From positions 62,001-126,000 of the forward strand of contig JAJEEV010000048.1 of assembly GCA_022820805.1 (NCBI GenBank): DNA of 64,000 nucleotides, given 5' to 3'. Below are positions 1 through 64,000 of the stretch, piece by piece (within the stretch, counting starts at the first letter, position 1; the number at the start of each line of letters is the position of its first letter). This stretch comes from Acidimicrobiia bacterium (lineage in GTDB: Bacteria > Actinomycetota > Acidimicrobiia > Acidimicrobiales > Aldehydirespiratoraceae). A program made the position numbers and the translations under genes. Below the pieces are notes generated by a model. That model searched no databases, had not been told where the DNA came from, and saw nothing but the letters and a program-made list of their open reading frames with translations.

Positions 1-1894
<1,894 letters not shown>

Positions 1895-2113
1895 CGCTCA
1901 CACCTCCCGGCCGCCCACGCTGCCTCATCGGCGTCAGTGTAACCCGGCGCTCTGACATGAGTGGCGTCGTGGTCTCGGCCTGCCGTGTGACATGGGACAC
2001 GCCCGGACCACGCTCGCCGGCACCGCGACGGGCCGCGATGGGCCGCGATGTCCCGCGTATCCGCTCGGCCTGCATGCAGCACGCCGGGGCCGGTGCGCCA
2101 TTACCCTCGCGGC
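1895..2113. promoter_or_regulatory. Divergent intergenic region between clpC and polyprenyl synthase
   Basis: These 219 bases separate two outward-facing genes and must hold both promoters. On the clpC side a TACACT hexamer lies about 45 bases before the ATG, without a good -35 box. The polyprenyl synthase side has no obvious Shine-Dalgarno sequence. It contains two tandem copies of GGGCCGCGAT (about 2033-2052) and an inverted fragment of the dispersed repeat. No specific operator is recognised. Confidence 0.4.
2050..2073 (-). repeat. Fragment of the dispersed intergenic repeat
   Basis: The stretch reads GCGTATCCGCTCGGCCT. It is the reverse complement of the start of the repeat copy at 18809, less a few bases. 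It lies about 45 bases upstream of a plus-strand gene, so relative to transcription it faces the same way as the copies in front of minus-strand genes. Confidence 0.45.
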
Positions 2114-3145
2114 GTGGCCGACACCTCGCCCTTCGCCCTGCTGCCGTGCCTGCAGGACGATCTGAGCCGCGTCGAGGACGAGCTGCTCTCAGCCGCCGCG
2201 GCCGGCGACGACTTCGTCACCGAGCTCGCCCGCCACCTGATCGCCGTCGGCGGCAAGCTGGTGAGGCCCGGCTTCTGCCTCGCCTCGTCGTTGGTGTGCG
2301 ATCCCGAGCCGGAGCGTTCCTCTACGGCCGCGGTAAAGGGCGGCGCGTCGGTGGAGCTGGTCCACATCGGCTCGCTGTACCACGACGATGTGATGGACGG
2401 CGCCACCAGCCGGCGCTCGGTGCCCAGCGTCAACGCCCAGTGGGGGAACCTGAGAGCCATCCTGGCCGGGGACTACCTGCTGGGACGGGCTTCGGCGCTG
2501 GCGGCCTCCTTGGGCGCCGAGGTGGCGGTACTGCTGGCCGAGGCCATCACCGGTCTGTGCGAGGGCCAGATCATCGAGCTCGAGAACGCCTACGACACCG
2601 GACGCAGCGAGCAGCGCTACGAGCGGGCCGTCTCGGGCAAGACCGCCGCGCTGCTGTCGATCTCGTGCCGGATCGGGGCCACAGTGGGCGAAGTGCCCGC
2701 GCCGATCGTCCAGGCTGTCGGGGAATTCGGCTTCGCCTACGGCATGGCCTTCCAGATCGTCGACGACATCCTCGACCTGGTCGCCACCGAGTCGCAGCTG
2801 GGCAAGCCCGCCGGCAACGACCTGGCTGAGGGCACCTACACGCTGCCGGTGATCCGGGCCATGGCAGACCCCGTGGTCGGCGGCGAGCTGCGATCGATCC
2901 TCGGTCAGCCGATCGACGCCGCGGCCCGCGACCGGGCCGCCGAGCTCGTTCGCTCGACCACCGGGCTGGACGAGGCCCGCGAGACCGCCCGCATCTGGGC
3001 CGGCGAGGCCCAGGCCGCGCTGGCGTCCCTGCCCGACACGCCCGCGACCGCGGTGCTGCGCCTGGCCGCTGACCGCCTGACCGAGACTCCCGCGCTGGCC
3101 GGCCAGCAGGCTGAGCGAGTGGGCGGCCCGCGGGCCAGGAACTGA
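2114..3145 (+). CDS. Polyprenyl diphosphate synthase (trans-isoprenyl family)
   Basis: Head-to-tail condensation of isopentenyl diphosphate onto an allylic diphosphate, probably supplying the menaquinone side chain or another long prenyl chain. Both aspartate-rich motifs are present: HDDVMD (first DDxxD) and QIVDDILDLV (second DDxxD). A GKLVRP substrate-binding segment lies near the N-terminus and a GKTAALL segment mid-protein. From the GTG at 2114 it is about 343 residues, normal for the family. An ATG at 2048 would add 22 unconserved residues and overlap a repeat fragment. The nearby nuo operon makes a quinone role plausible, but chain length cannot be told from this sequence. It converges on coaX with only 8 bases between stops. 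Confidence 0.88.
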   Translation: MADTSPFALLPCLQDDLSRVEDELLSAAAAGDDFVTELARHLIAVGGKLVRPGFCLASSLVCDPEPERSSTAAVKGGASVELVHIGSLYHDDVMDGATSRRSVPSVNAQWGNLRAILAGDYLLGRASALAASLGAEVAVLLAEAITGLCEGQIIELENAYDTGRSEQRYERAVSGKTAALLSISCRIGATVGEVPAPIVQAVGEFGFAYGMAFQIVDDILDLVATESQLGKPAGNDLAEGTYTLPVIRAMADPVVGGELRSILGQPIDAAARDRAAELVRSTTGLDEARETARIWAGEAQAALASLPDTPATAVLRLAADRLTETPALAGQQAERVGGPRARN

Positions 3146-3153
3146 AGCGGCGC

Positions 3154-3951
3154 TCAGCGATCCTGGTTGCGCTCGTAGACGATGCGCAGCCCGTGCAGGG
3201 TCAGGAACGGCTCAACGTGCTCGATCGTCTCGGAGACCGGGGCGATCACGTGGGCGAGGCCTCCGGTGGCCACGACGTTCGCCTCTCCCAGCTCGGCGAG
3301 GAAGCGGGCGTTCATGCCGTCGATCATGCCGGTGAAGCCGTACAGGGCGCCCGACTGGATCGACTCGACGGTGGTCTTGCCGATCACGCTGCGGGGCTCG
3401 ACCAGCTCCACCGCGCCCAGGGCCGCGGCCCGGCCGAACAGCGCGTCGAGGCTGATCTCGATCCCCGGCGCGATGGCTCCGCCCATGAAGGCGCCGTCGG
3501 CGGAGATCACATCGAAGTTGTTGCCGGTACCGAAGTCCACCACCACGGTGGGTCCCCCGTAGAGGTCGTAGGCGGCCACCGCGTTGGCGATGCGGTCGGC
3601 ACCCACCTCCTTGGGGTTGTCGTAGTGGATCGGCATTCCGGTCTTGGTTCCCGGGCCGATCACCACGGGGTGGAATCCGAGCTGGCGGCGCACCATCTCC
3701 CTCAGGCCCGCGAGCAGCCGGGGAACCCCCGAGCAGATGGACACGCCCTCGATGTCGCTGTCGAACTCGAGCCCGACCGTGGCCAGCAGCGAACGGATCG
3801 CCACACCGAGCTCGTCGGCGGTGCGGTCGGGGTCCGTCGAGAGCCTCCAGTGGTCGACGAGCCCGTCAGCCGCACCAGAGCCGTGGACCGCGCCGGGGTC
3901 GTACACGCCGACGACGGTCTGGGTGTTGCCGACGTCGATAGCTAGCAGCAC
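3154..3951 (-). CDS. coaX: Type III pantothenate kinase
   Basis: Phosphorylates pantothenate, the first step from vitamin B5 to coenzyme A, in the cytoplasm. The protein has about 265 residues. It shows the N-terminal phosphate motif AIDVGNTQTVVG, GADRIANAV mid-protein, VVDFGTGNNFD where many homologues have DFGTATTFD, and GGAIAPGIEIS. The GTG at 3951 places the DxGNT motif at the very N-terminus as usual; an upstream start at 3984 would read into the repeat region. panC lies upstream on the same strand, separated by a dispersed-repeat copy. The two enzymes act on either side of pantothenate. Confidence 0.94.
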   Translation of the reverse strand: MLLAIDVGNTQTVVGVYDPGAVHGSGAADGLVDHWRLSTDPDRTADELGVAIRSLLATVGLEFDSDIEGVSICSGVPRLLAGLREMVRRQLGFHPVVIGPGTKTGMPIHYDNPKEVGADRIANAVAAYDLYGGPTVVVDFGTGNNFDVISADGAFMGGAIAPGIEISLDALFGRAAALGAVELVEPRSVIGKTTVESIQSGALYGFTGMIDGMNARFLAELGEANVVATGGLAHVIAPVSETIEHVEPFLTLHGLRIVYERNQDR

Positions 3952-3971
3952 CGCCGCAGGATACGGCGGCC

Positions 3972-4098
3972 GGAGGCCGAGCAAGCAGGCGAGCGATTCC
4001 TTCCCATACGGGCGAGGCAGTGGGCGCTGTCCTCGGATCTGGGCGGCCCGTGAGCGCAGCGAACAACAGCGGGGCGACGCGGAAGCTGCAGCTGCTCA
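3972..4098 (+). repeat. Dispersed intergenic repeat, copy A
   Basis: This is the most divergent of the five longer copies. It starts with GGAGGCCGAGC, passes CCCATACGGGCGAGGC and reaches the shared core GGCCCGTGAGCGCAGCGAAC. It fills the gap between panC and coaX. Its far end is the TCA that encodes the panC stop codon on the minus strand. Confidence 0.7.
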
Positions 4099-4965
4099 GC
4101 CGGCCCGGCAGCCGAGGTTGTCGATGAGTCGGGCCCTGCCGAAGCGCACCGCCACCAGCAGCCGCACTTCTCCTCGCAGGGGCCGGCCTCGGGCGAGGGT
4201 GGCCGGGTCCACGGCGGCCGCGTAGTCGATCCTCGCCAGCGACGCGCCGGCGATCACCGCCGCCATCTCGGCCTCCACGACAGCACCGTCGGTCTCCCCG
4301 GCCTCCACAACGGCCGCACCGGCCTGGAGCGCCCGGCGCAGCACGGGGGCCTGGGCTCGCTCGGCCGCGCTCAGGTATGCGTTGCGGCTCGACAGGGCCA
4401 GCCCGTCGGGCTCGCGCACGGTCGGGCAGCCCACCACCCGCACCGGCAGCGACAGGTCCTTGGCCATGCGCTCCACGATCGCCAACTGCTGGAAGTCCTT
4501 CTCCCCGAAGTAGGCGGAGCACTCGCCCACTATCGAGAAGAGCTTGGCCACCACGGTGGCCACCCCGTCGAAGTGTCCGGGACGGGAGGCGCCGCACAGC
4601 ACATCGCTGAGCGGACCGATGCTCACACTGGTGGCCACCGGCGCGGGGTACATCTCCTGCTGGGCGGGCGCGAAGGCGATGTCGGCGCCGGCCTGCGCAC
4701 ACACTGCGAGGTCGTGGTCGAGATCTCGGGGGTAGTCGTCGAAGTCCTCTCCCGGGTTGAATTGGAGGGGGTTGACGAAGATCGACACCACCACCAGGTC
4801 GTTCTCCGATCGGGCGTGCTCCATGAGCGAGCGGTGGCCGGCGTGGAGGAACCCCATGGTCGGCACAAGCCCCACCCGGCGCCTACGGGCGCGGGCCTCG
4901 TCGAGGCGGGCCCGCAAGCCGCTGATCGTGTCCTCGATCGCGGGACCGCCCGCCGCGCCCGTCAC
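4096..4965 (-). CDS. panC: Pantoate--beta-alanine ligase (pantothenate synthetase)
   Basis: ATP-dependent joining of pantoate and beta-alanine to make pantothenate. It has 289 residues, typical length. The nucleotidyl-transferase HIGH-like motif is PTMGFLHAGH, followed by FVNPLQFNPGEDFDDYP, the ATP/pantoate loop FGEKDFQQL and the KMSKS-equivalent region REPDGLALSSRN. The start overlaps the stop of the DUF2520 gene by four bases, indicating translational coupling. panB and panD are not in the window. Confidence 0.96.
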   Translation of the reverse strand: MTGAAGGPAIEDTISGLRARLDEARARRRRVGLVPTMGFLHAGHRSLMEHARSENDLVVVSIFVNPLQFNPGEDFDDYPRDLDHDLAVCAQAGADIAFAPAQQEMYPAPVATSVSIGPLSDVLCGASRPGHFDGVATVVAKLFSIVGECSAYFGEKDFQQLAIVERMAKDLSLPVRVVGCPTVREPDGLALSSRNAYLSAAERAQAPVLRRALQAGAAVVEAGETDGAVVEAEMAAVIAGASLARIDYAAAVDPATLARGRPLRGEVRLLVAVRFGRARLIDNLGCRAG

Positions 4966-5693
4966 GGCGGCACGGCACGGCCCGCGAGACGGCGAGCCTC
5001 GTCGGCCAACGCGCGGTAGGCGGGGTGCTCAGCGGGCTCGATGGCGTCGAGATGGCGCTCGATGGTGTCGGTGTCCCCGCGGGACGCCGGGCCGGTCAAG
5101 GCGGCAGCCGGTCCCAGTTCGTCCACGTTGTCGACGGTGGCCCGGACCAGGTCCAGGAAGGCGGCGAAGGGAACCCCGGCCCGGGCGCCGATCCGCTCGG
5201 CCTGGCCGAGAAGGGCGACGAGATGGTTGGAGGCGACCACCGCGGCCGCGTGGTAGGCGGCCCGATCGCCGTCGGCCACCTCGAAGGCCCGGCCGCCGAG
5301 GTCGGCGACCACCTGGCGGGCGATCCGGTCGCCGGCGACCGCGTACCAGCAGCCGGCCAGCAGGCGCCGGGCCCCGACGACGGCGTCGGGGAGCGCCACC
5401 AGCGGGTGAAGGGCCGCGGGTCGCGGGTGCGGTGCGACTGCGTCGAGGCCCAGCGACCCGGCCAGATGGGCGACCGCAGCCGCAGGGGTGGGCTCCACGG
5501 CCGCGGCGACCGCAGCCACCGCGGCGTCGGGCGTGGCGATCACCAGCAGGTCGACGTCCGCGGCCGCGGCGGCCAACTCGGCCGGCGGCGCGGCCCGGCC
5601 GAGGATTGGGCGAACCTGCCAGCCGACCTCCGCCAGCGCGGCGGCCAAGGCTCCGCCGGCCCGTCCACCGCCGATTATGCGGACCGACCCCAC
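4962..5693 (-). CDS. Rossmann-fold DUF2520 dehydrogenase-like protein
   Basis: A 243-residue protein with an N-terminal dinucleotide-binding motif (GGGRAGGALAAALAEVGW) and a C-terminal helical domain of the DUF2520 type, an architecture shared with ketopantoate reductase and 6-phosphogluconate dehydrogenase-like enzymes. A segment near ALHPLVALP matches the hinge commonly seen in this family. It sits between folK (one-base overlap) and panC (four-base overlap). The family is often found beside panC, and a role in pantoate supply has been suggested, but the substrate is not established. The family call is firm; the function is inference. Confidence 0.8.
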   Translation of the reverse strand: MGSVRIIGGGRAGGALAAALAEVGWQVRPILGRAAPPAELAAAAADVDLLVIATPDAAVAAVAAAVEPTPAAAVAHLAGSLGLDAVAPHPRPAALHPLVALPDAVVGARRLLAGCWYAVAGDRIARQVVADLGGRAFEVADGDRAAYHAAAVVASNHLVALLGQAERIGARAGVPFAAFLDLVRATVDNVDELGPAAALTGPASRGDTDTIERHLDAIEPAEHPAYRALADEARRLAGRAVPP

Positions 5694-6178
5694 TACTTGG
5701 GATGGAGCGGCCCGAGCCTCACCACACCGTCGCAGCAGCCGGGGTCGTAGTCGTCGGGCAGCAGATCAGCGCCGACGTCGGCCAGAGGCACGAGCACGAA
5801 GTCCCGCTCATACATGCGTGGGTGCGGAACCTCGAGATCAGGTTCATCCACCCGTTCGCCGTCGATCCACAGCACGTCCGCGTCGAGGGTTCGAGGCCCC
5901 CAACGAACCACGCGCAGCCGGCCCGCGGCCAGTTCCGACTCCCGGCACTTCCCGAGAAGCTCCCGGGGGCTCGCCGAGGTCAGGAGCCGCACGACCATGT
6001 TGAGGTAGGGACCCTGCTCGGGGCCACCCACCGGTTTGGTCTCGTACACGTCGGACACCGCGTCCACATCGTCGAAGCCGCCGACCGCGCCCCGCAGGTG
6101 GGCCATCCGGTCGCCCAGGTTGGATCCCAGCGCCACAAAGGCCCGCCTCGGGGCGCGGGAAGCGCCCGGCGTGCTCAT
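5693..6178 (-). CDS. folK: 2-amino-4-hydroxy-6-hydroxymethyldihydropteridine pyrophosphokinase (HPPK)
   Basis: Transfers pyrophosphate from ATP to 6-hydroxymethyl-7,8-dihydropterin in folate synthesis. The 161-residue protein has the full HPPK signature: FVALGSNLGDR at the N-terminus, YETKPVGGPEQGPYLNMV, and WGPRTLDADVLWID with the Mg-binding Asp pair (DAD), followed by PHPRMYERDFVLVPL. It overlaps both neighbours (ATGA with the phosphatase-like gene upstream, one base with DUF2520 downstream), so it lies inside one tightly coupled operon. folB, folP and folE, common partners, are absent here. Confidence 0.95.
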   Translation of the reverse strand: MSTPGASRAPRRAFVALGSNLGDRMAHLRGAVGGFDDVDAVSDVYETKPVGGPEQGPYLNMVVRLLTSASPRELLGKCRESELAAGRLRVVRWGPRTLDADVLWIDGERVDEPDLEVPHPRMYERDFVLVPLADVGADLLPDDYDPGCCDGVVRLGPLHPK

Positions 6179-6675
6179 GACACAGGCCTGAGCTGCCCGG
6201 CCGTTGCGACGACCTCGCGTGCGGTGGGGCCCAGTTCGCGCTCGAGGAGCCGTTCGGCGATGGTGATGGCCTCCGGGCCGCTATCGACGAGGCCGGACCA
6301 CAGCAGGTAGCCGGCGACGACCCCCGACAGCCGGTCCCCGATCGAGTCGTGGTGGAGGACCACACGCTCGCTGGCGACGTGATCGTGGATCGTCCGCAGG
6401 ATCTGCTCGAGACGCGCGGAGTCACCGGAGTCCGAGAAGGGCAGGTGCGCGTAGGCGAGATCGTGCTCGTCGTAGTCGCGGAGGTTGTAAGGGATGGCGG
6501 TGAGGCTGACGATCAGGTCGATCTCGTTGCGCCGCAGCCAGATGATCTCCTCCAGGCGCCGGACCCGCCGATGGCCGGCGCCGTACCCGCCGGGCCTCTC
6601 GCACACGCCGAAGCGGTCGGTGATGATCCAGCGAAACCCGCGGGGTTCGATGCCCTCGGACCACTTGCTGCTCAT
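6175..6675 (-). CDS. Dual-specificity-phosphatase-like protein with catalytic Cys replaced
   Basis: A 166-residue protein with the layout of a small dual-specificity or tyrosine phosphatase. A candidate general-acid loop AHLPFSDSGD lies near residues 76-85, and the P-loop region VVLHHDSIGDRLS at about 105-117. In active enzymes this reads HCxxGxxRS; here the nucleophilic Cys is His109 while the Gly and the phosphate-binding Arg115 remain. The Cys-based mechanism therefore cannot operate, so the protein is either a pseudophosphatase binding phosphorylated ligands or an enzyme with another mechanism. The ATG at 6675 overlaps the hpt stop, and the stop overlaps the folK start. Confidence 0.72.
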   Translation of the reverse strand: MSSKWSEGIEPRGFRWIITDRFGVCERPGGYGAGHRRVRRLEEIIWLRRNEIDLIVSLTAIPYNLRDYDEHDLAYAHLPFSDSGDSARLEQILRTIHDHVASERVVLHHDSIGDRLSGVVAGYLLWSGLVDSGPEAITIAERLLERELGPTAREVVATAGQLRPVS

Positions 6676-7241
6676 GGGGCGTCCAGGTTGAAGAGATGGA
6701 TCGACGGCAACTCGCGGTAGCGCTCGGCGACGTCCAGCCCGTACCCGACCAGCCAGTCGGCCGGTACCGAGAAGCCGACGTAGCGGATGCCCTCGGAGCG
6801 GGCGTCCTCGCGCACCAGCAGAGCGCAGATCTCGAAGCTGGCCGTGCCCCGAGCCTGGAGGAGTTCCGCCAGGTAGTCGGTGGTAAGGCCGGAGTCGACG
6901 ATGTCCTCCACCAGCACGACGTGACGGCCGCGCACGTCGGTCTCGAGGTCCTTGATGATGCGGACCACGCCGCTGGACTCGGTGCTGTAGCCGTACGACG
7001 ACACCGCCATGAAGTCGAACTCCACAGGAAGGTCGATCGACCGGGCCAAATCGCTCATGAAGACGAACGCGCCCTTGAGCACTCCGACCAGCAGCGGCGG
7101 CCGGCCCTGGTAGTCGGCGGTGATCTCCGCGCCCATCTCGGCCACGCGGGCACGCAACTGCTCGGTGGAGATGATGGCGCGTCCGACCGACCCCGGAGGC
7201 AGCGGCAGTTGTGCCGCGGGCAGGTCCGGCGGCGAACTCAC
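6672..7241 (-). CDS. hpt: Hypoxanthine phosphoribosyltransferase
   Basis: Purine salvage: hypoxanthine or guanine plus PRPP gives IMP or GMP. The protein has 189 residues with the PRPP motif VVLVEDIVDSGLT, the early LLVGVLKGAFVF loop that carries the non-proline cis peptide in this family, and the base-contact segment VPADWLVGYGLD near the C-terminus. In many Actinobacteria hpt follows tilS, as here, although a dispersed-repeat copy now lies between them. It overlaps the next gene by four bases. Confidence 0.95.
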   Translation of the reverse strand: MSSPPDLPAAQLPLPPGSVGRAIISTEQLRARVAEMGAEITADYQGRPPLLVGVLKGAFVFMSDLARSIDLPVEFDFMAVSSYGYSTESSGVVRIIKDLETDVRGRHVVLVEDIVDSGLTTDYLAELLQARGTASFEICALLVREDARSEGIRYVGFSVPADWLVGYGLDVAERYRELPSIHLFNLDAP

Positions 7242-7293
7242 CCTGGCACGATACCGGGCCCCGGCGGGGCCTCTGCCGCCGACCGGCAGCGAT

Positions 7294-7432
7294 TAGAGGC
7301 CGAGCGAGCAGGGAAGCGCATCCGGCCCATACGGGCGAGGCCGTGGCCCGAGCGGCCCGTGAGCGCAGCGAACAAGAGCGGGAATGACCCCGTGGCGACG
7401 CGAGAGGCCTCACCTATCTGCGCGCCCTCTCA
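7294..7432 (+). repeat. Dispersed intergenic repeat, copy B
   Basis: A near-complete copy of about 139 bp starting TAGAGGCCGAGCG, passing CCCATACGGGCGAGGCCGTG and the core CGGCCCGTGAGCGCAGCGAA, and ending GCGCGCCCTCTCA. The last three bases encode the tilS stop on the minus strand. The other end lies about 50 bases before the hpt start. From the ATACGG to the AATGAC segments it is nearly identical to copies C, D and E. Confidence 0.85.
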
Positions 7433-8359
7433 GGGGCCGCCGGTCTCGATGCGGAGCCGGCCGGCGCTGCGAGCCACCCGATGGCCGCCGGTGATCTCGG
7501 TGGCGACGCCCCGACCGGCCGCCACGTCGAGCACCCGGTCGATCGATGCCGCCGACGGCGGCGAGCCGACCGTCTCGGAGATCCATCGCCTGAGGGACTC
7601 GGCCGCGACCGCCCGCGGTGCCGCAGCAAGCTGCGCCGCGCTGGTCGGATCGACCCCGGCCGCGAGGTCGGAGATTACCTCGAGGGCCTGGGAGGCCAGC
7701 TCCGCATGCCGGTTGAGGAGCGGCACGGGGTCACGGCCGAGCGCCCGGGCCAGCGCCGGGATCACCTCGTTGCGGATGGCGACCCTGGTGAAGGCGGGAT
7801 CGTCGTTCATCGGGTCCAGAACGGTCGGCAGGCCGAGCTGCTCGCACAGGGCCCGGGTCTCGTAGCGGCGCAGCCTGAGGATGGGACGGCGAGCGCCGGC
7901 GTGAGGGGCCGCGGCACCGGCGAGTCCAGCGCCCCGTCCGATGTTGAACAGCACGGTCTCGGCCCGGTCGTCGGCGGTGTGGCCCACCAGCACGTCCGCA
8001 GGCAGGGCCTCGTAGCGAGCGTCGCGGGCCCGGGCCTCGAGGTTGGGGCCTGGCTCCAGGACCACCCGGCGGAGCTCGAAGGCGGCGCCCAACCGGGCCG
8101 CGATGGCGCGGGCCGCCTCAGCCTCGGCACCCGATGACGGGCGCAGACCGTGATCGACGTGCCAGGCGGTCACCTCCAGCCCGGCGCCAGCAGCCAGGGC
8201 GACCAGAGCCGAGGAGTCGGGACCACCCGAAAGCCCGCAGGCCACCGCGGTTCCGGGCTCGGGGAAGCGGCAGCGGGCCAGCAGAGAGTCGATGTCGAGC
8301 CCAGGCCCGGGGCCGCAGGCTGCCCGGCCGCGGCCAGAGCCCTCCGCCGGGCCGGTCAC
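7430..8359 (-). CDS. tilS: tRNA(Ile)-lysidine synthetase
   Basis: Converts cytidine 34 of the CAU-anticodon tRNA-Ile to lysidine, using ATP and lysine, so that AUA is read as isoleucine. The 309-residue protein contains the PP-loop SGGPDSSALVAL near residue 45, HVDHGLR, and VGHTADDRAETVLFN. The length is at the short end, consistent with the actinobacterial type without the full C-terminal domains. Its stop codon forms the end of repeat copy B. It starts 15 bases after the metalloprotease gene. Confidence 0.93.
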   Translation of the reverse strand: MTGPAEGSGRGRAACGPGPGLDIDSLLARCRFPEPGTAVACGLSGGPDSSALVALAAGAGLEVTAWHVDHGLRPSSGAEAEAARAIAARLGAAFELRRVVLEPGPNLEARARDARYEALPADVLVGHTADDRAETVLFNIGRGAGLAGAAAPHAGARRPILRLRRYETRALCEQLGLPTVLDPMNDDPAFTRVAIRNEVIPALARALGRDPVPLLNRHAELASQALEVISDLAAGVDPTSAAQLAAAPRAVAAESLRRWISETVGSPPSAASIDRVLDVAAGRGVATEITGGHRVARSAGRLRIETGGP

Positions 8360-8374
8360 GGCGCCGCCGGCCTC

Positions 8375-9532
8375 TCAGGCCGCCGCGGTCATGCGGGCGA
8401 TCCAGTCCTCGGGGCTGCGGATCTCGGCTATGCCGGGGACGTTCTCGGGACCTTCCCACACCCGGTTCAGCAGGACCGGTCCGCCCGCCTCCTCGACCGC
8501 CTCAATGAACCGCTCCCCCTCGGCGTACTGCTTGATCTTGGCGTCGAGGCCGATCAGCCGCTGGAAGACCCGGTTGAAGCCGCGCGCCGACTTGCGGCGG
8601 TTGCGCATGACCCGACCGAAGCGGGGCGCGGAGGGGACGAGACCGTCGCCGGCTCGGTCCATGATCACGTCCCCGTGGCCCTCCAGCAGGCTCATCAGCC
8701 CGGCCAGCCTCTCCAGCGTCTCGACCTGGGCCTCCGAGGCGAACAGCGCCATCACGCCCCCCGCAGCCAGCGGGTCCTCACCGTTGCGGCGGGCCTCGAG
8801 CACGCGGCGAGCGGCCTCCGCGATGCGCTTGGGGTCGGGCTCCACCGAGTCGAGCACCGACTCGACCAGCCCGATGAAGTGGGCCCGCATCCAGTCCACC
8901 CCGGTGAACTGGGCCCGGTGGGTGACCTCATGGAGCGCCAGCCAGAGGCGGAACTGGCCGGAGTCGAAGGCGTAGCGGTTCTCCAGCGACACCACGTTGG
9001 GCGCCACGTAGTACACGATGTCCTGCTCCTCGGGCTTCTCGTCCTCGATCACGAGCAGGTCGTACTGGCCCAGCACCCGGGTGGACATCCATCCCAGCAT
9101 CACGCCCAGCTCGGCACCGGCCACCCGGCGGGTGATGGGCGCCATAACCCCGTCGGGGCTCGCTCCGAGCTTGGCGGTGAGCGGGCGCAGCAGCCGCTGG
9201 AACGACGCCAGGTTGGCGTCTATCCAGCCGACCCGGTCGGTGACCCTTCCCCGGGCCGGACCGGCGGCCGACCGCAGACCCGTGCATTCGGCCACTAGCT
9301 CCTCGGCCTGCTCGGTGCACTCGGCGAAGTCCTCGGCCAGGCCGTCACGCCAGCGCGGCCCGGTGTAGGGCTCGCGTCTCGCAGTCCTGAGGGCCACCCG
9401 GCGGGCCATGTCCCAGTCGATGGGGTCCGAGGCATCGTCGGGCTCGGCGGACCCGTCGGCCTCGAAGGACTCGACCAGTGTTACGAGTTCGGCGGAGTCT
9501 CCGGCGGCAGGATCGCCGGCGGCGGCGCCCAT
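8375..9532 (-). CDS. Zinc-dependent metalloprotease of the DUF2342 family
   Basis: A 385-residue protein with a zincin motif LALHEVTHRAQF (HExxH) near residue 195. The preceding segment YYVAPNVVSLENRYAFD is characteristic of the actinobacterial DUF2342 family, whose members have also been labelled coenzyme-F420-associated proteins. No signal peptide is seen, so it is probably cytoplasmic. The first 40 residues are acidic and low-complexity, so a later start is possible. It lies between the sigR operon and tilS. The proteolytic substrate is unknown; the zinc protease label rests on the motif. Confidence 0.82.
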   Translation of the reverse strand: MGAAAGDPAAGDSAELVTLVESFEADGSAEPDDASDPIDWDMARRVALRTARREPYTGPRWRDGLAEDFAECTEQAEELVAECTGLRSAAGPARGRVTDRVGWIDANLASFQRLLRPLTAKLGASPDGVMAPITRRVAGAELGVMLGWMSTRVLGQYDLLVIEDEKPEEQDIVYYVAPNVVSLENRYAFDSGQFRLWLALHEVTHRAQFTGVDWMRAHFIGLVESVLDSVEPDPKRIAEAARRVLEARRNGEDPLAAGGVMALFASEAQVETLERLAGLMSLLEGHGDVIMDRAGDGLVPSAPRFGRVMRNRRKSARGFNRVFQRLIGLDAKIKQYAEGERFIEAVEEAGGPVLLNRVWEGPENVPGIAEIRSPEDWIARMTAAA

Positions 9533-9542
9533 GAGGCGGGGC

Positions 9543-9674
9543 TCAGTCCCTCGGATAGCGCTTGTAGGTGACCTTCTGGAGATAGCCGGCGATCGTCGCC
9601 ACGATCGAGACGATGCCGGCCACAGCCAGCGGGACGGCGATCCAGAAGTGCCAAACGACTCCAGCGATGGTCAT
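9543..9674 (-). CDS. Small single-pass membrane protein in the sigR operon
   Basis: A 43-residue protein: a short N-terminus, one hydrophobic span (roughly residues 4-32, including WHFWIAVPLAVAGIVSIVAT) and a basic tail QKVTYKRYPRD. Its ATG at 9674 overlaps the rsrA-like stop codon (ATGA), and it ends 10 bases before the metalloprotease start. That coupling supports a real gene. No family is recognised and no function is assigned. The tail suggests an N-out or signal-anchor topology with a positively charged cytoplasmic end. Confidence 0.62.
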   Translation of the reverse strand: MTIAGVVWHFWIAVPLAVAGIVSIVATIAGYLQKVTYKRYPRD

Positions 9675-9904
9675 GGGTCCGCAGTGTAGATGGCTCGCAG
9701 GACGCGCACTCGCAGCGAGTCCGGGACCGGCTCGCAGCAGCAGCGGGCCACCACCATCCGGACCTGGGACTCGAAGTGGAACGCCTCGGCGCAGGAGGGG
9801 CAGTCCTCGAGGTGCACGGTGATCACGGTCCGGGACGTGACCGTCGCCTCTCCGTCGAGGTAGAGGTGCAGGTCTCGGCAAATGTCGTCACAGCTGTGAG
9901 CCAT
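9671..9904 (-). CDS. rsrA: Zinc-binding anti-sigma factor, RsrA-like
   Basis: A 77-residue protein with the ZAS signature: an upstream Cys/His-rich segment (HSCDDICRD) and HLEDCPSC, the HxxxCxxC zinc motif. In the characterised family the zinc thiolates sense disulfide stress and release SigR. A further Cys cluster ARCCCEP lies after the motif. It starts three bases after the sigma factor stop, so the pair is one transcript. The assignment rests on the motif plus adjacency to an ECF sigma factor. Confidence 0.88.
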   Translation of the reverse strand: MAHSCDDICRDLHLYLDGEATVTSRTVITVHLEDCPSCAEAFHFESQVRMVVARCCCEPVPDSLRVRVLRAIYTADP

Positions 9905-9907
9905 GGC

Positions 9908-10558
9908 TCAGCTCCTGTGGTCGCGACCCGGGTCGTCGGGCCCCGATGCTCCGCCCGCGGGCGGCTCGGTGGAGTTGTCGGTCTGGAGGTTCGGGGCGTC
10001 GGGGAGGAGCCGGTTTCGTTCGGCGAAGTCGTACAACCGCTTGTGCAGCTGTTTTCTTCCCCGATGGAGGCGGCTCATCACGGTGCCAATGGGCACGTCG
10101 AGGATCTCGGCGATCTCGGAGTAGGAGAAGCCTTCCACGTCGGCGAGCAGGACGGGCAGGCGGTAGTAGTCGGGCAGATCCTCGACGGCCTGCTTCACCT
10201 CGTGGTCGGCGAACAGTTCGGCGAGCTCGTCCTCGACACTGCGACCGAGCCGGGCGCTGGTGTCGCCGCCGAGGCGCCGGTAGAGGAAGAGGTGCTCCAC
10301 GTCGCCGAGGTCGGTCTCTGCGGGCCGGCGCTGGCGTCGCCGGTACTCGGTGATGTAGGCGTTCGTGAGGATGCGGTACATCCACGCCTTGAGGTTCGTG
10401 CCCTCGGTGAAGGTGCCGTAGGAGCGGTAGGCCCGCAGGTAGGTCTCCGAGACGAGGTCCTCCGCGTCGGCGCGGTTGCGGGTCAACCTGATCGCCGCCG
10501 AGTACAGCGACGACATCAGCGGCAGGGCATCGTCCGCGAAGGTTGCCTGGTCGGCCAC
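9908..10558 (-). CDS. sigR: ECF RNA polymerase sigma factor, SigR/RpoE type
   Basis: A 216-residue ECF sigma factor. Region 2 includes [18 protein letters not shown] and [15 protein letters not shown], and region 4 includes [19 protein letters not shown], the helix-turn-helix for the -35 element. The RsrA-like gene follows immediately, as in the SigR redox-stress system of mycothiol-using actinobacteria. The C-terminal 30 residues are a proline/aspartate-rich extension. The GTG start lies only about 30 bases from the 3' end of tRNA-Thr, so its promoter must lie upstream of or inside the tRNA gene. Confidence 0.93.
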
Positions 10559-10588
10559 GAGCCGCCTCTTGAGGTGCGGGTGTGAGGG

Positions 10589-10661
10589 AGCCCGAAAGGG
10601 GATTTGAACCCCTGACCTACGCTTTACGAGAGCGTCGCTCTACCGACTGAGCTATTCGGGC
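10589..10661 (-). tRNA. tRNA-Thr (CGT anticodon)
   Basis: Read on the minus strand it folds as a standard cloverleaf: 7-bp acceptor stem (GCCCGAA with TTCGGGC), 4-bp D stem, 5-bp anticodon stem ACGCT/AGCGT around the loop CTCGTAA (anticodon CGT, decoding ACG), and a 5-bp T stem with loop TTCAAAT. The CCA end is not encoded, and the discriminator base is T. Confidence 0.97.
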
Positions 10662-10702
10662 GGGTTGACACCAAGCGACAGAGCCGTCCGGCGCCGACTC
10701 AG

Positions 10703-10708
10703 ATTATC
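10703..10708 (-). promoter_or_regulatory. Possible -10 element for tRNA-Thr / sigR
   Basis: On the minus strand GATAAT lies about 42 bases upstream of the tRNA 5' end. No convincing TTGACA-like -35 box is seen 16-18 bases further up, so this is weak. It would also serve sigR if that gene is read through from the tRNA. Confidence 0.3.
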
Positions 10709-10749
10709 GGCCGGAGGCGGCGGACCTGCTCGAGAGGCGCGCGCAAGCG

Positions 10750-10872
10750 GCTGAGAGCTTGTCGCGGTGTGGCGGTGTCATTCCCGCTATTGTTCGCTGC
10801 GCTCACGGGCCGCTCGGGCCACGGCCTCGCGCCGTATGGGCCGCGTTGTCTCGCCCATTCGCTCGGCCTCTA
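10750..10872 (-). repeat. Dispersed intergenic repeat, copy C (inverted)
   Basis: On the minus strand it reads CTAGAGGCCGAGCG and then CCCATACGGCGCGAGGCCGT, the core CGGCCCGTGAGCGCAGCGAA and GGGAATGACACCG. It lies between the holB stop and tRNA-Thr. Relative to the flanking minus-strand genes it is reversed compared with copies A, B, D and E. The AGAGG end, not the TCA end, overlaps the holB stop codon (TAG). Confidence 0.82.
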
Positions 10873-11985
10873 GGGCGCCGGGGGCAGGTCCAGGAACAGG
10901 GCTTGGAGGGTGAGGGCTTCGTTGGGTGACCGGATCAGGCTCTCGGCGGTGGCTCGGAGCCGGTCCACGGCCCTCACGGCTCGCCGGTCGGCCGCGGGGT
11001 CGTTCCGCTCGGATGCGATCTGCTCCCGGTAGCGGGCACTGAGGGTGGCCAGTCCGAAGCGGATCTCGTCGGTGCGGAACTGGCGGTGCTCGCGCTTGTG
11101 CTGGGCCTCGATGTCGCGGCGGCCCGAGCCGCGGGTGCCGAACCGAGCCTCGCGCTCGTCGAGGGCGACCATCTCGGCCCGGTGGCGCTCGGTCAGGGCT
11201 GCGCCGGCGTCGTCGATCAATGCCCGCAGCTCCGCGACCAGCTCCGCCACCGCGGCGCCGGTGCCGTCGAGACGGTCCGGAACCGCCAGCCAGGCCTCCC
11301 GCCGGGCCGCGACCCGCTCGTCGGCAGCCAGAACCCGGGCCCGGTGGAGGTTGCCCGCAGCCGCAGCCGCCACCAGCGCGGCCCGATCGGTGCCGGCCAG
11401 GCCCTCCGACACCAGCACCGCGGCCACCTCGTCGTCGGGGATCGGGCCGAAGTCGACCTGGGAGCAGCGGGAGGCGATGGTGACATGCTCCGGCAGCACC
11501 TGCTCGGCCAGCAGCACCCACACCACCGACGTAGCGGGCTCCTCGACCGGCTTCAGCAGAGCTGCAGCCGCGGCCGCCGTCGCGGTGTGGAACCGGTCCA
11601 CCACCAGCACCTTGCGGGTGCCCTCCACCGGGGTGCGGCTCGCCTCCACGATGAGCTGCGACACCTCCTCCTCCCGGCGCAGGCTGTTCCCCGCCGGGCT
11701 GAGCACGAAGACGTCCGGGTGCTCCTCGCGGGCGGCCAGCCGGCGATGCCTGGCGGCCCGCTGCGACTCGGCGCCCGCTCGCGCGTCGGCGGCCACGATC
11801 AACTCGCCCGAGAACGCGCCGGCCGCGGTCCGCTTGCCCGAGCCCCGGGGACCCACCAGCAGGTAGGCGTGCACCGGCGACGCCACCGCCGACGCCAGCG
11901 CAGCCACCGCCCGAGGCTGGCCCACCACCGGCGACCACGGATCGACCGGGGCCGTCCCCGCCGCAGCCTCCAGCAGGTTGGTCAT
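10870..11985 (-). CDS. holB: DNA polymerase III subunit delta'
   Basis: Clamp-loader subunit of the replicative polymerase. The protein has 371 residues. The N-terminal AAA-type domain carries a P-loop-like GPRGSGKRTAAGAF, followed by VLVVDRFHTATAAAAAALLKPVEEP, the usual delta' segment, and TIASRCSQVDFGP (sensor-1 SRC motif). The zinc-module cysteines of gamma/tau are absent, as expected for a delta' of this group. The C-terminal half is helical and arginine-rich. It overlaps tmk by four bases; the tmk-holB order is widespread in bacteria. The stop codon lies within a dispersed-repeat copy. Confidence 0.9.
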   Translation of the reverse strand: MTNLLEAAAGTAPVDPWSPVVGQPRAVAALASAVASPVHAYLLVGPRGSGKRTAAGAFSGELIVAADARAGAESQRAARHRRLAAREEHPDVFVLSPAGNSLRREEEVSQLIVEASRTPVEGTRKVLVVDRFHTATAAAAAALLKPVEEPATSVVWVLLAEQVLPEHVTIASRCSQVDFGPIPDDEVAAVLVSEGLAGTDRAALVAAAAAGNLHRARVLAADERVAARREAWLAVPDRLDGTGAAVAELVAELRALIDDAGAALTERHRAEMVALDEREARFGTRGSGRRDIEAQHKREHRQFRTDEIRFGLATLSARYREQIASERNDPAADRRAVRAVDRLRATAESLIRSPNEALTLQALFLDLPPAP

Positions 11986-12587
11986 CCGTCACCGAGACGG
12001 TCGCGCACCGCAGCCAGGATCCGGGCCGCCACCTCCTCGGTGGTTCCGGCCGCGTCCACCACCGCCCAGCGGGCCGGGTCGGCCCCGGCCAGAGCGAGGT
12101 AGCCGTTTCGGACCCGGTCGAGGAACTCCGGGCCCTGTCCCTCGAAGCGGTCCGCGGATGCACCCAGGCGCTGCCAGGCCTGCTCGGCCGAAAGGTCCAT
12201 CAGGACGTTCAGGTCCGGCTCGAGCCCGCCGGTGGCGAATCGCATCATCGCCGCCAGCTCGTCGAGGTCGAGGCTCCGCCCGTAGCCCTGGTAGGCGAGC
12301 GTCGATGCCGTGAAGCGATCGGTGACCACGTCACGGCCGGAAGCCAGCAACGGCCCGACTATCTCGGCGACGTGCTGAGCCTTGTCGGCGATGATCAGCA
12401 GGGCCTCGGTGCGGTCGTCGACCGAGTCGTTGGCCGGGTTGAGCAGGACATCCCTGATGATCTCGCCGACGCCGGTCGCGCCGAACTGGAACGTGAACTC
12501 CGCTCCCAGCGAGTCGGCGAGCATCCGGGCCTGGGTCGACTTCCCGGACGCGTCGATCCCCTCGACCGCGATCAGCCGGCCGCTCAC
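11982..12587 (-). CDS. tmk: Thymidylate kinase
   Basis: Phosphorylates dTMP to dTDP. The protein has 201 residues with P-loop VEGIDASGKSTQARML, the DRx motif VTDRFTASTLAYQGYGR, which contacts dTMP, and the LID region near ASADRFEGQG. It overlaps holB downstream and the MFS gene upstream by four bases each, so the three genes are translationally coupled. Confidence 0.94.
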   Translation of the reverse strand: MSGRLIAVEGIDASGKSTQARMLADSLGAEFTFQFGATGVGEIIRDVLLNPANDSVDDRTEALLIIADKAQHVAEIVGPLLASGRDVVTDRFTASTLAYQGYGRSLDLDELAAMMRFATGGLEPDLNVLMDLSAEQAWQRLGASADRFEGQGPEFLDRVRNGYLALAGADPARWAVVDAAGTTEEVAARILAAVRDRLGDG

Positions 12588-14140
12588 TGCTCCGACCCGG
12601 CCGCCGGCTCATCGCCGGACGGCGTCTCGGGCACGGAGCCGGACGCGTCATCGGCTCCTGTGATCGCCGCCACCGCAGGCACCTCGACCGGCTCCCCCAC
12701 CTTCGTCCCGTCCAATCCGTCGGCCGACTCCCCGGTCCGGCCCGCGCCGGCCCGGAGGCTCCAGCTGGCCAGGCCCCCGGCGACCACGATGATCACCCCG
12801 GCCAGCCACATAGTCAGCCGCACGCCGGGAAGCTCGACCCGGGCGCCCAGCACGGTGATGAACCCGTCCCACCACCGCTCCGACAGGTTGTCGAGCAGGT
12901 CGGCCAGAACCCCGCCCACGGCCAGGGCGATCAGAACGCACAGCCGCACCAGCACCAGCAGCGCGGAGAACACCCGACCCCGGATCTCGTTGGACACGTT
13001 CTCGTGCAGCAGCGTGAACCCGAGCACGTAGGAGGGGCCCGCCAGCATCCCCAGCATCACCACCAGCGGGATCATCAGCGACAGCCGGTCCACCGACGCG
13101 GCCGCCAGCAGCACCGCGCCCGCGCCGATGAGCGCGTACGTGAACCCTCGGGTGCGGTTGATGCGGTTCTGCAGCGCCGACGCCGACCCGACGCCGATGG
13201 CCATTCCCACGCCCAGCGAGAACAGCACGGCGTGAAAGTCGGCCTCCCGCCCCACGATCACCTCATCGACGAAGCGGGCGCCCAGCAGGAACACCATCCC
13301 CGCACCCATCACTGCTGTGGCCAGCCCCACATTCACCGACCGGATGATCGGGTTCTTCCCCACCAGGCGCCAGCCCTCTCGAAGCTCCCGGACGGCTCCG
13401 CCGAGGTCGAGGCTCCCCCGCTCGGTCGCCCGACGCTCGTCGCGGGAGCGCGCCGGGATGGAGATCCGCCAGATGATCAGGGCGGTGACGACGAACGACA
13501 GGGCGTCCACGTAGAAGGCGAGGCCCTCCTCGTTGAGTCGCAGCGTGGTCACCCACCCCTCGTCCGACACCGCCTCGGCCGCCTTGGCCAGCAGCGCGGC
13601 CACCCCCGCGGCGACCGGGAACATGCCGTATGCGGCGGCCACGTTCAGCGAATTGGCTGAGGTGAGCTTGTCGCGGGGCACGAGATTGGGGACCGTGGCC
13701 TCCTTGGCGGGCTGCCACATCATCGTGAGCAGTTCCAGCAGCGTGCTGGCGATGATCAGACCGATCAGGGTGTCGACGAACGGCAGCGTCACCAGCACCA
13801 GCGCCCGGCCCACATCGCAGGTCACCATCACGCTCTTGCGGTTGAGCCGGTCGACGATCACGCCCACCGCGGTGGCCAGGAAGAACCCCGGCGCCACCCG
13901 GGTGGCCAGGACCAAGGCGATGGCCGTGCTCTTGGAGCCCTCCGGGGCGAGCTGGTCGGCCAGGGCGATAGTGGCGAACAGGCCCAACCAATCGCCGGTG
14001 GCCGAGACGACCTGGGCGATCCAGAGCCTGAAGAAGGCCCGGGTGCCGAATATCCGCTCCAGGCGGCCAGCAGGCCGAGCCGCCTCGAAGGCTTCGTCGA
14101 GCCGGATGCCGGCCGAGGAGCGGGGGGCCTGCTCTCCCAC
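12584..14140 (-). CDS. MFS transporter
   Basis: A 518-residue membrane protein of the MFS_3-type efflux group, with about ten to twelve hydrophobic spans. The loop between the second and third spans reads VDRLNRKSVMVTCDVGRAL, the MFS motif-A equivalent. The N-terminal 30 residues and the C-terminal 55 residues are hydrophilic and probably cytoplasmic; the tail is rich in Asp, Gly and Ser. No substrate can be named. It is coupled to tmk, which is unusual and may reflect only operon packing. A short repeat fragment precedes it. Confidence 0.82.
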   Translation of the reverse strand: MGEQAPRSSAGIRLDEAFEAARPAGRLERIFGTRAFFRLWIAQVVSATGDWLGLFATIALADQLAPEGSKSTAIALVLATRVAPGFFLATAVGVIVDRLNRKSVMVTCDVGRALVLVTLPFVDTLIGLIIASTLLELLTMMWQPAKEATVPNLVPRDKLTSANSLNVAAAYGMFPVAAGVAALLAKAAEAVSDEGWVTTLRLNEEGLAFYVDALSFVVTALIIWRISIPARSRDERRATERGSLDLGGAVRELREGWRLVGKNPIIRSVNVGLATAVMGAGMVFLLGARFVDEVIVGREADFHAVLFSLGVGMAIGVGSASALQNRINRTRGFTYALIGAGAVLLAAASVDRLSLMIPLVVMLGMLAGPSYVLGFTLLHENVSNEIRGRVFSALLVLVRLCVLIALAVGGVLADLLDNLSERWWDGFITVLGARVELPGVRLTMWLAGVIIVVAGGLASWSLRAGAGRTGESADGLDGTKVGEPVEVPAVAAITGADDASGSVPETPSGDEPAAGSEQ

Positions 14141-14174
14141 GACACCCGAGGCTAGGCGTCGCGGCGCTTCGTCG

Positions 14175-14201
14175 GCTCAGAGGCCGAGCGGGCAGGCGAG
14201 C
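14175..14201 (+). repeat. Fragment of the dispersed intergenic repeat
   Basis: CTCAGAGGCCGAGCGGGCAG followed by GCGAGCGG, matching the left end of the family (compare copies A and E). It sits between the topA stop at 14205 and the MFS start at 14140. The core and right half of the element are missing. Confidence 0.6.
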
Positions 14202-14204
14202 GGA

Positions 14205-16820
14205 TCAGTTGCGCTTGCGGGCCGGCTTCCGGCGACCGGGGCGCTTCTTGGCCGGGCCCTTGGCCCGCTTCTCGGCCAGCAGATCGCAGGCCCTCTCGAG
14301 CGTGAGCCCCTCCACGGTGTCGGCTGAGCGGAGGGAGGCGTTGACCTCTCCGTCGGTCACGTAGTGGCCGTAGCGGCCGTCCTTGACCACCACGGCGCGG
14401 CCCGTGACGGGATCCTCCCCCAGCTCCCTGAGGGGTGCGGCCGGCGCCGCGGCGCGGCCGCGGCTCTTCGGCTGGGACAGCAGGGCCAGGCACTCCTCGA
14501 GGGTGACCGTGAACAGCTGGTCCTCGCCGGCCAGGCTGCGGCTGTCGGAGCCCTTGCGCACGAAGGGCCCGTAGCGGCCGTTCTGCACGGTTATCTCCAC
14601 CCCGTCGGCCGGATCAACCCCCACCGTGCGGGGCAGCGACAGCAGTTCGAGCGCCTGGTCCAGGGTGACCGTCTCCAGCTCCATCGTCTTGAGCAGCGAG
14701 GCGAACTTGGGCTTGTCGGGGACCTCGTCAGCCAGCCCGAGCTGCACGTAGGGGCCGTAACGTCCCGACTTGGCCACCACCGACAGTCCCGTGTCGGGAT
14801 CGGTGCCCAGCGCCCGCTCGTCACGGCCGGTGGCGAGCAGTTCCAGCACCCGATCGACGGTGAGCTCGTCGGGAGCGGTGCCATCGGGCACCGAGGTCGA
14901 GTCGGCGCCCCTGTGCACGCTCGCGCCGTCGCGCCAGACTCGGACCTCGACCTGCTCACCGTCGGCGTCGACACCCAGCTGGATCGAGTTCACCGAACGG
15001 GCGTCGATGTCGCCGAGGCGGCTGGACACCTTCTCCTTGAGGCCCGGATCGTCCGAACCGCCGAAATAGAACCGCTGGAGCCAGGGCACCTGCTCCTCTG
15101 CTCCGGCCGCGATCCGGTCGAGATCGTCCTCCATCTCGGCGGTGAAGGCGTAGTCGACCAGCTTCGGGAAGTGGCGTTCCAGCAGGTTCACCACCGAGAA
15201 CGCGGTGAACGACGGAACCAGCGCCGAGCCCTTCTTCCACACGTAGCCCCGGTCGGTGATCGTGCCCATGATCGACGAGTAGGTCGACGGCCGGCCCACG
15301 CCGAGCTGTTCCAGGCGCCGCACCAACGACGCCTCGGTGAAGCGGGCGGGCGGCTGCGTCTCGTGCCCGGAGGCCTCCATCCCGTGGCAACTGACGGCGT
15401 CGCCCTCCTCTAGCGGCGGCAGGCGCCGCTCGTCGGCGGCCTCGCTCGCCTCGCCGGCGTCGGTGCCCTCGGTGTACACCTCGCGGAAGCCCGTATGGGT
15501 AATCACCGTGCCGCTGGCCGTGAACTCGGCGTCGGACCCGGCAGCTGTGCGGGCGCCCACTCGCAGTTGCACGGTCTCGCCGGTGCAGTCGGTCATCTGG
15601 CTGGCCAGCGTCCGCTTCCACACCAGCTCGTACAGCCGGGCCTCGGGCTGGGGCACCTGCCCGGCCACCGTGCTGGGTTCGGCGAAGGCCTCCCCGGCCG
15701 GCCGGATGGCCTCGTGGGCCTCCTGAGCGTTCTTCACCTTGCTGGCGTACGTCCTCGGCTTGGCGGGGAGCAGGCGCTCCCCGTAGCGACCGGCCACCGC
15801 GGCGCGGGCGGCGGCCACCGCAGCCGACGACAGCGACGTGCTGTCGGTCCGCATGTAGGTGATGTAGCCCTTCTCGTACAGGGACTGGGCCGCTCTCATG
15901 GCCGCCGCCGAGGACATTCCCAGCTTGCGGGCCGCCTCCTGCTGAAGCGTGGAGGTGATGAACGGCGGAGCGGGGCGGCGCCGGTACGGCTTGGAGGTAC
16001 GCGACCGCACCGCGAAGTCCGCATCCTGGAGGCCTGCCACCAGGTTCGCGGCCGCGGCCTCGTCGAGCACGGTCAGGCCGGCCCGGGCCGGCTGGCCGTC
16101 GGGGCCGAAGTCGCGTGCGGTGGCGACCCGGGATCCGTCGAGCGAGGCCAGGGCGGCCGTGAAGGTGGGGCCCTCGGCCGCCTGAGGCGCCAACGTGGCC
16201 GTCAGTCCCCAGAAGGAGGCGCTCACGAAGCTCATCCGCTCCCGCTCGCGCTCCACCACGATGCGCACTGCCACGCTCTGGACCCGGCCGGCCGACAGCT
16301 GGGGCATCACCTTCTTCCACAGCACCGGCGACACCTCGTAGCCGTAGAGCCGGTCGAGCATCCGGCGGGCCTCCTGGGCGTCCACCAGCCGCCGGTCGAG
16401 CTCACGGGGCGAGGCCACCGCGGCCGAGATGGCCGACCGGGTGATCTCGTGGAACACCATCCGCTTCACCGGGACGCGCGGGTTGAGCACCTCCAGCAGG
16501 TGCCAGGCGATCGCCTCCCCCTCGCGGTCCTCGTCGGTGGCCAGGTACAGCTCGTCGGCGTCGGCCAGCAGACTCTTCAGCTTGCGAACCTGCTGGCGCT
16601 TGTCGGTGTTGACCACGTACAGCGGCTTGAAGCCGTTGTCCACGTCGATTCCGAGGCGGGCCCACGATTCGGACTTGTAGGCCTTGGGCACCTCGGCCGC
16701 CCGGCTCGGGAGGTCGCGGATGTGACCGATCGAGGACTCGACGACGTAGCCGGCGCCGAGGTAGCCGGAAATCGTCTTCGCCTTGGCGGGCGACTCAACG
16801 ATGACTAGAGCGTTGGCCAT
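14205..16820 (-). CDS. topA: DNA topoisomerase I (type IA)
   Basis: Relaxes negative supercoils by a single-strand break. The protein has 871 residues. The Toprim domain has VIVESPAKAKTI at the N-terminus and the acidic metal site YLATDEDREGEAIAWHL near residue 93. The catalytic tyrosine is Tyr322 in GYITYMRTDSTS. PQLSAGRVQSVAVR is the conserved segment after the Toprim domain. The C-terminus lacks zinc-finger cysteines and instead carries repeats around GRYGPYVQLG, NGRYGPFVRKG and DGRYGHYVTDG, then a Lys/Arg tail that probably binds DNA. This is the usual actinobacterial form. Confidence 0.97.
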   Translation of the reverse strand: MANALVIVESPAKAKTISGYLGAGYVVESSIGHIRDLPSRAAEVPKAYKSESWARLGIDVDNGFKPLYVVNTDKRQQVRKLKSLLADADELYLATDEDREGEAIAWHLLEVLNPRVPVKRMVFHEITRSAISAAVASPRELDRRLVDAQEARRMLDRLYGYEVSPVLWKKVMPQLSAGRVQSVAVRIVVERERERMSFVSASFWGLTATLAPQAAEGPTFTAALASLDGSRVATARDFGPDGQPARAGLTVLDEAAAANLVAGLQDADFAVRSRTSKPYRRRPAPPFITSTLQQEAARKLGMSSAAAMRAAQSLYEKGYITYMRTDSTSLSSAAVAAARAAVAGRYGERLLPAKPRTYASKVKNAQEAHEAIRPAGEAFAEPSTVAGQVPQPEARLYELVWKRTLASQMTDCTGETVQLRVGARTAAGSDAEFTASGTVITHTGFREVYTEGTDAGEASEAADERRLPPLEEGDAVSCHGMEASGHETQPPARFTEASLVRRLEQLGVGRPSTYSSIMGTITDRGYVWKKGSALVPSFTAFSVVNLLERHFPKLVDYAFTAEMEDDLDRIAAGAEEQVPWLQRFYFGGSDDPGLKEKVSSRLGDIDARSVNSIQLGVDADGEQVEVRVWRDGASVHRGADSTSVPDGTAPDELTVDRVLELLATGRDERALGTDPDTGLSVVAKSGRYGPYVQLGLADEVPDKPKFASLLKTMELETVTLDQALELLSLPRTVGVDPADGVEITVQNGRYGPFVRKGSDSRSLAGEDQLFTVTLEECLALLSQPKSRGRAAAPAAPLRELGEDPVTGRAVVVKDGRYGHYVTDGEVNASLRSADTVEGLTLERACDLLAEKRAKGPAKKRPGRRKPARKRN

Positions 16821-16916
16821 GGACTTCGAACCGATCCGACGGGCGGGTGCCCGTCACCAGATTGGGATTCGGACAGGATAAGCAGGGGCTGGCAAGGGTT
16901 GGGGGAACCGGTCGAG

Positions 16917-16934
16917 GGCCGGCGGGCCCCGGCC
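16917..16934 (-). terminator. Possible hairpin terminator after nhaA
   Basis: GGCCGG, six bases, CCGGCC: a perfect six-base stem about 30 bases past the nhaA stop. There is no T-run, so factor-independent termination is uncertain. It lies in the 142-base gap before topA. Confidence 0.35.
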
Positions 16935-16962
16935 GGACGGACGCCGCCCCACTCGCAGGACG

Positions 16963-18324
16963 CTAGCGGGGCGCTGCGGCCGAGTCTGCCGGTCGGGAGC
17001 TGCGGAGGATAGCGGCACCGACGAGGGCCGCGATGGTCGATGCGACCAGGATCCCGATCTTCGCCTGGTCGGTTATGTCGCGGGAGTCGAACGCCAGGTT
17101 GGTGATGAACAGCGACACGGTGAAGCCGATGCCGGCCACGGCGCCCATGCCCAGGATCTTGGCCCAGGTGGCACCGGGGGGCAGCTCGCACCACTTGAGG
17201 CGCACGGCCAGCCACGTGAACGACCCGACGCCCACGAGCTTGCCGAGAACGAGGCCCAGCACGATGCCGAGCGTGACCGGCGACCGCAGGGCGGCTTCGA
17301 CGGAGCCGGACGACAGCTCCACCCCGGCGTTGGCCAGCGCGAAGACGGGAACGATCACGAAGCTGGTCCAGGGGTGCAGCAGGTTGGCGAGCCGGTCGGC
17401 CACCGACACGCGCTCACGCAACTCGAAGGACGCCCGCCGCGCCGCCGGGGGACTGACCGAGTCGCCCCCGATCCACCCGGACACCGTGTTGTCGAGCGTG
17501 TTCGCGCCCACGAGGGGGCGGGCCGGTGTGATGATGCCGAGTATGACCCCTGCGATGGTGGCATGCACCCCGGACTCGAACACCGCGAGCCACACCACCA
17601 CCCCCACCATCAGGTAGGCGGGCACATACCAGATGCGGGCCAGGCGCATGAGGGCCACCAGGACCACGAGCAGGACGGCCACCAGCAGCCACTCCAGCGA
17701 CAGGTCGTCGGTGTAGAACACCGCGATCACCGCGATGGCGCCGATGTCGTCGACGATCGCCAGCGTCAGCAGGAAGATCTTGAGCGAGTTCGAGACCCGC
17801 GGGCCCAGCAGCGACAGCACCCCGACCGCGAAGGCGATGTCGGTCGCCATCGGGATCCCCCAACCGGCCGCTCCCTCGCCGCCCGCATTGAAGGCGACGT
17901 AGATGAGCGCGGGCACGACCATGCCTCCCAGGGCGGCTATGGCCGGCAACGCGGCCGCGGCGGGACGGCGCAACTCGCCCACGACCAGCTCCCGCTTGAT
18001 CTCCAGGCCGACGACGAAGAAGAAGACCACCATCAGGGCATCGTTGATCCAGGCCTCGAGCGGCTCGTCGAGCACCAGCAGGCCGCCCAGCTCGAGTCGG
18101 ACATGACTGTGCAGCAGGTCGAAGTACGAGTCCCGCCAGGGCGAGTTGGCCCAGACGAGGGCCACGACTGCGGCCACCAGCATCAGCGCGCCGCTGGCCG
18201 CCTCGATGCGCAGGAACCGCAGCATCGGCCGGCCGATCCGCCGCGCCAGTCGACGGTCGCTGCCGATCCACGTCAGCGGGGACGGCTCCGGTGCGTCCGG
18301 GTGGTCTCCAGGAGTTGAGGCCAT
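16963..18324 (-). CDS. nhaA: Na+/H+ antiporter NhaA
   Basis: Inner-membrane sodium/proton exchanger for pH and sodium homeostasis. The protein has 453 residues with about twelve hydrophobic spans. Diagnostic segments are ALMVVFFFVVGLEIKRELV, GIPMATDIAFAVGVLSLLG (the Asp of the ion-binding pair region) and LAIVDDIGAIAVIAVFY. A hydrophilic insert around residues 285-300 and a short C-terminal tail extend it beyond the E. coli protein. The ATG at 18324 leaves about 40 bases to the HATPase gene upstream on the same strand. Confidence 0.95.
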   Translation of the reverse strand: MASTPGDHPDAPEPSPLTWIGSDRRLARRIGRPMLRFLRIEAASGALMLVAAVVALVWANSPWRDSYFDLLHSHVRLELGGLLVLDEPLEAWINDALMVVFFFVVGLEIKRELVVGELRRPAAAALPAIAALGGMVVPALIYVAFNAGGEGAAGWGIPMATDIAFAVGVLSLLGPRVSNSLKIFLLTLAIVDDIGAIAVIAVFYTDDLSLEWLLVAVLLVVLVALMRLARIWYVPAYLMVGVVVWLAVFESGVHATIAGVILGIITPARPLVGANTLDNTVSGWIGGDSVSPPAARRASFELRERVSVADRLANLLHPWTSFVIVPVFALANAGVELSSGSVEAALRSPVTLGIVLGLVLGKLVGVGSFTWLAVRLKWCELPPGATWAKILGMGAVAGIGFTVSLFITNLAFDSRDITDQAKIGILVASTIAALVGAAILRSSRPADSAAAPR

Positions 18325-18364
18325 CGCGATGGTCTACTGGCGGTCGAACTCGTCGATAGCGGCG

Positions 18365-18799
18365 CTAGGACGACTTGAGGATAAGGCACGCCTCGGTGCC
18401 GCGCGGGCTCGAGCGGATGTGGAACTCGTCGGCGAGCGCTCGAATGATGGAGATGCCCATGCCCGACTCCCGGCCCAGACGGACCGGCGACTCCGCCGGC
18501 GAGGTGTCCAGCACCGCGTCCGCATCGAAGCCGGGACCCTCGTCGCGAACCACCACGGACACCTGCCCGCCGGAGCAATGGCAGCTGACCCGCACCGGGC
18601 TTGTGCAGCCCGAGCGGATGTGGGCCTGTATGGCGTTGGTGGTCGCCTCCGAGACCGCCACCCGGAGATCGTCGACGCGGGCCGGCTCCAGGCTCGGCTC
18701 CAGCTCCGCCGCAGCGGCCACCACCACCCGGACGAGCGACACGTAGTCGGGCCGCGGGGGGATCTCGACCTCTATGGCGTCATTCATGGCCGCGCTCAT
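18365..18799 (-). CDS. Anti-sigma-type HATPase (RsbW/SpoIIAB-like)
   Basis: A 144-residue single-domain GHKL protein. The N box is VSEATTNAIQAHI, the G1 box VRDEGPGFDAD and the G2 box GRESGMGISII. Such proteins bind a sigma factor or another partner and phosphorylate a STAS antagonist. The STAS gene lies just upstream on the same strand with a repeat copy between them. The start is ATG 18799 or the in-frame ATG at 18787; both lie just inside the repeat boundary. No partner-switched sigma factor is encoded in the window. Confidence 0.85.
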   Translation of the reverse strand: MSAAMNDAIEVEIPPRPDYVSLVRVVVAAAAELEPSLEPARVDDLRVAVSEATTNAIQAHIRSGCTSPVRVSCHCSGGQVSVVVRDEGPGFDADAVLDTSPAESPVRLGRESGMGISIIRALADEFHIRSSPRGTEACLILKSS

Positions 18800-18808
18800 C
18801 GGGCCGCC

Positions 18809-18948
18809 CAGAGGCCGAGCGGATAGATACGCGAGTCCAGCACATACGGGTGAGGCCGTGGCCCGAGCGGCCCGTGAGCGCAGCGAACAAGAGCGGAATG
18901 ACACCGTGGCGACGTGACCGGCCTGGCATCAATCCGCGCACTTTCTCA
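18809..18948 (+). repeat. Dispersed intergenic repeat, copy D
   Basis: A near-complete copy of about 140 bp beginning CAGAGGCCGAGCGGATAGAT, passing CACATACGGGTGAGGCCGTG and the core GGCCCGTGAGCGCAGCGAAC, and ending GGCATCAATCCGCGCACTTT plus CTCA. The last three bases encode the stop of the STAS gene. The first base lies about 10 bases before the HATPase start codon, so the element fills essentially the whole spacer. Confidence 0.87.
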
Positions 18949-19311
18949 CGCCGAGGGTGCGGCCGCACCGGTCGCCCGGGACCCGGTCACGGCGTCGATC
19001 GAGTCACCGATAGCGATGATCCTGTCGAGGTCACAGATCTCGAACACCCTGCGGATCCGGGGCGTCGGGCACACCAGAGCCAGCTCGCCGCCGCGCTGGC
19101 GCAGCCGCTTCAGCGCGGCGACCACCGCGCCGACGCCGAACGAGTCGACGAAGTCCAGTTCGGAGAGGTCGAGGGTCAACGCCCGGCAGCCGTCCGCCAC
19201 CGCCTTGACGACAGCCTGACGGAGTTCGGGAGCCCCGACGACATCGAGTTCACCACCGACGCCGAGGATGGTCCACGCATCCCGTTCCGAGCACCGAATC
19301 GTCAAGGACAC
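18946..19311 (-). CDS. STAS-domain anti-sigma factor antagonist (RsbV/SpoIIAA-like)
   Basis: A 121-residue STAS protein. The phosphorylation-site loop is LDLSELDFVDSFGVGAV, in which Ser57 of the D-S-x-G motif is the expected target of the partner kinase. The GTG at 19311 gives the start MSLTIRCSERD, which places the first strand correctly; upstream sequence is the 15-bp tandem repeat region. It lies between tadE and the HATPase gene and is probably cotranscribed with one or both. Confidence 0.85.
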   Translation of the reverse strand: MSLTIRCSERDAWTILGVGGELDVVGAPELRQAVVKAVADGCRALTLDLSELDFVDSFGVGAVVAALKRLRQRGGELALVCPTPRIRRVFEICDLDRIIAIGDSIDAVTGSRATGAAAPSA

Positions 19312-19395
19312 AAGGCAAAACGGTACCGCCTGGCGGCCGGCTACATGCGTCTGTGCACGGGCCTCCCTTGCCAGGCGACGACGGGCACCGGCGCT

Positions 19396-19440
19396 GCGAC
19401 TACTCCAGGTGCGACTGTTCCAGGTACGACTATTCCAGGT
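19396..19440 (+). repeat. Three 15-bp tandem repeats at the end of tadE
   Basis: Three adjacent units: GCGACTACTCCAGGT, GCGACTGTTCCAGGT and ACGACTATTCCAGGT. They start just before and include the stop codon of the TadE-like gene at 19430-19432, then extend into the spacer before the STAS gene. Confidence 0.85.
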
Positions 19441-19819
19441 GCATGGTGGCCCGGGCCTCGAACACGGCGTCACCCACCAGCGGGCCCACCATGGGAACGT
19501 CGGTGGCCTCCACATACCGCAGTTCCACCGTGGCCCTGCCCCCGCCCCGGCGGACCAGCACGTGCAGACGCCGCGGGTCCAGGTCGGCCGAGGCCAGCGC
19601 AGCGGAGCGGACCTCGCCGTCGCCGGCCCCGACCGCGGCCGAGCGCACCGCCTCGCGGGCCGCGTGGGTGACCAGTACCCGGGTGCGGACGAGCAGACCC
19701 ACCTGCACGACAGTCAGGAGCACCAACGCCAGGAACGGGACCATCAGCGCGAACTCCACCGTCGACTGCCCGCCCTCGCTGCGGGCGGGGCGAGGAGGCC
19801 GAGCGGGCCGCCAGATCAA
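19430..19819 (-). CDS. tadE: TadE-like pilus assembly protein
   Basis: A 129-residue pseudopilin-like protein of the Tad system. EGGQSTVEFALMVPFLALVL is the TadE motif, with the Glu at the expected place after a short basic leader, followed by one membrane span and a beta-rich extracytoplasmic domain. The TTG at 19819 overlaps the pilin gene stop (TTGA), which favours this unusual start. The leader region (RPARPPRPARS) coincides with a short dispersed-repeat fragment. Confidence 0.8.
   Translation of the reverse strand: MIWRPARPPRPARSEGGQSTVEFALMVPFLALVLLTVVQVGLLVRTRVLVTHAAREAVRSAAVGAGDGEVRSAALASADLDPRRLHVLVRRGGGRATVELRYVEATDVPMVGPLVGDAVFEARATMHLE
19794..19811 (+). repeat. Short fragment of the dispersed repeat inside the tadE leader
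   Basis: GAGGAGGCCGAGCGGGCC matches the left end of the repeat family. It falls within the first codons of the TadE-like gene, so part of the leader peptide may derive from the element. Confidence 0.4.
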
Positions 19820-20061
19820 TTGACCATGTCGGCGACCGTGTCCACCATCTTGTCGAGCAGCGCCGCGATCTTGCCGGAGCCGGTCGCCCAGGTCAGCAGC
19901 AACAGGGCCACCGCGGCGGCGCCGACGATGACCAGCGCGTACTCGGCCGTGGTCTGGCCCCGGTCGCCGGATCGGCGACCGGAGCGGGCACGACCGCTCG
20001 ACGGTCGGCAGCCCGCTAGGAAGCAGTGCGTGTGCAGCGCGGCCAGGATGCGCAGGATCAT
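19816..20061 (-). CDS. flp: Flp-type pilin
   Basis: An 81-residue type IVb pilin subunit. After a long 35-residue leader rich in Arg and Gly comes the prepilin-peptidase site DRG|QTTAEYALVIVGAAAVAL, with the Glu at position 5 of the mature protein as expected, then one membrane span and a short tail. The ATG at 20061 is preceded by a strong ribosome site (AAAGGAGC), consistent with high expression. Members of this family in Actinobacteria are also annotated as DUF4244 proteins. It precedes tadE with overlapping stop and start codons. Confidence 0.86.
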   Translation of the reverse strand: MILRILAALHTHCFLAGCRPSSGRARSGRRSGDRGQTTAEYALVIVGAAAVALLLLTWATGSGKIAALLDKMVDTVADMVN

Positions 20062-20078
20062 GTTCGCTCCTTTCGGGT

Positions 20079-20109
20079 GCCGCCGCGGCGCAGGCTGCGA
20101 TGCGGCGGC
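20079..20109 (-). promoter_or_regulatory. Hairpin in the leader of the pilin gene
   Basis: GCCGCCGC and GCGGCGGC form a perfect eight-base inverted repeat around 15 bases, between the tadC stop and the pilin ribosome site. It could terminate or attenuate the upstream tad transcript, or protect a processed pilin mRNA. Confidence 0.4.
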
Positions 20110-20163
20110 CTCTTGTGTGGTGGGATCGGTGGCGCCGGTCGGGGTCTCGCTGCAACCGGCCTG

Positions 20164-20942
20164 TCAGGAGGGGAGTCGCAGATCAGCGACGGTCCCGATG
20201 AGCAGTGGGACGACGGTCAGCAGGCAGAAGGCGGGAAGGATGCAGAACACCAGCGGGAACAGCATGTGCACCGGCACCCGCCGGGCTGCCTCCTCGGCTC
20301 GCACGCGCCGGCGGCGGTGAGCCTCGTCCGCGGCCCGCTCGAGAGCGGGTTGGAGCGGCGCGCCGTCGATCTCCGCCGCCGTCACCGCGTACACCACCGA
20401 CGAGACACTGGGACCGAGGCCTTCGCGCAGCCTCCTGACCGACTCGATGAAGGGCTCGCCGGCTCCCGTGCGCTTCGCCACGGCCAGGAGCTCGGACCGG
20501 AACGGCTCCGCGACCCGGGGTGAGATGTCGGCCAGGGCCGACACCGTCGGTCGCCCGGCCCCGACGACCAGCCCCAGCAGGTCGATGACCTCGGGCGGTT
20601 GCGCTCGATGTGCAAAACGCGGTCACGGTGACGGGCCCGCCGCCTCGCAGCGACCGCGAGGACGGTGGCCGCCAGCGACAGCAGGCCTCCCACCGCGCCC
20701 AGAGCGACGGCCGCGGCCGCGCAGGCCAGGCTCGCAGCCCCCACGAACGCCTCATCGGCAGGCTCGACGGCACCCACCGACAGCCCGCGGCCAACCGCCG
20801 AGAGGATCCCGCCGCGGTCCCTGCCGGAGCGACCGGCACCCCGGAGCCGTCGCCTCGCCGGAGCGGCCAGCGCCGAGTCGGTGTCCAGCACCCGCAGCAC
20901 CAGCACGGCCGTCACCAGCGCAGCCGTGAGGCTCACGCCCAT
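20164..20942 (-). pseudogene. tadC: tadC, type II secretion F-domain protein, with one-base frameshift
   Basis: Inner-membrane platform protein of the Tad machine. The N-terminal part from ATG 20942 (MGVSLTAALVTAVLVLRVLD) reads as far as HIERNRP; the T2SSF domain then continues in another frame as EVIDLLGLVVGAGRPTVSAL and runs to 20164. The switch falls at a run of three G (C on the coding strand) at 20593-20595. One extra base there would restore a protein of about 259 residues, normal for TadC. This is either a real inactivating indel or a homopolymer error. The start overlaps the tadB end by ten bases. Confidence 0.82.
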
Positions 20943-21616
20943 CTCATCACCCCGCGGCTGAGCCGCCCCATCCACCACACGCCCAGTCCCTCGAGCACCA
21001 GCCCCACGGTCAGGGACAGCAGCCCGATCGGTGTGGCCACCAGCGCGCCGAGAGCACCGGGGTCCGCGACTGCGATCACCGCGGCGAATCCTGCCGGTGC
21101 CGCGGCCACGACCATTCCGGAAGTGCGGGTCTGCGACGTGAGGGCCCTGATCTCGTCGCCGAGGGCCCGTCGCTGCCGCAGCGACGCCGCCGCCCTGTCG
21201 AGGCTGGCTGCCATGGCCGCACCGGACTGGTGCCCCAGCACCAGCAGGGCGGCCGCCGTCTGGCGCTCGGTCCGGCCGCCGACCCAACCGTCGAGCGCAT
21301 CGGTGAGGCTCAGGCCCCCTCGAACCCGGCCGACCACGTCTCGCCATCCGATCTCGGGAATCTCCACCGCCACCGTGTCGAGCGCGGTCAGCACCGATGC
21401 GCCCGAGCGCAGCGCCCGAGCCGCCAACTCCAGCGCCTGGGGTATGGCGTCGTCGGATTCGGTCCGCTTCCTCCACCGCCGGCCGATGGCCGGGAGGCGG
21501 GACGCCGATGGTCCCGCCGGCCATCGCGGGCGTCGGGACCGGCCCCGGACCCCCAGCCGCTCCGGCCCGGGCGCCAGCGCCGCGAAGAGCAGGACCGCGG
21601 CCACCAAGGCGGTCAT
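20933..21616 (-). CDS. tadB: TadB, type II secretion F-domain protein
   Basis: Platform protein of the Tad pilus, 227 residues. One N-terminal hydrophobic span is followed by a basic linker, then the F domain with IPQALELAARALRSGASV and LLVLGHQSGAAMAASLDRAA, and C-terminal membrane spans (PIGLLSLTVGLVLEGLGVWW). The start overlaps the tadA stop. It is slightly short compared with TadB proteins that have an FHA-like N-terminal extension. Confidence 0.88.
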   Translation of the reverse strand: MTALVAAVLLFAALAPGPERLGVRGRSRRPRWPAGPSASRLPAIGRRWRKRTESDDAIPQALELAARALRSGASVLTALDTVAVEIPEIGWRDVVGRVRGGLSLTDALDGWVGGRTERQTAAALLVLGHQSGAAMAASLDRAAASLRQRRALGDEIRALTSQTRTSGMVVAAAPAGFAAVIAVADPGALGALVATPIGLLSLTVGLVLEGLGVWWMGRLSRGVMRWA

Positions 21617-22791
21617 GGGCCCGATACCAGACGGGGAGGCCGCGACGCCCGCGCCCGGACCCCGCGGCCGTCGGCGAGCAGTCGAACGGCGTCGTGCCCG
21701 TCGACCTCGGCCACGGCCACCACCTGGCGGGCGCCGCGGTCGACCCGCCCGACGTGAACGATGGCGTCGATGGCCGATGCGACGTGGTCTCGGACCGCGG
21801 CCATGCCGAGGCGCTCATCGGAAGCCGCGCCGAGCGCCACGAGCCGGCGCAGCGCGTCGACGGGCCCGTTGGCGTGCAGCGTCGACAGGCAGCCGGCGTG
21901 ACCGGTGTTGAGAGCGTGCAGCAGGTCGAGCGCCTCTGGACCGCGCACCTCGCCCACCACCATCCGGTCGGGGCGCATCCTCAGCGCGTTGCGGACAAGG
22001 TCGCGGATCGTGACCGCGCCGCCGCCCTCGCGCGACTCGGGCCGGGCCTCCAAGCGCACGACATGGGGATGATCGAGCTGCAGCTCGGCCGCGTCCTCGA
22101 TGGTGATCACCCGCTGCCGGGGATCGACCCGGCCGGCAAGGGCGTTCAGCAGCGTGGTCTTGCCCGCTCCGGTGCCGCCGCTCACGACCACGTTGGCTCC
22201 CCGATCGACCAACTCCTCGAGCAGCGCCACCACCGGCGGTGCCGCGAACATCTCGAGAGCCACATCGGGCACCACGAAGCGGCGGATAGTCACGTAGGGG
22301 CCGTCGACGGCCACCGGGGGAACCGCCACATGGACCCGGGAACCGTCGGGCAGGCGCCCGTCCACGCACGGGGTGAGCTGATCGACCCGGCGACCCAACG
22401 GCGACACGATCCTCTCGATGACCAGGTCGACCGCGGCCCTGTCCAGCGAGACCCGGCTCCGGCTCACGTGGCCGCCCCGCTCGATCCACACCGTTCCCGG
22501 CCCGTTGATCATCACCTCGCTCACCGAGGGGTCGGCCAGCAGCGGCTCCAGCGGACCGAGTCCGTGCACCCGGGCCGCGACCCGCTCCACCACATCGTCG
22601 ACGACGTCAGTCGGGGTGAGCGGGGCCAGCGCGCGGACGATCGCCGCGATGTCGCCGGCCGGCATCGGGACCTGCTCCATCGTGTCGACGACTCTGCGAT
22701 GGGCGGCATCGACCAGAGCCTCGCAATCGTCGTCGACGACCGGGCCGATACCTGTTCCCGGGCCCGGAGCAGCCGCGACCCCGGCGGTCAT
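21613..22791 (-). CDS. tadA: TadA/CpaF-type secretion ATPase
   Basis: Hexameric motor ATPase for pilus assembly at the inner membrane, 392 residues. It has the N-terminal domain motif [18 protein letters not shown], Walker [15 protein letters not shown], the Asp-box region [10 protein letters not shown], Walker [17 protein letters not shown] and the His box LSTLHANGP. The ATG at 22791 overlaps the upstream stop (ATGA); an in-frame earlier start would add 29 unconserved residues. Confidence 0.95.
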
Positions 22792-23477
22792 GCCGGAAGC
22801 TCGAAGCGCCGCAGGGGCGGCGGGAGCATGCTCACGATCGTGCCCGCGTCCACAGCGCGGGCCACCCGGGGATCCCACGCCACTCGCTCCACGTGGGAGG
22901 CCCCGACGGCGGCGGACACATCGCGCGAGCGCAGGGCACGACCGGGCTCCTCAACGAGGATCACCCGCTCATAGGGCCCGGCCACCCGCTGAGCGCGGCA
23001 CAGGGCCAGGTAGCAGGCTCGCAGAACGCACACCGGCCGGTGCGAGACGCCCAGAGCCGATCGCAGCTCGCCGGGGTCCAGCCCGGCGTCGACCACGACC
23101 GGGCCGTTGCGGGCCAGCACCTCCAGAGCCAGCATGAGCCGCGGGCGCTGGGCCTCGCCCGACGCGGCCTTGTCGACCACCGCAGGCCGGGTGCCCCTTC
23201 GCAGAAGGCGCAGGCCGGGGGCCACGTCCTCGAGCAGTCTGCCGATGGCGTCGGCGGCCACTCCGTCCCCCGCAGCCACCCAGTCGCCGATTCCGGGCTC
23301 GGCCGGGGTCGCGCCCGCGACCATTCCCAGCAGCGCCGGCTGGTCCCCGCGCAGGTCGACCAGGGTGGTGTCACGGTCCTCGGACGCCAGTCGGATGGCG
23401 GTGGCCGCAGCCACGACCGACGTTCCCACCCCGCCCTTGACGGACCAGTACCAGATGATCACGCTCAGCCCCCGCAC
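22788..23477 (-). CDS. TadZ/CpaE-like ParA-family protein
   Basis: A 229-residue MinD/ParA-fold protein expected to localise the Tad machine. The N-terminal loop WSVKGGVGTSVVAAATA is a deviant Walker motif that keeps the signature Lys but has Thr where the second Lys of KGGxGK would be, as reported for TadZ-type proteins. There is no receiver-like N-terminal domain. It is first in the tad operon and overlaps tadA by four bases. An alternative GTG start lies at 23462. Confidence 0.78.
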   Translation of the reverse strand: MRGLSVIIWYWSVKGGVGTSVVAAATAIRLASEDRDTTLVDLRGDQPALLGMVAGATPAEPGIGDWVAAGDGVAADAIGRLLEDVAPGLRLLRRGTRPAVVDKAASGEAQRPRLMLALEVLARNGPVVVDAGLDPGELRSALGVSHRPVCVLRACYLALCRAQRVAGPYERVILVEEPGRALRSRDVSAAVGASHVERVAWDPRVARAVDAGTIVSMLPPPLRRFELPA

Positions 23478-23605
23478 AACCGCGGTCCTTGGAGGCGGGA
23501 CTCTGAGCGCCAGCTGTGGGAGGCGGCCGGCCCGGCACCCAGCGAACCGGGGCGGCGACAGCCACCCTACCGGTATTCCGGACGTTTCAAACTATTTTGT
23601 GAACT
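23478..23605 (-). promoter_or_regulatory. Probable promoter region of the tad operon
   Basis: 128 bases between the upstream LLM gene stop and tadZ. It contains the most AT-rich stretch in the neighbourhood (about 23580-23612, including AAACTATTTTGTGAACTTTA on the plus strand). On the minus strand a TTGAAA hexamer is followed after 15 bases by TAGGGT, a poor match. No terminator hairpin for the LLM gene is clear. Confidence 0.35.
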
Positions 23606-24583
23606 TTAGCTGAGTCCCATGATCTCAGCGCCTGAGCGCAGCAGCGTCTCGGCGGACTCGTCGTCGAGGAGCGGCACGACGAACGACTCGATGCCGTGCT
23701 CGGCGGCCAGCCGGTGCAGCTCCTGGCCGCACTCGGCGGGGGTGCCGGCGATGACGAAGGGCAGCGCCCACTCGTCGCGCACATGCTCGGCCGCCGCCTC
23801 CAGGCCATCGGCGAGGGCATCCCTGATCCTGGCCGCGTCGACGTCGGTGAGCCCGATCGCCTGCTGCACATCGGCCGGCGTGTCGACCAGCCGGTAGGTC
23901 AGATGGGGCTTGACCGCGGCCATGGTGTCGTCGTCGGTCACCAACATCGTGGAGTAGGCGACCCGGGGCTCGTTGCCGGCGTCCAGGCCTGCGCTCCTGA
24001 TCCGCTCCACCGCCGCGGCCAGGTGCGGCTTGTAGACGAAGTCCACCAGCACCCCGTCGCAGGCCGTACCGCCCAGTTCCAGCATTCGCTGTCCTCTCCC
24101 GGCCAGCCAGATCTCGGTGCCGGCCCTGGCGTGCAGCAGCGAGGCGTCGCTCAACTGCACGTGGAGGCCGTCGACGCTGACGGTCTCGCCCCCGAACAGG
24201 CGCCGGCAGGCGTCGATGGTCTCGCGCACCGCCGCCAGGGGCCGGATCCTGTCAATGCTGAGCGGGTCGAGCGTGAGGCTCCCGCCGGCGCCGATGCCCA
24301 GGAAGGCCCGTCCGCCGGACAGCTCGTCGAGCGAGGCGACCGCGCTCGCGGTGGCGCCCGCATGGCGTGTGTAGGGATTGGTGATGCCCGGTCCGACCTC
24401 CAGGGACGTCGTGGCCAGCGCGATCGCCGCCATGGTCACGTACACGTCACTGGCCGCAAGGCCCTCGTCGTACACCCAGCACCGCTGGTAGCCGAGAGTC
24501 TCCGCGAACCGGGCGAGCTCCACCGCCCGCTCGATGGGGCCGTGGGGCAGGACGTTGAACTCGTGCCGGATCACGGTTCTCAC
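23606..24583 (-). CDS. LLM class flavin/F420-dependent oxidoreductase (first)
   Basis: A 325-residue luciferase-like TIM-barrel protein. Typical segments are RFAETLGYQRCWVYDEG, VGPGITNPYTRHAGATA, GRAFLGIGAGGS and GTACDGVLVDFV. The GTG at 24583 (MRTVIRHEFNVLPHGP) sets the N-terminal strand; upstream sequence is unconserved. The family uses F420 or FMN; F420 is plausible in an actinobacterium but is not shown. It is last in the molybdenum-hydroxylase gene run. The substrate is unknown. Confidence 0.85.
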   Translation of the reverse strand: MRTVIRHEFNVLPHGPIERAVELARFAETLGYQRCWVYDEGLAASDVYVTMAAIALATTSLEVGPGITNPYTRHAGATASAVASLDELSGGRAFLGIGAGGSLTLDPLSIDRIRPLAAVRETIDACRRLFGGETVSVDGLHVQLSDASLLHARAGTEIWLAGRGQRMLELGGTACDGVLVDFVYKPHLAAAVERIRSAGLDAGNEPRVAYSTMLVTDDDTMAAVKPHLTYRLVDTPADVQQAIGLTDVDAARIRDALADGLEAAAEHVRDEWALPFVIAGTPAECGQELHRLAAEHGIESFVVPLLDDESAETLLRSGAEIMGLS

Positions 24584-24627
24584 CCTATTGTGGGACGCCG
24601 ACCCGGCCGCAGACGGGTGCCGGCCCG

Positions 24628-25482
24628 TCAAGCGAGGCCGCCGCGGCGGGCCAGCACCGCCTCCAGCACTCCCCCGCCCACCGCAAGGGACTTGTCGGAG
24701 ATCTCCCAGCACGCCGACGGGTCGCCCCGGGCATCGACGTCGCCGATCTTGAGGCCTTGCGGCACGGTCGATCCCGACCGGATCGCGCCCCTCAGCACTC
24801 CGTCGAACGGCGCTCTGACCGCGACGCCGCTCACCTCGGCGAGCAGCTGGTCCTCGGCCACCCGATCACCGATGCCGGCGTGCCAGGCGACCTCCCCGGA
24901 GGCAGGGGCCCGCAGGACCCGGTCGGCCGCCCGCCCCCCGAGCGCGGCCGGCGTGCCCGTGTCGGGCAGGGCTGAGCCCGACCAGATCACCCGGCCCAGC
25001 CGGTGGCCCCGCATGGTCTCGACCACCGCGTGGCAGTCGCTGCCCGCGGTGAAGCCCGGACCGAGTCCTATCACCACATCGGCGTCACCGATGGACGTGT
25101 CGATGTTGCGCTTGGCCAGCCGGGCGTCCACCACTACATCGGGCCGGAGCGAGCCCAGCCCGGCCAGCTCCGGGGACACCATCACCGCGACATCGCCCCG
25201 AGCGGTCACCTTGGCCGCCTCGTCGGCACCGCCCGCCAGCACGCCCCGCATGCCCTGCACGCAGACCTCGCCGTCGGTCACCGCTGACGACAGCGCCACC
25301 GTCCGGCGGATCGTCAGGGGCTCGGGCAGCTCCAGCACCACCACCGGCCAGCCGGCCCGGGTGAGCCTCCAGGCCACGCCGGTCGCCAGGTCGCCCCCGC
25401 CCCGCAGCACGCACAGCGGCTCAGAGGCCGAGCGGGGCTCGCGCTCAGAGGCCGAGCGGCTGGATGCGCGAGTCCGGCTCAT
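24628..25482 (-). CDS. yqeB: EF2563/YqeB family protein of selenium-type molybdenum hydroxylase systems
   Basis: About 284 residues. The hallmark start LCVLRGGGDLATGVAWRLTR is a Rossmann-like GGGDLA motif, followed by ADVVIGLGPGFTAGSDCHAV and, at the C-terminus, KIGDVDARGDPSACWEISDK. This family accompanies selenium-dependent molybdenum hydroxylases (yqeB in E. coli), and some members are thought to help cofactor maturation. The first 20 or so residues (SRTRASSRSASEREPRSASE) are encoded by the dispersed repeat and a duplicated piece of it, so the native start may have been replaced. A shorter start near codon 22 is possible. Confidence 0.82.
   Translation of the reverse strand: MSRTRASSRSASEREPRSASEPLCVLRGGGDLATGVAWRLTRAGWPVVVLELPEPLTIRRTVALSSAVTDGEVCVQGMRGVLAGGADEAAKVTARGDVAVMVSPELAGLGSLRPDVVVDARLAKRNIDTSIGDADVVIGLGPGFTAGSDCHAVVETMRGHRLGRVIWSGSALPDTGTPAALGGRAADRVLRAPASGEVAWHAGIGDRVAEDQLLAEVSGVAVRAPFDGVLRGAIRSGSTVPQGLKIGDVDARGDPSACWEISDKSLAVGGGVLEAVLARRGGLA
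25420..25459 (+). repeat. Direct duplication of the repeat's left end at the yqeB start
   Basis: GCTCAGAGGCCGAGCGG occurs at about 25420 and again at about 25444, 24 bases apart. The second copy opens the full-length element E. The duplicated piece lies inside the 5' coding region of the YqeB-like gene. Confidence 0.8.
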
Positions 25483-25586
25483 ACGGCGCGAGGCCGTGGC
25501 CCGAGCGGCCCGTGAGCGCAGCGAACAAGAGCGGGAATGACACCGCTACTACGCGATGAGCCCGGCATCAATTCGCGCCCTTGTCA
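25445..25586 (+). repeat. Dispersed intergenic repeat, copy E
   Basis: The longest copy, about 142 bp: TCAGAGGCCGAGCGGCTGGA, then CTCATACGGCGCGAGGCCGT, the core GGCCCGTGAGCGCAGCGAAC, GGGAATGACACCG and an end GGCATCAATTCGCGCCCTTG plus TCA. The last three bases encode the xdhC stop. It occupies the whole spacer between xdhC and the YqeB-like gene and supplies the 5' end of the latter's reading frame. Confidence 0.9.
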
Positions 25587-26387
25587 GGTCCGGCGATGGG
25601 CGATCACCTCGGCCATGATGCTCAGAGCGATCTCCTCGGGGGTCTCGGCGCCCACCTCGATGCCGATGGGAGCGTGGACCCGGTCGAGAGCGGCGGGATC
25701 GGTGCCCCCGGCCTCCAGGCGGGCCCGGGTGGTGGCCCAGCGGCGCTCGCTGCCCATCACCCCCACGTAACCGGCGCCGGTGGCCAGCAGCGCCGGCAGG
25801 GCCGCCGAGTCCACGTCCACGTTGCGGGTCACCAGCACCACCGACACGTCGGCGTCGAGAGTCCGCCCTGCCAGCAGGTCGTCGACCGAGCCGACGACCA
25901 GCTCATCGGGGGCTCCACTGCCCGGCTCGCCCTCGAGGGAATCGGGATCCTCCCCGTCGCCTGCAGCGTCGTCCATCCCGGCCCGATCGTCGGAGGCCAC
26001 CACACGGAACCCCAGCCAGTGGGCCAGCTGGGCCACCGCCCGCCCGACGTGTCCGTATCCGATGACCATGACGGTGGGCTTGGGCATGTGCGGCTCCACG
26101 AATATCTGGACGTCGCCCCCGCAGACGCCGGGATCGCCCCGGACGGGGTCGACTAGACGGTACGAAAGCAGACGGCAGCGGCCGTCGGCAAGCGCGGCTA
26201 CCCCCTCGGCCACCACCCGGGCCTCCATCTCACCCCCGCCGACGGTGCCTGAGATGCTGCCGTCGCGGAACACCAGCATCTTGGCCCCGGCCCTCCGGGG
26301 TACCGAGCGCGACGTGTCGACCACGGTGGCGGAGGCCACCGCCACGCCGCCATCGACAGCGCGGGCGAGCTGGCGGAGCAGGCTCAC
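25584..26387 (-). CDS. xdhC: XdhC family molybdenum-cofactor chaperone
   Basis: About 267 residues. XdhC proteins bind molybdenum cofactor, promote its sulfuration and insert it into xanthine-dehydrogenase-type enzymes. Visible motifs are GTVGGGEMEARVV and GDPGVCGGDVQIFVEP in the N-terminal domain, a Rossmann-fold C-terminal domain starting VMVIGYGHVGRAVAQLA, and YVGVMGSERRWATTRARL. An acidic insert of about 25 residues sits in the Rossmann domain (GDGEDPDSLEGEPGSG). The GTG at 26387 fits the spacing after the amidohydrolase; an upstream in-frame start at 26498 would overlap that gene by 80 bases. Confidence 0.9.
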   Translation of the reverse strand: MSLLRQLARAVDGGVAVASATVVDTSRSVPRRAGAKMLVFRDGSISGTVGGGEMEARVVAEGVAALADGRCRLLSYRLVDPVRGDPGVCGGDVQIFVEPHMPKPTVMVIGYGHVGRAVAQLAHWLGFRVVASDDRAGMDDAAGDGEDPDSLEGEPGSGAPDELVVGSVDDLLAGRTLDADVSVVLVTRNVDVDSAALPALLATGAGYVGVMGSERRWATTRARLEAGGTDPAALDRVHAPIGIEVGAETPEEIALSIMAEVIAHRRT

Positions 26388-26418
26388 GACCGCGGCCTGC
26401 CAGCCGTGGAGACCGGGC

Positions 26419-27771
26419 TCATGACCACAGTCTCGCGGCCTGTTCGAGGGTGCGGGCCCGCAGCCGGTCCATGTCGGCGCCGACGACCACGCCTCCATCG
26501 ACGATCCAGTCCCCTCCCACCATCACCTTGCCCACATGCGCGGCGTTGCGCCACAGCACCAGCTGGTCGACCAGGTTGTGGGCCTCCACCGGGGTGGGCA
26601 GGCCCGTCGGGCCGTCGATGTCGACCAGTTGCAGGTCGGCGTGCCAGCCCGGCTCGAGCCGGCCGACCCGCTCCAGGCCGAGCGTGCGAGCCGCGCCCTC
26701 GGTGGCCATGTGCAGCACGGTGTCCGCACTGATGGCGCCGGGATCGAGGGTGGCGGCCCGGTGCAGCAGGAAGGCGCCGCGCATCACCGCGAACATGTCG
26801 TTCAGGTAGCCGTCGGAGCCGAGCCCGACGGTGACGTCCCGGGCCAGCATCTCCAGTACGGGAGCGATCCCGCCTCCCACCTCGCAGTTGGACAGCGGCA
26901 TGTGCGACACCCGGATGCCGGTGTCGCCGATGATCTCGATCTCGCGGGGCGTCAGCTGCACGCACTGGCTGGCCTGGAAGCGGGGCGACGCCACCCCGAT
27001 CCGGTCATAGAACTCGAGGGTCCGCATCCCGTGGTGCTCGGCGCACCAGCGGCCCTCGTGCACTCCCTCGTTGACATGGGCGTGGCAGAACACGTCCAGG
27101 GACGCGGCCGCCTCGAACGCCTGGCGGATGAAGGGCTCGCTGCACGTGAACGTGGTGTGGATGCACATGGCTCCCGACACCCGCGACCGCGGGCCGGCGG
27201 CGGCCCGGCACGCCTCGATGAAGCGGACATTCTCGTCGATGCCGGCCTGGCCGTTGGCCGCCCCCATGCGCTCGGTGGCCTCGAACGACAGCACGCCCCG
27301 CAGGCCGCTGCGGTCCACCGCCTCCCGCTGCGCGGACAGGGCGTCGGGCAGGGCGTTGGGCGCCTCCAGGATGTCGAAGAAGCTGGTGGTGCCGCCGGCG
27401 GCCAGCTCGGCGGTCACCCACGCCGCCGCGGCGGAGATCATCTCGTGGTCGAGGGCGTTCTCCACCAGGGGCCACCAGTAGTCGTCCAGGAACCCCCAGA
27501 AGTCGGCCACCGGCGCAGCCGGAGCGGGAACACCGTGGGCGAGCACCCCGTAGAGGTGCACGTGGGCGTTGACGAAGCCGGGCAGCAGCACGCAGCCGGA
27601 GCCGTCGCAGAAGTCGTCGTCGGGGTGGCGGGCCCGCAGCTCGGGCTCGGGGCCGGAGTCGTCGATCAGCCCGCCGGCCACCCGGACCGCCCAGTTGCGG
27701 CGGGGCTCGTCCAGCGCGGCGGTCACCGCCCAGTCCGCTCCGACGATCAACCCCCTGTCGCCCATGGCCAA
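26419..27771 (-). CDS. ssnA: Amidohydrolase family protein, SsnA-like
   Basis: A 450-residue metal-dependent deaminase-type TIM barrel of the Atz/Trz/SsnA group. Metal ligands sit in LPGFVNAHVHLYG, FCHAHVNEG and GLGSDGYLND. In E. coli ssnA lies beside ygfM and xdhD, and the same company is kept here: it follows the XdhD-like gene by 25 bases. Members deaminate or dechlorinate N-heterocycles such as guanine or triazines. A purine-like substrate is inference; the enzyme class is well supported. Confidence 0.86.
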   Translation of the reverse strand: MAMGDRGLIVGADWAVTAALDEPRRNWAVRVAGGLIDDSGPEPELRARHPDDDFCDGSGCVLLPGFVNAHVHLYGVLAHGVPAPAAPVADFWGFLDDYWWPLVENALDHEMISAAAAWVTAELAAGGTTSFFDILEAPNALPDALSAQREAVDRSGLRGVLSFEATERMGAANGQAGIDENVRFIEACRAAAGPRSRVSGAMCIHTTFTCSEPFIRQAFEAAASLDVFCHAHVNEGVHEGRWCAEHHGMRTLEFYDRIGVASPRFQASQCVQLTPREIEIIGDTGIRVSHMPLSNCEVGGGIAPVLEMLARDVTVGLGSDGYLNDMFAVMRGAFLLHRAATLDPGAISADTVLHMATEGAARTLGLERVGRLEPGWHADLQLVDIDGPTGLPTPVEAHNLVDQLVLWRNAAHVGKVMVGGDWIVDGGVVVGADMDRLRARTLEQAARLWS

Positions 27772-27796
27772 GGCCGCCCCCGTCGGATGGGCGCCT

Positions 27797-30727
27797 CTAC
27801 GCCTGCGCTTGCAGGGCCGCCCAGACCCGTTCGGGCGTGAACGGCAGGTCGTTGAGGGCGACCCCGGTGGCGTTGAGGATGGCGTTGCGCACCGCCGGGG
27901 CCACGCCGTCCTTGGGGATCTCGGCCACCGCCTTGGCTCCGAACGGGCCGCTGTCCTCCATGGTCTGGACCAGGTACACCACAGTGTCGGGCATCTCGTC
28001 GGCCCGGTAGATCTTGTAGGGGCCGAACGACGGGTTGACCATGCGCCCGTCGTCGTCGTAGACCATCTCCTCGCAGTGGGCGTAGCCGAGCGCCTGGATC
28101 ATGCCGCCCTCCACCTGGCCGCTGGCGGTGACCGGGTTGATGGCCACCCCGCAGTCCACCGCCATCACCAGCTTGGTGACCGTCACTTGGCCGGTGTCGG
28201 TGTCCACCTCCACTTCGGCGAACTGGGCCGCGAACGGGGGCGGGCAGTCGGGCGACACGTGCGAGGCGGTGCCCATGATCTGCTCCTGCTCCTGCCAGTG
28301 AAGCGAGTCGAGCGCGATCTCCTCGAGCGTCACCGACCGGCCGTCGGCCGCATAGGCCCGCCGGTCGCGCAGCTCGATGGTGCACGGCTCGTCAACCTCG
28401 AGCAGCATCGCGGCCCGCTCCTTGAGCCGGACCCGGACCGCCTCGGCGGCCCGCAGGGCGGCCGTGCCCGAGATGTAGGTCGTGGACGACGCGTAGGCAC
28501 CGGTGTCGAACGGGGTCATGTCGGTGTCGCTGGAATACACCTTGATGTCGTCGAGGGGCACACCCAGCACCTCGGCCGCGATCTGGCCGATCACGGTGTC
28601 GGCGCCGGTGCCCAGGTCGGTGGCGCCGATGAGCATGTTGAACGAGCCGTCGTCGTTGAGCTTGATCGAGCATCCGCCCATGTCCAGGAACGGGATGGCG
28701 GTGCCGTGCATGCAGAACGCGAAACCGAGGCCACGCCGGATGTTGGGGCGGTCCGGGGGCGCCTTCCAGGACTCGTCGTTGCGGCGGCTCCAGCCCATCT
28801 CGCGCATTCCCTGGGCCACGCACTCCTCGATGCCCGAGGACATGACCTTGGGGTACTCGTCGAGCTCCTCCTCGGCCACGGCCCGCTCCCCCAGATGGGG
28901 GGCGATGTCCATCTCGTCGCCGACCTTGACCCAGTTGCGCCGCTTGAACTCGATCGGGTCGAGCCCGAGGGCGCCGGCGATGTCCTCCATGTGGGCCTCG
29001 AGGGCGAACTCGGCCTGGGGCGCGCCGTAGCCGCGGTAGGCGCCCGGCACCGGGATGTTGGTGTACACGACGTGGCAGTCGAAGCGCTTCGACGCCGCGT
29101 TGTAGGACGTGAGGCCCCGCAGCCCCGACACGATCTGCACGGTGAAGCCGTGGGTGCCGTACGGGCCGGTGTTGCCGATGAGACGCATGTCCTGGGCCAG
29201 AAGCGTTCCGTCGTCGTCGACCGCGGTGCGGAACGTGATGGTCTGGGGGTGGCGGGTGCGGCTGGCGTAGAACTCCTCGGCCCGGTCGAGCTCCAGACGC
29301 ACGGGCCGGCGGGTGGCTATGGCCAGGTGGGCGACGATGTCCTCGATCAGCATCTCCTGCTTGGCCCCGAAGCCGCCGCCGATGCGGGGCTTGATCACCC
29401 TGATGTCCTTGATGTCCATGTCGATGAGCGGTGCCAGCATCCGGCGGGTGTGGAACGGCACCTGGGTGGCGGTGCGGACCACCATCCGCTCGTCGGAGTC
29501 GAGCCACGCCATCGAGATGTGGGGCTCGATCGGGCACTGCTGCACCTGGTGGACCCTGAAGGTCTGCTCGAAGACGTGGGGCGCAGCCGCGAGGTTGCCG
29601 TCGACGTCGCCGCGCTGGGCCGCGAGGTGGTGCACCAGGTTGCGCTCGGGGTCGCAGATGTGGGTGGTGTCCTCCTCGTCGTGGATCTTGGGGGCGTCGG
29701 GGTCCATGGCGAGGCGCTCGTCGAACACCGCCGGCAGCACCTCGTAGGTGACGTCGATCAGCCGCACGGCCTCCTCGGCCGCCTCGATGGTCTCGGCCGC
29801 CACCGCGGCCACCCGGTCGCCCACGTGGCGCACCCTGTCGTCGAAGCTGACCTGGTCGTAGGGGTGGGGGTTGGGCCAGCTCTGCCCCCCGGAGGCGTAC
29901 TTCACCCGGGGCGTGTTGCCGTGGTGCAGGACCGCGTGGACGCCGGGCACAGCCCGCGCCCTGGAGTCGTCGATGCTCAGGATGCGAGCGTGGGCGTGAG
30001 GGCTTCGCAGCACCTTGGCGTACAGCATCCCGCGGGGCTCGATGTCGTCGGTGAAGGCCGGGTTGCCCTTGGCCAGCCGGACGGCGTCCACCTTCACCTC
30101 GGGCTTGCCCACCACGGCCATGTCGGGCACCTCCCGCGACGGCACCAGCCGGGGCACGGCGTGCGGCGCTTCGGGGGCGGTGCCGGTGTCGCCGTCGGGG
30201 GCGGGGCGGTAGCCGTCGGTGAGCGGTTCCAGCACCAGCGGCGCGAACGGCTCGGACTCGGCACCGCGCAGCACCGCGGCAGCCCGCTTGACCGCCTCCA
30301 CCGGCTTCACATAGGCGGTCTCGCGGTCGAGGATTCCCGAGAGCATGTCGCGGATCTCGTCCTCGGACGGATCGGGGTTCTCCCGCAGGAGAGCGAGGGT
30401 GCCGAGGATCATCGCGCCCGCGGAGTAGCCCGACTGGAAGGCGCCCACCGCCACGAAGGCGGTCTGGATGGGGTGCAGGTCCGGCGAGACGTTGAGCGAC
30501 TCGACGGTGGTGACCGAGTGGCCGTCGGCCGAGGCGGCCAGGATCACGTCGGCGGAGGCGAGTCGGCCGTCGTAGAGCACCGCGGCCGCACCGGTCTCGC
30601 CGCTGTCGGAGCCGAAGCGCACCGAGAACATTCCCAGCCGGCGCAGAGCCTCCCGCAAGCTGTGATGGGGCTCCACGGCCAGGGTGGCCGCAGCGCCGTT
30701 GAGTTCGAAGGTGATGTCGATGGTCAT
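27797..30727 (-). CDS. xdhD: XdhD-like molybdenum hydroxylase with a cysteine-free Fe-S domain
   Basis: 976 residues with the fused layout of a 2Fe-2S ferredoxin-like N-terminus (about 1-165) and a molybdopterin domain. Mo-domain motifs are IGGGFGAKQE, VPGAYRGYGAPQ, ATDLGTGADTVIGQIAAE and the C-terminal SGPFGAKAVAE with the expected catalytic Glu. All eight cluster ligands are gone: positions equivalent to the first-cluster Cys are Ser40, Thr45, Ala48 and Asp60, and those of the second are Ser99, Ser102, Asp134 and Glu136. The first 250 residues contain no Cys. From memory, E. coli XdhD shows the same loss. The ATG overlaps the FAD-subunit stop. Confidence 0.9.
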   Translation of the reverse strand: MTIDITFELNGAAATLAVEPHHSLREALRRLGMFSVRFGSDSGETGAAAVLYDGRLASADVILAASADGHSVTTVESLNVSPDLHPIQTAFVAVGAFQSGYSAGAMILGTLALLRENPDPSEDEIRDMLSGILDRETAYVKPVEAVKRAAAVLRGAESEPFAPLVLEPLTDGYRPAPDGDTGTAPEAPHAVPRLVPSREVPDMAVVGKPEVKVDAVRLAKGNPAFTDDIEPRGMLYAKVLRSPHAHARILSIDDSRARAVPGVHAVLHHGNTPRVKYASGGQSWPNPHPYDQVSFDDRVRHVGDRVAAVAAETIEAAEEAVRLIDVTYEVLPAVFDERLAMDPDAPKIHDEEDTTHICDPERNLVHHLAAQRGDVDGNLAAAPHVFEQTFRVHQVQQCPIEPHISMAWLDSDERMVVRTATQVPFHTRRMLAPLIDMDIKDIRVIKPRIGGGFGAKQEMLIEDIVAHLAIATRRPVRLELDRAEEFYASRTRHPQTITFRTAVDDDGTLLAQDMRLIGNTGPYGTHGFTVQIVSGLRGLTSYNAASKRFDCHVVYTNIPVPGAYRGYGAPQAEFALEAHMEDIAGALGLDPIEFKRRNWVKVGDEMDIAPHLGERAVAEEELDEYPKVMSSGIEECVAQGMREMGWSRRNDESWKAPPDRPNIRRGLGFAFCMHGTAIPFLDMGGCSIKLNDDGSFNMLIGATDLGTGADTVIGQIAAEVLGVPLDDIKVYSSDTDMTPFDTGAYASSTTYISGTAALRAAEAVRVRLKERAAMLLEVDEPCTIELRDRRAYAADGRSVTLEEIALDSLHWQEQEQIMGTASHVSPDCPPPFAAQFAEVEVDTDTGQVTVTKLVMAVDCGVAINPVTASGQVEGGMIQALGYAHCEEMVYDDDGRMVNPSFGPYKIYRADEMPDTVVYLVQTMEDSGPFGAKAVAEIPKDGVAPAVRNAILNATGVALNDLPFTPERVWAALQAQA

Positions 30728-31464
30728 GGATACAGCTCCTGCATGACCCGGGCCGTGAGCGTGCCGGCCAGGTGGAGTCGGTAGTCGCGGCTGCCTCTGA
30801 AGTCCCCGGCGGGGTCCAGGCCTGCGGTCGGATCGTGCACGTCCACCAGGACGGGATGGTCGGCCACTCCGGTCAGGGCCATGGCCACGAAGCCGTCGGT
30901 GCGCCGGCCGTAGGCGCCGACGATGGGCACATCGGCCGGTGTGCGGCCCGTCCGGGACACCGCGGTGCTCCCGGAGGGATCGACCGTCACCGCGGTGATC
31001 AGCGAGCCGGGCCGGAGCCCCGCGGCCAGAAGCTCTCCGAGGCCGCTCTCGGCGGATCCGGCGCGGCCGGGGCCGGCCAGCTCCACGCGGGCCTCATGGG
31101 CCAGAAGGCCGGCCAGCATCAGGCTCTCGGCAGAGGCCCGCGCCACGAGGCCGCCCACTGTGGCCAGCGTCCTCAGCGTGGACGGCTGCTCGGCGCGGGC
31201 CAGCTCCCGCAGAGACTCGGGAAGCAGTTCGCAGCGCCGGACCGCGTCGAGGGTGGCGGTGGCGCCCAGGCGCACCCGGCCGTCGTCGGCCGCAGCCACC
31301 CGGTCCAGCCCGAGCGCCTGCAGGTCGACCGCCTCCAGGTCGGAGGGCTCGCGGTCGGCGTTGAGGGTCGTCCCGCCCCCGAGGGCGACCCGCCGGGGCG
31401 AGCTCAGCAGGTCCAATGCCTCGTCGAGACTGCGGGGTCGGTGGTATGCGGTTACAAGCGGCAC
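30724..31464 (-). CDS. FAD-binding subunit of a molybdenum hydroxylase, YgfM/CoxM type
   Basis: About 246 residues of the FAD_binding_5 plus CO-dehydrogenase flavoprotein C-terminal architecture. The pyrophosphate loop is VALGGGTTLNAD (usually AGGTDL), and the second motif LATVGGLVARAS corresponds to TIGGNIA. It should take electrons from the molybdenum subunit encoded next. Without Fe-S clusters in that partner the transfer route is unclear. The GTG at 31464 (MPLVTAYHRP) fits the family; an ATG-like start at 31482 would overlap the upstream gene. Confidence 0.84.
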   Translation of the reverse strand: MPLVTAYHRPRSLDEALDLLSSPRRVALGGGTTLNADREPSDLEAVDLQALGLDRVAAADDGRVRLGATATLDAVRRCELLPESLRELARAEQPSTLRTLATVGGLVARASAESLMLAGLLAHEARVELAGPGRAGSAESGLGELLAAGLRPGSLITAVTVDPSGSTAVSRTGRTPADVPIVGAYGRRTDGFVAMALTGVADHPVLVDVHDPTAGLDPAGDFRGSRDYRLHLAGTLTARVMQELYP

Positions 31465-31475
31465 GGCAAGAAACG

Positions 31476-32867
31476 CTAGCAAGATGGCAAACCGACATCA
31501 GTCACGCGCGAGGAGATGCCGGCTCGGGTGAAGAGGCGGCGGGCGGCCTCGTCGGCCCCGGCGATGACGCGGCGCTCGTCGGCCACGGTCAGCTGACCGC
31601 CCCGAATCAGGATCCGACCGTCCACAACGACGTCCCGCAGGTCTCTGGGGCCGGCGTTGTAGACGAGGGCGCTGGCCACCCGGTGCACGGGCGCCACGAA
31701 CGGCGATCGCAGGTCCACCACCAGCAGGTCGGCCCGCTGGCCCTCGGCCAACATGCCGAAGGCGCCGGGCATCCCGTAGGCGGCCGCGCCGTTGCGGCAG
31801 GCCAGATGCAGCACGTCGGCGGGCTGCAGCAGCAGCGGGTCGAGGTGATGCACCTTCTGCAGCAGGACGGTGGCCTTGAGCACCTCGAACATGTCCTGGC
31901 GGTTGTTGCTGCCCGGGCCGTCGCTGGCCAGCGCCACCGTGATGCCGCGGGCTCGCATGTCCGGCACCCGGGCCACGCCCGAGGCCAGGTACATGTTCGA
32001 CACCGGGCAGTGGACCACCACCGACCCGGTGGCCGCGATCAGGTCCAGCTCCTCGTCGTCGAGCCACACACTGTGGGCCAGCTGCATGTCGGGGCCGAGC
32101 ACGCCCAGCGAGTTGAGCCAGGTCACGTGGCGCGTTCCCCGCTCGTCGAGGCTCATGTCCACCTCGATCGCGGTCTCGGCACAGTGGATGTGGGTGCCCC
32201 GGCCCCAGCTGCGGGCCGCGGCCACCGTGGTGCGCATGGCCTCGTCCGAGCAGCCCCAGGGGATCAGCGGAGCCAGCTCCACCCGGATGCGGTCGTCGTC
32301 GCGGCCGTCCCAGCGACGCCGGGCCGCATCAGCTCGGGCAACAGCCTGCTCAGCCGTCTGCTCCAGTGTCGGGTGGTAGTTACGGTCGGCCCAGCCGTGG
32401 GCCAGCAGGAACCGGATGCCCAACTCGTCGGCGGCCCGGCAGACGGCGTCGTTGATGCCCTCGTCGGTGTGGATGTACTGGTGGTCGATGACGGCGGTGG
32501 CCCCGCCCCGCAGGTTCTCGACCAGGCCGGCCATGGCCGCGGCGCGCGCCGTCTCGGCGTCGAGGTGGACTGCGGCAGGCCAGATGCAGTCCTGCAGCCA
32601 GTTGAGCAGGGCCTTGTCGTCGGCCAAGCCCCGGAACAGCGTCTGGAACAGGTGGGTGTGGGCGTTCGTCATGCCCGGCATGACCGCACAGCCCTGAGCG
32701 TCGATCACCTCGGCCGCTTGGCGGTGACGGCCGGCCGGCGGCTCCCCCGCTCCTACCTCGGCCACCCGGTTGCCCCGGACGTACACCCATCCCGGGTCAT
32801 GCACCGTGCCGACGTCGTCGACAGTGACCACGGCCCCGCCGTGCACCAGCAGATCGCGCTCGGTCAC
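31476..32867 (-). CDS. Amidohydrolase / 8-oxoguanine-deaminase-like protein
   Basis: 463 residues, GTG start. The cytosine-deaminase/Atz superfamily barrel is shown by VMPGMTNAHTHLFQTLFRGL, THIHCAETAIEVD, VVHCPVSNMYLASG and ITVALASDGPGSNNRQDMFE. The SDGPGSNN motif and the HCAE segment match the 8-oxoguanine deaminase group. Together with SsnA and the molybdenum hydroxylase it suggests processing of oxidised or substituted purines. It ends at the FAD subunit start and begins 14 bases after the LLM gene. Confidence 0.85.
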   Translation of the reverse strand: MTERDLLVHGGAVVTVDDVGTVHDPGWVYVRGNRVAEVGAGEPPAGRHRQAAEVIDAQGCAVMPGMTNAHTHLFQTLFRGLADDKALLNWLQDCIWPAAVHLDAETARAAAMAGLVENLRGGATAVIDHQYIHTDEGINDAVCRAADELGIRFLLAHGWADRNYHPTLEQTAEQAVARADAARRRWDGRDDDRIRVELAPLIPWGCSDEAMRTTVAAARSWGRGTHIHCAETAIEVDMSLDERGTRHVTWLNSLGVLGPDMQLAHSVWLDDEELDLIAATGSVVVHCPVSNMYLASGVARVPDMRARGITVALASDGPGSNNRQDMFEVLKATVLLQKVHHLDPLLLQPADVLHLACRNGAAAYGMPGAFGMLAEGQRADLLVVDLRSPFVAPVHRVASALVYNAGPRDLRDVVVDGRILIRGGQLTVADERRVIAGADEAARRLFTRAGISSRVTDVGLPSC

Positions 32868-32881
32868 GGACTAGCCGAGGC

Positions 32882-33907
32882 TCAGGGGGACCAGTGGGCG
32901 AAGGCGTCGATCACCGGCTCCATCTGGTCCATGAGCGGGTAGAGCACCGGGCAGGTGACGCCTGCGTCGATGAACTCGGCCACCTTGTCGCGGCACTCGG
33001 AGGCCGAGCCGACGGCCATGATGCCGCGCACGAGGTCGTCGCCGATGAGCGGCGCCGCCTTGTAGTAGTCGGCCTCGGTGGCCGGCCAGCCGACCACCTC
33101 CTTGACCCGATCGATGAGCTCGGGGTCGGCCCCGGAGGCGGCCATGATGTGGGGCTCGGTGCCCAGGTAGTACGCCACCAGCGACTTGCCGGTAAGCAGA
33201 GCCAACTCGGGATCGTCCTCCGAGAGCGAGCAGATCAGCAGCTCGGGCCGGTCGATGTCCTCGATGGTGCGGCCCGACTTCGCGGCCCCGGCCGAGACCC
33301 TGGCGACGGCGTCGCGGATGTAGTCGACCGGCACGACGTAGTTGAGCATGGCCCCGTCGGCGATCTCCCCGGTCAGCTCCAGCATCTTCGGACCGGTGGC
33401 GCCGATGTAGATGGGGATGTCGCGGGGCGAGGTGTCGCCGTAGGCCACATCGAGGCTGACCCGGTCGAGGTGGACGAACTCGCCCTCGTAGGTGACCTCC
33501 TCCATGGTGAACAGCGCCCGGATCGCCTCCACGTTCTCGCGCATGGCCCTCAGGGGCTTGCGCCGGCCGGCCCCGACCCGTCCCGCGATGGGCTCCCACC
33601 AGGCGCCGAGCCCCAGCATCACCCGGCTGCCGCCGTCGGGCGCCGGGCCGGCGAGCTCGTGCATGGTGCTCCAGGAGGCCGCGATCACCGCCGGGTTGCG
33701 CGTGTAGATGGGCAGCACCCCGCTGGCGATCCGCAGACGCTTCGTGGACGCCAGCAGGGCGCTCATCATCACCACGCAGTCGCGGGCCAGCCGGGTGTCG
33801 CCCTGCCAGATCTCGCTGAAGCCCCGCTCCTCGGCGTACTGGGCCATCTCGATCTCGTAGCCGATGGGGTGCTTGTCCTGGAAGTACAGGGCCATACGTT
33901 GTGCCAT
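32882..33907 (-). CDS. LLM class flavin/F420-dependent oxidoreductase (second)
   Basis: 341 residues of the luciferase-like fold: [71 protein letters not shown] and [10 protein letters not shown]. It resembles the F420-dependent reductases abundant in Actinobacteria rather than classic luciferases. It is the first gene of the minus-strand run that continues through the molybdenum-hydroxylase genes, so the two LLM enzymes bracket the locus. The two are clearly divergent from each other, not a recent duplication. Confidence 0.86.
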
Positions 33908-34010
33908 GCGCAGAGTGTGTCACGGCCCCGGCAGGCCTCCACAACGCGGGCTGCGGCCTTCACGGCCGGCTCGCTGACGGATCCAGAGCGCCGCGGTTAC
34001 CATCGCCGCG

Positions 34011-34397
34011 ATGTCCTCACGCATGATCAGCCCGGGTGGCATCGCGCCGCCGGCGGCCCGCTATGCCCACGCCGTCGCGACTACCGGCGCCGAGCGATGG
34101 CTTTACACCTCGGGGGTGGTGCCGACCCGGCCCGACGGGTCCGTGCCCGACGATCTGGGCGAGCAGGCCCGGACGGTCTGGCAGAACATCGCGGCCATGC
34201 TGTCGGAGGCCGGCATGGCTCCGCGCGACATCGTCTCGGTCACGACCTACGTCATTCCGGGTCAGGATCTCGGCGCGGTCATGTCCGAGCGCGACCAGTT
34301 CCTGGGCGGCCATCTGGCTGCCTCGACGCTGGTCGTGGTGCCCGAGTTGGCCCAGCCCGCCTGGAAGGTCGAGATCGCGATAGTGGCCGCGTCCTGA
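34011..34397 (+). CDS. RidA family protein
   Basis: 128 residues of the YjgF/YER057c/UK114 fold. Typical family members deaminate reactive enamine/imine intermediates. Visible segments are WLYTSGVVPTRPDGSVPDD, QARTVWQNIAAMLSEAGM and the C-terminal AWKVEIAIVAAS, in which Lys stands where archetypal RidA has the carboxylate-binding Arg, so it belongs to another Rid subgroup. It is divergent from the second LLM gene, which leaves 103 bases for promoters, and converges on the flavodoxin-like gene. Confidence 0.87.
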   Translation: MSSRMISPGGIAPPAARYAHAVATTGAERWLYTSGVVPTRPDGSVPDDLGEQARTVWQNIAAMLSEAGMAPRDIVSVTTYVIPGQDLGAVMSERDQFLGGHLAASTLVVVPELAQPAWKVEIAIVAAS

Positions 34398-34421
34398 CGG
34401 CCGCCGGCTCGGCGCCCCCGA

Positions 34422-34934
34422 TCAGGTCCCGACGGCGGCCAGTTCGGAGCCGGCGCGGTCGACGAAGGCCGATATCTCTGCCGGGCTGCGCTGGTCCACG
34501 CCGTAGAGCGCCACCCAGCGCAGGCGCGTTCCGGGAGCGCACAGGCGGGCCACCGAGCGGCGGAGCAGGTGGCGCCCCGGCTCGCCCTGGAGACGGTTGA
34601 CCCGGCTCGGGGAGCCGTGTGTCGTGATGGCCATCAGATGCCTGACGGTCCGCAGCGGCGAACTCGCCGGATCGGCGGGGCCGTCTATCCAGGTCGCGAG
34701 CTCACTCTGCACCCAGGACAGCATCGGAGCGGGAAGACCGCCCCACCAGGTCGGGTAGACGAGCACGAGGCCCTCCGCTCCCGCGACGGCGTCGCCGTCG
34801 ATCCACTCTCCCTGCGTCAGCCGCACGAGCTCGACTCCGTGGCCGGCGCGCTCCAGTGTCTCCACCACGCGGTCGCGCAGAGCCACGTTGAGGCACTCCT
34901 GCTGCGGGTGGGCGTGCAGCACCACGAAACGCAC
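34422..34934 (-). CDS. Flavodoxin-fold NAD(P)H dehydrogenase (quinone reductase-like)
   Basis: About 170 residues. The start MRFVVLHAHPQQECLNVALR and LVYPTWWGGLPAPMLSWVQ match the NQO/MdaB flavodoxin-like family, where the WWG segment contacts the flavin. It probably performs two-electron reduction of a quinone or aromatic using FMN or FAD. The GTG at 34934 places the first beta strand correctly. It is divergent from the pyridoxamine-oxidase-like gene, with 42 bases between them. Confidence 0.8.
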   Translation of the reverse strand: MRFVVLHAHPQQECLNVALRDRVVETLERAGHGVELVRLTQGEWIDGDAVAGAEGLVLVYPTWWGGLPAPMLSWVQSELATWIDGPADPASSPLRTVRHLMAITTHGSPSRVNRLQGEPGRHLLRRSVARLCAPGTRLRWVALYGVDQRSPAEISAFVDRAGSELAAVGT

Positions 34935-34976
34935 GACCGGAGCGTAGCCACCCCGACGCTGGCCTAGATTCTCACC

Positions 34977-35462
34977 ATGGCAGTCGACGCAGTGACATGG
35001 GCCGAGTTCGAGCAGGCCGACGAGGCGCTGGCTAAGAGGGTGATGGCGAGGATCGAAGGCCACCGCCACGTGATAATGGCCACACTGAGAGCCGACGGCT
35101 CACCCCGTGTGTCCGGGATGGAGGCCCCCATCAGGTCTGGACACCTCTGGCTGGGCATGACACCGGGATCGCGCAAGGCCGTCGATCTCGGCCGCGATCC
35201 TCGCTTCTCGCTGCACAGCGCGCCCGACGCCGAGACCCTGGCCAAGGGCGACGCTCGCATCGACGGCATCGCGCAGCATGCCGACGCGAGCCAGCAGCAG
35301 GTGTTCGTGGCCGGGCATCGCTACTCGATCGACGATCCGTCGATCATGGTGCTGTATGTGGCCATGATCACGAGGGTCGTCCTCGTGCGGGTGTCAGGTG
35401 ACAGCCTGCTCATCGAGAGGTGGACTCCGGCCACCGGGCGTGACACGCAGCGGATCCAGTGA
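34977..35462 (+). CDS. Pyridoxamine 5'-phosphate oxidase family protein
   Basis: 161 residues of the split-barrel flavin/F420-binding fold. Characteristic segments are HVIMATLRADGSPRVSGME and LWLGMTPGSRKAVDLGRDPR, the latter resembling the cofactor-phosphate contact. Many actinobacterial relatives use F420 or bind heme or flavin; the cofactor cannot be assigned here. It is followed after 27 bases by the DinB-like gene, probably in one transcript. Confidence 0.78.
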   Translation: MAVDAVTWAEFEQADEALAKRVMARIEGHRHVIMATLRADGSPRVSGMEAPIRSGHLWLGMTPGSRKAVDLGRDPRFSLHSAPDAETLAKGDARIDGIAQHADASQQQVFVAGHRYSIDDPSIMVLYVAMITRVVLVRVSGDSLLIERWTPATGRDTQRIQ

Positions 35463-35489
35463 CCGCGGCGACGATCTAGAGTTCCTGAC

Positions 35490-36056
35490 GTGGACCTGCG
35501 GGACTGGATCATCGGAGACCTCAGGTCGCTGCGAGCCAAGCTCGACGGCGGCGTGCTCGGCCTGATATTGCCCGAGCGGCGCCGCGAGCGGGCCGACGGC
35601 GGGGGGATCGCGCCGGTCTATGTCCTGTGGCACCTGGCCCGCCACCACGACGTGGCCGTCAACGGCGTGCTGCGGGGCGCCGGCGCGGTGGTCGAGGACT
35701 GGACCGGGCGGCTCGGCATCGACGAGGACCTGTGGCGGGGCCTGGCCGAGGGCGAGGACACAGACCTGGTGGACGTGCTGGACCCGGAGGCCGTCGGCGG
35801 CTACACGCTCGATGTGATGGAGTCCTCGGCTGCGTGGCTGGAGGATTGCGGGCTGCCCCAGATGGACCGGCGGCCTGACACGGCCGCAGCCCTGGAGGCC
35901 ATCGGAGCCCCTGCTGACCGCCTCGACTGGCTGTACTCCATGTGGGACGGCAAGCCCGCGGCGTGGTTCCTGCAATGGAGCGCGGTCGGTCACGGCTTCA
36001 ACCACTTGGGCGAACTGGTGTCGATCCGGAACCGTCTGGGCCTGAGCCCCTTCTGA
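35490..36056 (+). CDS. DinB-like four-helix protein
   Basis: 188 residues from a GTG. The YVLWHLARHHDVAVNGVL segment and the C-terminal GHGFNHLGELVSIRNRLGL carry the spaced histidines typical of DinB/YfiT-type metal sites. Such proteins include mycothiol- or bacillithiol-dependent transferases as well as many of unknown function. It follows the flavin-barrel gene and precedes the lipoprotein gene by 62 bases. No substrate is suggested. Confidence 0.7.
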   Translation: MDLRDWIIGDLRSLRAKLDGGVLGLILPERRRERADGGGIAPVYVLWHLARHHDVAVNGVLRGAGAVVEDWTGRLGIDEDLWRGLAEGEDTDLVDVLDPEAVGGYTLDVMESSAAWLEDCGLPQMDRRPDTAAALEAIGAPADRLDWLYSMWDGKPAAWFLQWSAVGHGFNHLGELVSIRNRLGLSPF

Positions 36057-36118
36057 GTCACAGGATCGGCAGTGGCGCGGCGGGGCCGGGCCCGCAGCCG
36101 CAGGCTACGGTCTCGAAC

Positions 36119-37582
36119 ATGTCGCCGGGCCGACGCATCGCCGCACGGGCGGCCATGGGCGCGCTGCTCGTGCTGGCGTCGTGCGCGAGCCCTCCCACTC
36201 GCACCTCCACCCCGGCCCCCACCGACATGAGCCTGGAGTCAGCACTGGCGCCGGGGGCGGGAACGACCAGCGCGCCGGCACCGGCATCGGCCCGGGAGGC
36301 GCCCCAGGCCACCATCGCCCCCGTCGGCGGCCGCGGCCTGATCGCGGCCACAGGCCCGACGGGCCTGAGATTCCTGATGGGTGACGGCAGGCCGCTGGCC
36401 GAGTGGGCCAACGACCTTCTCGTCACCCAGCCCACGTGGTCGCGCGACGGCCGGCGCCTGGTCGCCACCGTCGTCGACCCGGACAGCGGGGCGGCCAGCG
36501 TGGCGGTGATCGACGTCTCCACCTGGCAGATCGAGGCCTCGCCGGCCAGCCGCCCGTACTTCTTCTACTCCTGGAGCCACGACGGCACCCGGCTGGCGGC
36601 TCTGGGACCGGGCGGGTCGGGAGGCACGTCGCTCGACATCCTGGACACGACCGGCACGCCGGCGTCGAACGTCTCTCTGGAGAGCGGCAGCATGTACGTC
36701 GCCTGGGAACCTGGCGGCGACCGCCTGCTGGTCCACGCCGGGTCACAGCTGTGGCTGCTCGCTGATCCCGACTCGCCCCGCGAGCACACGGACTACGGCC
36801 CGGTCGGCTTCGACTTCCAGGCGCCCGCATGGATTCCTGGCAGCTCCGACTTCCTGTATGTGAACTCGCTCGCACCCTCTGTCCAGAACGGACCGGACGG
36901 GAGCGCCAGCGAAGCCGGCCTGGATGAGGCGCTCGCCTTCAGCGGGCCTCGACTTGTGCGCCGCAGCGCGGACAGCGGCGAGTTGACCGACCTCGGAGAC
37001 GCCGAGGGCCTGGCCATGATGTCAGTTCACCCCGAGGGCCGTCTCGCCGCCCTGTCGGTGGTGGACGTACCGGCGGCTGCCGCAGCTCCCGACGGCAGCC
37101 CGGACTCGGCCTCCACCGCACAGGCGGACGAGCCTGCGGCCCAGCCGGACGTCTCCAGCGGCGCGGTGTGGATCGTCGACCTCGACACCGGCGAGCGGGT
37201 TGCGGTGCTGGACCGCCTGGGGTTCTGGCTCGAATGGAGCCACGACGGCCGCAGCCTCCTGATTGCCGCGCCCACGCCGCAGGACCCTGGTGGCGCAACC
37301 TTGGCCTGGCACATCTGGGACGGCCGGGAAACGCAGGAACTGGCCCGCTTCAACCCCACGGTGGCCTTCGTGCGCGACTATCTGCGATTCGCGGACCAGT
37401 ACGTCGAGACGCCCCGGCTGTGGTCACCCGACAGCGACGCGATCGTGTTCGGAGCCGTCTCCGTCGGGCTGGACACCACCGCGGTGGCCCGCATCGACGG
37501 CATCGGCGGGGTCAGGAACGTCGGCGTCGCGGATGTCTCGTTCTGGAGCCCGGCCGCGCTCGACTCCTACGCGGGGCCGTGA
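36119..37582 (+). CDS. Lipoprotein with TolB/WD40-like beta-propeller
   Basis: 487 residues. The N-terminal signal MSPGRRIAARAAMGALLVLA runs straight into the lipobox LASC, so Cys23 or so is the lipidated residue, followed by a Pro/Thr linker. The rest holds about seven blade motifs, for example TWSRDGRRLVATVV, YSWSHDGTRLAALG, AWEPGGDRLLVHA, LEWSHDGRSLLIAA and LWSPDSDAIVFGAV. This is a surface propeller with no catalytic residues apparent. The stop overlaps the creatininase start (TGATG). Function unknown. Confidence 0.82.
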   Translation: MSPGRRIAARAAMGALLVLASCASPPTRTSTPAPTDMSLESALAPGAGTTSAPAPASAREAPQATIAPVGGRGLIAATGPTGLRFLMGDGRPLAEWANDLLVTQPTWSRDGRRLVATVVDPDSGAASVAVIDVSTWQIEASPASRPYFFYSWSHDGTRLAALGPGGSGGTSLDILDTTGTPASNVSLESGSMYVAWEPGGDRLLVHAGSQLWLLADPDSPREHTDYGPVGFDFQAPAWIPGSSDFLYVNSLAPSVQNGPDGSASEAGLDEALAFSGPRLVRRSADSGELTDLGDAEGLAMMSVHPEGRLAALSVVDVPAAAAAPDGSPDSASTAQADEPAAQPDVSSGAVWIVDLDTGERVAVLDRLGFWLEWSHDGRSLLIAAPTPQDPGGATLAWHIWDGRETQELARFNPTVAFVRDYLRFADQYVETPRLWSPDSDAIVFGAVSVGLDTTAVARIDGIGGVRNVGVADVSFWSPAALDSYAGP

Positions 37583-38397
37583 TGGAGAGCGGTGCCGGTA
37601 CCTTGGACGCCATGGAAACCGCCCCCAGTCGCCGCCTCGAGGATCTCAGCGGACCCGAGATCGCAGAACGGATCACCGAGTCGTCGGTGATCGTGCAACC
37701 GATCGGTGCGGTCGAGCAGCACGGCCCGCACCTGCCCCTGTCGGTCGACCACGTGATCGCCCACGAGGCCGGCGAGGCGGTCGTCGCCGAGCACGGCGAA
37801 ACCTCGGACCTGTGGCTGCTGCCCACGCTGTCGGTGTCGAAGTCGAACGAGCACGCCTGGTCGCCGGGGACTCTGTGGCTGTCGGCCGAGACGCTGCTGG
37901 CGGTGCTGCGCGACATCGGCCGCTGCATCGCGGCCACCAGGGCCCGCCGCCTGGTCTTCCTCAACGGCCACGGCGGCAATTCGGCCCTGCTCAACGTCGC
38001 CTGCCGGGAGGTCCGCCTCGCTCACGGCCTCATGACCTTCCTCGTCCATCCGTTCGTGCCGCCCGACCACGGTGGGACCTGTCCCGAGACCGAGCTGGGC
38101 ATGGGCATCCACGGCGGGCACCGGGAGACATCGGTGTTCATGCATCTGCGACCCGACCTCGTGCACCTCGAGAAGGCGCGGCGGGCCGTGCCGGAGGGTC
38201 TGGCGAGCAACCGCTACGTGCGCTTCGGCGGGCTGGCCTCCTTCGGCTGGCTGTCCAACGACTTCGGGCCCGACGGTCACATCGGCGACCCGACGGGCGC
38301 CAACGCCGAGGAGGGCAAGCTGCTGTTCGAGACCGCGGTGGCCCTGCTCGGCGAGCAGATGGCCGAGATCGCCGCCTGGGACTTCGGCCGGAGCTGA
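37582..38397 (+). CDS. Creatininase family amidohydrolase
   Basis: 271 residues. The metal-binding pattern of the creatininase/MftE family is present: GAVEQHGPHLPLSVDHVIA (Glu, His, Asp), VFLNGHGGNSALL and GIHGGHRETSVFM. Family members hydrolyse creatinine or guanidine-type amides, or act in mycofactocin and F420-related maturation. The neighbours do not decide among these. It is translationally coupled to the propeller lipoprotein. An in-frame ATG at 37612 is an alternative start. Confidence 0.85.
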   Translation: MESGAGTLDAMETAPSRRLEDLSGPEIAERITESSVIVQPIGAVEQHGPHLPLSVDHVIAHEAGEAVVAEHGETSDLWLLPTLSVSKSNEHAWSPGTLWLSAETLLAVLRDIGRCIAATRARRLVFLNGHGGNSALLNVACREVRLAHGLMTFLVHPFVPPDHGGTCPETELGMGIHGGHRETSVFMHLRPDLVHLEKARRAVPEGLASNRYVRFGGLASFGWLSNDFGPDGHIGDPTGANAEEGKLLFETAVALLGEQMAEIAAWDFGRS

Positions 38398-38415
38398 ACC
38401 CCGGCGAACGCGGGA

Positions 38416-38441
38416 GGGACCGGGGCTCAAGCCCCGGTCCC
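38416..38441. terminator. Bidirectional hairpin terminator
   Basis: GGGACCGGGGC, four bases, GCCCCGGTCCC: a perfect eleven-base stem midway between the convergent creatininase and proX-like genes. It is followed on the plus strand by CTTTC and lacks a long T-run. Its position suits termination from both sides. Confidence 0.7.
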
Positions 38442-38492
38442 CTTTCAGAGCCTGGGGACGAGCCCCGGCTCAGCCAGTCCGCTGATGGCTGG

Positions 38493-39425
38493 TTACGACG
38501 GGATCCAGGCGCTCCAGGTGGCCTCGTTGGCGGCGATCCAGTCCGCTGCGGCCTCCTCGACGCTCTTGCCCTCTCCGTCTATCGCGGCCAGCATCGACAC
38601 CTGGTCGGCGGTCGTGTAGTTGAAGTTGTGCAGGAAGGCCCACGCGTTGGGCGCCCCCTCCTCGAGCCCGGCCCAGACGATCTTGAAGAGATCCTCGGCT
38701 GGGTAGTACTTGTTGCCGTCGGGGTCCGGCGGCAGGTCCAGCTCGACGAGATCGAAGGTGTTGAACGCCGAGTGAGGCGTCCAGAAGTACGACAGCACTG
38801 CCTCCTCGCGGGCGAAGGCCGCATCGAACGCGGCCAGCAGCGCCTCCTCGGAACCCGCGTACACGATCTCGAGGTGCAGCCCGAAGTCGTCGATGATGTC
38901 CTGCTCGAAGGTCACCCAGCTCGGGTCGCCGTGCAGGATCTGCCCGGCGTCGCCCGTCTCGGCGGTGGCGAACAGACCGGCCAGCGCCGGGTCGGTGAAC
39001 CCCTCGGCGCTGGCCAGCGCGGGGTTCTGGTCGATCATGTAGGCGGGCAGGTACCAGCCGATCTGGCCGACGGGACCGAGCAGACCGGCGTCCGCGACGT
39101 TGCCGTCGGGGTTGTCGATGAAGTCGGTCCGGTTCTGGCCGTGGCCCGACGGCCAGACCTCGAGCGAGGCGTGCAGCTCGCCGGTGTTGATGGCCGACCA
39201 CTGGGCGTTCTCGTCCAGGTCGGTGACCTCGACCGTGTAGCCCAGCTCGTTCTCGAGCAGCTGCTTGGCCACCTCGATGTTGGCGGCCGAGCCGTTCCAC
39301 GGATTGGCGACGAGCTTGATCGTCGTGATCTCCTCGGCGCCGTCGTCGCCGCTGCCGCTGCACGCTCCGGCCATCAGGCCGAGCAGCGCCAGTCCGGCGA
39401 CAAGCTTCCATAGAGACTTTCGCAT
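38493..39425 (-). CDS. proX: Glycine betaine/proline-type ABC transporter substrate-binding lipoprotein
   Basis: 310 residues. The signal peptide MRKSLWKLVAGLALLGLMAG ends in a lipobox (AGAC), so the protein is a membrane-anchored binding protein, followed by a Gly/Ser/Asp linker. The body is the OpuAC/ProX fold, with IKLVANPWNGSAANIEVAK at the start, a Trp in LEVWPSGHGQ and LSYFWTPHSAF. Trp and Tyr cages in this family bind trimethylammonium groups. The ATG at 39425 follows a good ribosome site (GGAGGGG). It is divergent from the ATPase and permease genes. Confidence 0.93.
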   Translation of the reverse strand: MRKSLWKLVAGLALLGLMAGACSGSGDDGAEEITTIKLVANPWNGSAANIEVAKQLLENELGYTVEVTDLDENAQWSAINTGELHASLEVWPSGHGQNRTDFIDNPDGNVADAGLLGPVGQIGWYLPAYMIDQNPALASAEGFTDPALAGLFATAETGDAGQILHGDPSWVTFEQDIIDDFGLHLEIVYAGSEEALLAAFDAAFAREEAVLSYFWTPHSAFNTFDLVELDLPPDPDGNKYYPAEDLFKIVWAGLEEGAPNAWAFLHNFNYTTADQVSMLAAIDGEGKSVEEAAADWIAANEATWSAWIPS

Positions 39426-39493
39426 ACCGGTGTCCCCTCCAGTTGTGGTGTTTGCGGGCCGCGCCCTGCTACGCGACCGACTGTGAGGCCCAA

Positions 39494-39522
39494 TGTCTAA
39501 CATGGCCAGTGGCATTACTCAA
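39494..39522 (-). promoter_or_regulatory. Candidate promoter of the binding-protein gene
   Basis: On the minus strand TTGAGT, 17 bases, TAGACA: a housekeeping-type -35/-10 pair about 70 bases upstream of the proX-like ATG, within the 158-base divergent region. Confidence 0.4.
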
Positions 39523-39583
39523 CAGTTCGTATTACGAGGTCCATCCCCCGTCAGGGCCGGGCAGCGGCGCCTAACATGCGCTG

Positions 39584-40705
39584 ATGGGCGCTGACGTGGG
39601 GGACGACGCCGGGCGGGACGACGCCGGGCGGGACGGCACCGGGGCGGCCGCGCCGCTCGTGTGCACGGAGATCACCAAGATCTTCGGCGAGGATCTCGGC
39701 GCGGCCGAAGCGCTGCTCGCCGAGGGAGCCAGCCGGCAGGACGTGCAGGAGCGGACCGGCTGCCTGGTCGCCGTGCGGGACGTGACGTTCTCGGTGGAGC
39801 GCGGCGAGATCTTCGTCGTGATGGGCCTGTCCGGCTCGGGCAAGTCGACGCTCATCCGCTGCCTGTCCCGGCTGATCGAGCCGACCAGCGGGACCGTGGA
39901 GATCGACGGCACGCCCATCGGGGACCTGGACGACGAAGGGCTGAGGGAGCTTCGGCGGAGCCGGCTGTCGATGGTGTTCCAGCACTTCGGGCTGTTCCCG
40001 CACCGGAAGGTGATCGACAACGTGGCCTTCGGCCTCGAGATCCAGGGAGCGGCCAAGGCCGACCGCTACCGGCGGGCCCTGCAGGTCCTCGAAGTGGTCG
40101 GTCTCCAGGACTGGATCGACCACTTCCCGCAGCAGCTGTCGGGCGGGATGCAGCAGCGGGTGGGACTGGCCCGGGCGCTGTGCGTGGAGCCCGAGATCCT
40201 GTTCTTCGACGAGCCGTTCTCGGCGCTGGACCCGCTGATCCGCCGTGACATGCAGGACGAGCTGCTGTCCCTTCAGGCCGGCATGCGGCGCACGCTCGTG
40301 TTCATCACCCATGACTTCCACGAGGCCCTCAAGCTCGGAGACCGCATCGCCATCATGAAGGACGGCGAGTTCGTGCAGGTGGGCACGCCCGAGCAGATCG
40401 TCTCGGCGCCGGCCGACGAGTACGTGCGCGAGTTCACCGAGGACGCGCCCAAGACGAAGGTGATCACCGTGGGCTCGGTCATGCGGCCTGTCGACGGCGA
40501 GACGCCGGCGGGAGAGCCGGTGAGCCTCACCGCGGTGCTGGACGACGTGCTGCCCCAGCTGCTGGCCAGCCCCGAGGCGCTGTGCGTCGCCGACGATCAG
40601 GGTGAGGTCGTCGGCACCGTGGACCGGGACCGGGTGGCCGCCCTGCTGGGCGAGGGCTCCAGGGCCGGGGCCGCCCCAGGCGACGGGCCTCTCGAGCCGC
40701 GGTGA
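39584..40705 (+). CDS. proV: Glycine betaine-type ABC transporter ATPase
   Basis: 373 residues. Walker A VMGLSGSGKSTLIRCL, signature QQLSGGMQQRVGLARAL, Walker B EILFFDEPFSALDP and the H-loop VFITHDFHEALKL are complete. The N-terminal extension before the ATPase core and the FGEDLGAAEALLAEGASRQDV segment are typical of ProV/OpuAA, and a CBS-like regulatory tail follows from about residue 290. Codons 7-16 include two DDAGR units from a 15-bp tandem repeat. The stop overlaps the permease GTG. Confidence 0.95.
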   Translation: MGADVGDDAGRDDAGRDGTGAAAPLVCTEITKIFGEDLGAAEALLAEGASRQDVQERTGCLVAVRDVTFSVERGEIFVVMGLSGSGKSTLIRCLSRLIEPTSGTVEIDGTPIGDLDDEGLRELRRSRLSMVFQHFGLFPHRKVIDNVAFGLEIQGAAKADRYRRALQVLEVVGLQDWIDHFPQQLSGGMQQRVGLARALCVEPEILFFDEPFSALDPLIRRDMQDELLSLQAGMRRTLVFITHDFHEALKLGDRIAIMKDGEFVQVGTPEQIVSAPADEYVREFTEDAPKTKVITVGSVMRPVDGETPAGEPVSLTAVLDDVLPQLLASPEALCVADDQGEVVGTVDRDRVAALLGEGSRAGAAPGDGPLEPR

Positions 40706-42825
40706 CCACGGCCGCACCGCCCGCCGGGCCGCCCCCGGCCGCGAGCACCATCGAGGCCCGGCTGGCCCTCGACCGGCAGCGGCGGTTGCGCTCCGGCGGG
40801 GGGCTCGCCATCGGCGCGGCCGTGCTGGTCGCGGTCCAGATCGCCCTCAGCTCGCTGGGAGGATTCCCCGAGTCGCTGGTGATCCCGCTGTCGGACTGGA
40901 TCGACGACGCCCGCCGATGGGTGATCGACAACCAGACGAGCCACTGGAGCTTCTCCTTCTTCTTCAATCCGGTGAGCGACTCCATCGACTGGGGCCTGCG
41001 GGCGGTGGAGGGGTTCCTGCTGTGGCTGCCCTGGTACGTGGTGGCCGGCGCGACCGCCATGATCGCGACCGCCGTGCTGAGACTCCGGGCCGGCCTCCTG
41101 GCCGCGGTCGGGGTGCTCTACTTCGGTGCCATCGGCCTGTGGGAGGAGAGCCTCCAGACGGTGGCGCTGATGACGGTGGCAGTAGCCATCGCGGTGGCCA
41201 TCGGCGTGCCGGTGGGAATCGCCTCGGCCCGCTACGACCGGCTCCAGCAGTCGCTCCGGCCGCTGCTCGACGCCATGCAGACCCTGCCCGCCTTCGTGTA
41301 CCTGATCCCGGTCGTGCTGCTGTTCGGCGTGGCCCGGGTGCCGGCCATCATCGCCACCGTGGTGTACGCCCTCCCGCCGGTGATCAGGCTCACCAGCCTC
41401 GGCATCCGGGCCGTTCCGGCGGTCACGGTCGAGGCGGCCGAGATGTTCGGGGCCACACCCCGGCAGACCCTGCGCAAGGTGCAGTTCCCGCTGGCGATGC
41501 CCAGCGTGCTGACCGGCATCAACCAGACCATCATGATGGCGCTGAGCATCGTCGTGATCGCAGCCCTCATCGGCGCGGGCGGGCTGGGGCAGGTCGTGCT
41601 GGTGTCTCTGCGGGGACTGTTCGTCGGACGGGCGCTGGAGGCCGGCCTGGCCATCGTCGTGCTGGCCGTCATCATGGACCGGGTGACCCACGGCGCCGCG
41701 GGCATCGGAGGTCGGCGACGGCTGCGCCTCATGCCCGACGCCCTGGCCCATGTCGGGCCGGTGCGATCGGTCGAGGGCACCCTGTCGGCGGTTGACCGGC
41801 TCCTGCTCCGGGCGGGAAGCCTCCTGGCGGAGCCGTTGAGCCGGAAGCTGGACATGGCCGCGGTGGAGCGGCACCCCCGCAAGGTGCTGGGTGCCGCGCT
41901 GCTCGCGGTCGGCACCGTGATCGGCGCCGCGATCGGGCGGTCCGATTTCCCCGCCGGGATCTCGTTCTCGTTCGCGCCGGCCATCGACTGGCTGGTGGAC
42001 TGGGTGCGGGACAACCTCTACGAGATCGGCGGAACCTGGGTCGGGACCGGCTGGTTCAGCGACTCCATCACCATCTACGCGGTGACGCCCCTGCGAGAGT
42101 TGTTCAGCGCCGAACTGGCCTGGCCGGTGGTCGTGCTGGCGGTGGCTCTGGCCGGATGGCGTCTCGGCGGTGTCCCGCTAGCCGCGTTCTGCACAGCCTG
42201 CGCCGCCGGCCTGGGCTTCCTGGGCATGTGGGAGCTGTCCATGGACACTCTCGCCCAGGTCATCGTGGCGGTGGCCATGGCGATCCTGTGCGGCATCCCC
42301 CTCGGCGTCCTGGCCGCCCGCAACGACCGGTTCGAGCGGATGCTCAAACCGGTGCTTGACTTCCTGCAGACCATTCCCAGCTTCGTGCTGCTCGTGCCGG
42401 TCATCATCATGTTTAACGTGGGGCGGATCCCCGGAATCATCGCCTCGGTGCTCTACGCCCTGCCCGCTGCGACCCGCCTCACCAACCTCGGCATCCGGCA
42501 GGTGGAGGGCGAGGCCACCGAGGCCTCACGGGCCTTCGGCGCGACCCGGGGCCAGACGCTGCGCAAGGTTCAGCTGCCTCTGGCCGCGCCGAGCATCATC
42601 GCGGGCATCAACCAGACGGTGATGCTGGTACTGGCCATGGTGGTGATCGCAGGACTGGTGGGCGGCGGCGGGCTGGGCCTCGAGACGGTGAAGGGTCTCA
42701 GGCGCACCGACTCGGTCGGGTCGGGCTTCGTGGCCGGCCTGGCCATCGTGCTGCTGGCCATGCTCCTGGACCGCCTGCTACAGGCGTGGACCCGCCGATT
42801 CACGCCGGTCGAGAGCGGGCCCTGA
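40702..42825 (+). CDS. proW: Glycine betaine-type ABC permease, two permease domains fused
   Basis: 707 residues, about twice the usual ProW. Two homologous transmembrane domains follow each other. The first has LLDAMQTLPAFVYLIPVVLL, the EAA-like loop EMFGATPRQTLRKVQFPLA and PSVLTGINQTIMMALSIVVI; the second has VLDFLQTIPSFVLLVPVIIM, AFGATRGQTLRKVQLPLA and PSIIAGINQTVMLVLAMVVI. Both coupling helices contacting the ATPase are intact. A basic linker near residues 330-400 joins them. It therefore provides the whole membrane part as one chain for a two-ATPase transporter. GTG start. Confidence 0.92.
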   Translation: MTTAAPPAGPPPAASTIEARLALDRQRRLRSGGGLAIGAAVLVAVQIALSSLGGFPESLVIPLSDWIDDARRWVIDNQTSHWSFSFFFNPVSDSIDWGLRAVEGFLLWLPWYVVAGATAMIATAVLRLRAGLLAAVGVLYFGAIGLWEESLQTVALMTVAVAIAVAIGVPVGIASARYDRLQQSLRPLLDAMQTLPAFVYLIPVVLLFGVARVPAIIATVVYALPPVIRLTSLGIRAVPAVTVEAAEMFGATPRQTLRKVQFPLAMPSVLTGINQTIMMALSIVVIAALIGAGGLGQVVLVSLRGLFVGRALEAGLAIVVLAVIMDRVTHGAAGIGGRRRLRLMPDALAHVGPVRSVEGTLSAVDRLLLRAGSLLAEPLSRKLDMAAVERHPRKVLGAALLAVGTVIGAAIGRSDFPAGISFSFAPAIDWLVDWVRDNLYEIGGTWVGTGWFSDSITIYAVTPLRELFSAELAWPVVVLAVALAGWRLGGVPLAAFCTACAAGLGFLGMWELSMDTLAQVIVAVAMAILCGIPLGVLAARNDRFERMLKPVLDFLQTIPSFVLLVPVIIMFNVGRIPGIIASVLYALPAATRLTNLGIRQVEGEATEASRAFGATRGQTLRKVQLPLAAPSIIAGINQTVMLVLAMVVIAGLVGGGGLGLETVKGLRRTDSVGSGFVAGLAIVLLAMLLDRLLQAWTRRFTPVESGP

Positions 42826-42859
42826 GCGGGCGACCCGCCGCAGCCTGCGTCCGCCGGTG

Positions 42860-43657
42860 TCAGCGGCCCTGCCAGCGGAGGGCGCGGCCCTCGGCGAAGG
42901 CTGCGGGGCCCTCGGCCGCGTCGGCGGACGCGAGCACCGCCTCGTAGGCGGCCAGCTCCCCCGATCGCAGCAGCTCGAAGGCCTCGACCAGCGGCAGGTG
43001 CCGGGTGCTGTCGCGGATCTGTTGGATGGCCGCGACCGAGAGCGGAGCGGCCTCGACCACGCGGGCGGCGAGGGCTCGGGCCTCGCTCATCAGGTCGGCG
43101 GCTCCGACCACCGAGTTGACGAGGCCCCAGCGCAGCGCAGCGGCCGCGTCGAGGCGCCGGCCCGCGAAGAGGATCTCGTTGGCGACCGCGGGCGGCAGCA
43201 TCCTGGGCAGGCGCACCGACCCGCTGTCGGGCAGCATCCCCAGCGAGGCCTCCGGAAGCCAGAAGCGGGCATGGTCGGCGGCCACCACGAGATCGGCGGC
43301 GAGGACGATCTCGAACCCGCCGCCGACGGCCATGCCGTTGACCGCTGCGATCACCGGCTTGAGCAGGCCTGGCAGCTCACCGAAGCCGCCGAAGCCGCCC
43401 TCGCCGTAGTCGGCCTCGAACTGCTCGCCCTCCGCGGCCGCATTGAGATCCCATCCGGCGCAGAAGAACCGGTCTCCGGCGCCGGTGAGGATCGCGACCC
43501 GGAGGTCGGGGTCGTCGCGGAAGCCGGCGAACAGGCGGCTCAACTCCCGGCTGGTGGCCGCGTCGATGGCGTTGGCCTTGCCGCGGTCGAGGGTGACTTC
43601 GAGCACCGGGCCGTCGGCGACGGCCCTGAACGCACCCGAGGCAGCCTCGTCACCCAT
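42860..43657 (-). CDS. Enoyl-CoA hydratase/isomerase family protein (CaiD-like)
   Basis: About 265 residues of the crotonase fold. Oxyanion-hole segments are FFCAGWDLNAAAEG and NGMAVGGGFEIVLAADLVVA, followed by WLPEASLGMLPDSGSVRLPR with the Glu of the active-site region. FCAGWDL and the nearby GFGGFGEL stretch resemble carnitinyl-CoA dehydratases, which fits the betaine/carnitine setting, but other enoyl-CoA substrates are possible. The start is ATG 43657 or codons upstream at 43666. It overlaps the acyl-CoA synthetase gene end. Confidence 0.85.
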   Translation of the reverse strand: MGDEAASGAFRAVADGPVLEVTLDRGKANAIDAATSRELSRLFAGFRDDPDLRVAILTGAGDRFFCAGWDLNAAAEGEQFEADYGEGGFGGFGELPGLLKPVIAAVNGMAVGGGFEIVLAADLVVAADHARFWLPEASLGMLPDSGSVRLPRMLPPAVANEILFAGRRLDAAAALRWGLVNSVVGAADLMSEARALAARVVEAAPLSVAAIQQIRDSTRHLPLVEAFELLRSGELAAYEAVLASADAAEGPAAFAEGRALRWQGR

Positions 43658-45752
43658 CGGCCACAACCATCAGCGCGTCGGCGGCCACGGCGGCCTGCGA
43701 CGTGACCAGGAGGGGGTTGATCTCGACTTCGACGATGCTCCGATCGTCGCGCACCAGCGCGCTGAGCGCCGAGACCGCGTCGACCACGGCATCGACAGCA
43801 CCGGCGGGACGGCCCCGGTAGCCGGCGAGCAGGGCCCAGAGCCGAAGCCCCCGCAGCGCTTCGAGGATCCGGCTCTCCGTGGCCGGGAGCAGCAGGCTCG
43901 CGGTGTCGTCCAGCAGCTCCGCCAGGGTGCCGCCGGCTCCAAGCGTGAGCAGCATCCCCACCGGCGGCGAGGACCGCACACTCACCAGCAACTCGGCCAC
44001 GACATCGGTGACCGCGGACTCCACGATCACAGTCCCGTCTCCGGCTGCGGCCAGCCGATGCGCGGCGGCCGCCACCGCCTCGGTGTCGGTGAGCCCGACC
44101 ACCACCGCGCCGTCATCGGTCTTGTGGGCCGGGCCGGAGGCCTTGACCACGACCGGACAACCGATCCGGTCGGCTGCGGCCGCAGCCTCCTCGGGAACAA
44201 CCCGCCGGCCCTCCGGCACGACGATGCCGGCTGCAGCTAGTCGCGGCTTCGCCTCATGCTCGACCAGGACGGTCGCGCCGAGGCCGGGATCTCGGGCCGG
44301 GGCCAGCAACGGGAGCTGGTGGCTGCCGGTCCGGTGGCCCCAAGCCGACGCGGCCTCCAGCGCGGCGAGGGCGGTGTCGATGTCGCCGCATGCGGCCACA
44401 CCCAGCTCGGCGGCCCGGGCGCGGGCGCCTGAAGGCAGGTTCTCCGCCAGCGAGGCCGCCAGCACGCCGGCGGTGCCGCTGGCGTCGCAGGCCGCAGCGA
44501 AGGCCCGCAGGGTCGGCCACCAGCGTGACCGGTCCAATCCCTCGGCGGGGAAGTCGAGCACCAGGAGGGCGGCGTCGAACGGTGCTTCCGGAGCCCGTTC
44601 GCTGCGCTCACCGGACGCTCGGCCCGCGGCCGGGCCGGCTTCGTCGCCCGCAGCCGACAGGGCGGCTCCGAAGCAAGCGGCCAGCCGCGCCTCCTCGCCC
44701 CAGATGAAGGTGTGGTAGTCGAGCGGGTTGGTGACTGCGACCCGGCCGTCCAGCGCGGACGCCACCCGAGCGGCGTGTTCAGGGGTGAACGGGGGGAACC
44801 GGAGGTTCCGGCCCTGGCTGCGGTCCGCGACCAGTGCGGCCTCGCCGCCGGAGCAGCTCAACGACACCAGCCGGTTGCCGTCGAGCGGTCCGAGTGTGCA
44901 CAGCACGCCCAGGATGTCGAGCAGTTCGGGGATCGTGCGTGCCCGCCGGATGCCCAGTTCATCGAACAGCGCGCCGTAGGCGGCGTCGTCGCCCACCAGC
45001 GACGCGGTGTGGGTGACGGCTATGGCACCGGAGGACTTCGAGGCCCCGAGCTTGAGGGCCACCACCGGCAGGCCCCTGCGCTTCGCCACGGCCGCGGCCG
45101 CGGCGAAGCGGTCGACGTCGTCGAGCCCCTCGATGCACAGGCCCACCCCGGTGGCCGCCCCGTCAGCGACCACAGCCTCGAAGGCCTCCGAGACGCCCAC
45201 ATCGGCCTGGTTCCCGAGCGTCACCACCCAGGCCACGTCGAGGCCGCGGCGCTGCATGGTCAGGTTCACCGCGATGTTGCCGCTCTGGCTCAGCAGCGCC
45301 ACGCCGCGCTCGCGGCGGGTGAGGCCGTGAACATCGGGCCACAGGGCGGCACCGGTCAGCGCCGACAGTAGCCCGTAACAGTTGGGACCGAGCACCGGCA
45401 TCCCCGCGGCTGCGGCCACCAGCTCGTGCTGCAGGGCCGCTCCGGCCTCGCCGGTCTCGGCGAATCCCGACGCGTGGCACACCGCGGCGCCGGTGCCGTT
45501 AGCGGCCAGCCTGCCGACCACGTCGATGGAGGCGTGGCGGTCCACGCCGACGAAGGCGGCGTCGATCCCGGCCGGCAGCTCGCTCGCCGATGCGACGGTG
45601 GGCAGGCCGCCGAGCTCCCGCCGGGGATTGACCGCCCACATCTCGCCCACGAAGCCGAAGGAGCGGCAGGCCTCGATGGACAGCTCGGCGGCCGCGCCCC
45701 CGACGAAGGCCAGCGACCGCGGCCTCAGCAGCCGATCGAGCCGCCGCGCCAT
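43650..45752 (-). CDS. Acyl-CoA synthetase, NDP-forming (Acs/ACD family)
   Basis: 700 residues with the fused alpha-beta layout: a CoA-binding domain from SLAFVGGAAAELSIEAC, a ligase-CoA domain with GPNCYGLLSAL and LLSQSGNIAVNLTMQRRGLD, then an ATP-grasp half with AGIVVPEGRRVVPEEAAAAA, VVVKASGPAHKTDDGAVVVG and EVEINPLLV. It activates a carboxylic acid to its CoA thioester. The ATG at 45752 sits 6 bases after the acyl-CoA dehydrogenase gene. Residues GRASGERSERAPE in the middle are encoded by a fragment of the dispersed repeat. Confidence 0.88.
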   Translation of the reverse strand: MARRLDRLLRPRSLAFVGGAAAELSIEACRSFGFVGEMWAVNPRRELGGLPTVASASELPAGIDAAFVGVDRHASIDVVGRLAANGTGAAVCHASGFAETGEAGAALQHELVAAAAGMPVLGPNCYGLLSALTGAALWPDVHGLTRRERGVALLSQSGNIAVNLTMQRRGLDVAWVVTLGNQADVGVSEAFEAVVADGAATGVGLCIEGLDDVDRFAAAAAVAKRRGLPVVALKLGASKSSGAIAVTHTASLVGDDAAYGALFDELGIRRARTIPELLDILGVLCTLGPLDGNRLVSLSCSGGEAALVADRSQGRNLRFPPFTPEHAARVASALDGRVAVTNPLDYHTFIWGEEARLAACFGAALSAAGDEAGPAAGRASGERSERAPEAPFDAALLVLDFPAEGLDRSRWWPTLRAFAAACDASGTAGVLAASLAENLPSGARARAAELGVAACGDIDTALAALEAASAWGHRTGSHQLPLLAPARDPGLGATVLVEHEAKPRLAAAGIVVPEGRRVVPEEAAAAADRIGCPVVVKASGPAHKTDDGAVVVGLTDTEAVAAAAHRLAAAGDGTVIVESAVTDVVAELLVSVRSSPPVGMLLTLGAGGTLAELLDDTASLLLPATESRILEALRGLRLWALLAGYRGRPAGAVDAVVDAVSALSALVRDDRSIVEVEINPLLVTSQAAVAADALMVVADG
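44597..44631 (-). repeat. Dispersed-repeat core inside a coding sequence
   Basis: On the plus strand GTTCGCTGCGCTCAC is identical to copy C, and the next 20 bases match it at about 16 positions. It lies in frame within the acyl-CoA synthetase gene, in the variable linker before the ATP-grasp half, and encodes part of GRASGERSERAP. Confidence 0.65.
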
Positions 45753-45757
45753 GCCGT

Positions 45758-46918
45758 TCAGCAGCCGAGGGGCCGCAGCATGTCCCGCGACACGATGTGG
45801 CGCTGGATCTCGCTGGTGCCGTCCCAGATACGGTCGACGCGGGCGTCCCGCCAGATCCGCTCCAGGGGCAGCTCGTCCATCAGCCCCATGCCGCCCAGGA
45901 TCTGGATGGCCTCGTCCGACACGAACTGGAGCATCTCGGTGGCCGACAGTTTGGCCATGGCCGCGTCGGCGTCGGTCATCTCGCCCCGCGCCGAGAGCCA
46001 CGCGGCCCGGTAGGTCGTCAACTCGGCCTCCAGCAGCCGGGTGCGCATGTCGGCCAGCTTGAAGGACACGCCCTGGAACCGCCCGATCCGCTGCCCGAAC
46101 TGCTCGCGGGTGGCGGCCCAGTCGAGGGCCACCGCCAGGGCCCGGTCGGCTCGCCCGAGGCACACCGCCGCGACCTGGAGACGGGTGCTGCCGAGCCACT
46201 CGTTAGCCACGTCGAAGCCGCCGTGCTCGGCGCCGAGCAGCTTCGATGCCGGAACCCGGGCATCGTCGAAGTTGACGATGAAGTTGTGGTAGCCGCGGTT
46301 CGACACGCAGTTGTATCCGGGGACCCGCTCCACCCCCGGCGTGTCGAAGTCCACCAGGAACGACGAGATCTGCCTGCGCGGGCCCCGGTCGGTGTCGGCG
46401 ATGCCGGTGGCCGCGAACAGGATCACGTAGTCGGCGAGGTCGGCGTGGCTGATGAAGTGCTTGGTGCCGTTCACGACGAAGTCGCCGCCGCGGCGCTCGG
46501 CCCGGCAGGCCATGCCCCGCAGGTCGGATCCGGCGCCGGGCTCGCTCATCGCCAGGCACTCCACCCGCTCCCCCCTCACGGTGGGCAGCAGGTACTCGGT
46601 GACCTGGTCGCCGGTGCAGGCCCGCAGGATGTTGGACGGCCGGGCCACGATGTAGTGCAGGGCGTAGGCGGTCCAGCCGAAGGCCCGCTCGGCCATGGCC
46701 AGGGTGAGGTCGTCGAGGCCGCCCCCGCCGAGCTCGACGGGCATGTTGGCCGCGTAGAGGCCGGCGTCGATGGACCGGCTGCGGATCTGGTGCACGAGCT
46801 CCGGCGGAACCTCGCCGGTGCGCTCGACCTCCTCCTCGTGGGGTACGAGCTCGCGTTGCACGAAGGCCCGCACGGTGTCGACCACCATCTGCTGGGAGTC
46901 ATCGATCGAGAAGTCCAA
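45758..46918 (-). CDS. Acyl-CoA dehydrogenase
   Basis: 386 residues, standard length. FAD-dependent alpha,beta-desaturation of an acyl-CoA. Signatures are CLAMSEPGAGSDLRGMACRA, FVVNGTKHFISHADLADYV, REQFGQRIGRFQGVSFKLAD and the C-terminal RDARVDRIWDGTSEIQRHIV, which holds the usual catalytic-base region. With the hydratase, CoA ligase and carnitine dehydrogenase around it, it may act on a trimethylammonio-acyl-CoA, but the specificity cannot be read directly. Confidence 0.92.
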   Translation of the reverse strand: MDFSIDDSQQMVVDTVRAFVQRELVPHEEEVERTGEVPPELVHQIRSRSIDAGLYAANMPVELGGGGLDDLTLAMAERAFGWTAYALHYIVARPSNILRACTGDQVTEYLLPTVRGERVECLAMSEPGAGSDLRGMACRAERRGGDFVVNGTKHFISHADLADYVILFAATGIADTDRGPRRQISSFLVDFDTPGVERVPGYNCVSNRGYHNFIVNFDDARVPASKLLGAEHGGFDVANEWLGSTRLQVAAVCLGRADRALAVALDWAATREQFGQRIGRFQGVSFKLADMRTRLLEAELTTYRAAWLSARGEMTDADAAMAKLSATEMLQFVSDEAIQILGGMGLMDELPLERIWRDARVDRIWDGTSEIQRHIVSRDMLRPLGC

Positions 46919-46936
46919 GGCGGCCTCCTTTGGTGA

Positions 46937-48424
46937 TCAGTTCGAAGTGACGATGCCCATGCGCCGGCCGGCCTGCGGCGGCTTCGGCATGGAGGCATGG
47001 ACCTCGGCGATGGCGGCCACCGCAGCCGCGGGGCCGGCGAGCAGCGGCGCGCTGCGCCCCGCCCCGGTGTCGACGTGGACCAGCATCTGCTCGCCCGTGC
47101 ACAGCGGCTCGCCGTCGCGGTACATGGTGTGGAAGATGTGCAGGCGCTTGGCGTCGCTGCCCAGCACCTGGGTGGTCACCCGCAGCGGCTCACCGACGGA
47201 GGCCTCCCGCAGGTGGCTGATGTGGGTCTCGACCGTGTAGTAGGAGTGGCCGCCGGCCCGGTAGGCCTCGTCGATTCCGATGTGGCGGAACAGAGCGTCG
47301 GACGCCCACCCGAACGCGGTCAGGAACGCCCACTCGGTCATGTGGCCGTTGTAGTCCACCCAGTCGGGCTCCACGACCGTCGAGTAGAGGTCGAGAGGGG
47401 CGGAGATCTCAGCGCCCGGCGTCCATGGCCGGGCTGCGGCCGCGGCGCCCGCAGCAAGGATGCGGGCCTCCCGCTCGGCCATCAGGCGGCCTGCGCCGAC
47501 GCCCACGGCCCGCAGCGCCCGCATCACGGCCAGCAGGCAGTCGTCGCGCTGTTGCTCCAGCTCTGCCACGGACCGGCCCGCGGCCTGCTCCTCGCAGCCC
47601 GCGGCCATCGCCTCCACCAGGTCGTCGGTCAGCTCCGGCGCCACCAGACGGGTCCATGGCAGCTTCAGAGCCGGTCCGAACTGGCTGAGCATGTGCCGCA
47701 TGCCGCCGTCGCCGCCGGCCAGGTGGAACGTGAGGTTGGTGCCCATGGCGGCCCAGCGCAGACCGGGGCCGTAGACGATGGCGTCGTCCAGTTCGGCGGT
47801 GGTGGCGACCCCGCCGTTCACGAGGTGCAGGTTCTCACGCCAGAGGGCCTCCTGAAGGCGATCCGACAGGTAGCCCTCGATCTCGTTGCGCACCACCAGC
47901 GGGCGCATCACCAGATCGTCGTAGTGGGCCACGGCCGCCGCGACGGCCTCATCGCTGGTGGCCTCTCCCGGTACCACCTCCACCAGGGGCAGCAGGTACA
48001 CCGGATTGAAGGGGTGGCCGATCAGGAACCGGTGGGGGTGGCTCAGCTCCTCGGCCAGGCGGCTGGGCACAAGGCCCGACGAGCTGCTGGCGATCGGCGT
48101 GGCGGGATCCGCGGCCGCGTCGAGCCGTCTCAGCAGCGGCTGCTTGACCGTCTCGTCCTCCGGGGCGCTCTCTTGCACGAAGTCGGCCGACTCGGCCACC
48201 TCCTCGGGAGTGCCGGCCCATCGCAGCCGGTCCGTGGCAGCGCCACCGAACAGGCCCAGCCGTGTCGCCGAGGGCCAGGCCCGCTCGACGGCGGCCCGCA
48301 GCCGCTCCTCGGCGCCGGCGGCGGGATCCCAGGCGACCACGTCGTGGCCCCGGGCCAGGACGCGGACGGCCCACCCCGAGCCGATGACGCCCGTGCCCGC
48401 CAGGCCGATGGTCCTCGCCGTCAC
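46937..48424 (-). CDS. L-carnitine dehydrogenase fused to a hotdog thioesterase
   Basis: 495 residues. The first 320 form a 3-hydroxyacyl-CoA-dehydrogenase-like NAD enzyme: GLAGTGVIGSGWAVRVLARG, DFVQESAPEDETVKQ, SSSSGLVPSRLAEELSHPHR, GHPFNPVYLLPLVEVV and NEIEGYLSDRLQEALWRE. The last 140 are a 4HBT hotdog domain (EPDWVDYNGHMTEWAFL, RRLHIFH-like turn). Known L-carnitine dehydrogenases carry exactly this fusion, with the thioesterase acting on betainyl-CoA. The GTG at 48424 sets the N-terminus. The neighbouring quaternary-amine transporter supports the call. Confidence 0.87.
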   Translation of the reverse strand: MTARTIGLAGTGVIGSGWAVRVLARGHDVVAWDPAAGAEERLRAAVERAWPSATRLGLFGGAATDRLRWAGTPEEVAESADFVQESAPEDETVKQPLLRRLDAAADPATPIASSSSGLVPSRLAEELSHPHRFLIGHPFNPVYLLPLVEVVPGEATSDEAVAAAVAHYDDLVMRPLVVRNEIEGYLSDRLQEALWRENLHLVNGGVATTAELDDAIVYGPGLRWAAMGTNLTFHLAGGDGGMRHMLSQFGPALKLPWTRLVAPELTDDLVEAMAAGCEEQAAGRSVAELEQQRDDCLLAVMRALRAVGVGAGRLMAEREARILAAGAAAAARPWTPGAEISAPLDLYSTVVEPDWVDYNGHMTEWAFLTAFGWASDALFRHIGIDEAYRAGGHSYYTVETHISHLREASVGEPLRVTTQVLGSDAKRLHIFHTMYRDGEPLCTGEQMLVHVDTGAGRSAPLLAGPAAAVAAIAEVHASMPKPPQAGRRMGIVTSN

Positions 48425-48602
48425 CGCACCCTCCCCGGAAAGCTGTCCTGTGCGGGCCGCAGTATCGCATCGCCGGCCCGGCGTGGGAAGACCGAGCACC
48501 GGGATGCGGCCCGGCACGGGCCTAGCATTCGCGCATGTCGCCCGTGTTCGCCCCCGGCTGGCGGGCGGCATCGAGGCCGTCCGGGCGCGGTACGGTGGCG
48601 CC

Positions 48603-49469
48603 ATGACCCGGTACGGCTACATCGGGCTGGGCATGATGGGCTCGGCCATGGCCGAGAACCTGATCCGGTGCAGCGACGGTCCGGTCACCGTCCACGACCT
48701 CGACGCCGCCGCAGTGGGCGCGGCCGTTGCGCTGGGCGCGGAGGCGGCCTCCGACGCAGCCGCAGTCGCCCGGGCCAGCGATGTGGTGAGCGTCTGCGTG
48801 CCGGCCGCGGCCCATATCGAGGCAGTGCTGTCCGGCCCCGGCGGCGTCGTCGAGGGCGCCCACGAGGGGCTCACCGTGCTCATCCACTCCACCGTGCATC
48901 CGGACACGGTGCTGGCCGCCCGGGACGCAGCCGCCGAGTGGGGGGTGGCCCTGTTCGATGCCTCCGTAGCCGGCGGACCCGAGAACGCCAGGGCCGGCAG
49001 CCTGACGGTGCTGGCCGGAGGACTGGCCGGCATGCCCTCTGCGGCCCGGGAGCTGCTCGACGCCTACGCGGGCACGCTCATCGACGCCGGTCCGGTGAGC
49101 GCCGGCGCAGCGCTGAAGATCGCCATCAACGTGATGACGTACGCGCAGTTCGCGGCGGCAGCCGCCGCCCACGACATGGTGGCCAGCACCGGCGGCGAGC
49201 CGGCCGCGCTGCTGGAGGCATGGCGGGCGACAGGACAGCTCGGAGCCTTGACGGAGCAGTACTGCGCGCTGCTGGAGATACCCGCCGAGCACATCCAGGG
49301 CGAGCTGCGAACCTTGCTGGAGACCCAGGCCGGCATTGCGACCAAGGACCTCTCGCTCGCGCTCGAGGTGGGCCGCACCCGGCCTGCCGCGTCGCCTCTG
49401 CTAGAAGCGCTGCGGTCCGCCATGCCTGCCGTCTACAACGTCCACGAGGACCACGAGGAGCCGCAATGA
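48603..49469 (+). CDS. NAD(P)-dependent beta-hydroxyacid dehydrogenase (3-hydroxyisobutyrate type)
   Basis: 288 residues. The dinucleotide motif is GYIGLGMMGSAMAENL, the substrate segment FDASVAGGPENARAGSLTVL and the catalytic-Lys helix GAALKIAINVMTYAQ. It oxidises or reduces a beta-hydroxy acid; the exact acid is not evident. It is divergent from the carnitine dehydrogenase with 178 bases between them and is coupled to the downstream gene by an ATGA overlap. Confidence 0.88.
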   Translation: MTRYGYIGLGMMGSAMAENLIRCSDGPVTVHDLDAAAVGAAVALGAEAASDAAAVARASDVVSVCVPAAAHIEAVLSGPGGVVEGAHEGLTVLIHSTVHPDTVLAARDAAAEWGVALFDASVAGGPENARAGSLTVLAGGLAGMPSAARELLDAYAGTLIDAGPVSAGAALKIAINVMTYAQFAAAAAAHDMVASTGGEPAALLEAWRATGQLGALTEQYCALLEIPAEHIQGELRTLLETQAGIATKDLSLALEVGRTRPAASPLLEALRSAMPAVYNVHEDHEEPQ

Positions 49470-49867
49470 GCACCGACCACTCCGGTGACGCACCCGCCGA
49501 CGACGCCTACGAGCGGGGCGTCGCCATGGTGACCGAGGTCTACCAGGGCGAGGTGCCGGCCCTGCCCGAGGGAACCATGGCGTTCAACGACGTGATGATG
49601 CGCAGCATCTTCGCCGAGGTCTGGGACCGCGACATCCTGTCGATCCGGGACCGGCGGCTGCTCATTATGGGCGTGATCGCGGCCCGGGGCTCCACCGACG
49701 TGTGGAAGCTCCAGGCCCAGTCGGCCCTCAAGCGGGGCGAGCTGACCCCCGATCAGCTGCGTGAGACCCTCATCATGCTGGCCCCCTACGCCGGCTACCC
49801 GGTCGTGGCCCCGCTGATCGGTCCCTGCGAGGCCGCCATCAACGAATGGACCGAAGCCCAGGACTGA
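49466..49867 (+). CDS. Carboxymuconolactone decarboxylase/AhpD-fold protein
   Basis: 133 residues. The core LSIRDRRLLIMGVIAARGS, AQSALKRGELTPDQLRETLI and YAGYPVVAPLIGPCEAA matches the CMD family. The CxxC peroxidase motif of AhpD is absent, so a decarboxylase/lactonase-like or accessory role is more likely. The start overlaps the dehydrogenase stop, and the pair often co-occurs in acid-degradation clusters. Confidence 0.83.
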   Translation: MSTDHSGDAPADDAYERGVAMVTEVYQGEVPALPEGTMAFNDVMMRSIFAEVWDRDILSIRDRRLLIMGVIAARGSTDVWKLQAQSALKRGELTPDQLRETLIMLAPYAGYPVVAPLIGPCEAAINEWTEAQD

Positions 49868-49922
49868 CCCGCCTGCCAAGGACATGCGCACCCGCGGCCT
49901 CTGAACGAGGCGGCAGCCGACG

Positions 49923-51959
49923 TCAGGAACCGGCGCCGCCTCCGGTCTCCTTGACGAGATCGTCGAGCCTCACACCGAAGGCCGCTACCTGCGCTCTGGT
50001 GACCGAGCCGCCGGGGTCGTATGTCGTGGGAGTCTTGCCCGTGGTAAGGCCGAGCGCATGCAGGCAGGCGATGTTGTCGGCGTGCACGCTTGAGGGGTCG
50101 ACATCCTCGAAGGCCAGTTCGGCGTCGACCGGGCAGGTACGGCCCGCAAGGCGCCACATACGGACAAGGAACGATGCCGTCTGGGCCCGGGTGACAAGCT
50201 TCGAGGGCGAGTAGGTGGAGGGCGTTGTGCCCGAAGTGATGCCGACGGCCTGTAGGCACGCGGCGTCGCTGCGAAGCTGGCCCGGGGCGATATCAAGGAA
50301 GCGTGTGCCGTCGGCAGGGCAGTCGCCGCCCAGCACCTGCCACAGGCGCACTAGCGGGGCCGCCACTTCGGCCCGTGTAGCGGGCCGGTTTGGTTCGTAG
50401 TTGCCGCTAGTCGTGCCGGTGACGATCCCCCGCTGTGCCGCTGCGAGCACTTCCGGGCCGAGAGAGTGGGTGTCCGGGAGGTCGCCGAAGGATGCCGCCT
50501 GGCCCTCCGGCAACTGCACCGGCGTGTTCGGCGGCGGGTCGGGCGGGCTGATAAGGCAGCCGACGCCCTCGCCTGGTCCGATGCCGTTGCTGCTGATGGC
50601 ATACACACCGAACACGTAGATGCCCGGCTGAAGGTCATCGAAGGTGATGCTGGTGTCGGAGGTGGTGCGCATGATCTCTGCCTCACCCCACACTGCGACC
50701 TCATAGCTCTCCGCGCCCGCGACCGCGTCCCACCTCAACGTGATCGCCGACGAACCTGCCGAGCACGACATGTTGGCCGGCGCCACCAGCGCAGGGTCAT
50801 ACTCCGGCCCGGGATCGGGCTCAGGCTGCCCGCCGACCGTGCAGTTCGTGCGACCCACCTCCTGATAGACGTCATCGACAAGAGCCTCCACCCACACGCT
50901 GTAGGTGCCCTCCGTCATGCTCACGAAAGTGTGCCGGGTCTTGTCGATGTCGCCCTCCCACACGAGCTGCCCCACCCTGGGGTGGCCCGACGAATGCTCC
51001 CCCCAGACCCAGAACTGGACCGCGCCGGCCACAGCACTCCATTGCACCGACATCGTGTCGCCGTCCACCGAACACGACACGGAGTGATCCGCCGGCGGGT
51101 CCGGAGGCTCAGTGGCCGGTGGAACGGTGGTCGTCGTTGTCGTCGGCGGAGGCGCCGGGTCGGACACCGGCTGGTTGGAGTCCTGTATTAGGCAGCCGAC
51201 GCCCTCGCCTGGTCCGATGCCGTTGCTGCTGATGGCATACACACCGAACACGTAGATGCCCGGCTGAAGGTCATCGAAGGTGATGCTGGTGCCGGTGGTG
51301 GTGCGCATGATCTCTGCCTCACCCCACATCGCGACCTCATAGCTCTCCGCGCCCGCGACCGCGTCCCACCTCAACGTGATCGACGACGAACCTGCCGAGC
51401 ACGACATGTTGGCCGGCGCCGCCAGCGCAGGGTCATACTCCGGCTCCGGATCGGGCTCGGCCGGCGGAACGGTCGTCGTAGTGGTGGTCGTGGTCGTAGT
51501 GGTGGTCGTGGTCGTGGTCGGGACGGTCGTGGTCGTCGGCGAGTCGGAGGGCGCTTCGATCCGGCAGCCGGCGCCGTTTCCGGGGCCGGTCTCGTCGCCG
51601 CGCATGGAGACCACGCTCACCACATAGATCCCGGGCGACAGGCCACCGAAGGTGGCGCTGGTGCCGGTGGTGGTGGTCGTCCTCTCCGCGTCGCCCCAGA
51701 CGCTGACCTCATAGCTGTCCGCGCCCGCTGCCGCCGTCCACGTCACGGTGATCGACGACGTGCCGGGCGTGCACGTCACGTTGCCGGGCGCACCCAGTTC
51801 CGTCTGCTGGACGGTCGTCCCCGGCGGCGGATCGGTGGACGCTCCCTGCGCGTGCGCGCTGGCTGTCAGAATCGGGCCAGCCGAGAGCAGCGAAGTAACA
51901 GCACAGGCAGCCACGCCGGGCCGTAGCCGACCCCAGGGAGTCCGACGCATCGGCGGCAC
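49923..51959 (-). CDS. Secreted fibronectin-III and SLH-domain protein
   Basis: 678 residues. A signal peptide (MRRTPWGRLRPGVAACAVTS onward, cleaved near AHAQG) is followed by four FN3-like domains: about residues 57-135, 184-260, 291-375 and 392-475. Domains 2 and 4 are nearly identical. Linkers are Thr-rich; the first holds a long (T)n run. The C-terminus carries three SLH-type units ending RAEVAAPLVRLW, RAQTASFLVRMW and RAQVAAFGVRL. In many cell walls SLH units bind secondary polymers, so the protein is probably surface-anchored. Confidence 0.88.
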   Translation of the reverse strand: MPPMRRTPWGRLRPGVAACAVTSLLSAGPILTASAHAQGASTDPPPGTTVQQTELGAPGNVTCTPGTSSITVTWTAAAGADSYEVSVWGDAERTTTTTGTSATFGGLSPGIYVVSVVSMRGDETGPGNGAGCRIEAPSDSPTTTTVPTTTTTTTTTTTTTTTTVPPAEPDPEPEYDPALAAPANMSCSAGSSSITLRWDAVAGAESYEVAMWGEAEIMRTTTGTSITFDDLQPGIYVFGVYAISSNGIGPGEGVGCLIQDSNQPVSDPAPPPTTTTTTVPPATEPPDPPADHSVSCSVDGDTMSVQWSAVAGAVQFWVWGEHSSGHPRVGQLVWEGDIDKTRHTFVSMTEGTYSVWVEALVDDVYQEVGRTNCTVGGQPEPDPGPEYDPALVAPANMSCSAGSSAITLRWDAVAGAESYEVAVWGEAEIMRTTSDTSITFDDLQPGIYVFGVYAISSNGIGPGEGVGCLISPPDPPPNTPVQLPEGQAASFGDLPDTHSLGPEVLAAAQRGIVTGTTSGNYEPNRPATRAEVAAPLVRLWQVLGGDCPADGTRFLDIAPGQLRSDAACLQAVGITSGTTPSTYSPSKLVTRAQTASFLVRMWRLAGRTCPVDAELAFEDVDPSSVHADNIACLHALGLTTGKTPTTYDPGGSVTRAQVAAFGVRLDDLVKETGGGAGS
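50554..50807 (-). repeat. 254-bp direct repeat, copy 1 (fourth FN3 domain)
   Basis: From AGGCAGCCGACGCCCTCGCC to GGGTCATACTCCGG. It matches copy 2 (51190-51443) at nearly every base, with a handful of substitutions around the TGTCGGAGGTGG segment and one codon in the ATCGCCGACGAA segment. The offset of 636 bases is a whole number of codons. Confidence 0.9.
51190..51443 (-). repeat. 254-bp direct repeat, copy 2 (second FN3 domain)
   Basis: Second copy of the unit described at 50554-50807. Near-identity at the DNA level, including synonymous positions, implies recent duplication or gene conversion between FN3 modules. Confidence 0.9.
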
Positions 51960-52037
51960 TATAGCGAAGCCTCTGCGGCTGCGTCGCGAATTCGCGCACT
52001 TTCGGCTGTTCCGGCCGTTTCTGTGGCAGTGTCCCGT

Positions 52038-53141
52038 TCAGCTGCCGATCGTCCAGACCAGGACGCGGAATCCGCCCATTCCGGCCGGATCCAGCAGCGC
52101 CTCGGCCTCCCGAGCCCGGCTGCGGGCGCGCAGCGCGGTCAGGTCGCCGACACCGGCCCGTTCAGCCCAGGCGGCGTTGCCCTCGGACACCAGCTCGTCG
52201 ATGCCGTAGGCCCGCAGGAACTCGGCCTGGGTGCACACGTCGGCCCGGAAGTCGGCCTGGACCTGGTCGAGGGCCACATCGGCGGAGATGTCGCACGACC
52301 CCGGCTCGACGAGCCACGACGAGCCGCCCTGATGGTGCCGGTGTGTCCGCAGCCATCCCAGACCGTCACCGGGATCATCCGACGGACCCGCCCTCGCCGC
52401 CAGAGCCGGCGTGTCCGCGCCGTAGTCGAAGGCCACTATCCGGCCCGCCCCGAGCACCTGATGGGCGGCGGCCACCCAGCGTCGGGCCGCCCTCTGGACC
52501 GGTATGCGCTCCCCGGCGGCCACATCGGGCAGGTCTGCGAACTCTGACGGCGGCAGCATTCCGGCCAAGCCGAACCGGTTCCGGCCGCGACCGTCCTCGA
52601 CGGCGACGCGCAACTCCTCCCAGCCGTCGCCGGTCCGACAAGCCACGTCGAAGGGAAGGTTGTCGAGCAGCTCGTTGGCCACGACCACGCCGGCGGGCGC
52701 TCCCTGGGGCAGCGCGTCGCGGACTCGGGCCACGGTCGTGACCATCGGATGGGCTGGATGCAGCGCCCGCTGAGCGGGCGACAGCTCCACGAGCACCAGC
52801 CGCAACGCGCCCGCGGCCATGCAGCCGGGCTCCGCGGCCAGGACCGAGCGGGCCAGCGTGCCCGGCCCTGCCCCCCAGTCGATGACCGTGAACGGTTCGG
52901 GCTCGCCCAGCTCGCGCCACCAGGCGTCCAACCCCCGGGACAGCACCGTCCCGAACAGGGGACCCACCTCGGGTGCGGTCAGGAAGTGCCCGGACCGCCC
53001 GCCGGCGCGGCCCCCGCCCGGCCGCATGTAGAAGCCGCCGTCAGGGTCGTACAGGCAGGCCTCCACGTACTCCGACACCGGCATCGGCCCGCGTGCCGCG
53101 ATCCTGCTGGCGATCCGCTGACCGACCGTCACCAGCAGCAT
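52038..53141 (-). CDS. midA: MidA/NDUFAF7-family SAM-dependent methyltransferase
   Basis: 367 residues. Family marks are the N-terminal YMRPGGGRAGGRSGHFLTAP and EVGPLFGTVLSRGLDAWW, then VIDWGAGPGTLARSVL (SAM motif I), VVVANELLDNLPFD, and DISADVALDQVQADFRA toward the C-terminus. In mitochondria the homologue dimethylates an arginine of the 49-kDa complex I subunit (NuoD). Here the gene lies 18 bases after nuoN at the end of the complex I operon, which supports the same role. Activity in this organism is inference. Confidence 0.88.
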   Translation of the reverse strand: MLLVTVGQRIASRIAARGPMPVSEYVEACLYDPDGGFYMRPGGGRAGGRSGHFLTAPEVGPLFGTVLSRGLDAWWRELGEPEPFTVIDWGAGPGTLARSVLAAEPGCMAAGALRLVLVELSPAQRALHPAHPMVTTVARVRDALPQGAPAGVVVANELLDNLPFDVACRTGDGWEELRVAVEDGRGRNRFGLAGMLPPSEFADLPDVAAGERIPVQRAARRWVAAAHQVLGAGRIVAFDYGADTPALAARAGPSDDPGDGLGWLRTHRHHQGGSSWLVEPGSCDISADVALDQVQADFRADVCTQAEFLRAYGIDELVSEGNAAWAERAGVGDLTALRARSRAREAEALLDPAGMGGFRVLVWTIGS

Positions 53142-53159
53142 CGTCTTCGCCGGACTCGG

Positions 53160-54683
53160 TCAGCCGGCTAGGGCGGCTACCAGGCTTACGTCGGTGAAGT
53201 GGCCCACCCATTGGGGCAGGATGCCGAAGGCCAGCGTGGCTGCTCCGGTCAGCACCAGGGCGGCCGTTACCGAGGTGGGGACCTTGATGGGGGTGGTGGT
53301 GTCGAAGTCGACCGACTCGGGCGGGGTCTCCACCCACATGTGCGACGCGATGCGGGCGTAGTAGTAGAGCGCGATCACCGAGTTGACGGCCACGATCACG
53401 CCCAGGGCCACCCCCCAGGCGGTGCCCGGCGAGATCAGGGCCAGCACGATCTCGAACTTGGCGTACCACCCGCCCAGCGGCGGGATGCCGGCCAGGGCCA
53501 TCAGGAAGATCGTCATGGCGACCGCCAGGCCCGGCGAGTAGCGGAACAGGCCCTTGTAGGAGCCGATCTCGGCCGAGGCGGTGCGCCGGGCCACCGCGAT
53601 GATCACCGCGAAGGCCCCGAGGTTCATGGCCGCGTAGATGGCCAGGTAGGTCACCACCGCCGACAGGGCGTCATCGGCGGTGGCCAGCGACTCCCCCGCC
53701 ACCGCCAGCGGGGCCAGCATGTAGCCGGCCTGGGCCACCCCCGAATAGGCCAGCAGGCGCACCACGTTGGTCTGGCGAAGAGCCATCAGGTTCCCGCCGA
53801 ACATCGACGCCGCGGCCAGCGCCCACATCAGCGGCTGGTACACGTCGGCCCGGCCCCAGAAGCCCACGAACACCAGGCTCAGCAACGCCACGAACCCGGC
53901 CGCCTTCGAAGCCACCGACAAGAACGCGGTCACCGGAGTGGGCGCGCCCTCGTAGGTGTCGGGGGCCCAGGTGTGGAACGGGAACGCCGACACCTTGAAC
54001 CCGAAGCCGACCACCACGAAGATCACGCCGAGGGTCACCACCGCCAGCGGCGCACCTCCCCCCGACACGACCGCGTCGATATCGGTCAGCATGGTGGAGC
54101 CGGTGGTGCCGTACAGCAGCGACATGCCGTAGAGCAGCACCGCCGAGGCGAACACCCCCATCAGGTAGTACTTGAGGCCGGCCTCGTTGCTTCGCAGGTC
54201 CCGCTTGCGCCACGTGGCCATCAGGTAGGCCGGGATCGACAGCAGCTCGAGAGCCACGAAGATGGTCACCAGGTCGCGGGCCGAGGCCATCACCACCATG
54301 CCCAGCACCGCGGACAGCAGCATCTGGTAGTACTCGTTCTCCCAGTAGTCGCCCTCGGCGATGTAGTTGGTGGACAGCAGAACCACCACGTAGCCGGCCA
54401 GCAGGAACACGGCCTTCATCACCAGCGCGTAGTCGTCGATCACGTACGCGCCCCAGAACGTGGAACGGTCCGCGCCGTCCCAGGCCAGGGTGAGGATCGG
54501 CACCATCGACGCCAGCAGCCCGAACGACGCCAGCGCGGACACCACGGCCCGGCCCCGCTCCAGCCAGACGATGTCGACCAGCGTCAGCAGCGCCCCGAAG
54601 CCGAGCAGGGTGAGCTCGGGCGCGACCGCGTGCCAGTCGATCGCGGGCCGCTCGAAGGCGAGGGTCAGCACCGAGCCGAGCAT
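53160..54683 (-). CDS. nuoN: NADH-quinone oxidoreductase subunit N
   Basis: Antiporter-like membrane subunit of complex I, about 507 residues and some fourteen spans. Typical motifs are FVALELLSIPAYLMATW, KAAGFVALLSLVFVGF-like helices, FKVSAFPFHTWAPDTYEGAP and LAYSGVAQAGYML. The ATG at 54683 gives MLGSVLTLAFERP; a TTG at 54707 is in frame. It is separated from nuoM by 99 bases, an unusually large gap in this compact operon, with an AT-rich patch. Confidence 0.93.
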   Translation of the reverse strand: MLGSVLTLAFERPAIDWHAVAPELTLLGFGALLTLVDIVWLERGRAVVSALASFGLLASMVPILTLAWDGADRSTFWGAYVIDDYALVMKAVFLLAGYVVVLLSTNYIAEGDYWENEYYQMLLSAVLGMVVMASARDLVTIFVALELLSIPAYLMATWRKRDLRSNEAGLKYYLMGVFASAVLLYGMSLLYGTTGSTMLTDIDAVVSGGGAPLAVVTLGVIFVVVGFGFKVSAFPFHTWAPDTYEGAPTPVTAFLSVASKAAGFVALLSLVFVGFWGRADVYQPLMWALAAASMFGGNLMALRQTNVVRLLAYSGVAQAGYMLAPLAVAGESLATADDALSAVVTYLAIYAAMNLGAFAVIIAVARRTASAEIGSYKGLFRYSPGLAVAMTIFLMALAGIPPLGGWYAKFEIVLALISPGTAWGVALGVIVAVNSVIALYYYARIASHMWVETPPESVDFDTTTPIKVPTSVTAALVLTGAATLAFGILPQWVGHFTDVSLVAALAG

Positions 54684-54782
54684 CAGGATCCAGCCGCCTG
54701 GATACAATCATTGCGATTATCGGCGATAGTCGCCAAGAAATGCGAAGAAAGCTGGACGGGTGCCACGGAGCGCATCAGCGGG
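54684..54782 (-). promoter_or_regulatory. AT-rich nuoM-nuoN spacer with small hairpin
   Basis: 99 bases. On the minus strand it contains GATAAT and a hairpin GGCGA-CTA-TCGCC (54722-54734). An internal promoter or processing site for nuoN and midA is possible; no good -35 box is visible. Confidence 0.35.
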
Positions 54783-56330
54783 TCAGCCTCCCGACACCAG
54801 CAGGCCGACGACGGCCGGGTCGGTCACATCGAAGATCAGGCCGGGCGCCAGCCCGAACAGGATGATCCCCACCAGAAGCGGGACCCAGGCGATCCACTCG
54901 GTGCGGGTGACGTCGACTACGTCCTCGCTGTCGGCGAACTCGGCTTTGGGCGCGCCCATGGCGGTGCGCTGGAGCAGCCACAGCAGGTAGCCCGCGGCCA
55001 GCACCGTGCCCACCGCGGCCACCACCATGTAGGTGCGGAACGTCTCGACCGGCAGGCCCTCGGCCGGCGAGTAGGCCGAGAGTATGGCCGGGAACTCGCC
55101 CCAGAAGCCGGCGAGCCCCGGAAGGCCCAGCGATGCCATCGACACGAACCCGAGGATCCAGCCCATGCGGGGGGCCTGCACCAGCATCCCGCCCAGCCTG
55201 CGGATCTCGAGGGTGTGGTAGCGCTCCTTCACCGAGCCGGCCAGGAAGAACAGCATGCCGGTGATGATCCCGTGGGCGACCATGCCGAAGATGGCTGCGT
55301 TGATACCGAAGTCGGTGAGGGTGGCGATGCCCAGCATCACGAAGCCCATGTGGGCCACCGACGAGAAGGCGATCAGGCGCTTCATGTCGGTCTGGGCCAG
55401 GCACGCCAGCGCGCCGTAGATGATGCCGATCACCGCCAGCAGGCCGATCCACGGCGCCCACGCCTCGGCGCCGTCGGGCAGCATGGGCACCGCGATGCGA
55501 ACGAACCCGTAGGTCCCCAGCTTCAGCAGGATCGCGGCCAGGATGACCGAGCCCACCGTGGGCGCCTCGGTGTGGGCGTCGGGCAGCCAGGTGTGGAACG
55601 GGAACATCGGCACCTTCACGCCGAAGCCGATGAACATGCCCGCGAAGATCCAGACCTGGGTCGAGTTCAGGATGCCTGCGCCGGCCACGTCCGACAGCAC
55701 CCGCATGTCGAAGGTCCGCAGCGACTCGCCGGTGGCGGGGTCGGTGGAAAGGAAGAACAGCGCCAGGAACGACAGCAGCATCAGTGCCGAGCCGAACAGG
55801 GTGAAGAGGAAGAACTTGATCGACGCGTAGCGCCGGTTCTCGCCGCCCCAGACGCCGATCATGAAGAACATGGGCAGCAGCACGACCTCGAAGAACACGA
55901 AGAACAGGATCAGGTCCTGGGCCACGAACGTGCCCACCATGCCCGTCTCGAGGATGAGCATCAGGATGAAGAACGCCTTGGGGTTGCCCGGCTCGGGTAT
56001 GTGGTCCCACGAGTAGATCACGCACAGCGGCACCACCACCAGCGTGAGCGCCATCAGCGGCAGCGAGATCCCGTCGAGCCCGAGGATGTAGCGGCTGTTG
56101 ATGACCTCGATCCAGCGGGCGTCCACCGCGAACTGCAGGGACCCGGCCTTGCCGTAGTCGAAGTCGAGCATCAGCAGGCCGCCGATCGCCATCGCGGCCA
56201 GCGACGCCAGCAGGGCCAACTGCTTGAGGAGTCGCTCCTCGGCGGCCGGGACCGCCATCATCACCAGCGCCCCGACCAGCGGGACGAAGGTGACCGCGGT
56301 GAGGCCCCAATCATTGAGAAAGTCGGTCAT
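54783..56330 (-). CDS. nuoM: NADH-quinone oxidoreductase subunit M
   Basis: 515 residues, an antiporter-like proton-pumping subunit. Signatures are LGLDGISLPLMALTLVVVPL, FFEVVLLPMFFMIGVWGG, KVPMFPFHTWLPDAHTEAP, LKLGTYGFVRIA and LIAFSSVAHMGFVMLGI. The conserved Glu of TM5 (FFEVVLLP) and the Lys/His residues of the half channels are present. Normal length. It lies between nuoL and nuoN. Confidence 0.96.
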   Translation of the reverse strand: MTDFLNDWGLTAVTFVPLVGALVMMAVPAAEERLLKQLALLASLAAMAIGGLLMLDFDYGKAGSLQFAVDARWIEVINSRYILGLDGISLPLMALTLVVVPLCVIYSWDHIPEPGNPKAFFILMLILETGMVGTFVAQDLILFFVFFEVVLLPMFFMIGVWGGENRRYASIKFFLFTLFGSALMLLSFLALFFLSTDPATGESLRTFDMRVLSDVAGAGILNSTQVWIFAGMFIGFGVKVPMFPFHTWLPDAHTEAPTVGSVILAAILLKLGTYGFVRIAVPMLPDGAEAWAPWIGLLAVIGIIYGALACLAQTDMKRLIAFSSVAHMGFVMLGIATLTDFGINAAIFGMVAHGIITGMLFFLAGSVKERYHTLEIRRLGGMLVQAPRMGWILGFVSMASLGLPGLAGFWGEFPAILSAYSPAEGLPVETFRTYMVVAAVGTVLAAGYLLWLLQRTAMGAPKAEFADSEDVVDVTRTEWIAWVPLLVGIILFGLAPGLIFDVTDPAVVGLLVSGG

Positions 56331-56397
56331 GGTTTGGTCCTAGAGGATCGGAGGATTCCTGGGGGGTTACAGGTCGGTTCGGTCCGGGTCACGGAGG

Positions 56398-58566
56398 TCA
56401 TATCGAGAGCACGAGGATGAACACGCCGGCGAGCACGGTGGCGGCCGCGAAGAGGATGGCTGCGTACTGCTGGACCTTGCCCGTCTGCATGGTCCGCAGG
56501 CTCTCGCCGGCCCCGTCGGAGGCCCGGCCCGAGCCGTCGATGATGACGTTGTCGATGAGGCCTTGGTCGACATGGTCATAGACGGCGCGGCCCGCGGCCA
56601 CCGACCGCCGGCCCGCCTCGTTGACGACCCCGTCGATCACCTTCTGGTTGGACCAGTAGGTGGCCTTGGCCAGCGGCCCCTTGACCGCCTTCACGATGAC
56701 GCCGGTGTAGAGGTGGTCGAAGTAGTACTTGTTGACCAGCGTCGTGTGGACGGCCTTGGGCAGCCCGCCCCGCGATACCGGACCGTCACCGATCTCGGTG
56801 AGCGGCTCCCCTGCGGCCTCGGAGCGGCTCTGCACCCTCTTGAAGTAGTAGCGGAAGGCCAGGCCCGCCCCCGTAAGGGCCACCAGGGTGGAGACGATGG
56901 CCAGCGACCAGCTGGGCTTGGCGTGGCCGATGGCCGGGAAGTAGGCCGCCACCGGCTCGACGTAGTGGCCGAAGCGCTCCTGCCAGGCCTCGGGCCACAG
57001 CTGGAAGCCCTTGGGCATGTTGAACAGCCCGGCCACCACCGCGAAGAAGGCCAGCACGTACAGCGGTCCCAGGATCCGCGGCCCGGACTCGTGGGGATGG
57101 CCGTGGCCCCGGTAGGTGCCGAAGAACGTCAGGTAGACGACCCTGGTCATGTAGGCCGCGGTCACGGCCGCGCCGACCATCCCCATGACCAGCATCAGGG
57201 TGTAGTTCCCGTTGCCGTGAGTGCCGAACCAGCCGCCGGTGCCGGCCAGGATCTCGTCCTTGGACCAGAACCCCGCCAGCGGGGGCAGGCCCATCAGCGC
57301 GATCGTCGCGATCAGGAACGTTCGGTAGGTGTGGGGCATCACCTTGCGGAGCCCGCCCATGTCGGTCTTCATGTCGAAGCTGTGCACCGCGTGGCTGACC
57401 GAGCCCGACCCGAGGAACAGGCAGGCCTTGAAGAAGGCGTGGGTGAACAGGTGGAACATCGCCGCGGTCCAGGCGCCCACCCCGAGAGCCATCACCATGT
57501 AGCCGAGCTGGCTGACGGTGGAGTAGGCCAGCACCTTCTTGATGTCGTTCTGGGTGAAGGCCAGCATCCCGCCGAACAGCAGGGTGACCGCGCCGACCAG
57601 CGCCAGCACGTTGATGCTGGACCCGCCGATCGACATGCCCTCCCAGAACACCGGGTACAGGCGGGCCACCATGAAGATCCCGGCCACCACCATGGTGGCC
57701 GCATGGATCAGCGCGGAGACCGGCGTGGGCCCGGCCATAGCGTCGGGCAGCCAGGTGTGGAGGATGAACTGCCCGGACTTGGACATCACCGCGGCCAGCA
57801 GGCACAGCGAGGCCGCCACCAGCGCGGTGTGGCTCACCTCTCCGGCGTTGATGCGCTCACTGAGTGTGGGGGTGTCGAAGGTGCCGCCGGCGGCGAAGAA
57901 CAGGATCGACACCCCCACCAGCAGCCCGATGTCGCCCACCCGGTTGGTGAAGAACGCCTTGAGGGCGGCGTCGGAGTTCGCCTTGTCCTCCCACCAGTGG
58001 CCGATCAGCACGAACGAGCAGACGCCGACCAGCTCCCAGCCGACGATCATCTGGAGCAGGTTGTCGCTGAGGACGAAGAAGAGCATCGCCGCGGTGAACA
58101 GGCTCAGGAACGAGAAGAAGTGCGTGTAGCGGGTGTCGCCGGCCACGTAGTCGGTGCTGTAGATGTGGACCAGCAGCGACACCGCGGTGACGACGAACAG
58201 CATCATCACCGACAGCCCGTCGAGCAGGATACCGGCGTCGTAGTCGACGCCGCCCGATCGCAGCCAACCCACAGTGCGATGCACGGCCTGCACGCCCTCG
58301 TGGGAGTCGTCGCGGTGGCCGATCCAGGTGACGACCGCGCCCAGCGACAGCACGAAGGAGGCGCCGACGGCCGCGATGCCGAGCTCGGAGCCCTTGCGCC
58401 GCATGCGCTTGCCGAAGAGCAGGATCCCGGCGAAGGACAGCGCGGGCAGCAGCGGGATCAGCCAGGCGTAGTCGAGGAAGAACCCGGCGCTGGCGACGGA
58501 GCTGGGCCCGCCCGCGACGGTCTCCTCGGCCGCCAGCGCGGCGATCGCCGTAGCGACAGTGCCCAC
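56398..58566 (-). CDS. nuoL: NADH-quinone oxidoreductase subunit L
   Basis: 722 residues, the distal pump subunit. Motifs: LDGLSVMMLFVVTAVSLLVH, FVLSDNLLQMIVGWELVGVC, QFILHTWLPDAMAGPTPVSA, LAYSTVSQLGYMVMALGVG and LMGLPPLAGFWSKDEIL. The long C-terminal amphipathic lateral helix region and final membrane anchor are present after about residue 560. It follows nuoK by 12 bases. The upstream half contains a high proportion of Gly and Ala but no unusual insertions. Confidence 0.96.
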   Translation of the reverse strand: MGTVATAIAALAAEETVAGGPSSVASAGFFLDYAWLIPLLPALSFAGILLFGKRMRRKGSELGIAAVGASFVLSLGAVVTWIGHRDDSHEGVQAVHRTVGWLRSGGVDYDAGILLDGLSVMMLFVVTAVSLLVHIYSTDYVAGDTRYTHFFSFLSLFTAAMLFFVLSDNLLQMIVGWELVGVCSFVLIGHWWEDKANSDAALKAFFTNRVGDIGLLVGVSILFFAAGGTFDTPTLSERINAGEVSHTALVAASLCLLAAVMSKSGQFILHTWLPDAMAGPTPVSALIHAATMVVAGIFMVARLYPVFWEGMSIGGSSINVLALVGAVTLLFGGMLAFTQNDIKKVLAYSTVSQLGYMVMALGVGAWTAAMFHLFTHAFFKACLFLGSGSVSHAVHSFDMKTDMGGLRKVMPHTYRTFLIATIALMGLPPLAGFWSKDEILAGTGGWFGTHGNGNYTLMLVMGMVGAAVTAAYMTRVVYLTFFGTYRGHGHPHESGPRILGPLYVLAFFAVVAGLFNMPKGFQLWPEAWQERFGHYVEPVAAYFPAIGHAKPSWSLAIVSTLVALTGAGLAFRYYFKRVQSRSEAAGEPLTEIGDGPVSRGGLPKAVHTTLVNKYYFDHLYTGVIVKAVKGPLAKATYWSNQKVIDGVVNEAGRRSVAAGRAVYDHVDQGLIDNVIIDGSGRASDGAGESLRTMQTGKVQQYAAILFAAATVLAGVFILVLSI

Positions 58567-58578
58567 TGCGAAGCTCCC

Positions 58579-58878
58579 TCAGCCCTTGAGCAGATCGGCC
58601 TCGGAGAGGTCGATGCTTCGACGGTTGCGGTAGATGAGCAGCACGATGGCCAGTCCGATCCCCACCTCGGCCGCGGCCACCGCGATCACGAACAGGGCGA
58701 ACACCTCTCCGGCCACGTTGTCGCGGAAGGCCCCGAAGGCGACCAGGTTGATGTTGACGGAGTTGAGGATGATCTCGACCGACATCAGGACCATGATCCC
58801 GTTGCGCCGGGCCAGCACGCCGTACACGCCGATGCAGAACAGGATCGCGGCGAGGAGCAGGAACTGGTTGAGGATCAT
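58579..58878 (-). CDS. nuoK: NADH-quinone oxidoreductase subunit K
   Basis: 99 residues, three membrane helices. [20 protein letters not shown] and [15 protein letters not shown] hold the membrane Glu pair typical of NuoK, and [20 protein letters not shown] ends the third helix. Length is exactly as usual. It lies six bases after nuoJ. Confidence 0.96.
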
Positions 58879-58884
58879 GGCCGC

Positions 58885-59424
58885 CTACTCCTTGCGGGCC
58901 ACGACGATGGCGCCGATCAGGGCGGCCAGCAGCAGCACGGAGACCGCCTCGAAGGCCACGATGTACTGGCTGAAGATGGCGTCGGACACCACGCCGAAGC
59001 GCTGGGGCTCGTCGATCACCAGCCGGGTGTCCGAGTAGCTGTCGAGCAGCGCGATGCCCATCACCACGGCCAGCAGCACCGCCACCAGGCTGGCCATGAG
59101 CCGCTTCTCGGTGGCGACCGAGTCGTCGTCTCCCATCGAGGCCTTGGTGAGCATGATGCCGAACAGGAACAGCACGATGATGGCGCCGATGTACACCAGC
59201 ACCTGGGTGACGGCCACGAACTCCGAGCCCAGCAGGATGAACTGGGCGGCCGCGCCGGCCAGCACCAGCACCAGCCACAGCGCGGCGTGGACCACGTTGC
59301 GGGTGGTCACGCAGCGGATGGCGGACACGATCATCACCAGCGCGATCACGCCGAAGAACACGTTCTGCGCGACGAACAGGTCGCCACCCGCCGCGCCCGC
59401 GGCCAGCACACCCGCGGCTGTCAT
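58885..59424 (-). CDS. nuoJ: NADH-quinone oxidoreductase subunit J
   Basis: 179 residues, five predicted helices. The conserved third-helix region [20 protein letters not shown] followed by [12 protein letters not shown] is the NuoJ hallmark, including the pi-bulge Tyr/Gly region. The ATG at 59424 overlaps the nuoI stop (ATGA); longer in-frame sequence belongs to the nuoI frame shadow. Confidence 0.95.
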
Positions 59425-59966
59425 GTCGGCGGGACCTTGAGCTTCTTGGCCACCGACCCCGACTCGTAGTCCTCGAAGTCGGGCACGGTCTCCATCCACT
59501 CCGTCAGGCGTTCCTTGTCGTGGAGCAGATCGGCGATGCGGGGCTCGGAGAACTCGTACTCCGGGCTCCAGAACAGCGCCTCGAAGGGGCACACGTCCAC
59601 GCAGATGCCACAGAACATGCACAGCGCATAGTCGATGTCGAAGCGGTCGAGGATGTTCACCTGGCGGGGCTTGCCCCCGGCCCGGCGGGGCGGCGCCTTC
59701 TCCTTGTGGCCCTCGATGTAGATGCACCAGTCAGGGCACTCACGGGCGCACAGCATGCAGGCGGTGCAGTTGCCCTCGTGAAGGGCGATCACGCCGCGGG
59801 CCCGGGTGGGGGGCGCCTCCTTGACGTGGGGGTACTGCACGGTGGCCGCGCCCTTGGTCGGCGCCGGCACCAGCGTGCGCATCCCCCGCTTGGGGAACAC
59901 GGTGCGGACCACCGTGGACCCGGTCACCACCAGCCCCTTGATCAGTCCCGGCACCAGAGCCATCAC
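59421..59966 (-). CDS. nuoI: NADH-quinone oxidoreductase subunit I (2[4Fe-4S])
   Basis: 181 residues. Two ferredoxin motifs bind clusters N6a and N6b: [15 protein letters not shown] and [15 protein letters not shown]. An N-terminal amphipathic region anchors it to the membrane arm. It overlaps nuoH and nuoJ by four bases each. It carries electrons toward NuoB in the absence of a local nuoG. Confidence 0.95.
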
Positions 59967-60994
59967 ACCACCACCTTGAGCACGCCGGTCACCACGATGT
60001 TGGCCAGCGCCAGCGGCACCAGGAACTTCCAGGCGAGCCGCTGCAGCTGGTCCTCGCGGAAGCGGGGGAACGTGAACCGGATCCAGAAGACCAGGAACGT
60101 CAGGACCACCACCTTGCCCATCAGCACCAGCGGGCCGAGCACGTTGAGGAGGTTGTCGGCGGGATCGAGGCCCGGCACGTACCAGCCGCCCAGGAACAGC
60201 ACCGCCGCGATGGCCGAGAACACGCCCGCGGTGGCGAACTCGCCGATGAAGAACAGCAGGAACCGCAGACCCGAGTACTCGGTCATGTAGCCGGTGACCA
60301 GCTCCGACTCGGCCACCGGCATGTCGAAGGGGGTCTGGGTGAGCTCGGCCTGCATGGCAATCATGAAGATGACGAAGCCGACCAGCTGGGTGAGGATGAA
60401 CGGGTTGCCGATGGCTCCCCAGCCGAAGATCTCGCCGTTGGCCTGGGCCAGCACGATCCCCTGGAGGTTCATGGTCTCGGCCTGGATGACCACCCCGACC
60501 ACGGCCAGCAACAAGGGCAGCTCGTAGGCGATGAGCTGGCCGGTGGCCCGCAGCCCGCCGAGCAGGGAGTACTTCGACGCCGAGCCCCAGCCGGCCATGA
60601 GGATCCCGATCACCGACACCGAGCCGACAGCCATGGCCAGGTAGATCCCGAGGTCGTTGGTGATGAACCAGGCGTCGGGCCCCCCGGGCAGCACCACGAG
60701 CAGCAGGAACGTGGAGGTGAGCACCACGAACGGGGCCGCCTTGAACACGAAGCGGTCGGCCCGGCGGGGAACGATGTCCTCCTTCTGGAGGAACTTGCCG
60801 ATCTCGGCCAACAGCTGCAGGGAGCCGTAGGGGCCGGCCTCCATGGGACCCAGCCGGCTCTGCATGAAGCTGACCATCTTGAACAGGTGGGCGTATACCA
60901 GCGTGCCGGCCACCAGCAGCACCGCCACCAGTCCGGCCGCGACCCGGATCGAGGTGGCCTGCCAGTACGACAGCTCAGCCAACACTGCCATCAT
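59963..60994 (-). CDS. nuoH: NADH-quinone oxidoreductase subunit H
   Basis: 343 residues, eight helices; it forms the quinone entry site with NuoB and NuoD. Motifs: [59 protein letters not shown] and [15 protein letters not shown]. The 91 bases before it, where nuoE, nuoF and nuoG would be expected after nuoD, hold no gene. Confidence 0.96.
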
Positions 60995-61085
60995 CGGTCG
61001 ATTCCCGCGGCACTCGCCGGCCTGACCGGCCTCGGCAAGGTCGGGTGGACCGCTACGACCGTCCCTACTTCGGCGCGTCTACGGA
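60995..61085. other. nuoD-nuoH junction without nuoEFG
   Basis: A 91-base non-coding gap. In fourteen-gene operons three large genes for the NADH-oxidising module sit here. No fragments of them can be seen in either strand of the junction. Confidence 0.75.
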
Positions 61086-62255
61086 TCATCGGTCGATGTC
61101 TCCGAGGATGAAGTAGAGGCTTCCCAGGATCGTGATGATGTCGGGAACGTAGACGCCTCTGAGCAGCCAGGGCGTGATCGACACGTTGGAGAACGACGCC
61201 GAGCGGATCTTCACCCGGAACGGGTTCAGATCCCCCTTGGACACCACGTAGTAGCCCATCACCCCGAGCGGGTTCTCGGTCTCGACGTAGGCCTCGCCGG
61301 CGGGCACCTTGATGATGACGGGCACCTTGGCCATGATCGGCCCCGAGGGGATGTCGTCGAGGAGCTGGTCGACGATCTTGGTGGCCTCGCGGGTCTCCTG
61401 GAGGCGCACCCAGAACCGGGCGAACGAGTCGCCGTCGGGATGGGTCCAGACCTTCCAGTCGACCTGGTCGTGGACCAGCCCGCACGGGCTGTCGCGGCGC
61501 ACGTCCCAGTCCACGCCCGAGGCCCTGATGTTGGCCCCGGACAGGCCATAGGACAGCCCGACGTCGGGTGGGATCACGCCGATGCCCCGGGTGCGGGCCT
61601 GGAAGATCTCGTTGCCCTCCACCAGCTCCTCGATCTCGTCGCAGAAGCGGCGGATCTTCCGCATCGCCTGGCGGGTCTCGGCCACCCAGCCCGCCGGCAG
61701 GTCGTCCTTGAGGCCCCCGATGCGGTCGAAGTTGGGGTGGAAGCGCCCGCCGGTGGCGGCCTCGATCTGGTTGAGCACATGCTCGCGGTCGCGGAAGGCG
61801 AAGAAGACCGGGGTGATGGCGCCCACCTGCACGGCCATGTCGCCCAGGAACAGGGTGATGTTGGCGATGCGGCTCAGCTCGAACAGGATGGTGCGGATCC
61901 ACTGGGCCCGGGGCGGTGCCTCCACCTCCATGAGGCGCTCCGCGGCCAGGATGAAGGGCACCTCGTTGGCGAAGCTCCCGAGCCAGTCGATGCGGTTGAT
62001 CAGGGTGGTGACCTGCGGGTAGGTCCGCACCTCGGCCAGCTTCTCGTAGCCCCGGTGCATGTACCCCATGACCGGATCGGCTGACACCACCTGCTCGCCG
62101 TCGAGCTTGGCCACGATCCGCAGCGTGCCGTGGGTGGCCGGGTGCTGGGGGCCGATGTTGAGGGTCATGCCCTCTGTCTCGATCTCCAGGTTCACCCGGG
62201 CGTCGGCGGCCTGCGCGGCGATGTAGCTGAGCTGCTGGCGCTCGGTGACGGTCAT
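61086..62255 (-). CDS. nuoD: NADH-quinone oxidoreductase subunit D (49 kDa)
   Basis: 389 residues. NIGPQHPATHGTLRIVAKLD carries the quinone-site His pair (His38, His42). PVMGYMHRGYEKLAEVRTYP holds Arg68, equivalent to the arginine dimethylated by NDUFAF7. Twenty-three residues on, where the quinone-binding Tyr of bovine and Thermus enzymes lies, this protein has Trp91 in INRIDWLGSFANE. The C-terminal segment ITILGSLYFILGDIDR is normal. The ATG at 62255 overlaps the nuoC stop. Confidence 0.95.
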   Translation of the reverse strand: MTVTERQQLSYIAAQAADARVNLEIETEGMTLNIGPQHPATHGTLRIVAKLDGEQVVSADPVMGYMHRGYEKLAEVRTYPQVTTLINRIDWLGSFANEVPFILAAERLMEVEAPPRAQWIRTILFELSRIANITLFLGDMAVQVGAITPVFFAFRDREHVLNQIEAATGGRFHPNFDRIGGLKDDLPAGWVAETRQAMRKIRRFCDEIEELVEGNEIFQARTRGIGVIPPDVGLSYGLSGANIRASGVDWDVRRDSPCGLVHDQVDWKVWTHPDGDSFARFWVRLQETREATKIVDQLLDDIPSGPIMAKVPVIIKVPAGEAYVETENPLGVMGYYVVSKGDLNPFRVKIRSASFSNVSITPWLLRGVYVPDIITILGSLYFILGDIDR

Positions 62256-62944
62256 GTCGTGCCGCCCTCGCCGTCGGCGTCGGCTTCGGGCATCAGCTCG
62301 ACGTCGACGAGGCCGGGCCATGGCTTCACCCGGCGGGCCAGCAGCGGGTAGTCCTTGCGCAGCGGGTGGCCCTCGAACTCGCCCGGAAGGTAGATGTGGC
62401 GCAGCCCGGGGTGGCCGTCGAAGTCGATCCCGAACATCTCCCAGGCCTCCCGCTCGTGCCAGTCGGCGCCGGGGAACGTGGGTACCCAGCTGGGAGCCCG
62501 CAGGTCGTCGGTGGGCAGGTCGGCCTTGGCGATGAGCGAGCGGCCCGAGGCCACGTCGCTCACTCTGGCCAGGAGCTGGAAGCGGGTGTCGCCGCCGGCC
62601 ACGCCCGTCTCGGTGGGCGGCGCCTCCTTGGCCTCGGGCGGGTCGAGCACGTTGTCCACGGTGCTGTCCATGTCGCGCCCGTGCGGCGAGGGCATCCAGT
62701 CGATGGCCGACAGGAAGCTGAAGAACGTGAAGCCCTCCTCGTCCCGCAGCCAGCGAGCGAGACCGGCCCACGACTCGCGGTCGACCCGCAGCCACAGCTC
62801 TCCTGCGGCGATGTGCGACCCGACCAGTGCCTCGCCCAGCGCGCCGCGGGCCCGATCCAGGAGTGCCTCGGCCTCGGCGTCGGCAGCCGCTCCGGCAGCG
62901 TCGGCGGCGTGGTCGGCGGTGTCAGTCGATGACAATCGGCTCAC
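62252..62944 (-). CDS. nuoC: NADH-quinone oxidoreductase subunit C (30 kDa)
   Basis: 230 residues. The family signature [20 protein letters not shown] followed by [20 protein letters not shown] is complete. An insert of about 25 residues before the core (around [19 protein letters not shown]) is low-complexity. The first 40 residues are Ala-rich and may be non-native, since the ATG lies 23 bases inside the nuoB end. Confidence 0.93.
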
Positions 62945-63422
62945 CCCTCCACCGCTCGCCCATGTCCTCGTTCTGGATGCGCTCCTGCAGCATCACGATC
63001 CCCTCGAGCAGGGCCTCGGGCCGGGGTGGGCAGCCGGGGACGTACACGTCCACCGGCACGATCTGGTCGACTCCCTTGGTGACCGAGTAGCTGTCCCAGT
63101 AGGGCCCGCCGCAGTTGGCGCACGATCCCATGGAGATCACGTACTTGGGGTCGGGCATCTGCTCGTACAGGCGACGCACCGATGGGGCCATCTTGTCGGT
63201 CACGGTCCCGGAGATCACCACCAGGTCGGCCTGGCGGGGGCTCGCCGGAAGGGGGATCACTCCGAGTCGCATCACGTCGTAGCGGGGCGACCCGAAGGCG
63301 GCCCCCATCTCGATGGCGCAGCAGGCGAGGCCCCACTGGTACACCCACAGCGAGTACTTGCGGCTCATGTTGAGCAGGCTCGACAGGGGCTTGGGGACCT
63401 TGCCCGACTCGACTAGACCCAT
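62922..63422 (-). CDS. nuoB: NADH-quinone oxidoreductase subunit B (cluster N2)
   Basis: 166 residues. The four N2 ligands are visible: the tandem Cys in [19 protein letters not shown], one in [17 protein letters not shown] and one in [17 protein letters not shown]. The start [20 protein letters not shown] is taken from ATG 63422 because upstream in-frame sequence is spacer. The start codon sits in one of three copies of an 11-base repeat. Confidence 0.95.
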
Positions 63423-63499
63423 CTGGAGGCCCTCACAGAAAGACTCCGGGTCAGACCCATCTGGCAGCCCGCCGAACTCCGCGACCCTAGACCCATCTG
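63415..63499 (-). repeat. Three spaced copies of an 11-base sequence across nuoA-nuoB
   Basis: AGACCCATCTG on the plus strand begins at 63415, 63453 and 63489, spaced 38 and 36 bases. The first copy covers the nuoB start codon and the third covers the nuoA stop codon; the middle one lies in the spacer and carries its own ATG. The intervening bases are not repeated. Confidence 0.85.
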
Positions 63500-63852
63500 A
63501 GCATCCTCTTGCGCCAGGCGTACAGCAGGCCGAGGAGCAGGATGAAGATGAAGATGGCCATCTCGACCAGGCCGAACATCGCGTAGGCCTCCAGGCGGGC
63601 GGCCCACGGGAAGATGAACACGGCCTCCACATCGAAGAGCACGAACAGCAGCGCGAAGACGTAGTAGCGGATGTTGGCCTGGGACCACATGTCCCCGACG
63701 GGGTCCACGCCGGACTCGTAGTTCTCCACCTTGGCCGGGGTGGGACGGGACGGTCGCAGGATGCGGCCCACGCCCAGCAGCGCGGCCACAATGCCCACGC
63801 CGAGAGCCCCGAAGATGCCGACGGTCAGATAGCTGCGAAGGAACTCCGACAC
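63487..63852 (-). CDS. nuoA: NADH-quinone oxidoreductase subunit A
   Basis: 121 residues, three helices. [20 protein letters not shown] and [20 protein letters not shown] are the NuoA hallmarks (cytosolic loop and Asp/Glu helix). It starts at a GTG (63852) and is the first gene of the operon. Upstream bases show no strong ribosome site. Confidence 0.95.
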
Positions 63853-63924
63853 GGGCCGGAAGCCTACCGGCGCGGCAGCCCGCGACGCGTCAGCGAAGGC
63901 CCCAGTAAGCGGCTTCCCTGGCTC

Positions 63925-64000
63925 TCAACCGAGAAGCACCACTCGACGGGCCATCCAGGCCGCGCACACCGACAGCAGCACCGCCGGTCCTGAGCGCCAC
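63925..64000 (-). CDS. Possible 3' end of an upstream membrane-protein gene
   Basis: The last 24 codons before a TGA at 63925 read GPAVLLSVCAAWMARRVVLL, a hydrophobic stretch with a basic turn. It could be the end of a gene that starts outside the window. Too little sequence is present to identify it. Confidence 0.25.
   Translation of the reverse strand, partial: WRSGPAVLLSVCAAWMARRVVLLG

Follow-up and report, generated by a model that had tools for sequence, protein, structure and literature searches.

The window, that is the whole analysed stretch of 64,000 nucleotides (G000:C3:62001-126000), belongs to a MAG of 3.40 Mb in 53 contigs that is 94.8% complete. It carries full copies and fragments of a short repeat (Table 1). 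Copies B, C, and D share about 86% identity with copy E over the matched part. The span 25445-25586 delimited in an earlier note on this DNA corresponds exactly to the element together with both 3-bp target duplications. Of the five near-complete copies named there, those at 7294, 10750, 18809, and 25445 are full, whereas the one at 3972 lacks the right part and has a rearranged core. The string GGGAATGACACCG occurs exactly in just two window copies, at 25533 and 10773. Four fragments had been proposed in addition; 14175 is a good left end and 44597 a core fragment, but 2050 and 19794 are based on a short end motif. With one mismatch allowed, this motif gave 67 matches in a reversed-sequence control (1.16 Mb of loci, both strands, not de-duplicated). 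This rate amounts to about 4 per 64 kb, and single occurrences such as those at 2050 and 19794 are therefore near chance. The repeat had also been described as intergenic, which does not apply to the fragment at 44597, as it sits inside a reading frame.

Table 1. Features of the repeat family in the window
Feature	Position	Strand	Evidence
Copy E, full-length element, 136 bp	25448-25583	+	38-copy alignment, profile match, empty site, exact ends
Copy E, left target-site duplication TCA (target CTCAG)	25445-25447	.	G008 empty site
Copy E, left terminal inverted repeat GAGGCCGAGCG..., first arm of hairpin 1	25448-25465	+	copy alignment; pairing by compensatory change
Copy E, inner arm GCGAGGCCGT, partner of left terminal repeat	25488-25497	+	compensatory changes
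Copy E, near-invariant core GGCCCGAGCGGCCCGTGAGCGNAGCGAACAAGAGCGGGAA	25498-25537	+	nearly fixed except N in 80 copies not picked by the core 40-mer
Copy E, possible hairpin 2, GTGAGC-GNA-GCGAAC, N being the freest core base	25512-25526	+	inferred from sequence, one double change
Copy E, right terminal inverted repeat, more variable	25562-25583	+	copy alignment
Copy E, right target-site duplication TCA, stop codon (TGA) of minus-strand frame 25584-26498	25584-25586	.	
Left-end-like stretch, 21 bp, before TCA of copy E; diverged form also in G008	25424-25444	+	
Copy B, full	7296-7429	+	profile match
Copy C, full	10735-10870	-	profile match
Copy D, full	18811-18945	+	profile match
Copy A, no right end; left end plus rearranged core	3973-4087	+	
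Left-end fragment between TCA and TCAG	14180-14204	+	
Core fragment, 35 bp, 88.6%, E about 1e-7, inside reading frame 43650-46199 (-)	44597-44631	-	
Weak left-end-like fragment	2030-2072	-	

The core fragment at 44597-44631 is in frame within 43650-46199 (-) and adds the peptide RASGERSER to a protein that we take to be an acyl-CoA synthetase-type enzyme. A tRNA-Thr gene lies near copy C (10587-10661, predicted by both tRNA tools), and a tRNA-Asp at 51107-51194 was predicted by ARAGORN alone.

The genome and its relatives were searched as the earlier note had proposed. In the source genome a 54-base core pattern gave 110 matches with at most 3 mismatches, 39 of them perfect, against 0 for the reversed pattern; a 22-mer from the left end matched 129 times (control 0) and a 37-base core, again with up to 3 mismatches, 144 times (control 0). 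The repeat is thus real and far above chance. A family of fewer than about ten copies, or copies that are parts of duplicated genes, the two outcomes that had been named as speaking against such an element, are both excluded.

Among 51 genomes of the family, the 37-base core was present in all 16 genomes of the genus (1 to 250 copies each) and in all six of a sister genus (1 to 35 copies each), with controls of 0, and was absent from 29 genomes of eight other genera. A 138-base query matched 19 of 41 genomes; two of these, G029 and G031, represent two other families of the order. Exact core matches were found in at least 106 stretches of a named collection; those listed come from MAGs named Acidimicrobiia, Acidimicrobiaceae, Acidimicrobiales, or Microthrixaceae, apart from a single contig assigned to an Alphaproteobacteria bin. 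This contig (L113, JAGWAT010000066.1) carries a core with the short hairpin form described below and stems from sample series 277c, which also yielded a repeat-bearing MAG of Acidimicrobiia, so that either misbinning or transfer could account for it. The bin names of several MAGs presumably reflect sponge hosts. Copies of the element lie at or near the ends of six contigs of the source genome (C1, C12, C14, C15, C28, C50), where the repeat probably broke the assembly. The element accounts for hundreds of repeats and some contig ends in an uncultured group of Acidimicrobiia.

The alignment of copies revealed sharp borders, the flanks being unrelated outside CTNA|GAGGCCGAGCG... and ...C|TNAG. 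The terminal inverted repeats are imperfect (GAGGCCGAGCGGATAGGC versus GGGGCCACGCGGATAGGT). Most copies are 133-137 bp long with indels that are not in multiples of three, and a long plus-strand frame over part of copy E has a negative codon score. At 136 bp the element is also too short to encode a transposase of its own.

Target duplications were assessed in 110 full copies, with borders taken unadjusted from the profile and copies that were incomplete or cut at locus ends dropped. Identical flanking triplets were found in 25 of the 110 (shuffle mean 7.0, reached in none of 5000 shuffles). TNA stood on both sides in 25 copies, 18 of them with identical triplets (mean 6.3, 0/5000), and the middle base of the two triplets agreed in 70 (mean 29.7, 0/5000). 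For copy E, whose layout is ...CTCA[element]TCAGG..., a base-exact empty site exists in the relative G008 (L157): this genome reads GCTCTCGCTCAGGTCCGG, and the window reads GCTCGCGCTCA, element, TCAGGTCCGG. The matches to the two flanks also abut in G005, G007, G009, G011, G012, G014, and G015, which together with G008 makes 8 of 15 relatives. They are 13 to 22 bases apart in G006, G010, and G013, and in G001, G002, and G003 the place holds other sequence of approximately 170, 1900, and 90 bases, respectively (partial alignment); these three are not counted as empty sites.

The other full copies of the window gave a similar picture. No full copy was present at the matching place of copy B in seven relatives examined, of copy C in eight (G002 and G011 being left aside), or of copy D in twelve. 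Remnants were seen at the place of copy C in G012 (a core) and G003, and end-like remnants at that of copy D in G003 and perhaps G011. The insertions examined are consequently young and differ between species. At the place matching window position 7296, G003 (L252) contains a different inverted-repeat sequence, ATTCTTGACGTAGTTG...CAACTACGTCAAGAAT, instead of copy B; perhaps this is another miniature element.

Both target duplications and empty sites in relatives, which the earlier note had suggested looking for, were therefore found. Taken with the unrelated flanks of the copies, they refute the idea that the copies are pieces of duplicated genes or of a segmental duplication; nothing was found in favour of this explanation, which we regard as practically excluded.

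The left-end pattern yielded 129 matches, of which about 100 were listed, and the right-end pattern 29; by hand, 26 of the latter were assigned to cores in the list and another to a full copy. With so few cases and shortened lists, we do not claim that truncation spares left ends more often than right ends. We considered truncated left-end copies as insertions with duplications of their own and rejected this, as 5 of 29 showed a duplication where 3.7 were expected (a few of the 29 being IS ends). Duplications flanking fragments are thus no commoner than expected by chance, and the TCA...TCAG pair at 14180 does not prove insertion.

A candidate helper was found in relatives. The genome G001 contains a 954-bp IS5-family element with the ends GAGGCCGCGCGGGTAGG and GAGCGTGCGCGGGTAGG, which are similar to the repeat ends. 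Its transposase of 305 amino acids matches PF13340 (48.8 bits) and PF01609 (29.3 bits), both over the cut-off, and the NCBIfam model for the IS5 family with 141.9 bits at a cut-off of 110, an assignment to the family and not to a subgroup. Among the 51 family genomes, 7 encode this transposase: six belong to the two repeat-carrying genera, and one, a weak match, lies elsewhere. Each of the related IS ends in G010, G012, G016, G046, and G065 is preceded by TTA or TAA; that of G016 has the same first bases as the repeat, GAGGCCGAGCGGG.

In the source genome, one of 17 genomes searched for each domain, there was no protein with PF01609 or PF13340, and the search of the 51 family genomes gave no relative of the helper transposase there. 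The transposase with matching ends that the earlier note had proposed to look for thus exists in G001 and patchily in other relatives, but none was found in the genome of the window, which counts against an IS5-type helper, although the genome is a MAG of 94.8% completeness. The same holds for the flanks of the IS in G001, TAA and TAT, which are not a clean duplication, and for the fact that IS and repeat have no sequence in common beyond the ends. Repeats are often lost in the assembly of genomes such as this MAG; helpers can be lost as well, and a transposase in the same genome is not a defining feature of MITEs. IS5 elements of the IS1031 group prefer TNA and make a 3-bp repeat, as outlined in the cited section of PMC12016507. 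That the helper is an IS5-type transposase appears very probable, and we infer that this particular IS moves the element.

The duplications and the ends also bear on whether the repeats could be palindromic units of the REP/BIME kind that are spread by a RAYT (Y1) transposase. Short hairpin units, a mostly intergenic position, hundreds of copies, and tandem cores 43-45 bp apart would fit such repeats. Transposition of the IS200/IS605 type by Y1 enzymes, however, is not known to make target duplications, and neither are REP/BIME with RAYT. With clear 3-bp duplications and ends that match a DDE element of the IS5 family, we hold this origin to be very improbable.

Insertion is often at gene ends. 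Of 118 full copies, 33 (15/43 from the source genome, 18/75 from relatives) coincide precisely with the stop codon of a frame that looks coding by a simple codon-usage score. The controls in loci of the source genome, 35 of 379 CTNAG sites and 147 of 5038 TNA sites, are rough, as some of these loci overlap and the TNA control omits the TAG variant that was allowed for the copies and for CTNAG. The simplest reading is target choice combined with the loss of harmful insertions: the TNA duplication restores TAA or TGA. The repeat shows in this way how a TNA-targeting element can occupy stop codons with little harm. For 64 of the 118 copies the position between genes of known direction could be determined, with 23 in the same orientation, 18 opposite, 15 between convergent, and 8 between divergent genes; there was no clear orientation bias among these 64.

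Between its ends the element contains a near-invariant core. This was assessed in 80 copies, detected with a tolerance of up to 8 mismatches, from loci other than those picked by the core 40-mer. Many of these copies come from loci L001-L050, which had been chosen by similarity to the whole element; conservation in L051-L156 is biased because the exact 40-mer was used to choose these loci. Of the first 35 core positions all but one are conserved in 73 or more of the 80 copies; the exception is position 17, which can be any of the four bases (C 63, A 14, G 2, T 1). The spacers on either side vary much more than the core. Position 17 is the N of GC-GNA-GC, a type of loop known from DNA mini-hairpins. 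Stable hairpins of this sort form a known class according to the part of PMC10527192 cited here. For the possible hairpin 2 itself, one double change was seen in 204 cores, and shifted registers gave 0 to 2.

Tandem cores spaced 43-45 bp apart were encountered inside the element or without it (L246:19332-19533, L247:785-915, L252, L108), and core fragments without ends occur in relatives. These observations, together with the constancy of all but one base, might be expected if the core were a site for a host DNA protein, for example in chromosome organisation or replication, that is merely spread by the transposon. An essential site would however hardly vary between 1 and 250 copies among the species of one genus, and the compensatory pairing described below points to a folded strand, although the paired parts are just the left end and the arm that precedes the core proper. 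We consider a host-protein site unlikely.

The left end contains GGCC-GA-GC, which can pair with GC-GA-GGCC in front of the core, the variable spacer forming the loop. Over 187 copies the combination of arms was GAGGCCGAGC/GCGAGGCCGT in 117 and GAGGCTGAGC/GCGAAGCCGT in 12; GAGGCCCCGC/GCGGGGCCGT was found three times, GAGGCCGCGC with GCGCGGCCGT or GCGCGGCCGC twice, and GAGGCTGCGC/GCGCAGCCGT once. In the remaining 52 the arms are combined differently, and usually one of them is altered or decayed. Pairs were counted on extracted arms; the MAFFT alignment A2 (51 sequences, nearly all from 103 references) misplaces the short variants. The compensatory changes convert GA/GA to CC/GG or GC/GC and C-G to T-A. 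In the right register 20 of 26 cells changed on both sides are standard pairs, compared with 1, 1, 1, 4, 1, and 3 at slides of -3, -2, -1, 1, 2, and 3 and with a mean of 2.2 and a maximum of 8 in 1000 shuffles, counted as copies rather than events and with most T-A cells coming from one short subfamily. As evidence against the stem, no standard pair remains after 65 of the 96 changes that affect one side.

The short subfamily (L052, L071, L084, L103, L104, L105, L119, L121, L137, L146, and L156) has its left stem closed by a four-base loop, G-N-N-A or G-N-N-T, and the short form GGCTGAGCC-4 nt-GGCGAAGCC is found in several other MAGs. In CC/GG copies the right ends do not follow the change (L074, L130), so that it is not simply a changed specificity of the transposase. 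A stem pattern that fixed C at position 8 of the end and left the inner bases free was run on 51 genomes and gives weak support owing to its high background: the reversed control about equals the signal in most genomes, G007 standing out with 112 versus 9. After rows with a spacer unlike that of the element were dropped, some of which have GA in the inner arm, about 89 element-like rows among those listed (counted by eye, 61 from G007) comprised 86 CC/GG, one GC/GC, one AC/GC, one CC/AG, and none with GA; they may descend from few events. A second pattern (six genomes, 43 rows) forces GA in both arms and holds little information.

RNAalifold on 36 copies proposed 15 pairs, none with both sides changed; the stem is visible only when variant subfamilies are compared. 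The folding energy of copy E, calculated for both strands and as DNA, is no better than that of shuffles (z-scores -0.41, 0.23, and 0.49). Folding of both strands, which the earlier note had proposed, thus gave ordinary energies; one stem is supported by compensatory changes. In Rfam, tRNA was the sole match at gathering level in the window, and around copy E three weak matches (E-values 0.3 to 1) were all far below the cut-off. Altogether we regard the hairpin of the left end as likely to be real.

Such a hairpin raises the question of an RNA module at gene ends, in which co-transcribed hairpins alter the stability or processing of neighbouring mRNA and the core is under host selection. The compensatory changes would fit this, and the tandem 5'-GA/GA-3' internal loop is more readily explained by folding of the plus strand than by an inverted repeat in duplex form; the near-invariant core, the insertion at gene ends, and the core fragments without ends in relatives point in the same direction. 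NEMIS and ERIC-type repeats are reported to affect neighbouring mRNA in the cited parts of PMC2229807 and PMC4133298. The lack of a clear orientation bias, however, argues against a strand-specific RNA role, and the full copies of the window are missing at the same places in relatives. There is likewise no Rfam match, and the folding energy is ordinary. A function of this kind appears somewhat unlikely.

The earlier note had suggested a non-autonomous mobile element or an RNA-folding element. The former is borne out by the inverted repeats, the TNA duplications, the empty sites, and an element of the IS5 family whose ends are of the same type. As to the latter, one stem is supported by compensatory changes, but folding energies are no better than those of shuffles and the folded strand could be RNA or single-stranded DNA. 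The repeat is almost certainly a mobile MITE, that is, a non-autonomous DNA transposon, and the more inclusive explanation as an IS5-type MITE with a folded core is highly probable, even though the ordinary folding energy and the one-sided changes that break the stem speak against it.

In the mechanism that we propose, the helper transposase would bind the ends of the element, which would insert at a TNA triplet, mostly within CTNAG, and this triplet would be duplicated. In this genome, which is rich in GC, many TNA triplets are stop codons or complements of stop codons, and many insertions therefore strike and restore the last codon of a gene. The folded left half would be retained as a recognition or assembly site without which source copies could not be mobilised. 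This role is favoured by the lack of a clear orientation bias, which by itself is no proof of it, and by the four window copies not being conserved in place; we put it forward tentatively, as a possibility with somewhat less than an even chance. The constant, partly paired left half sets the family apart from an ordinary MITE. More doubtful is a further reading, according to which the element carries a strand-folding module: left repeat and core would fold into a series of small hairpins containing tandem G-A pairs and a GNA loop, and either the host or the transposition machinery would recognise this series as a single strand of RNA or DNA. If this were true, the end of the transposon itself would be paired, and a DDE-type MITE would use single-strand recognition. 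With up to 250 copies per genome in 22 positive family genomes, the family is a natural data set for testing a constant, partly paired transposon core.

Judged by titles and abstract beginnings, none of the open-access papers found in literature searches describes this family. The repeat was compared with known types. MITEs are small, about 30-300 bp, and have many copies (PMC4133298, in the part cited). The repeat agrees with this class in its 136 bp, its 110-144 copies by core, its terminal inverted repeats, its target duplication, the absence of an own transposase, and ends that resemble those of an autonomous IS in G001 and other relatives. With the IS1031-like group of IS5 it has the TNA target and the 3-bp repeat in common; the ends of the member described in the cited section start with GA (PMC12016507). 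It differs from these IS in having no transposase and sharing only the ends with an IS. An IS5 transposase in the same genome, as might be asked of an IS5-derived element, was not found in the source genome. An actinobacterial IS5 member with three-base sites is described in the cited part of PMC2516522.

The RUP element of Streptococcus pneumoniae, a 107-bp MITE with 108 copies and ends like IS630-Spn1 (PMC2229807, section cited), is alike in being a small many-copy MITE with ends like one IS; it differs in its TA target and IS630-type helper, and no functional DNA motif is reported in that section. The Correia/NEMIS elements of Neisseria (107-155 bp) have terminal inverted repeats and many copies and can fold as RNA, as summarised in the same source, but their ends and target differ from those of the repeat. 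The MITE of Porphyromonas gingivalis with an internal minisatellite is comparable for its tandem units inside a MITE (PMC4596501). Most bacterial repeats fold the 5' end onto the 3' end, according to the section of PMC2229807 cited here, whereas in the present repeat the left end pairs with an internal arm. In this respect the CIR elements of Caulobacter, compared by description and not by sequence, are similar: as characterised in PMC2229807, they have separate stem–loop arms without end-to-end pairing, but they carry a GANTC motif and are only partly MITE-like.
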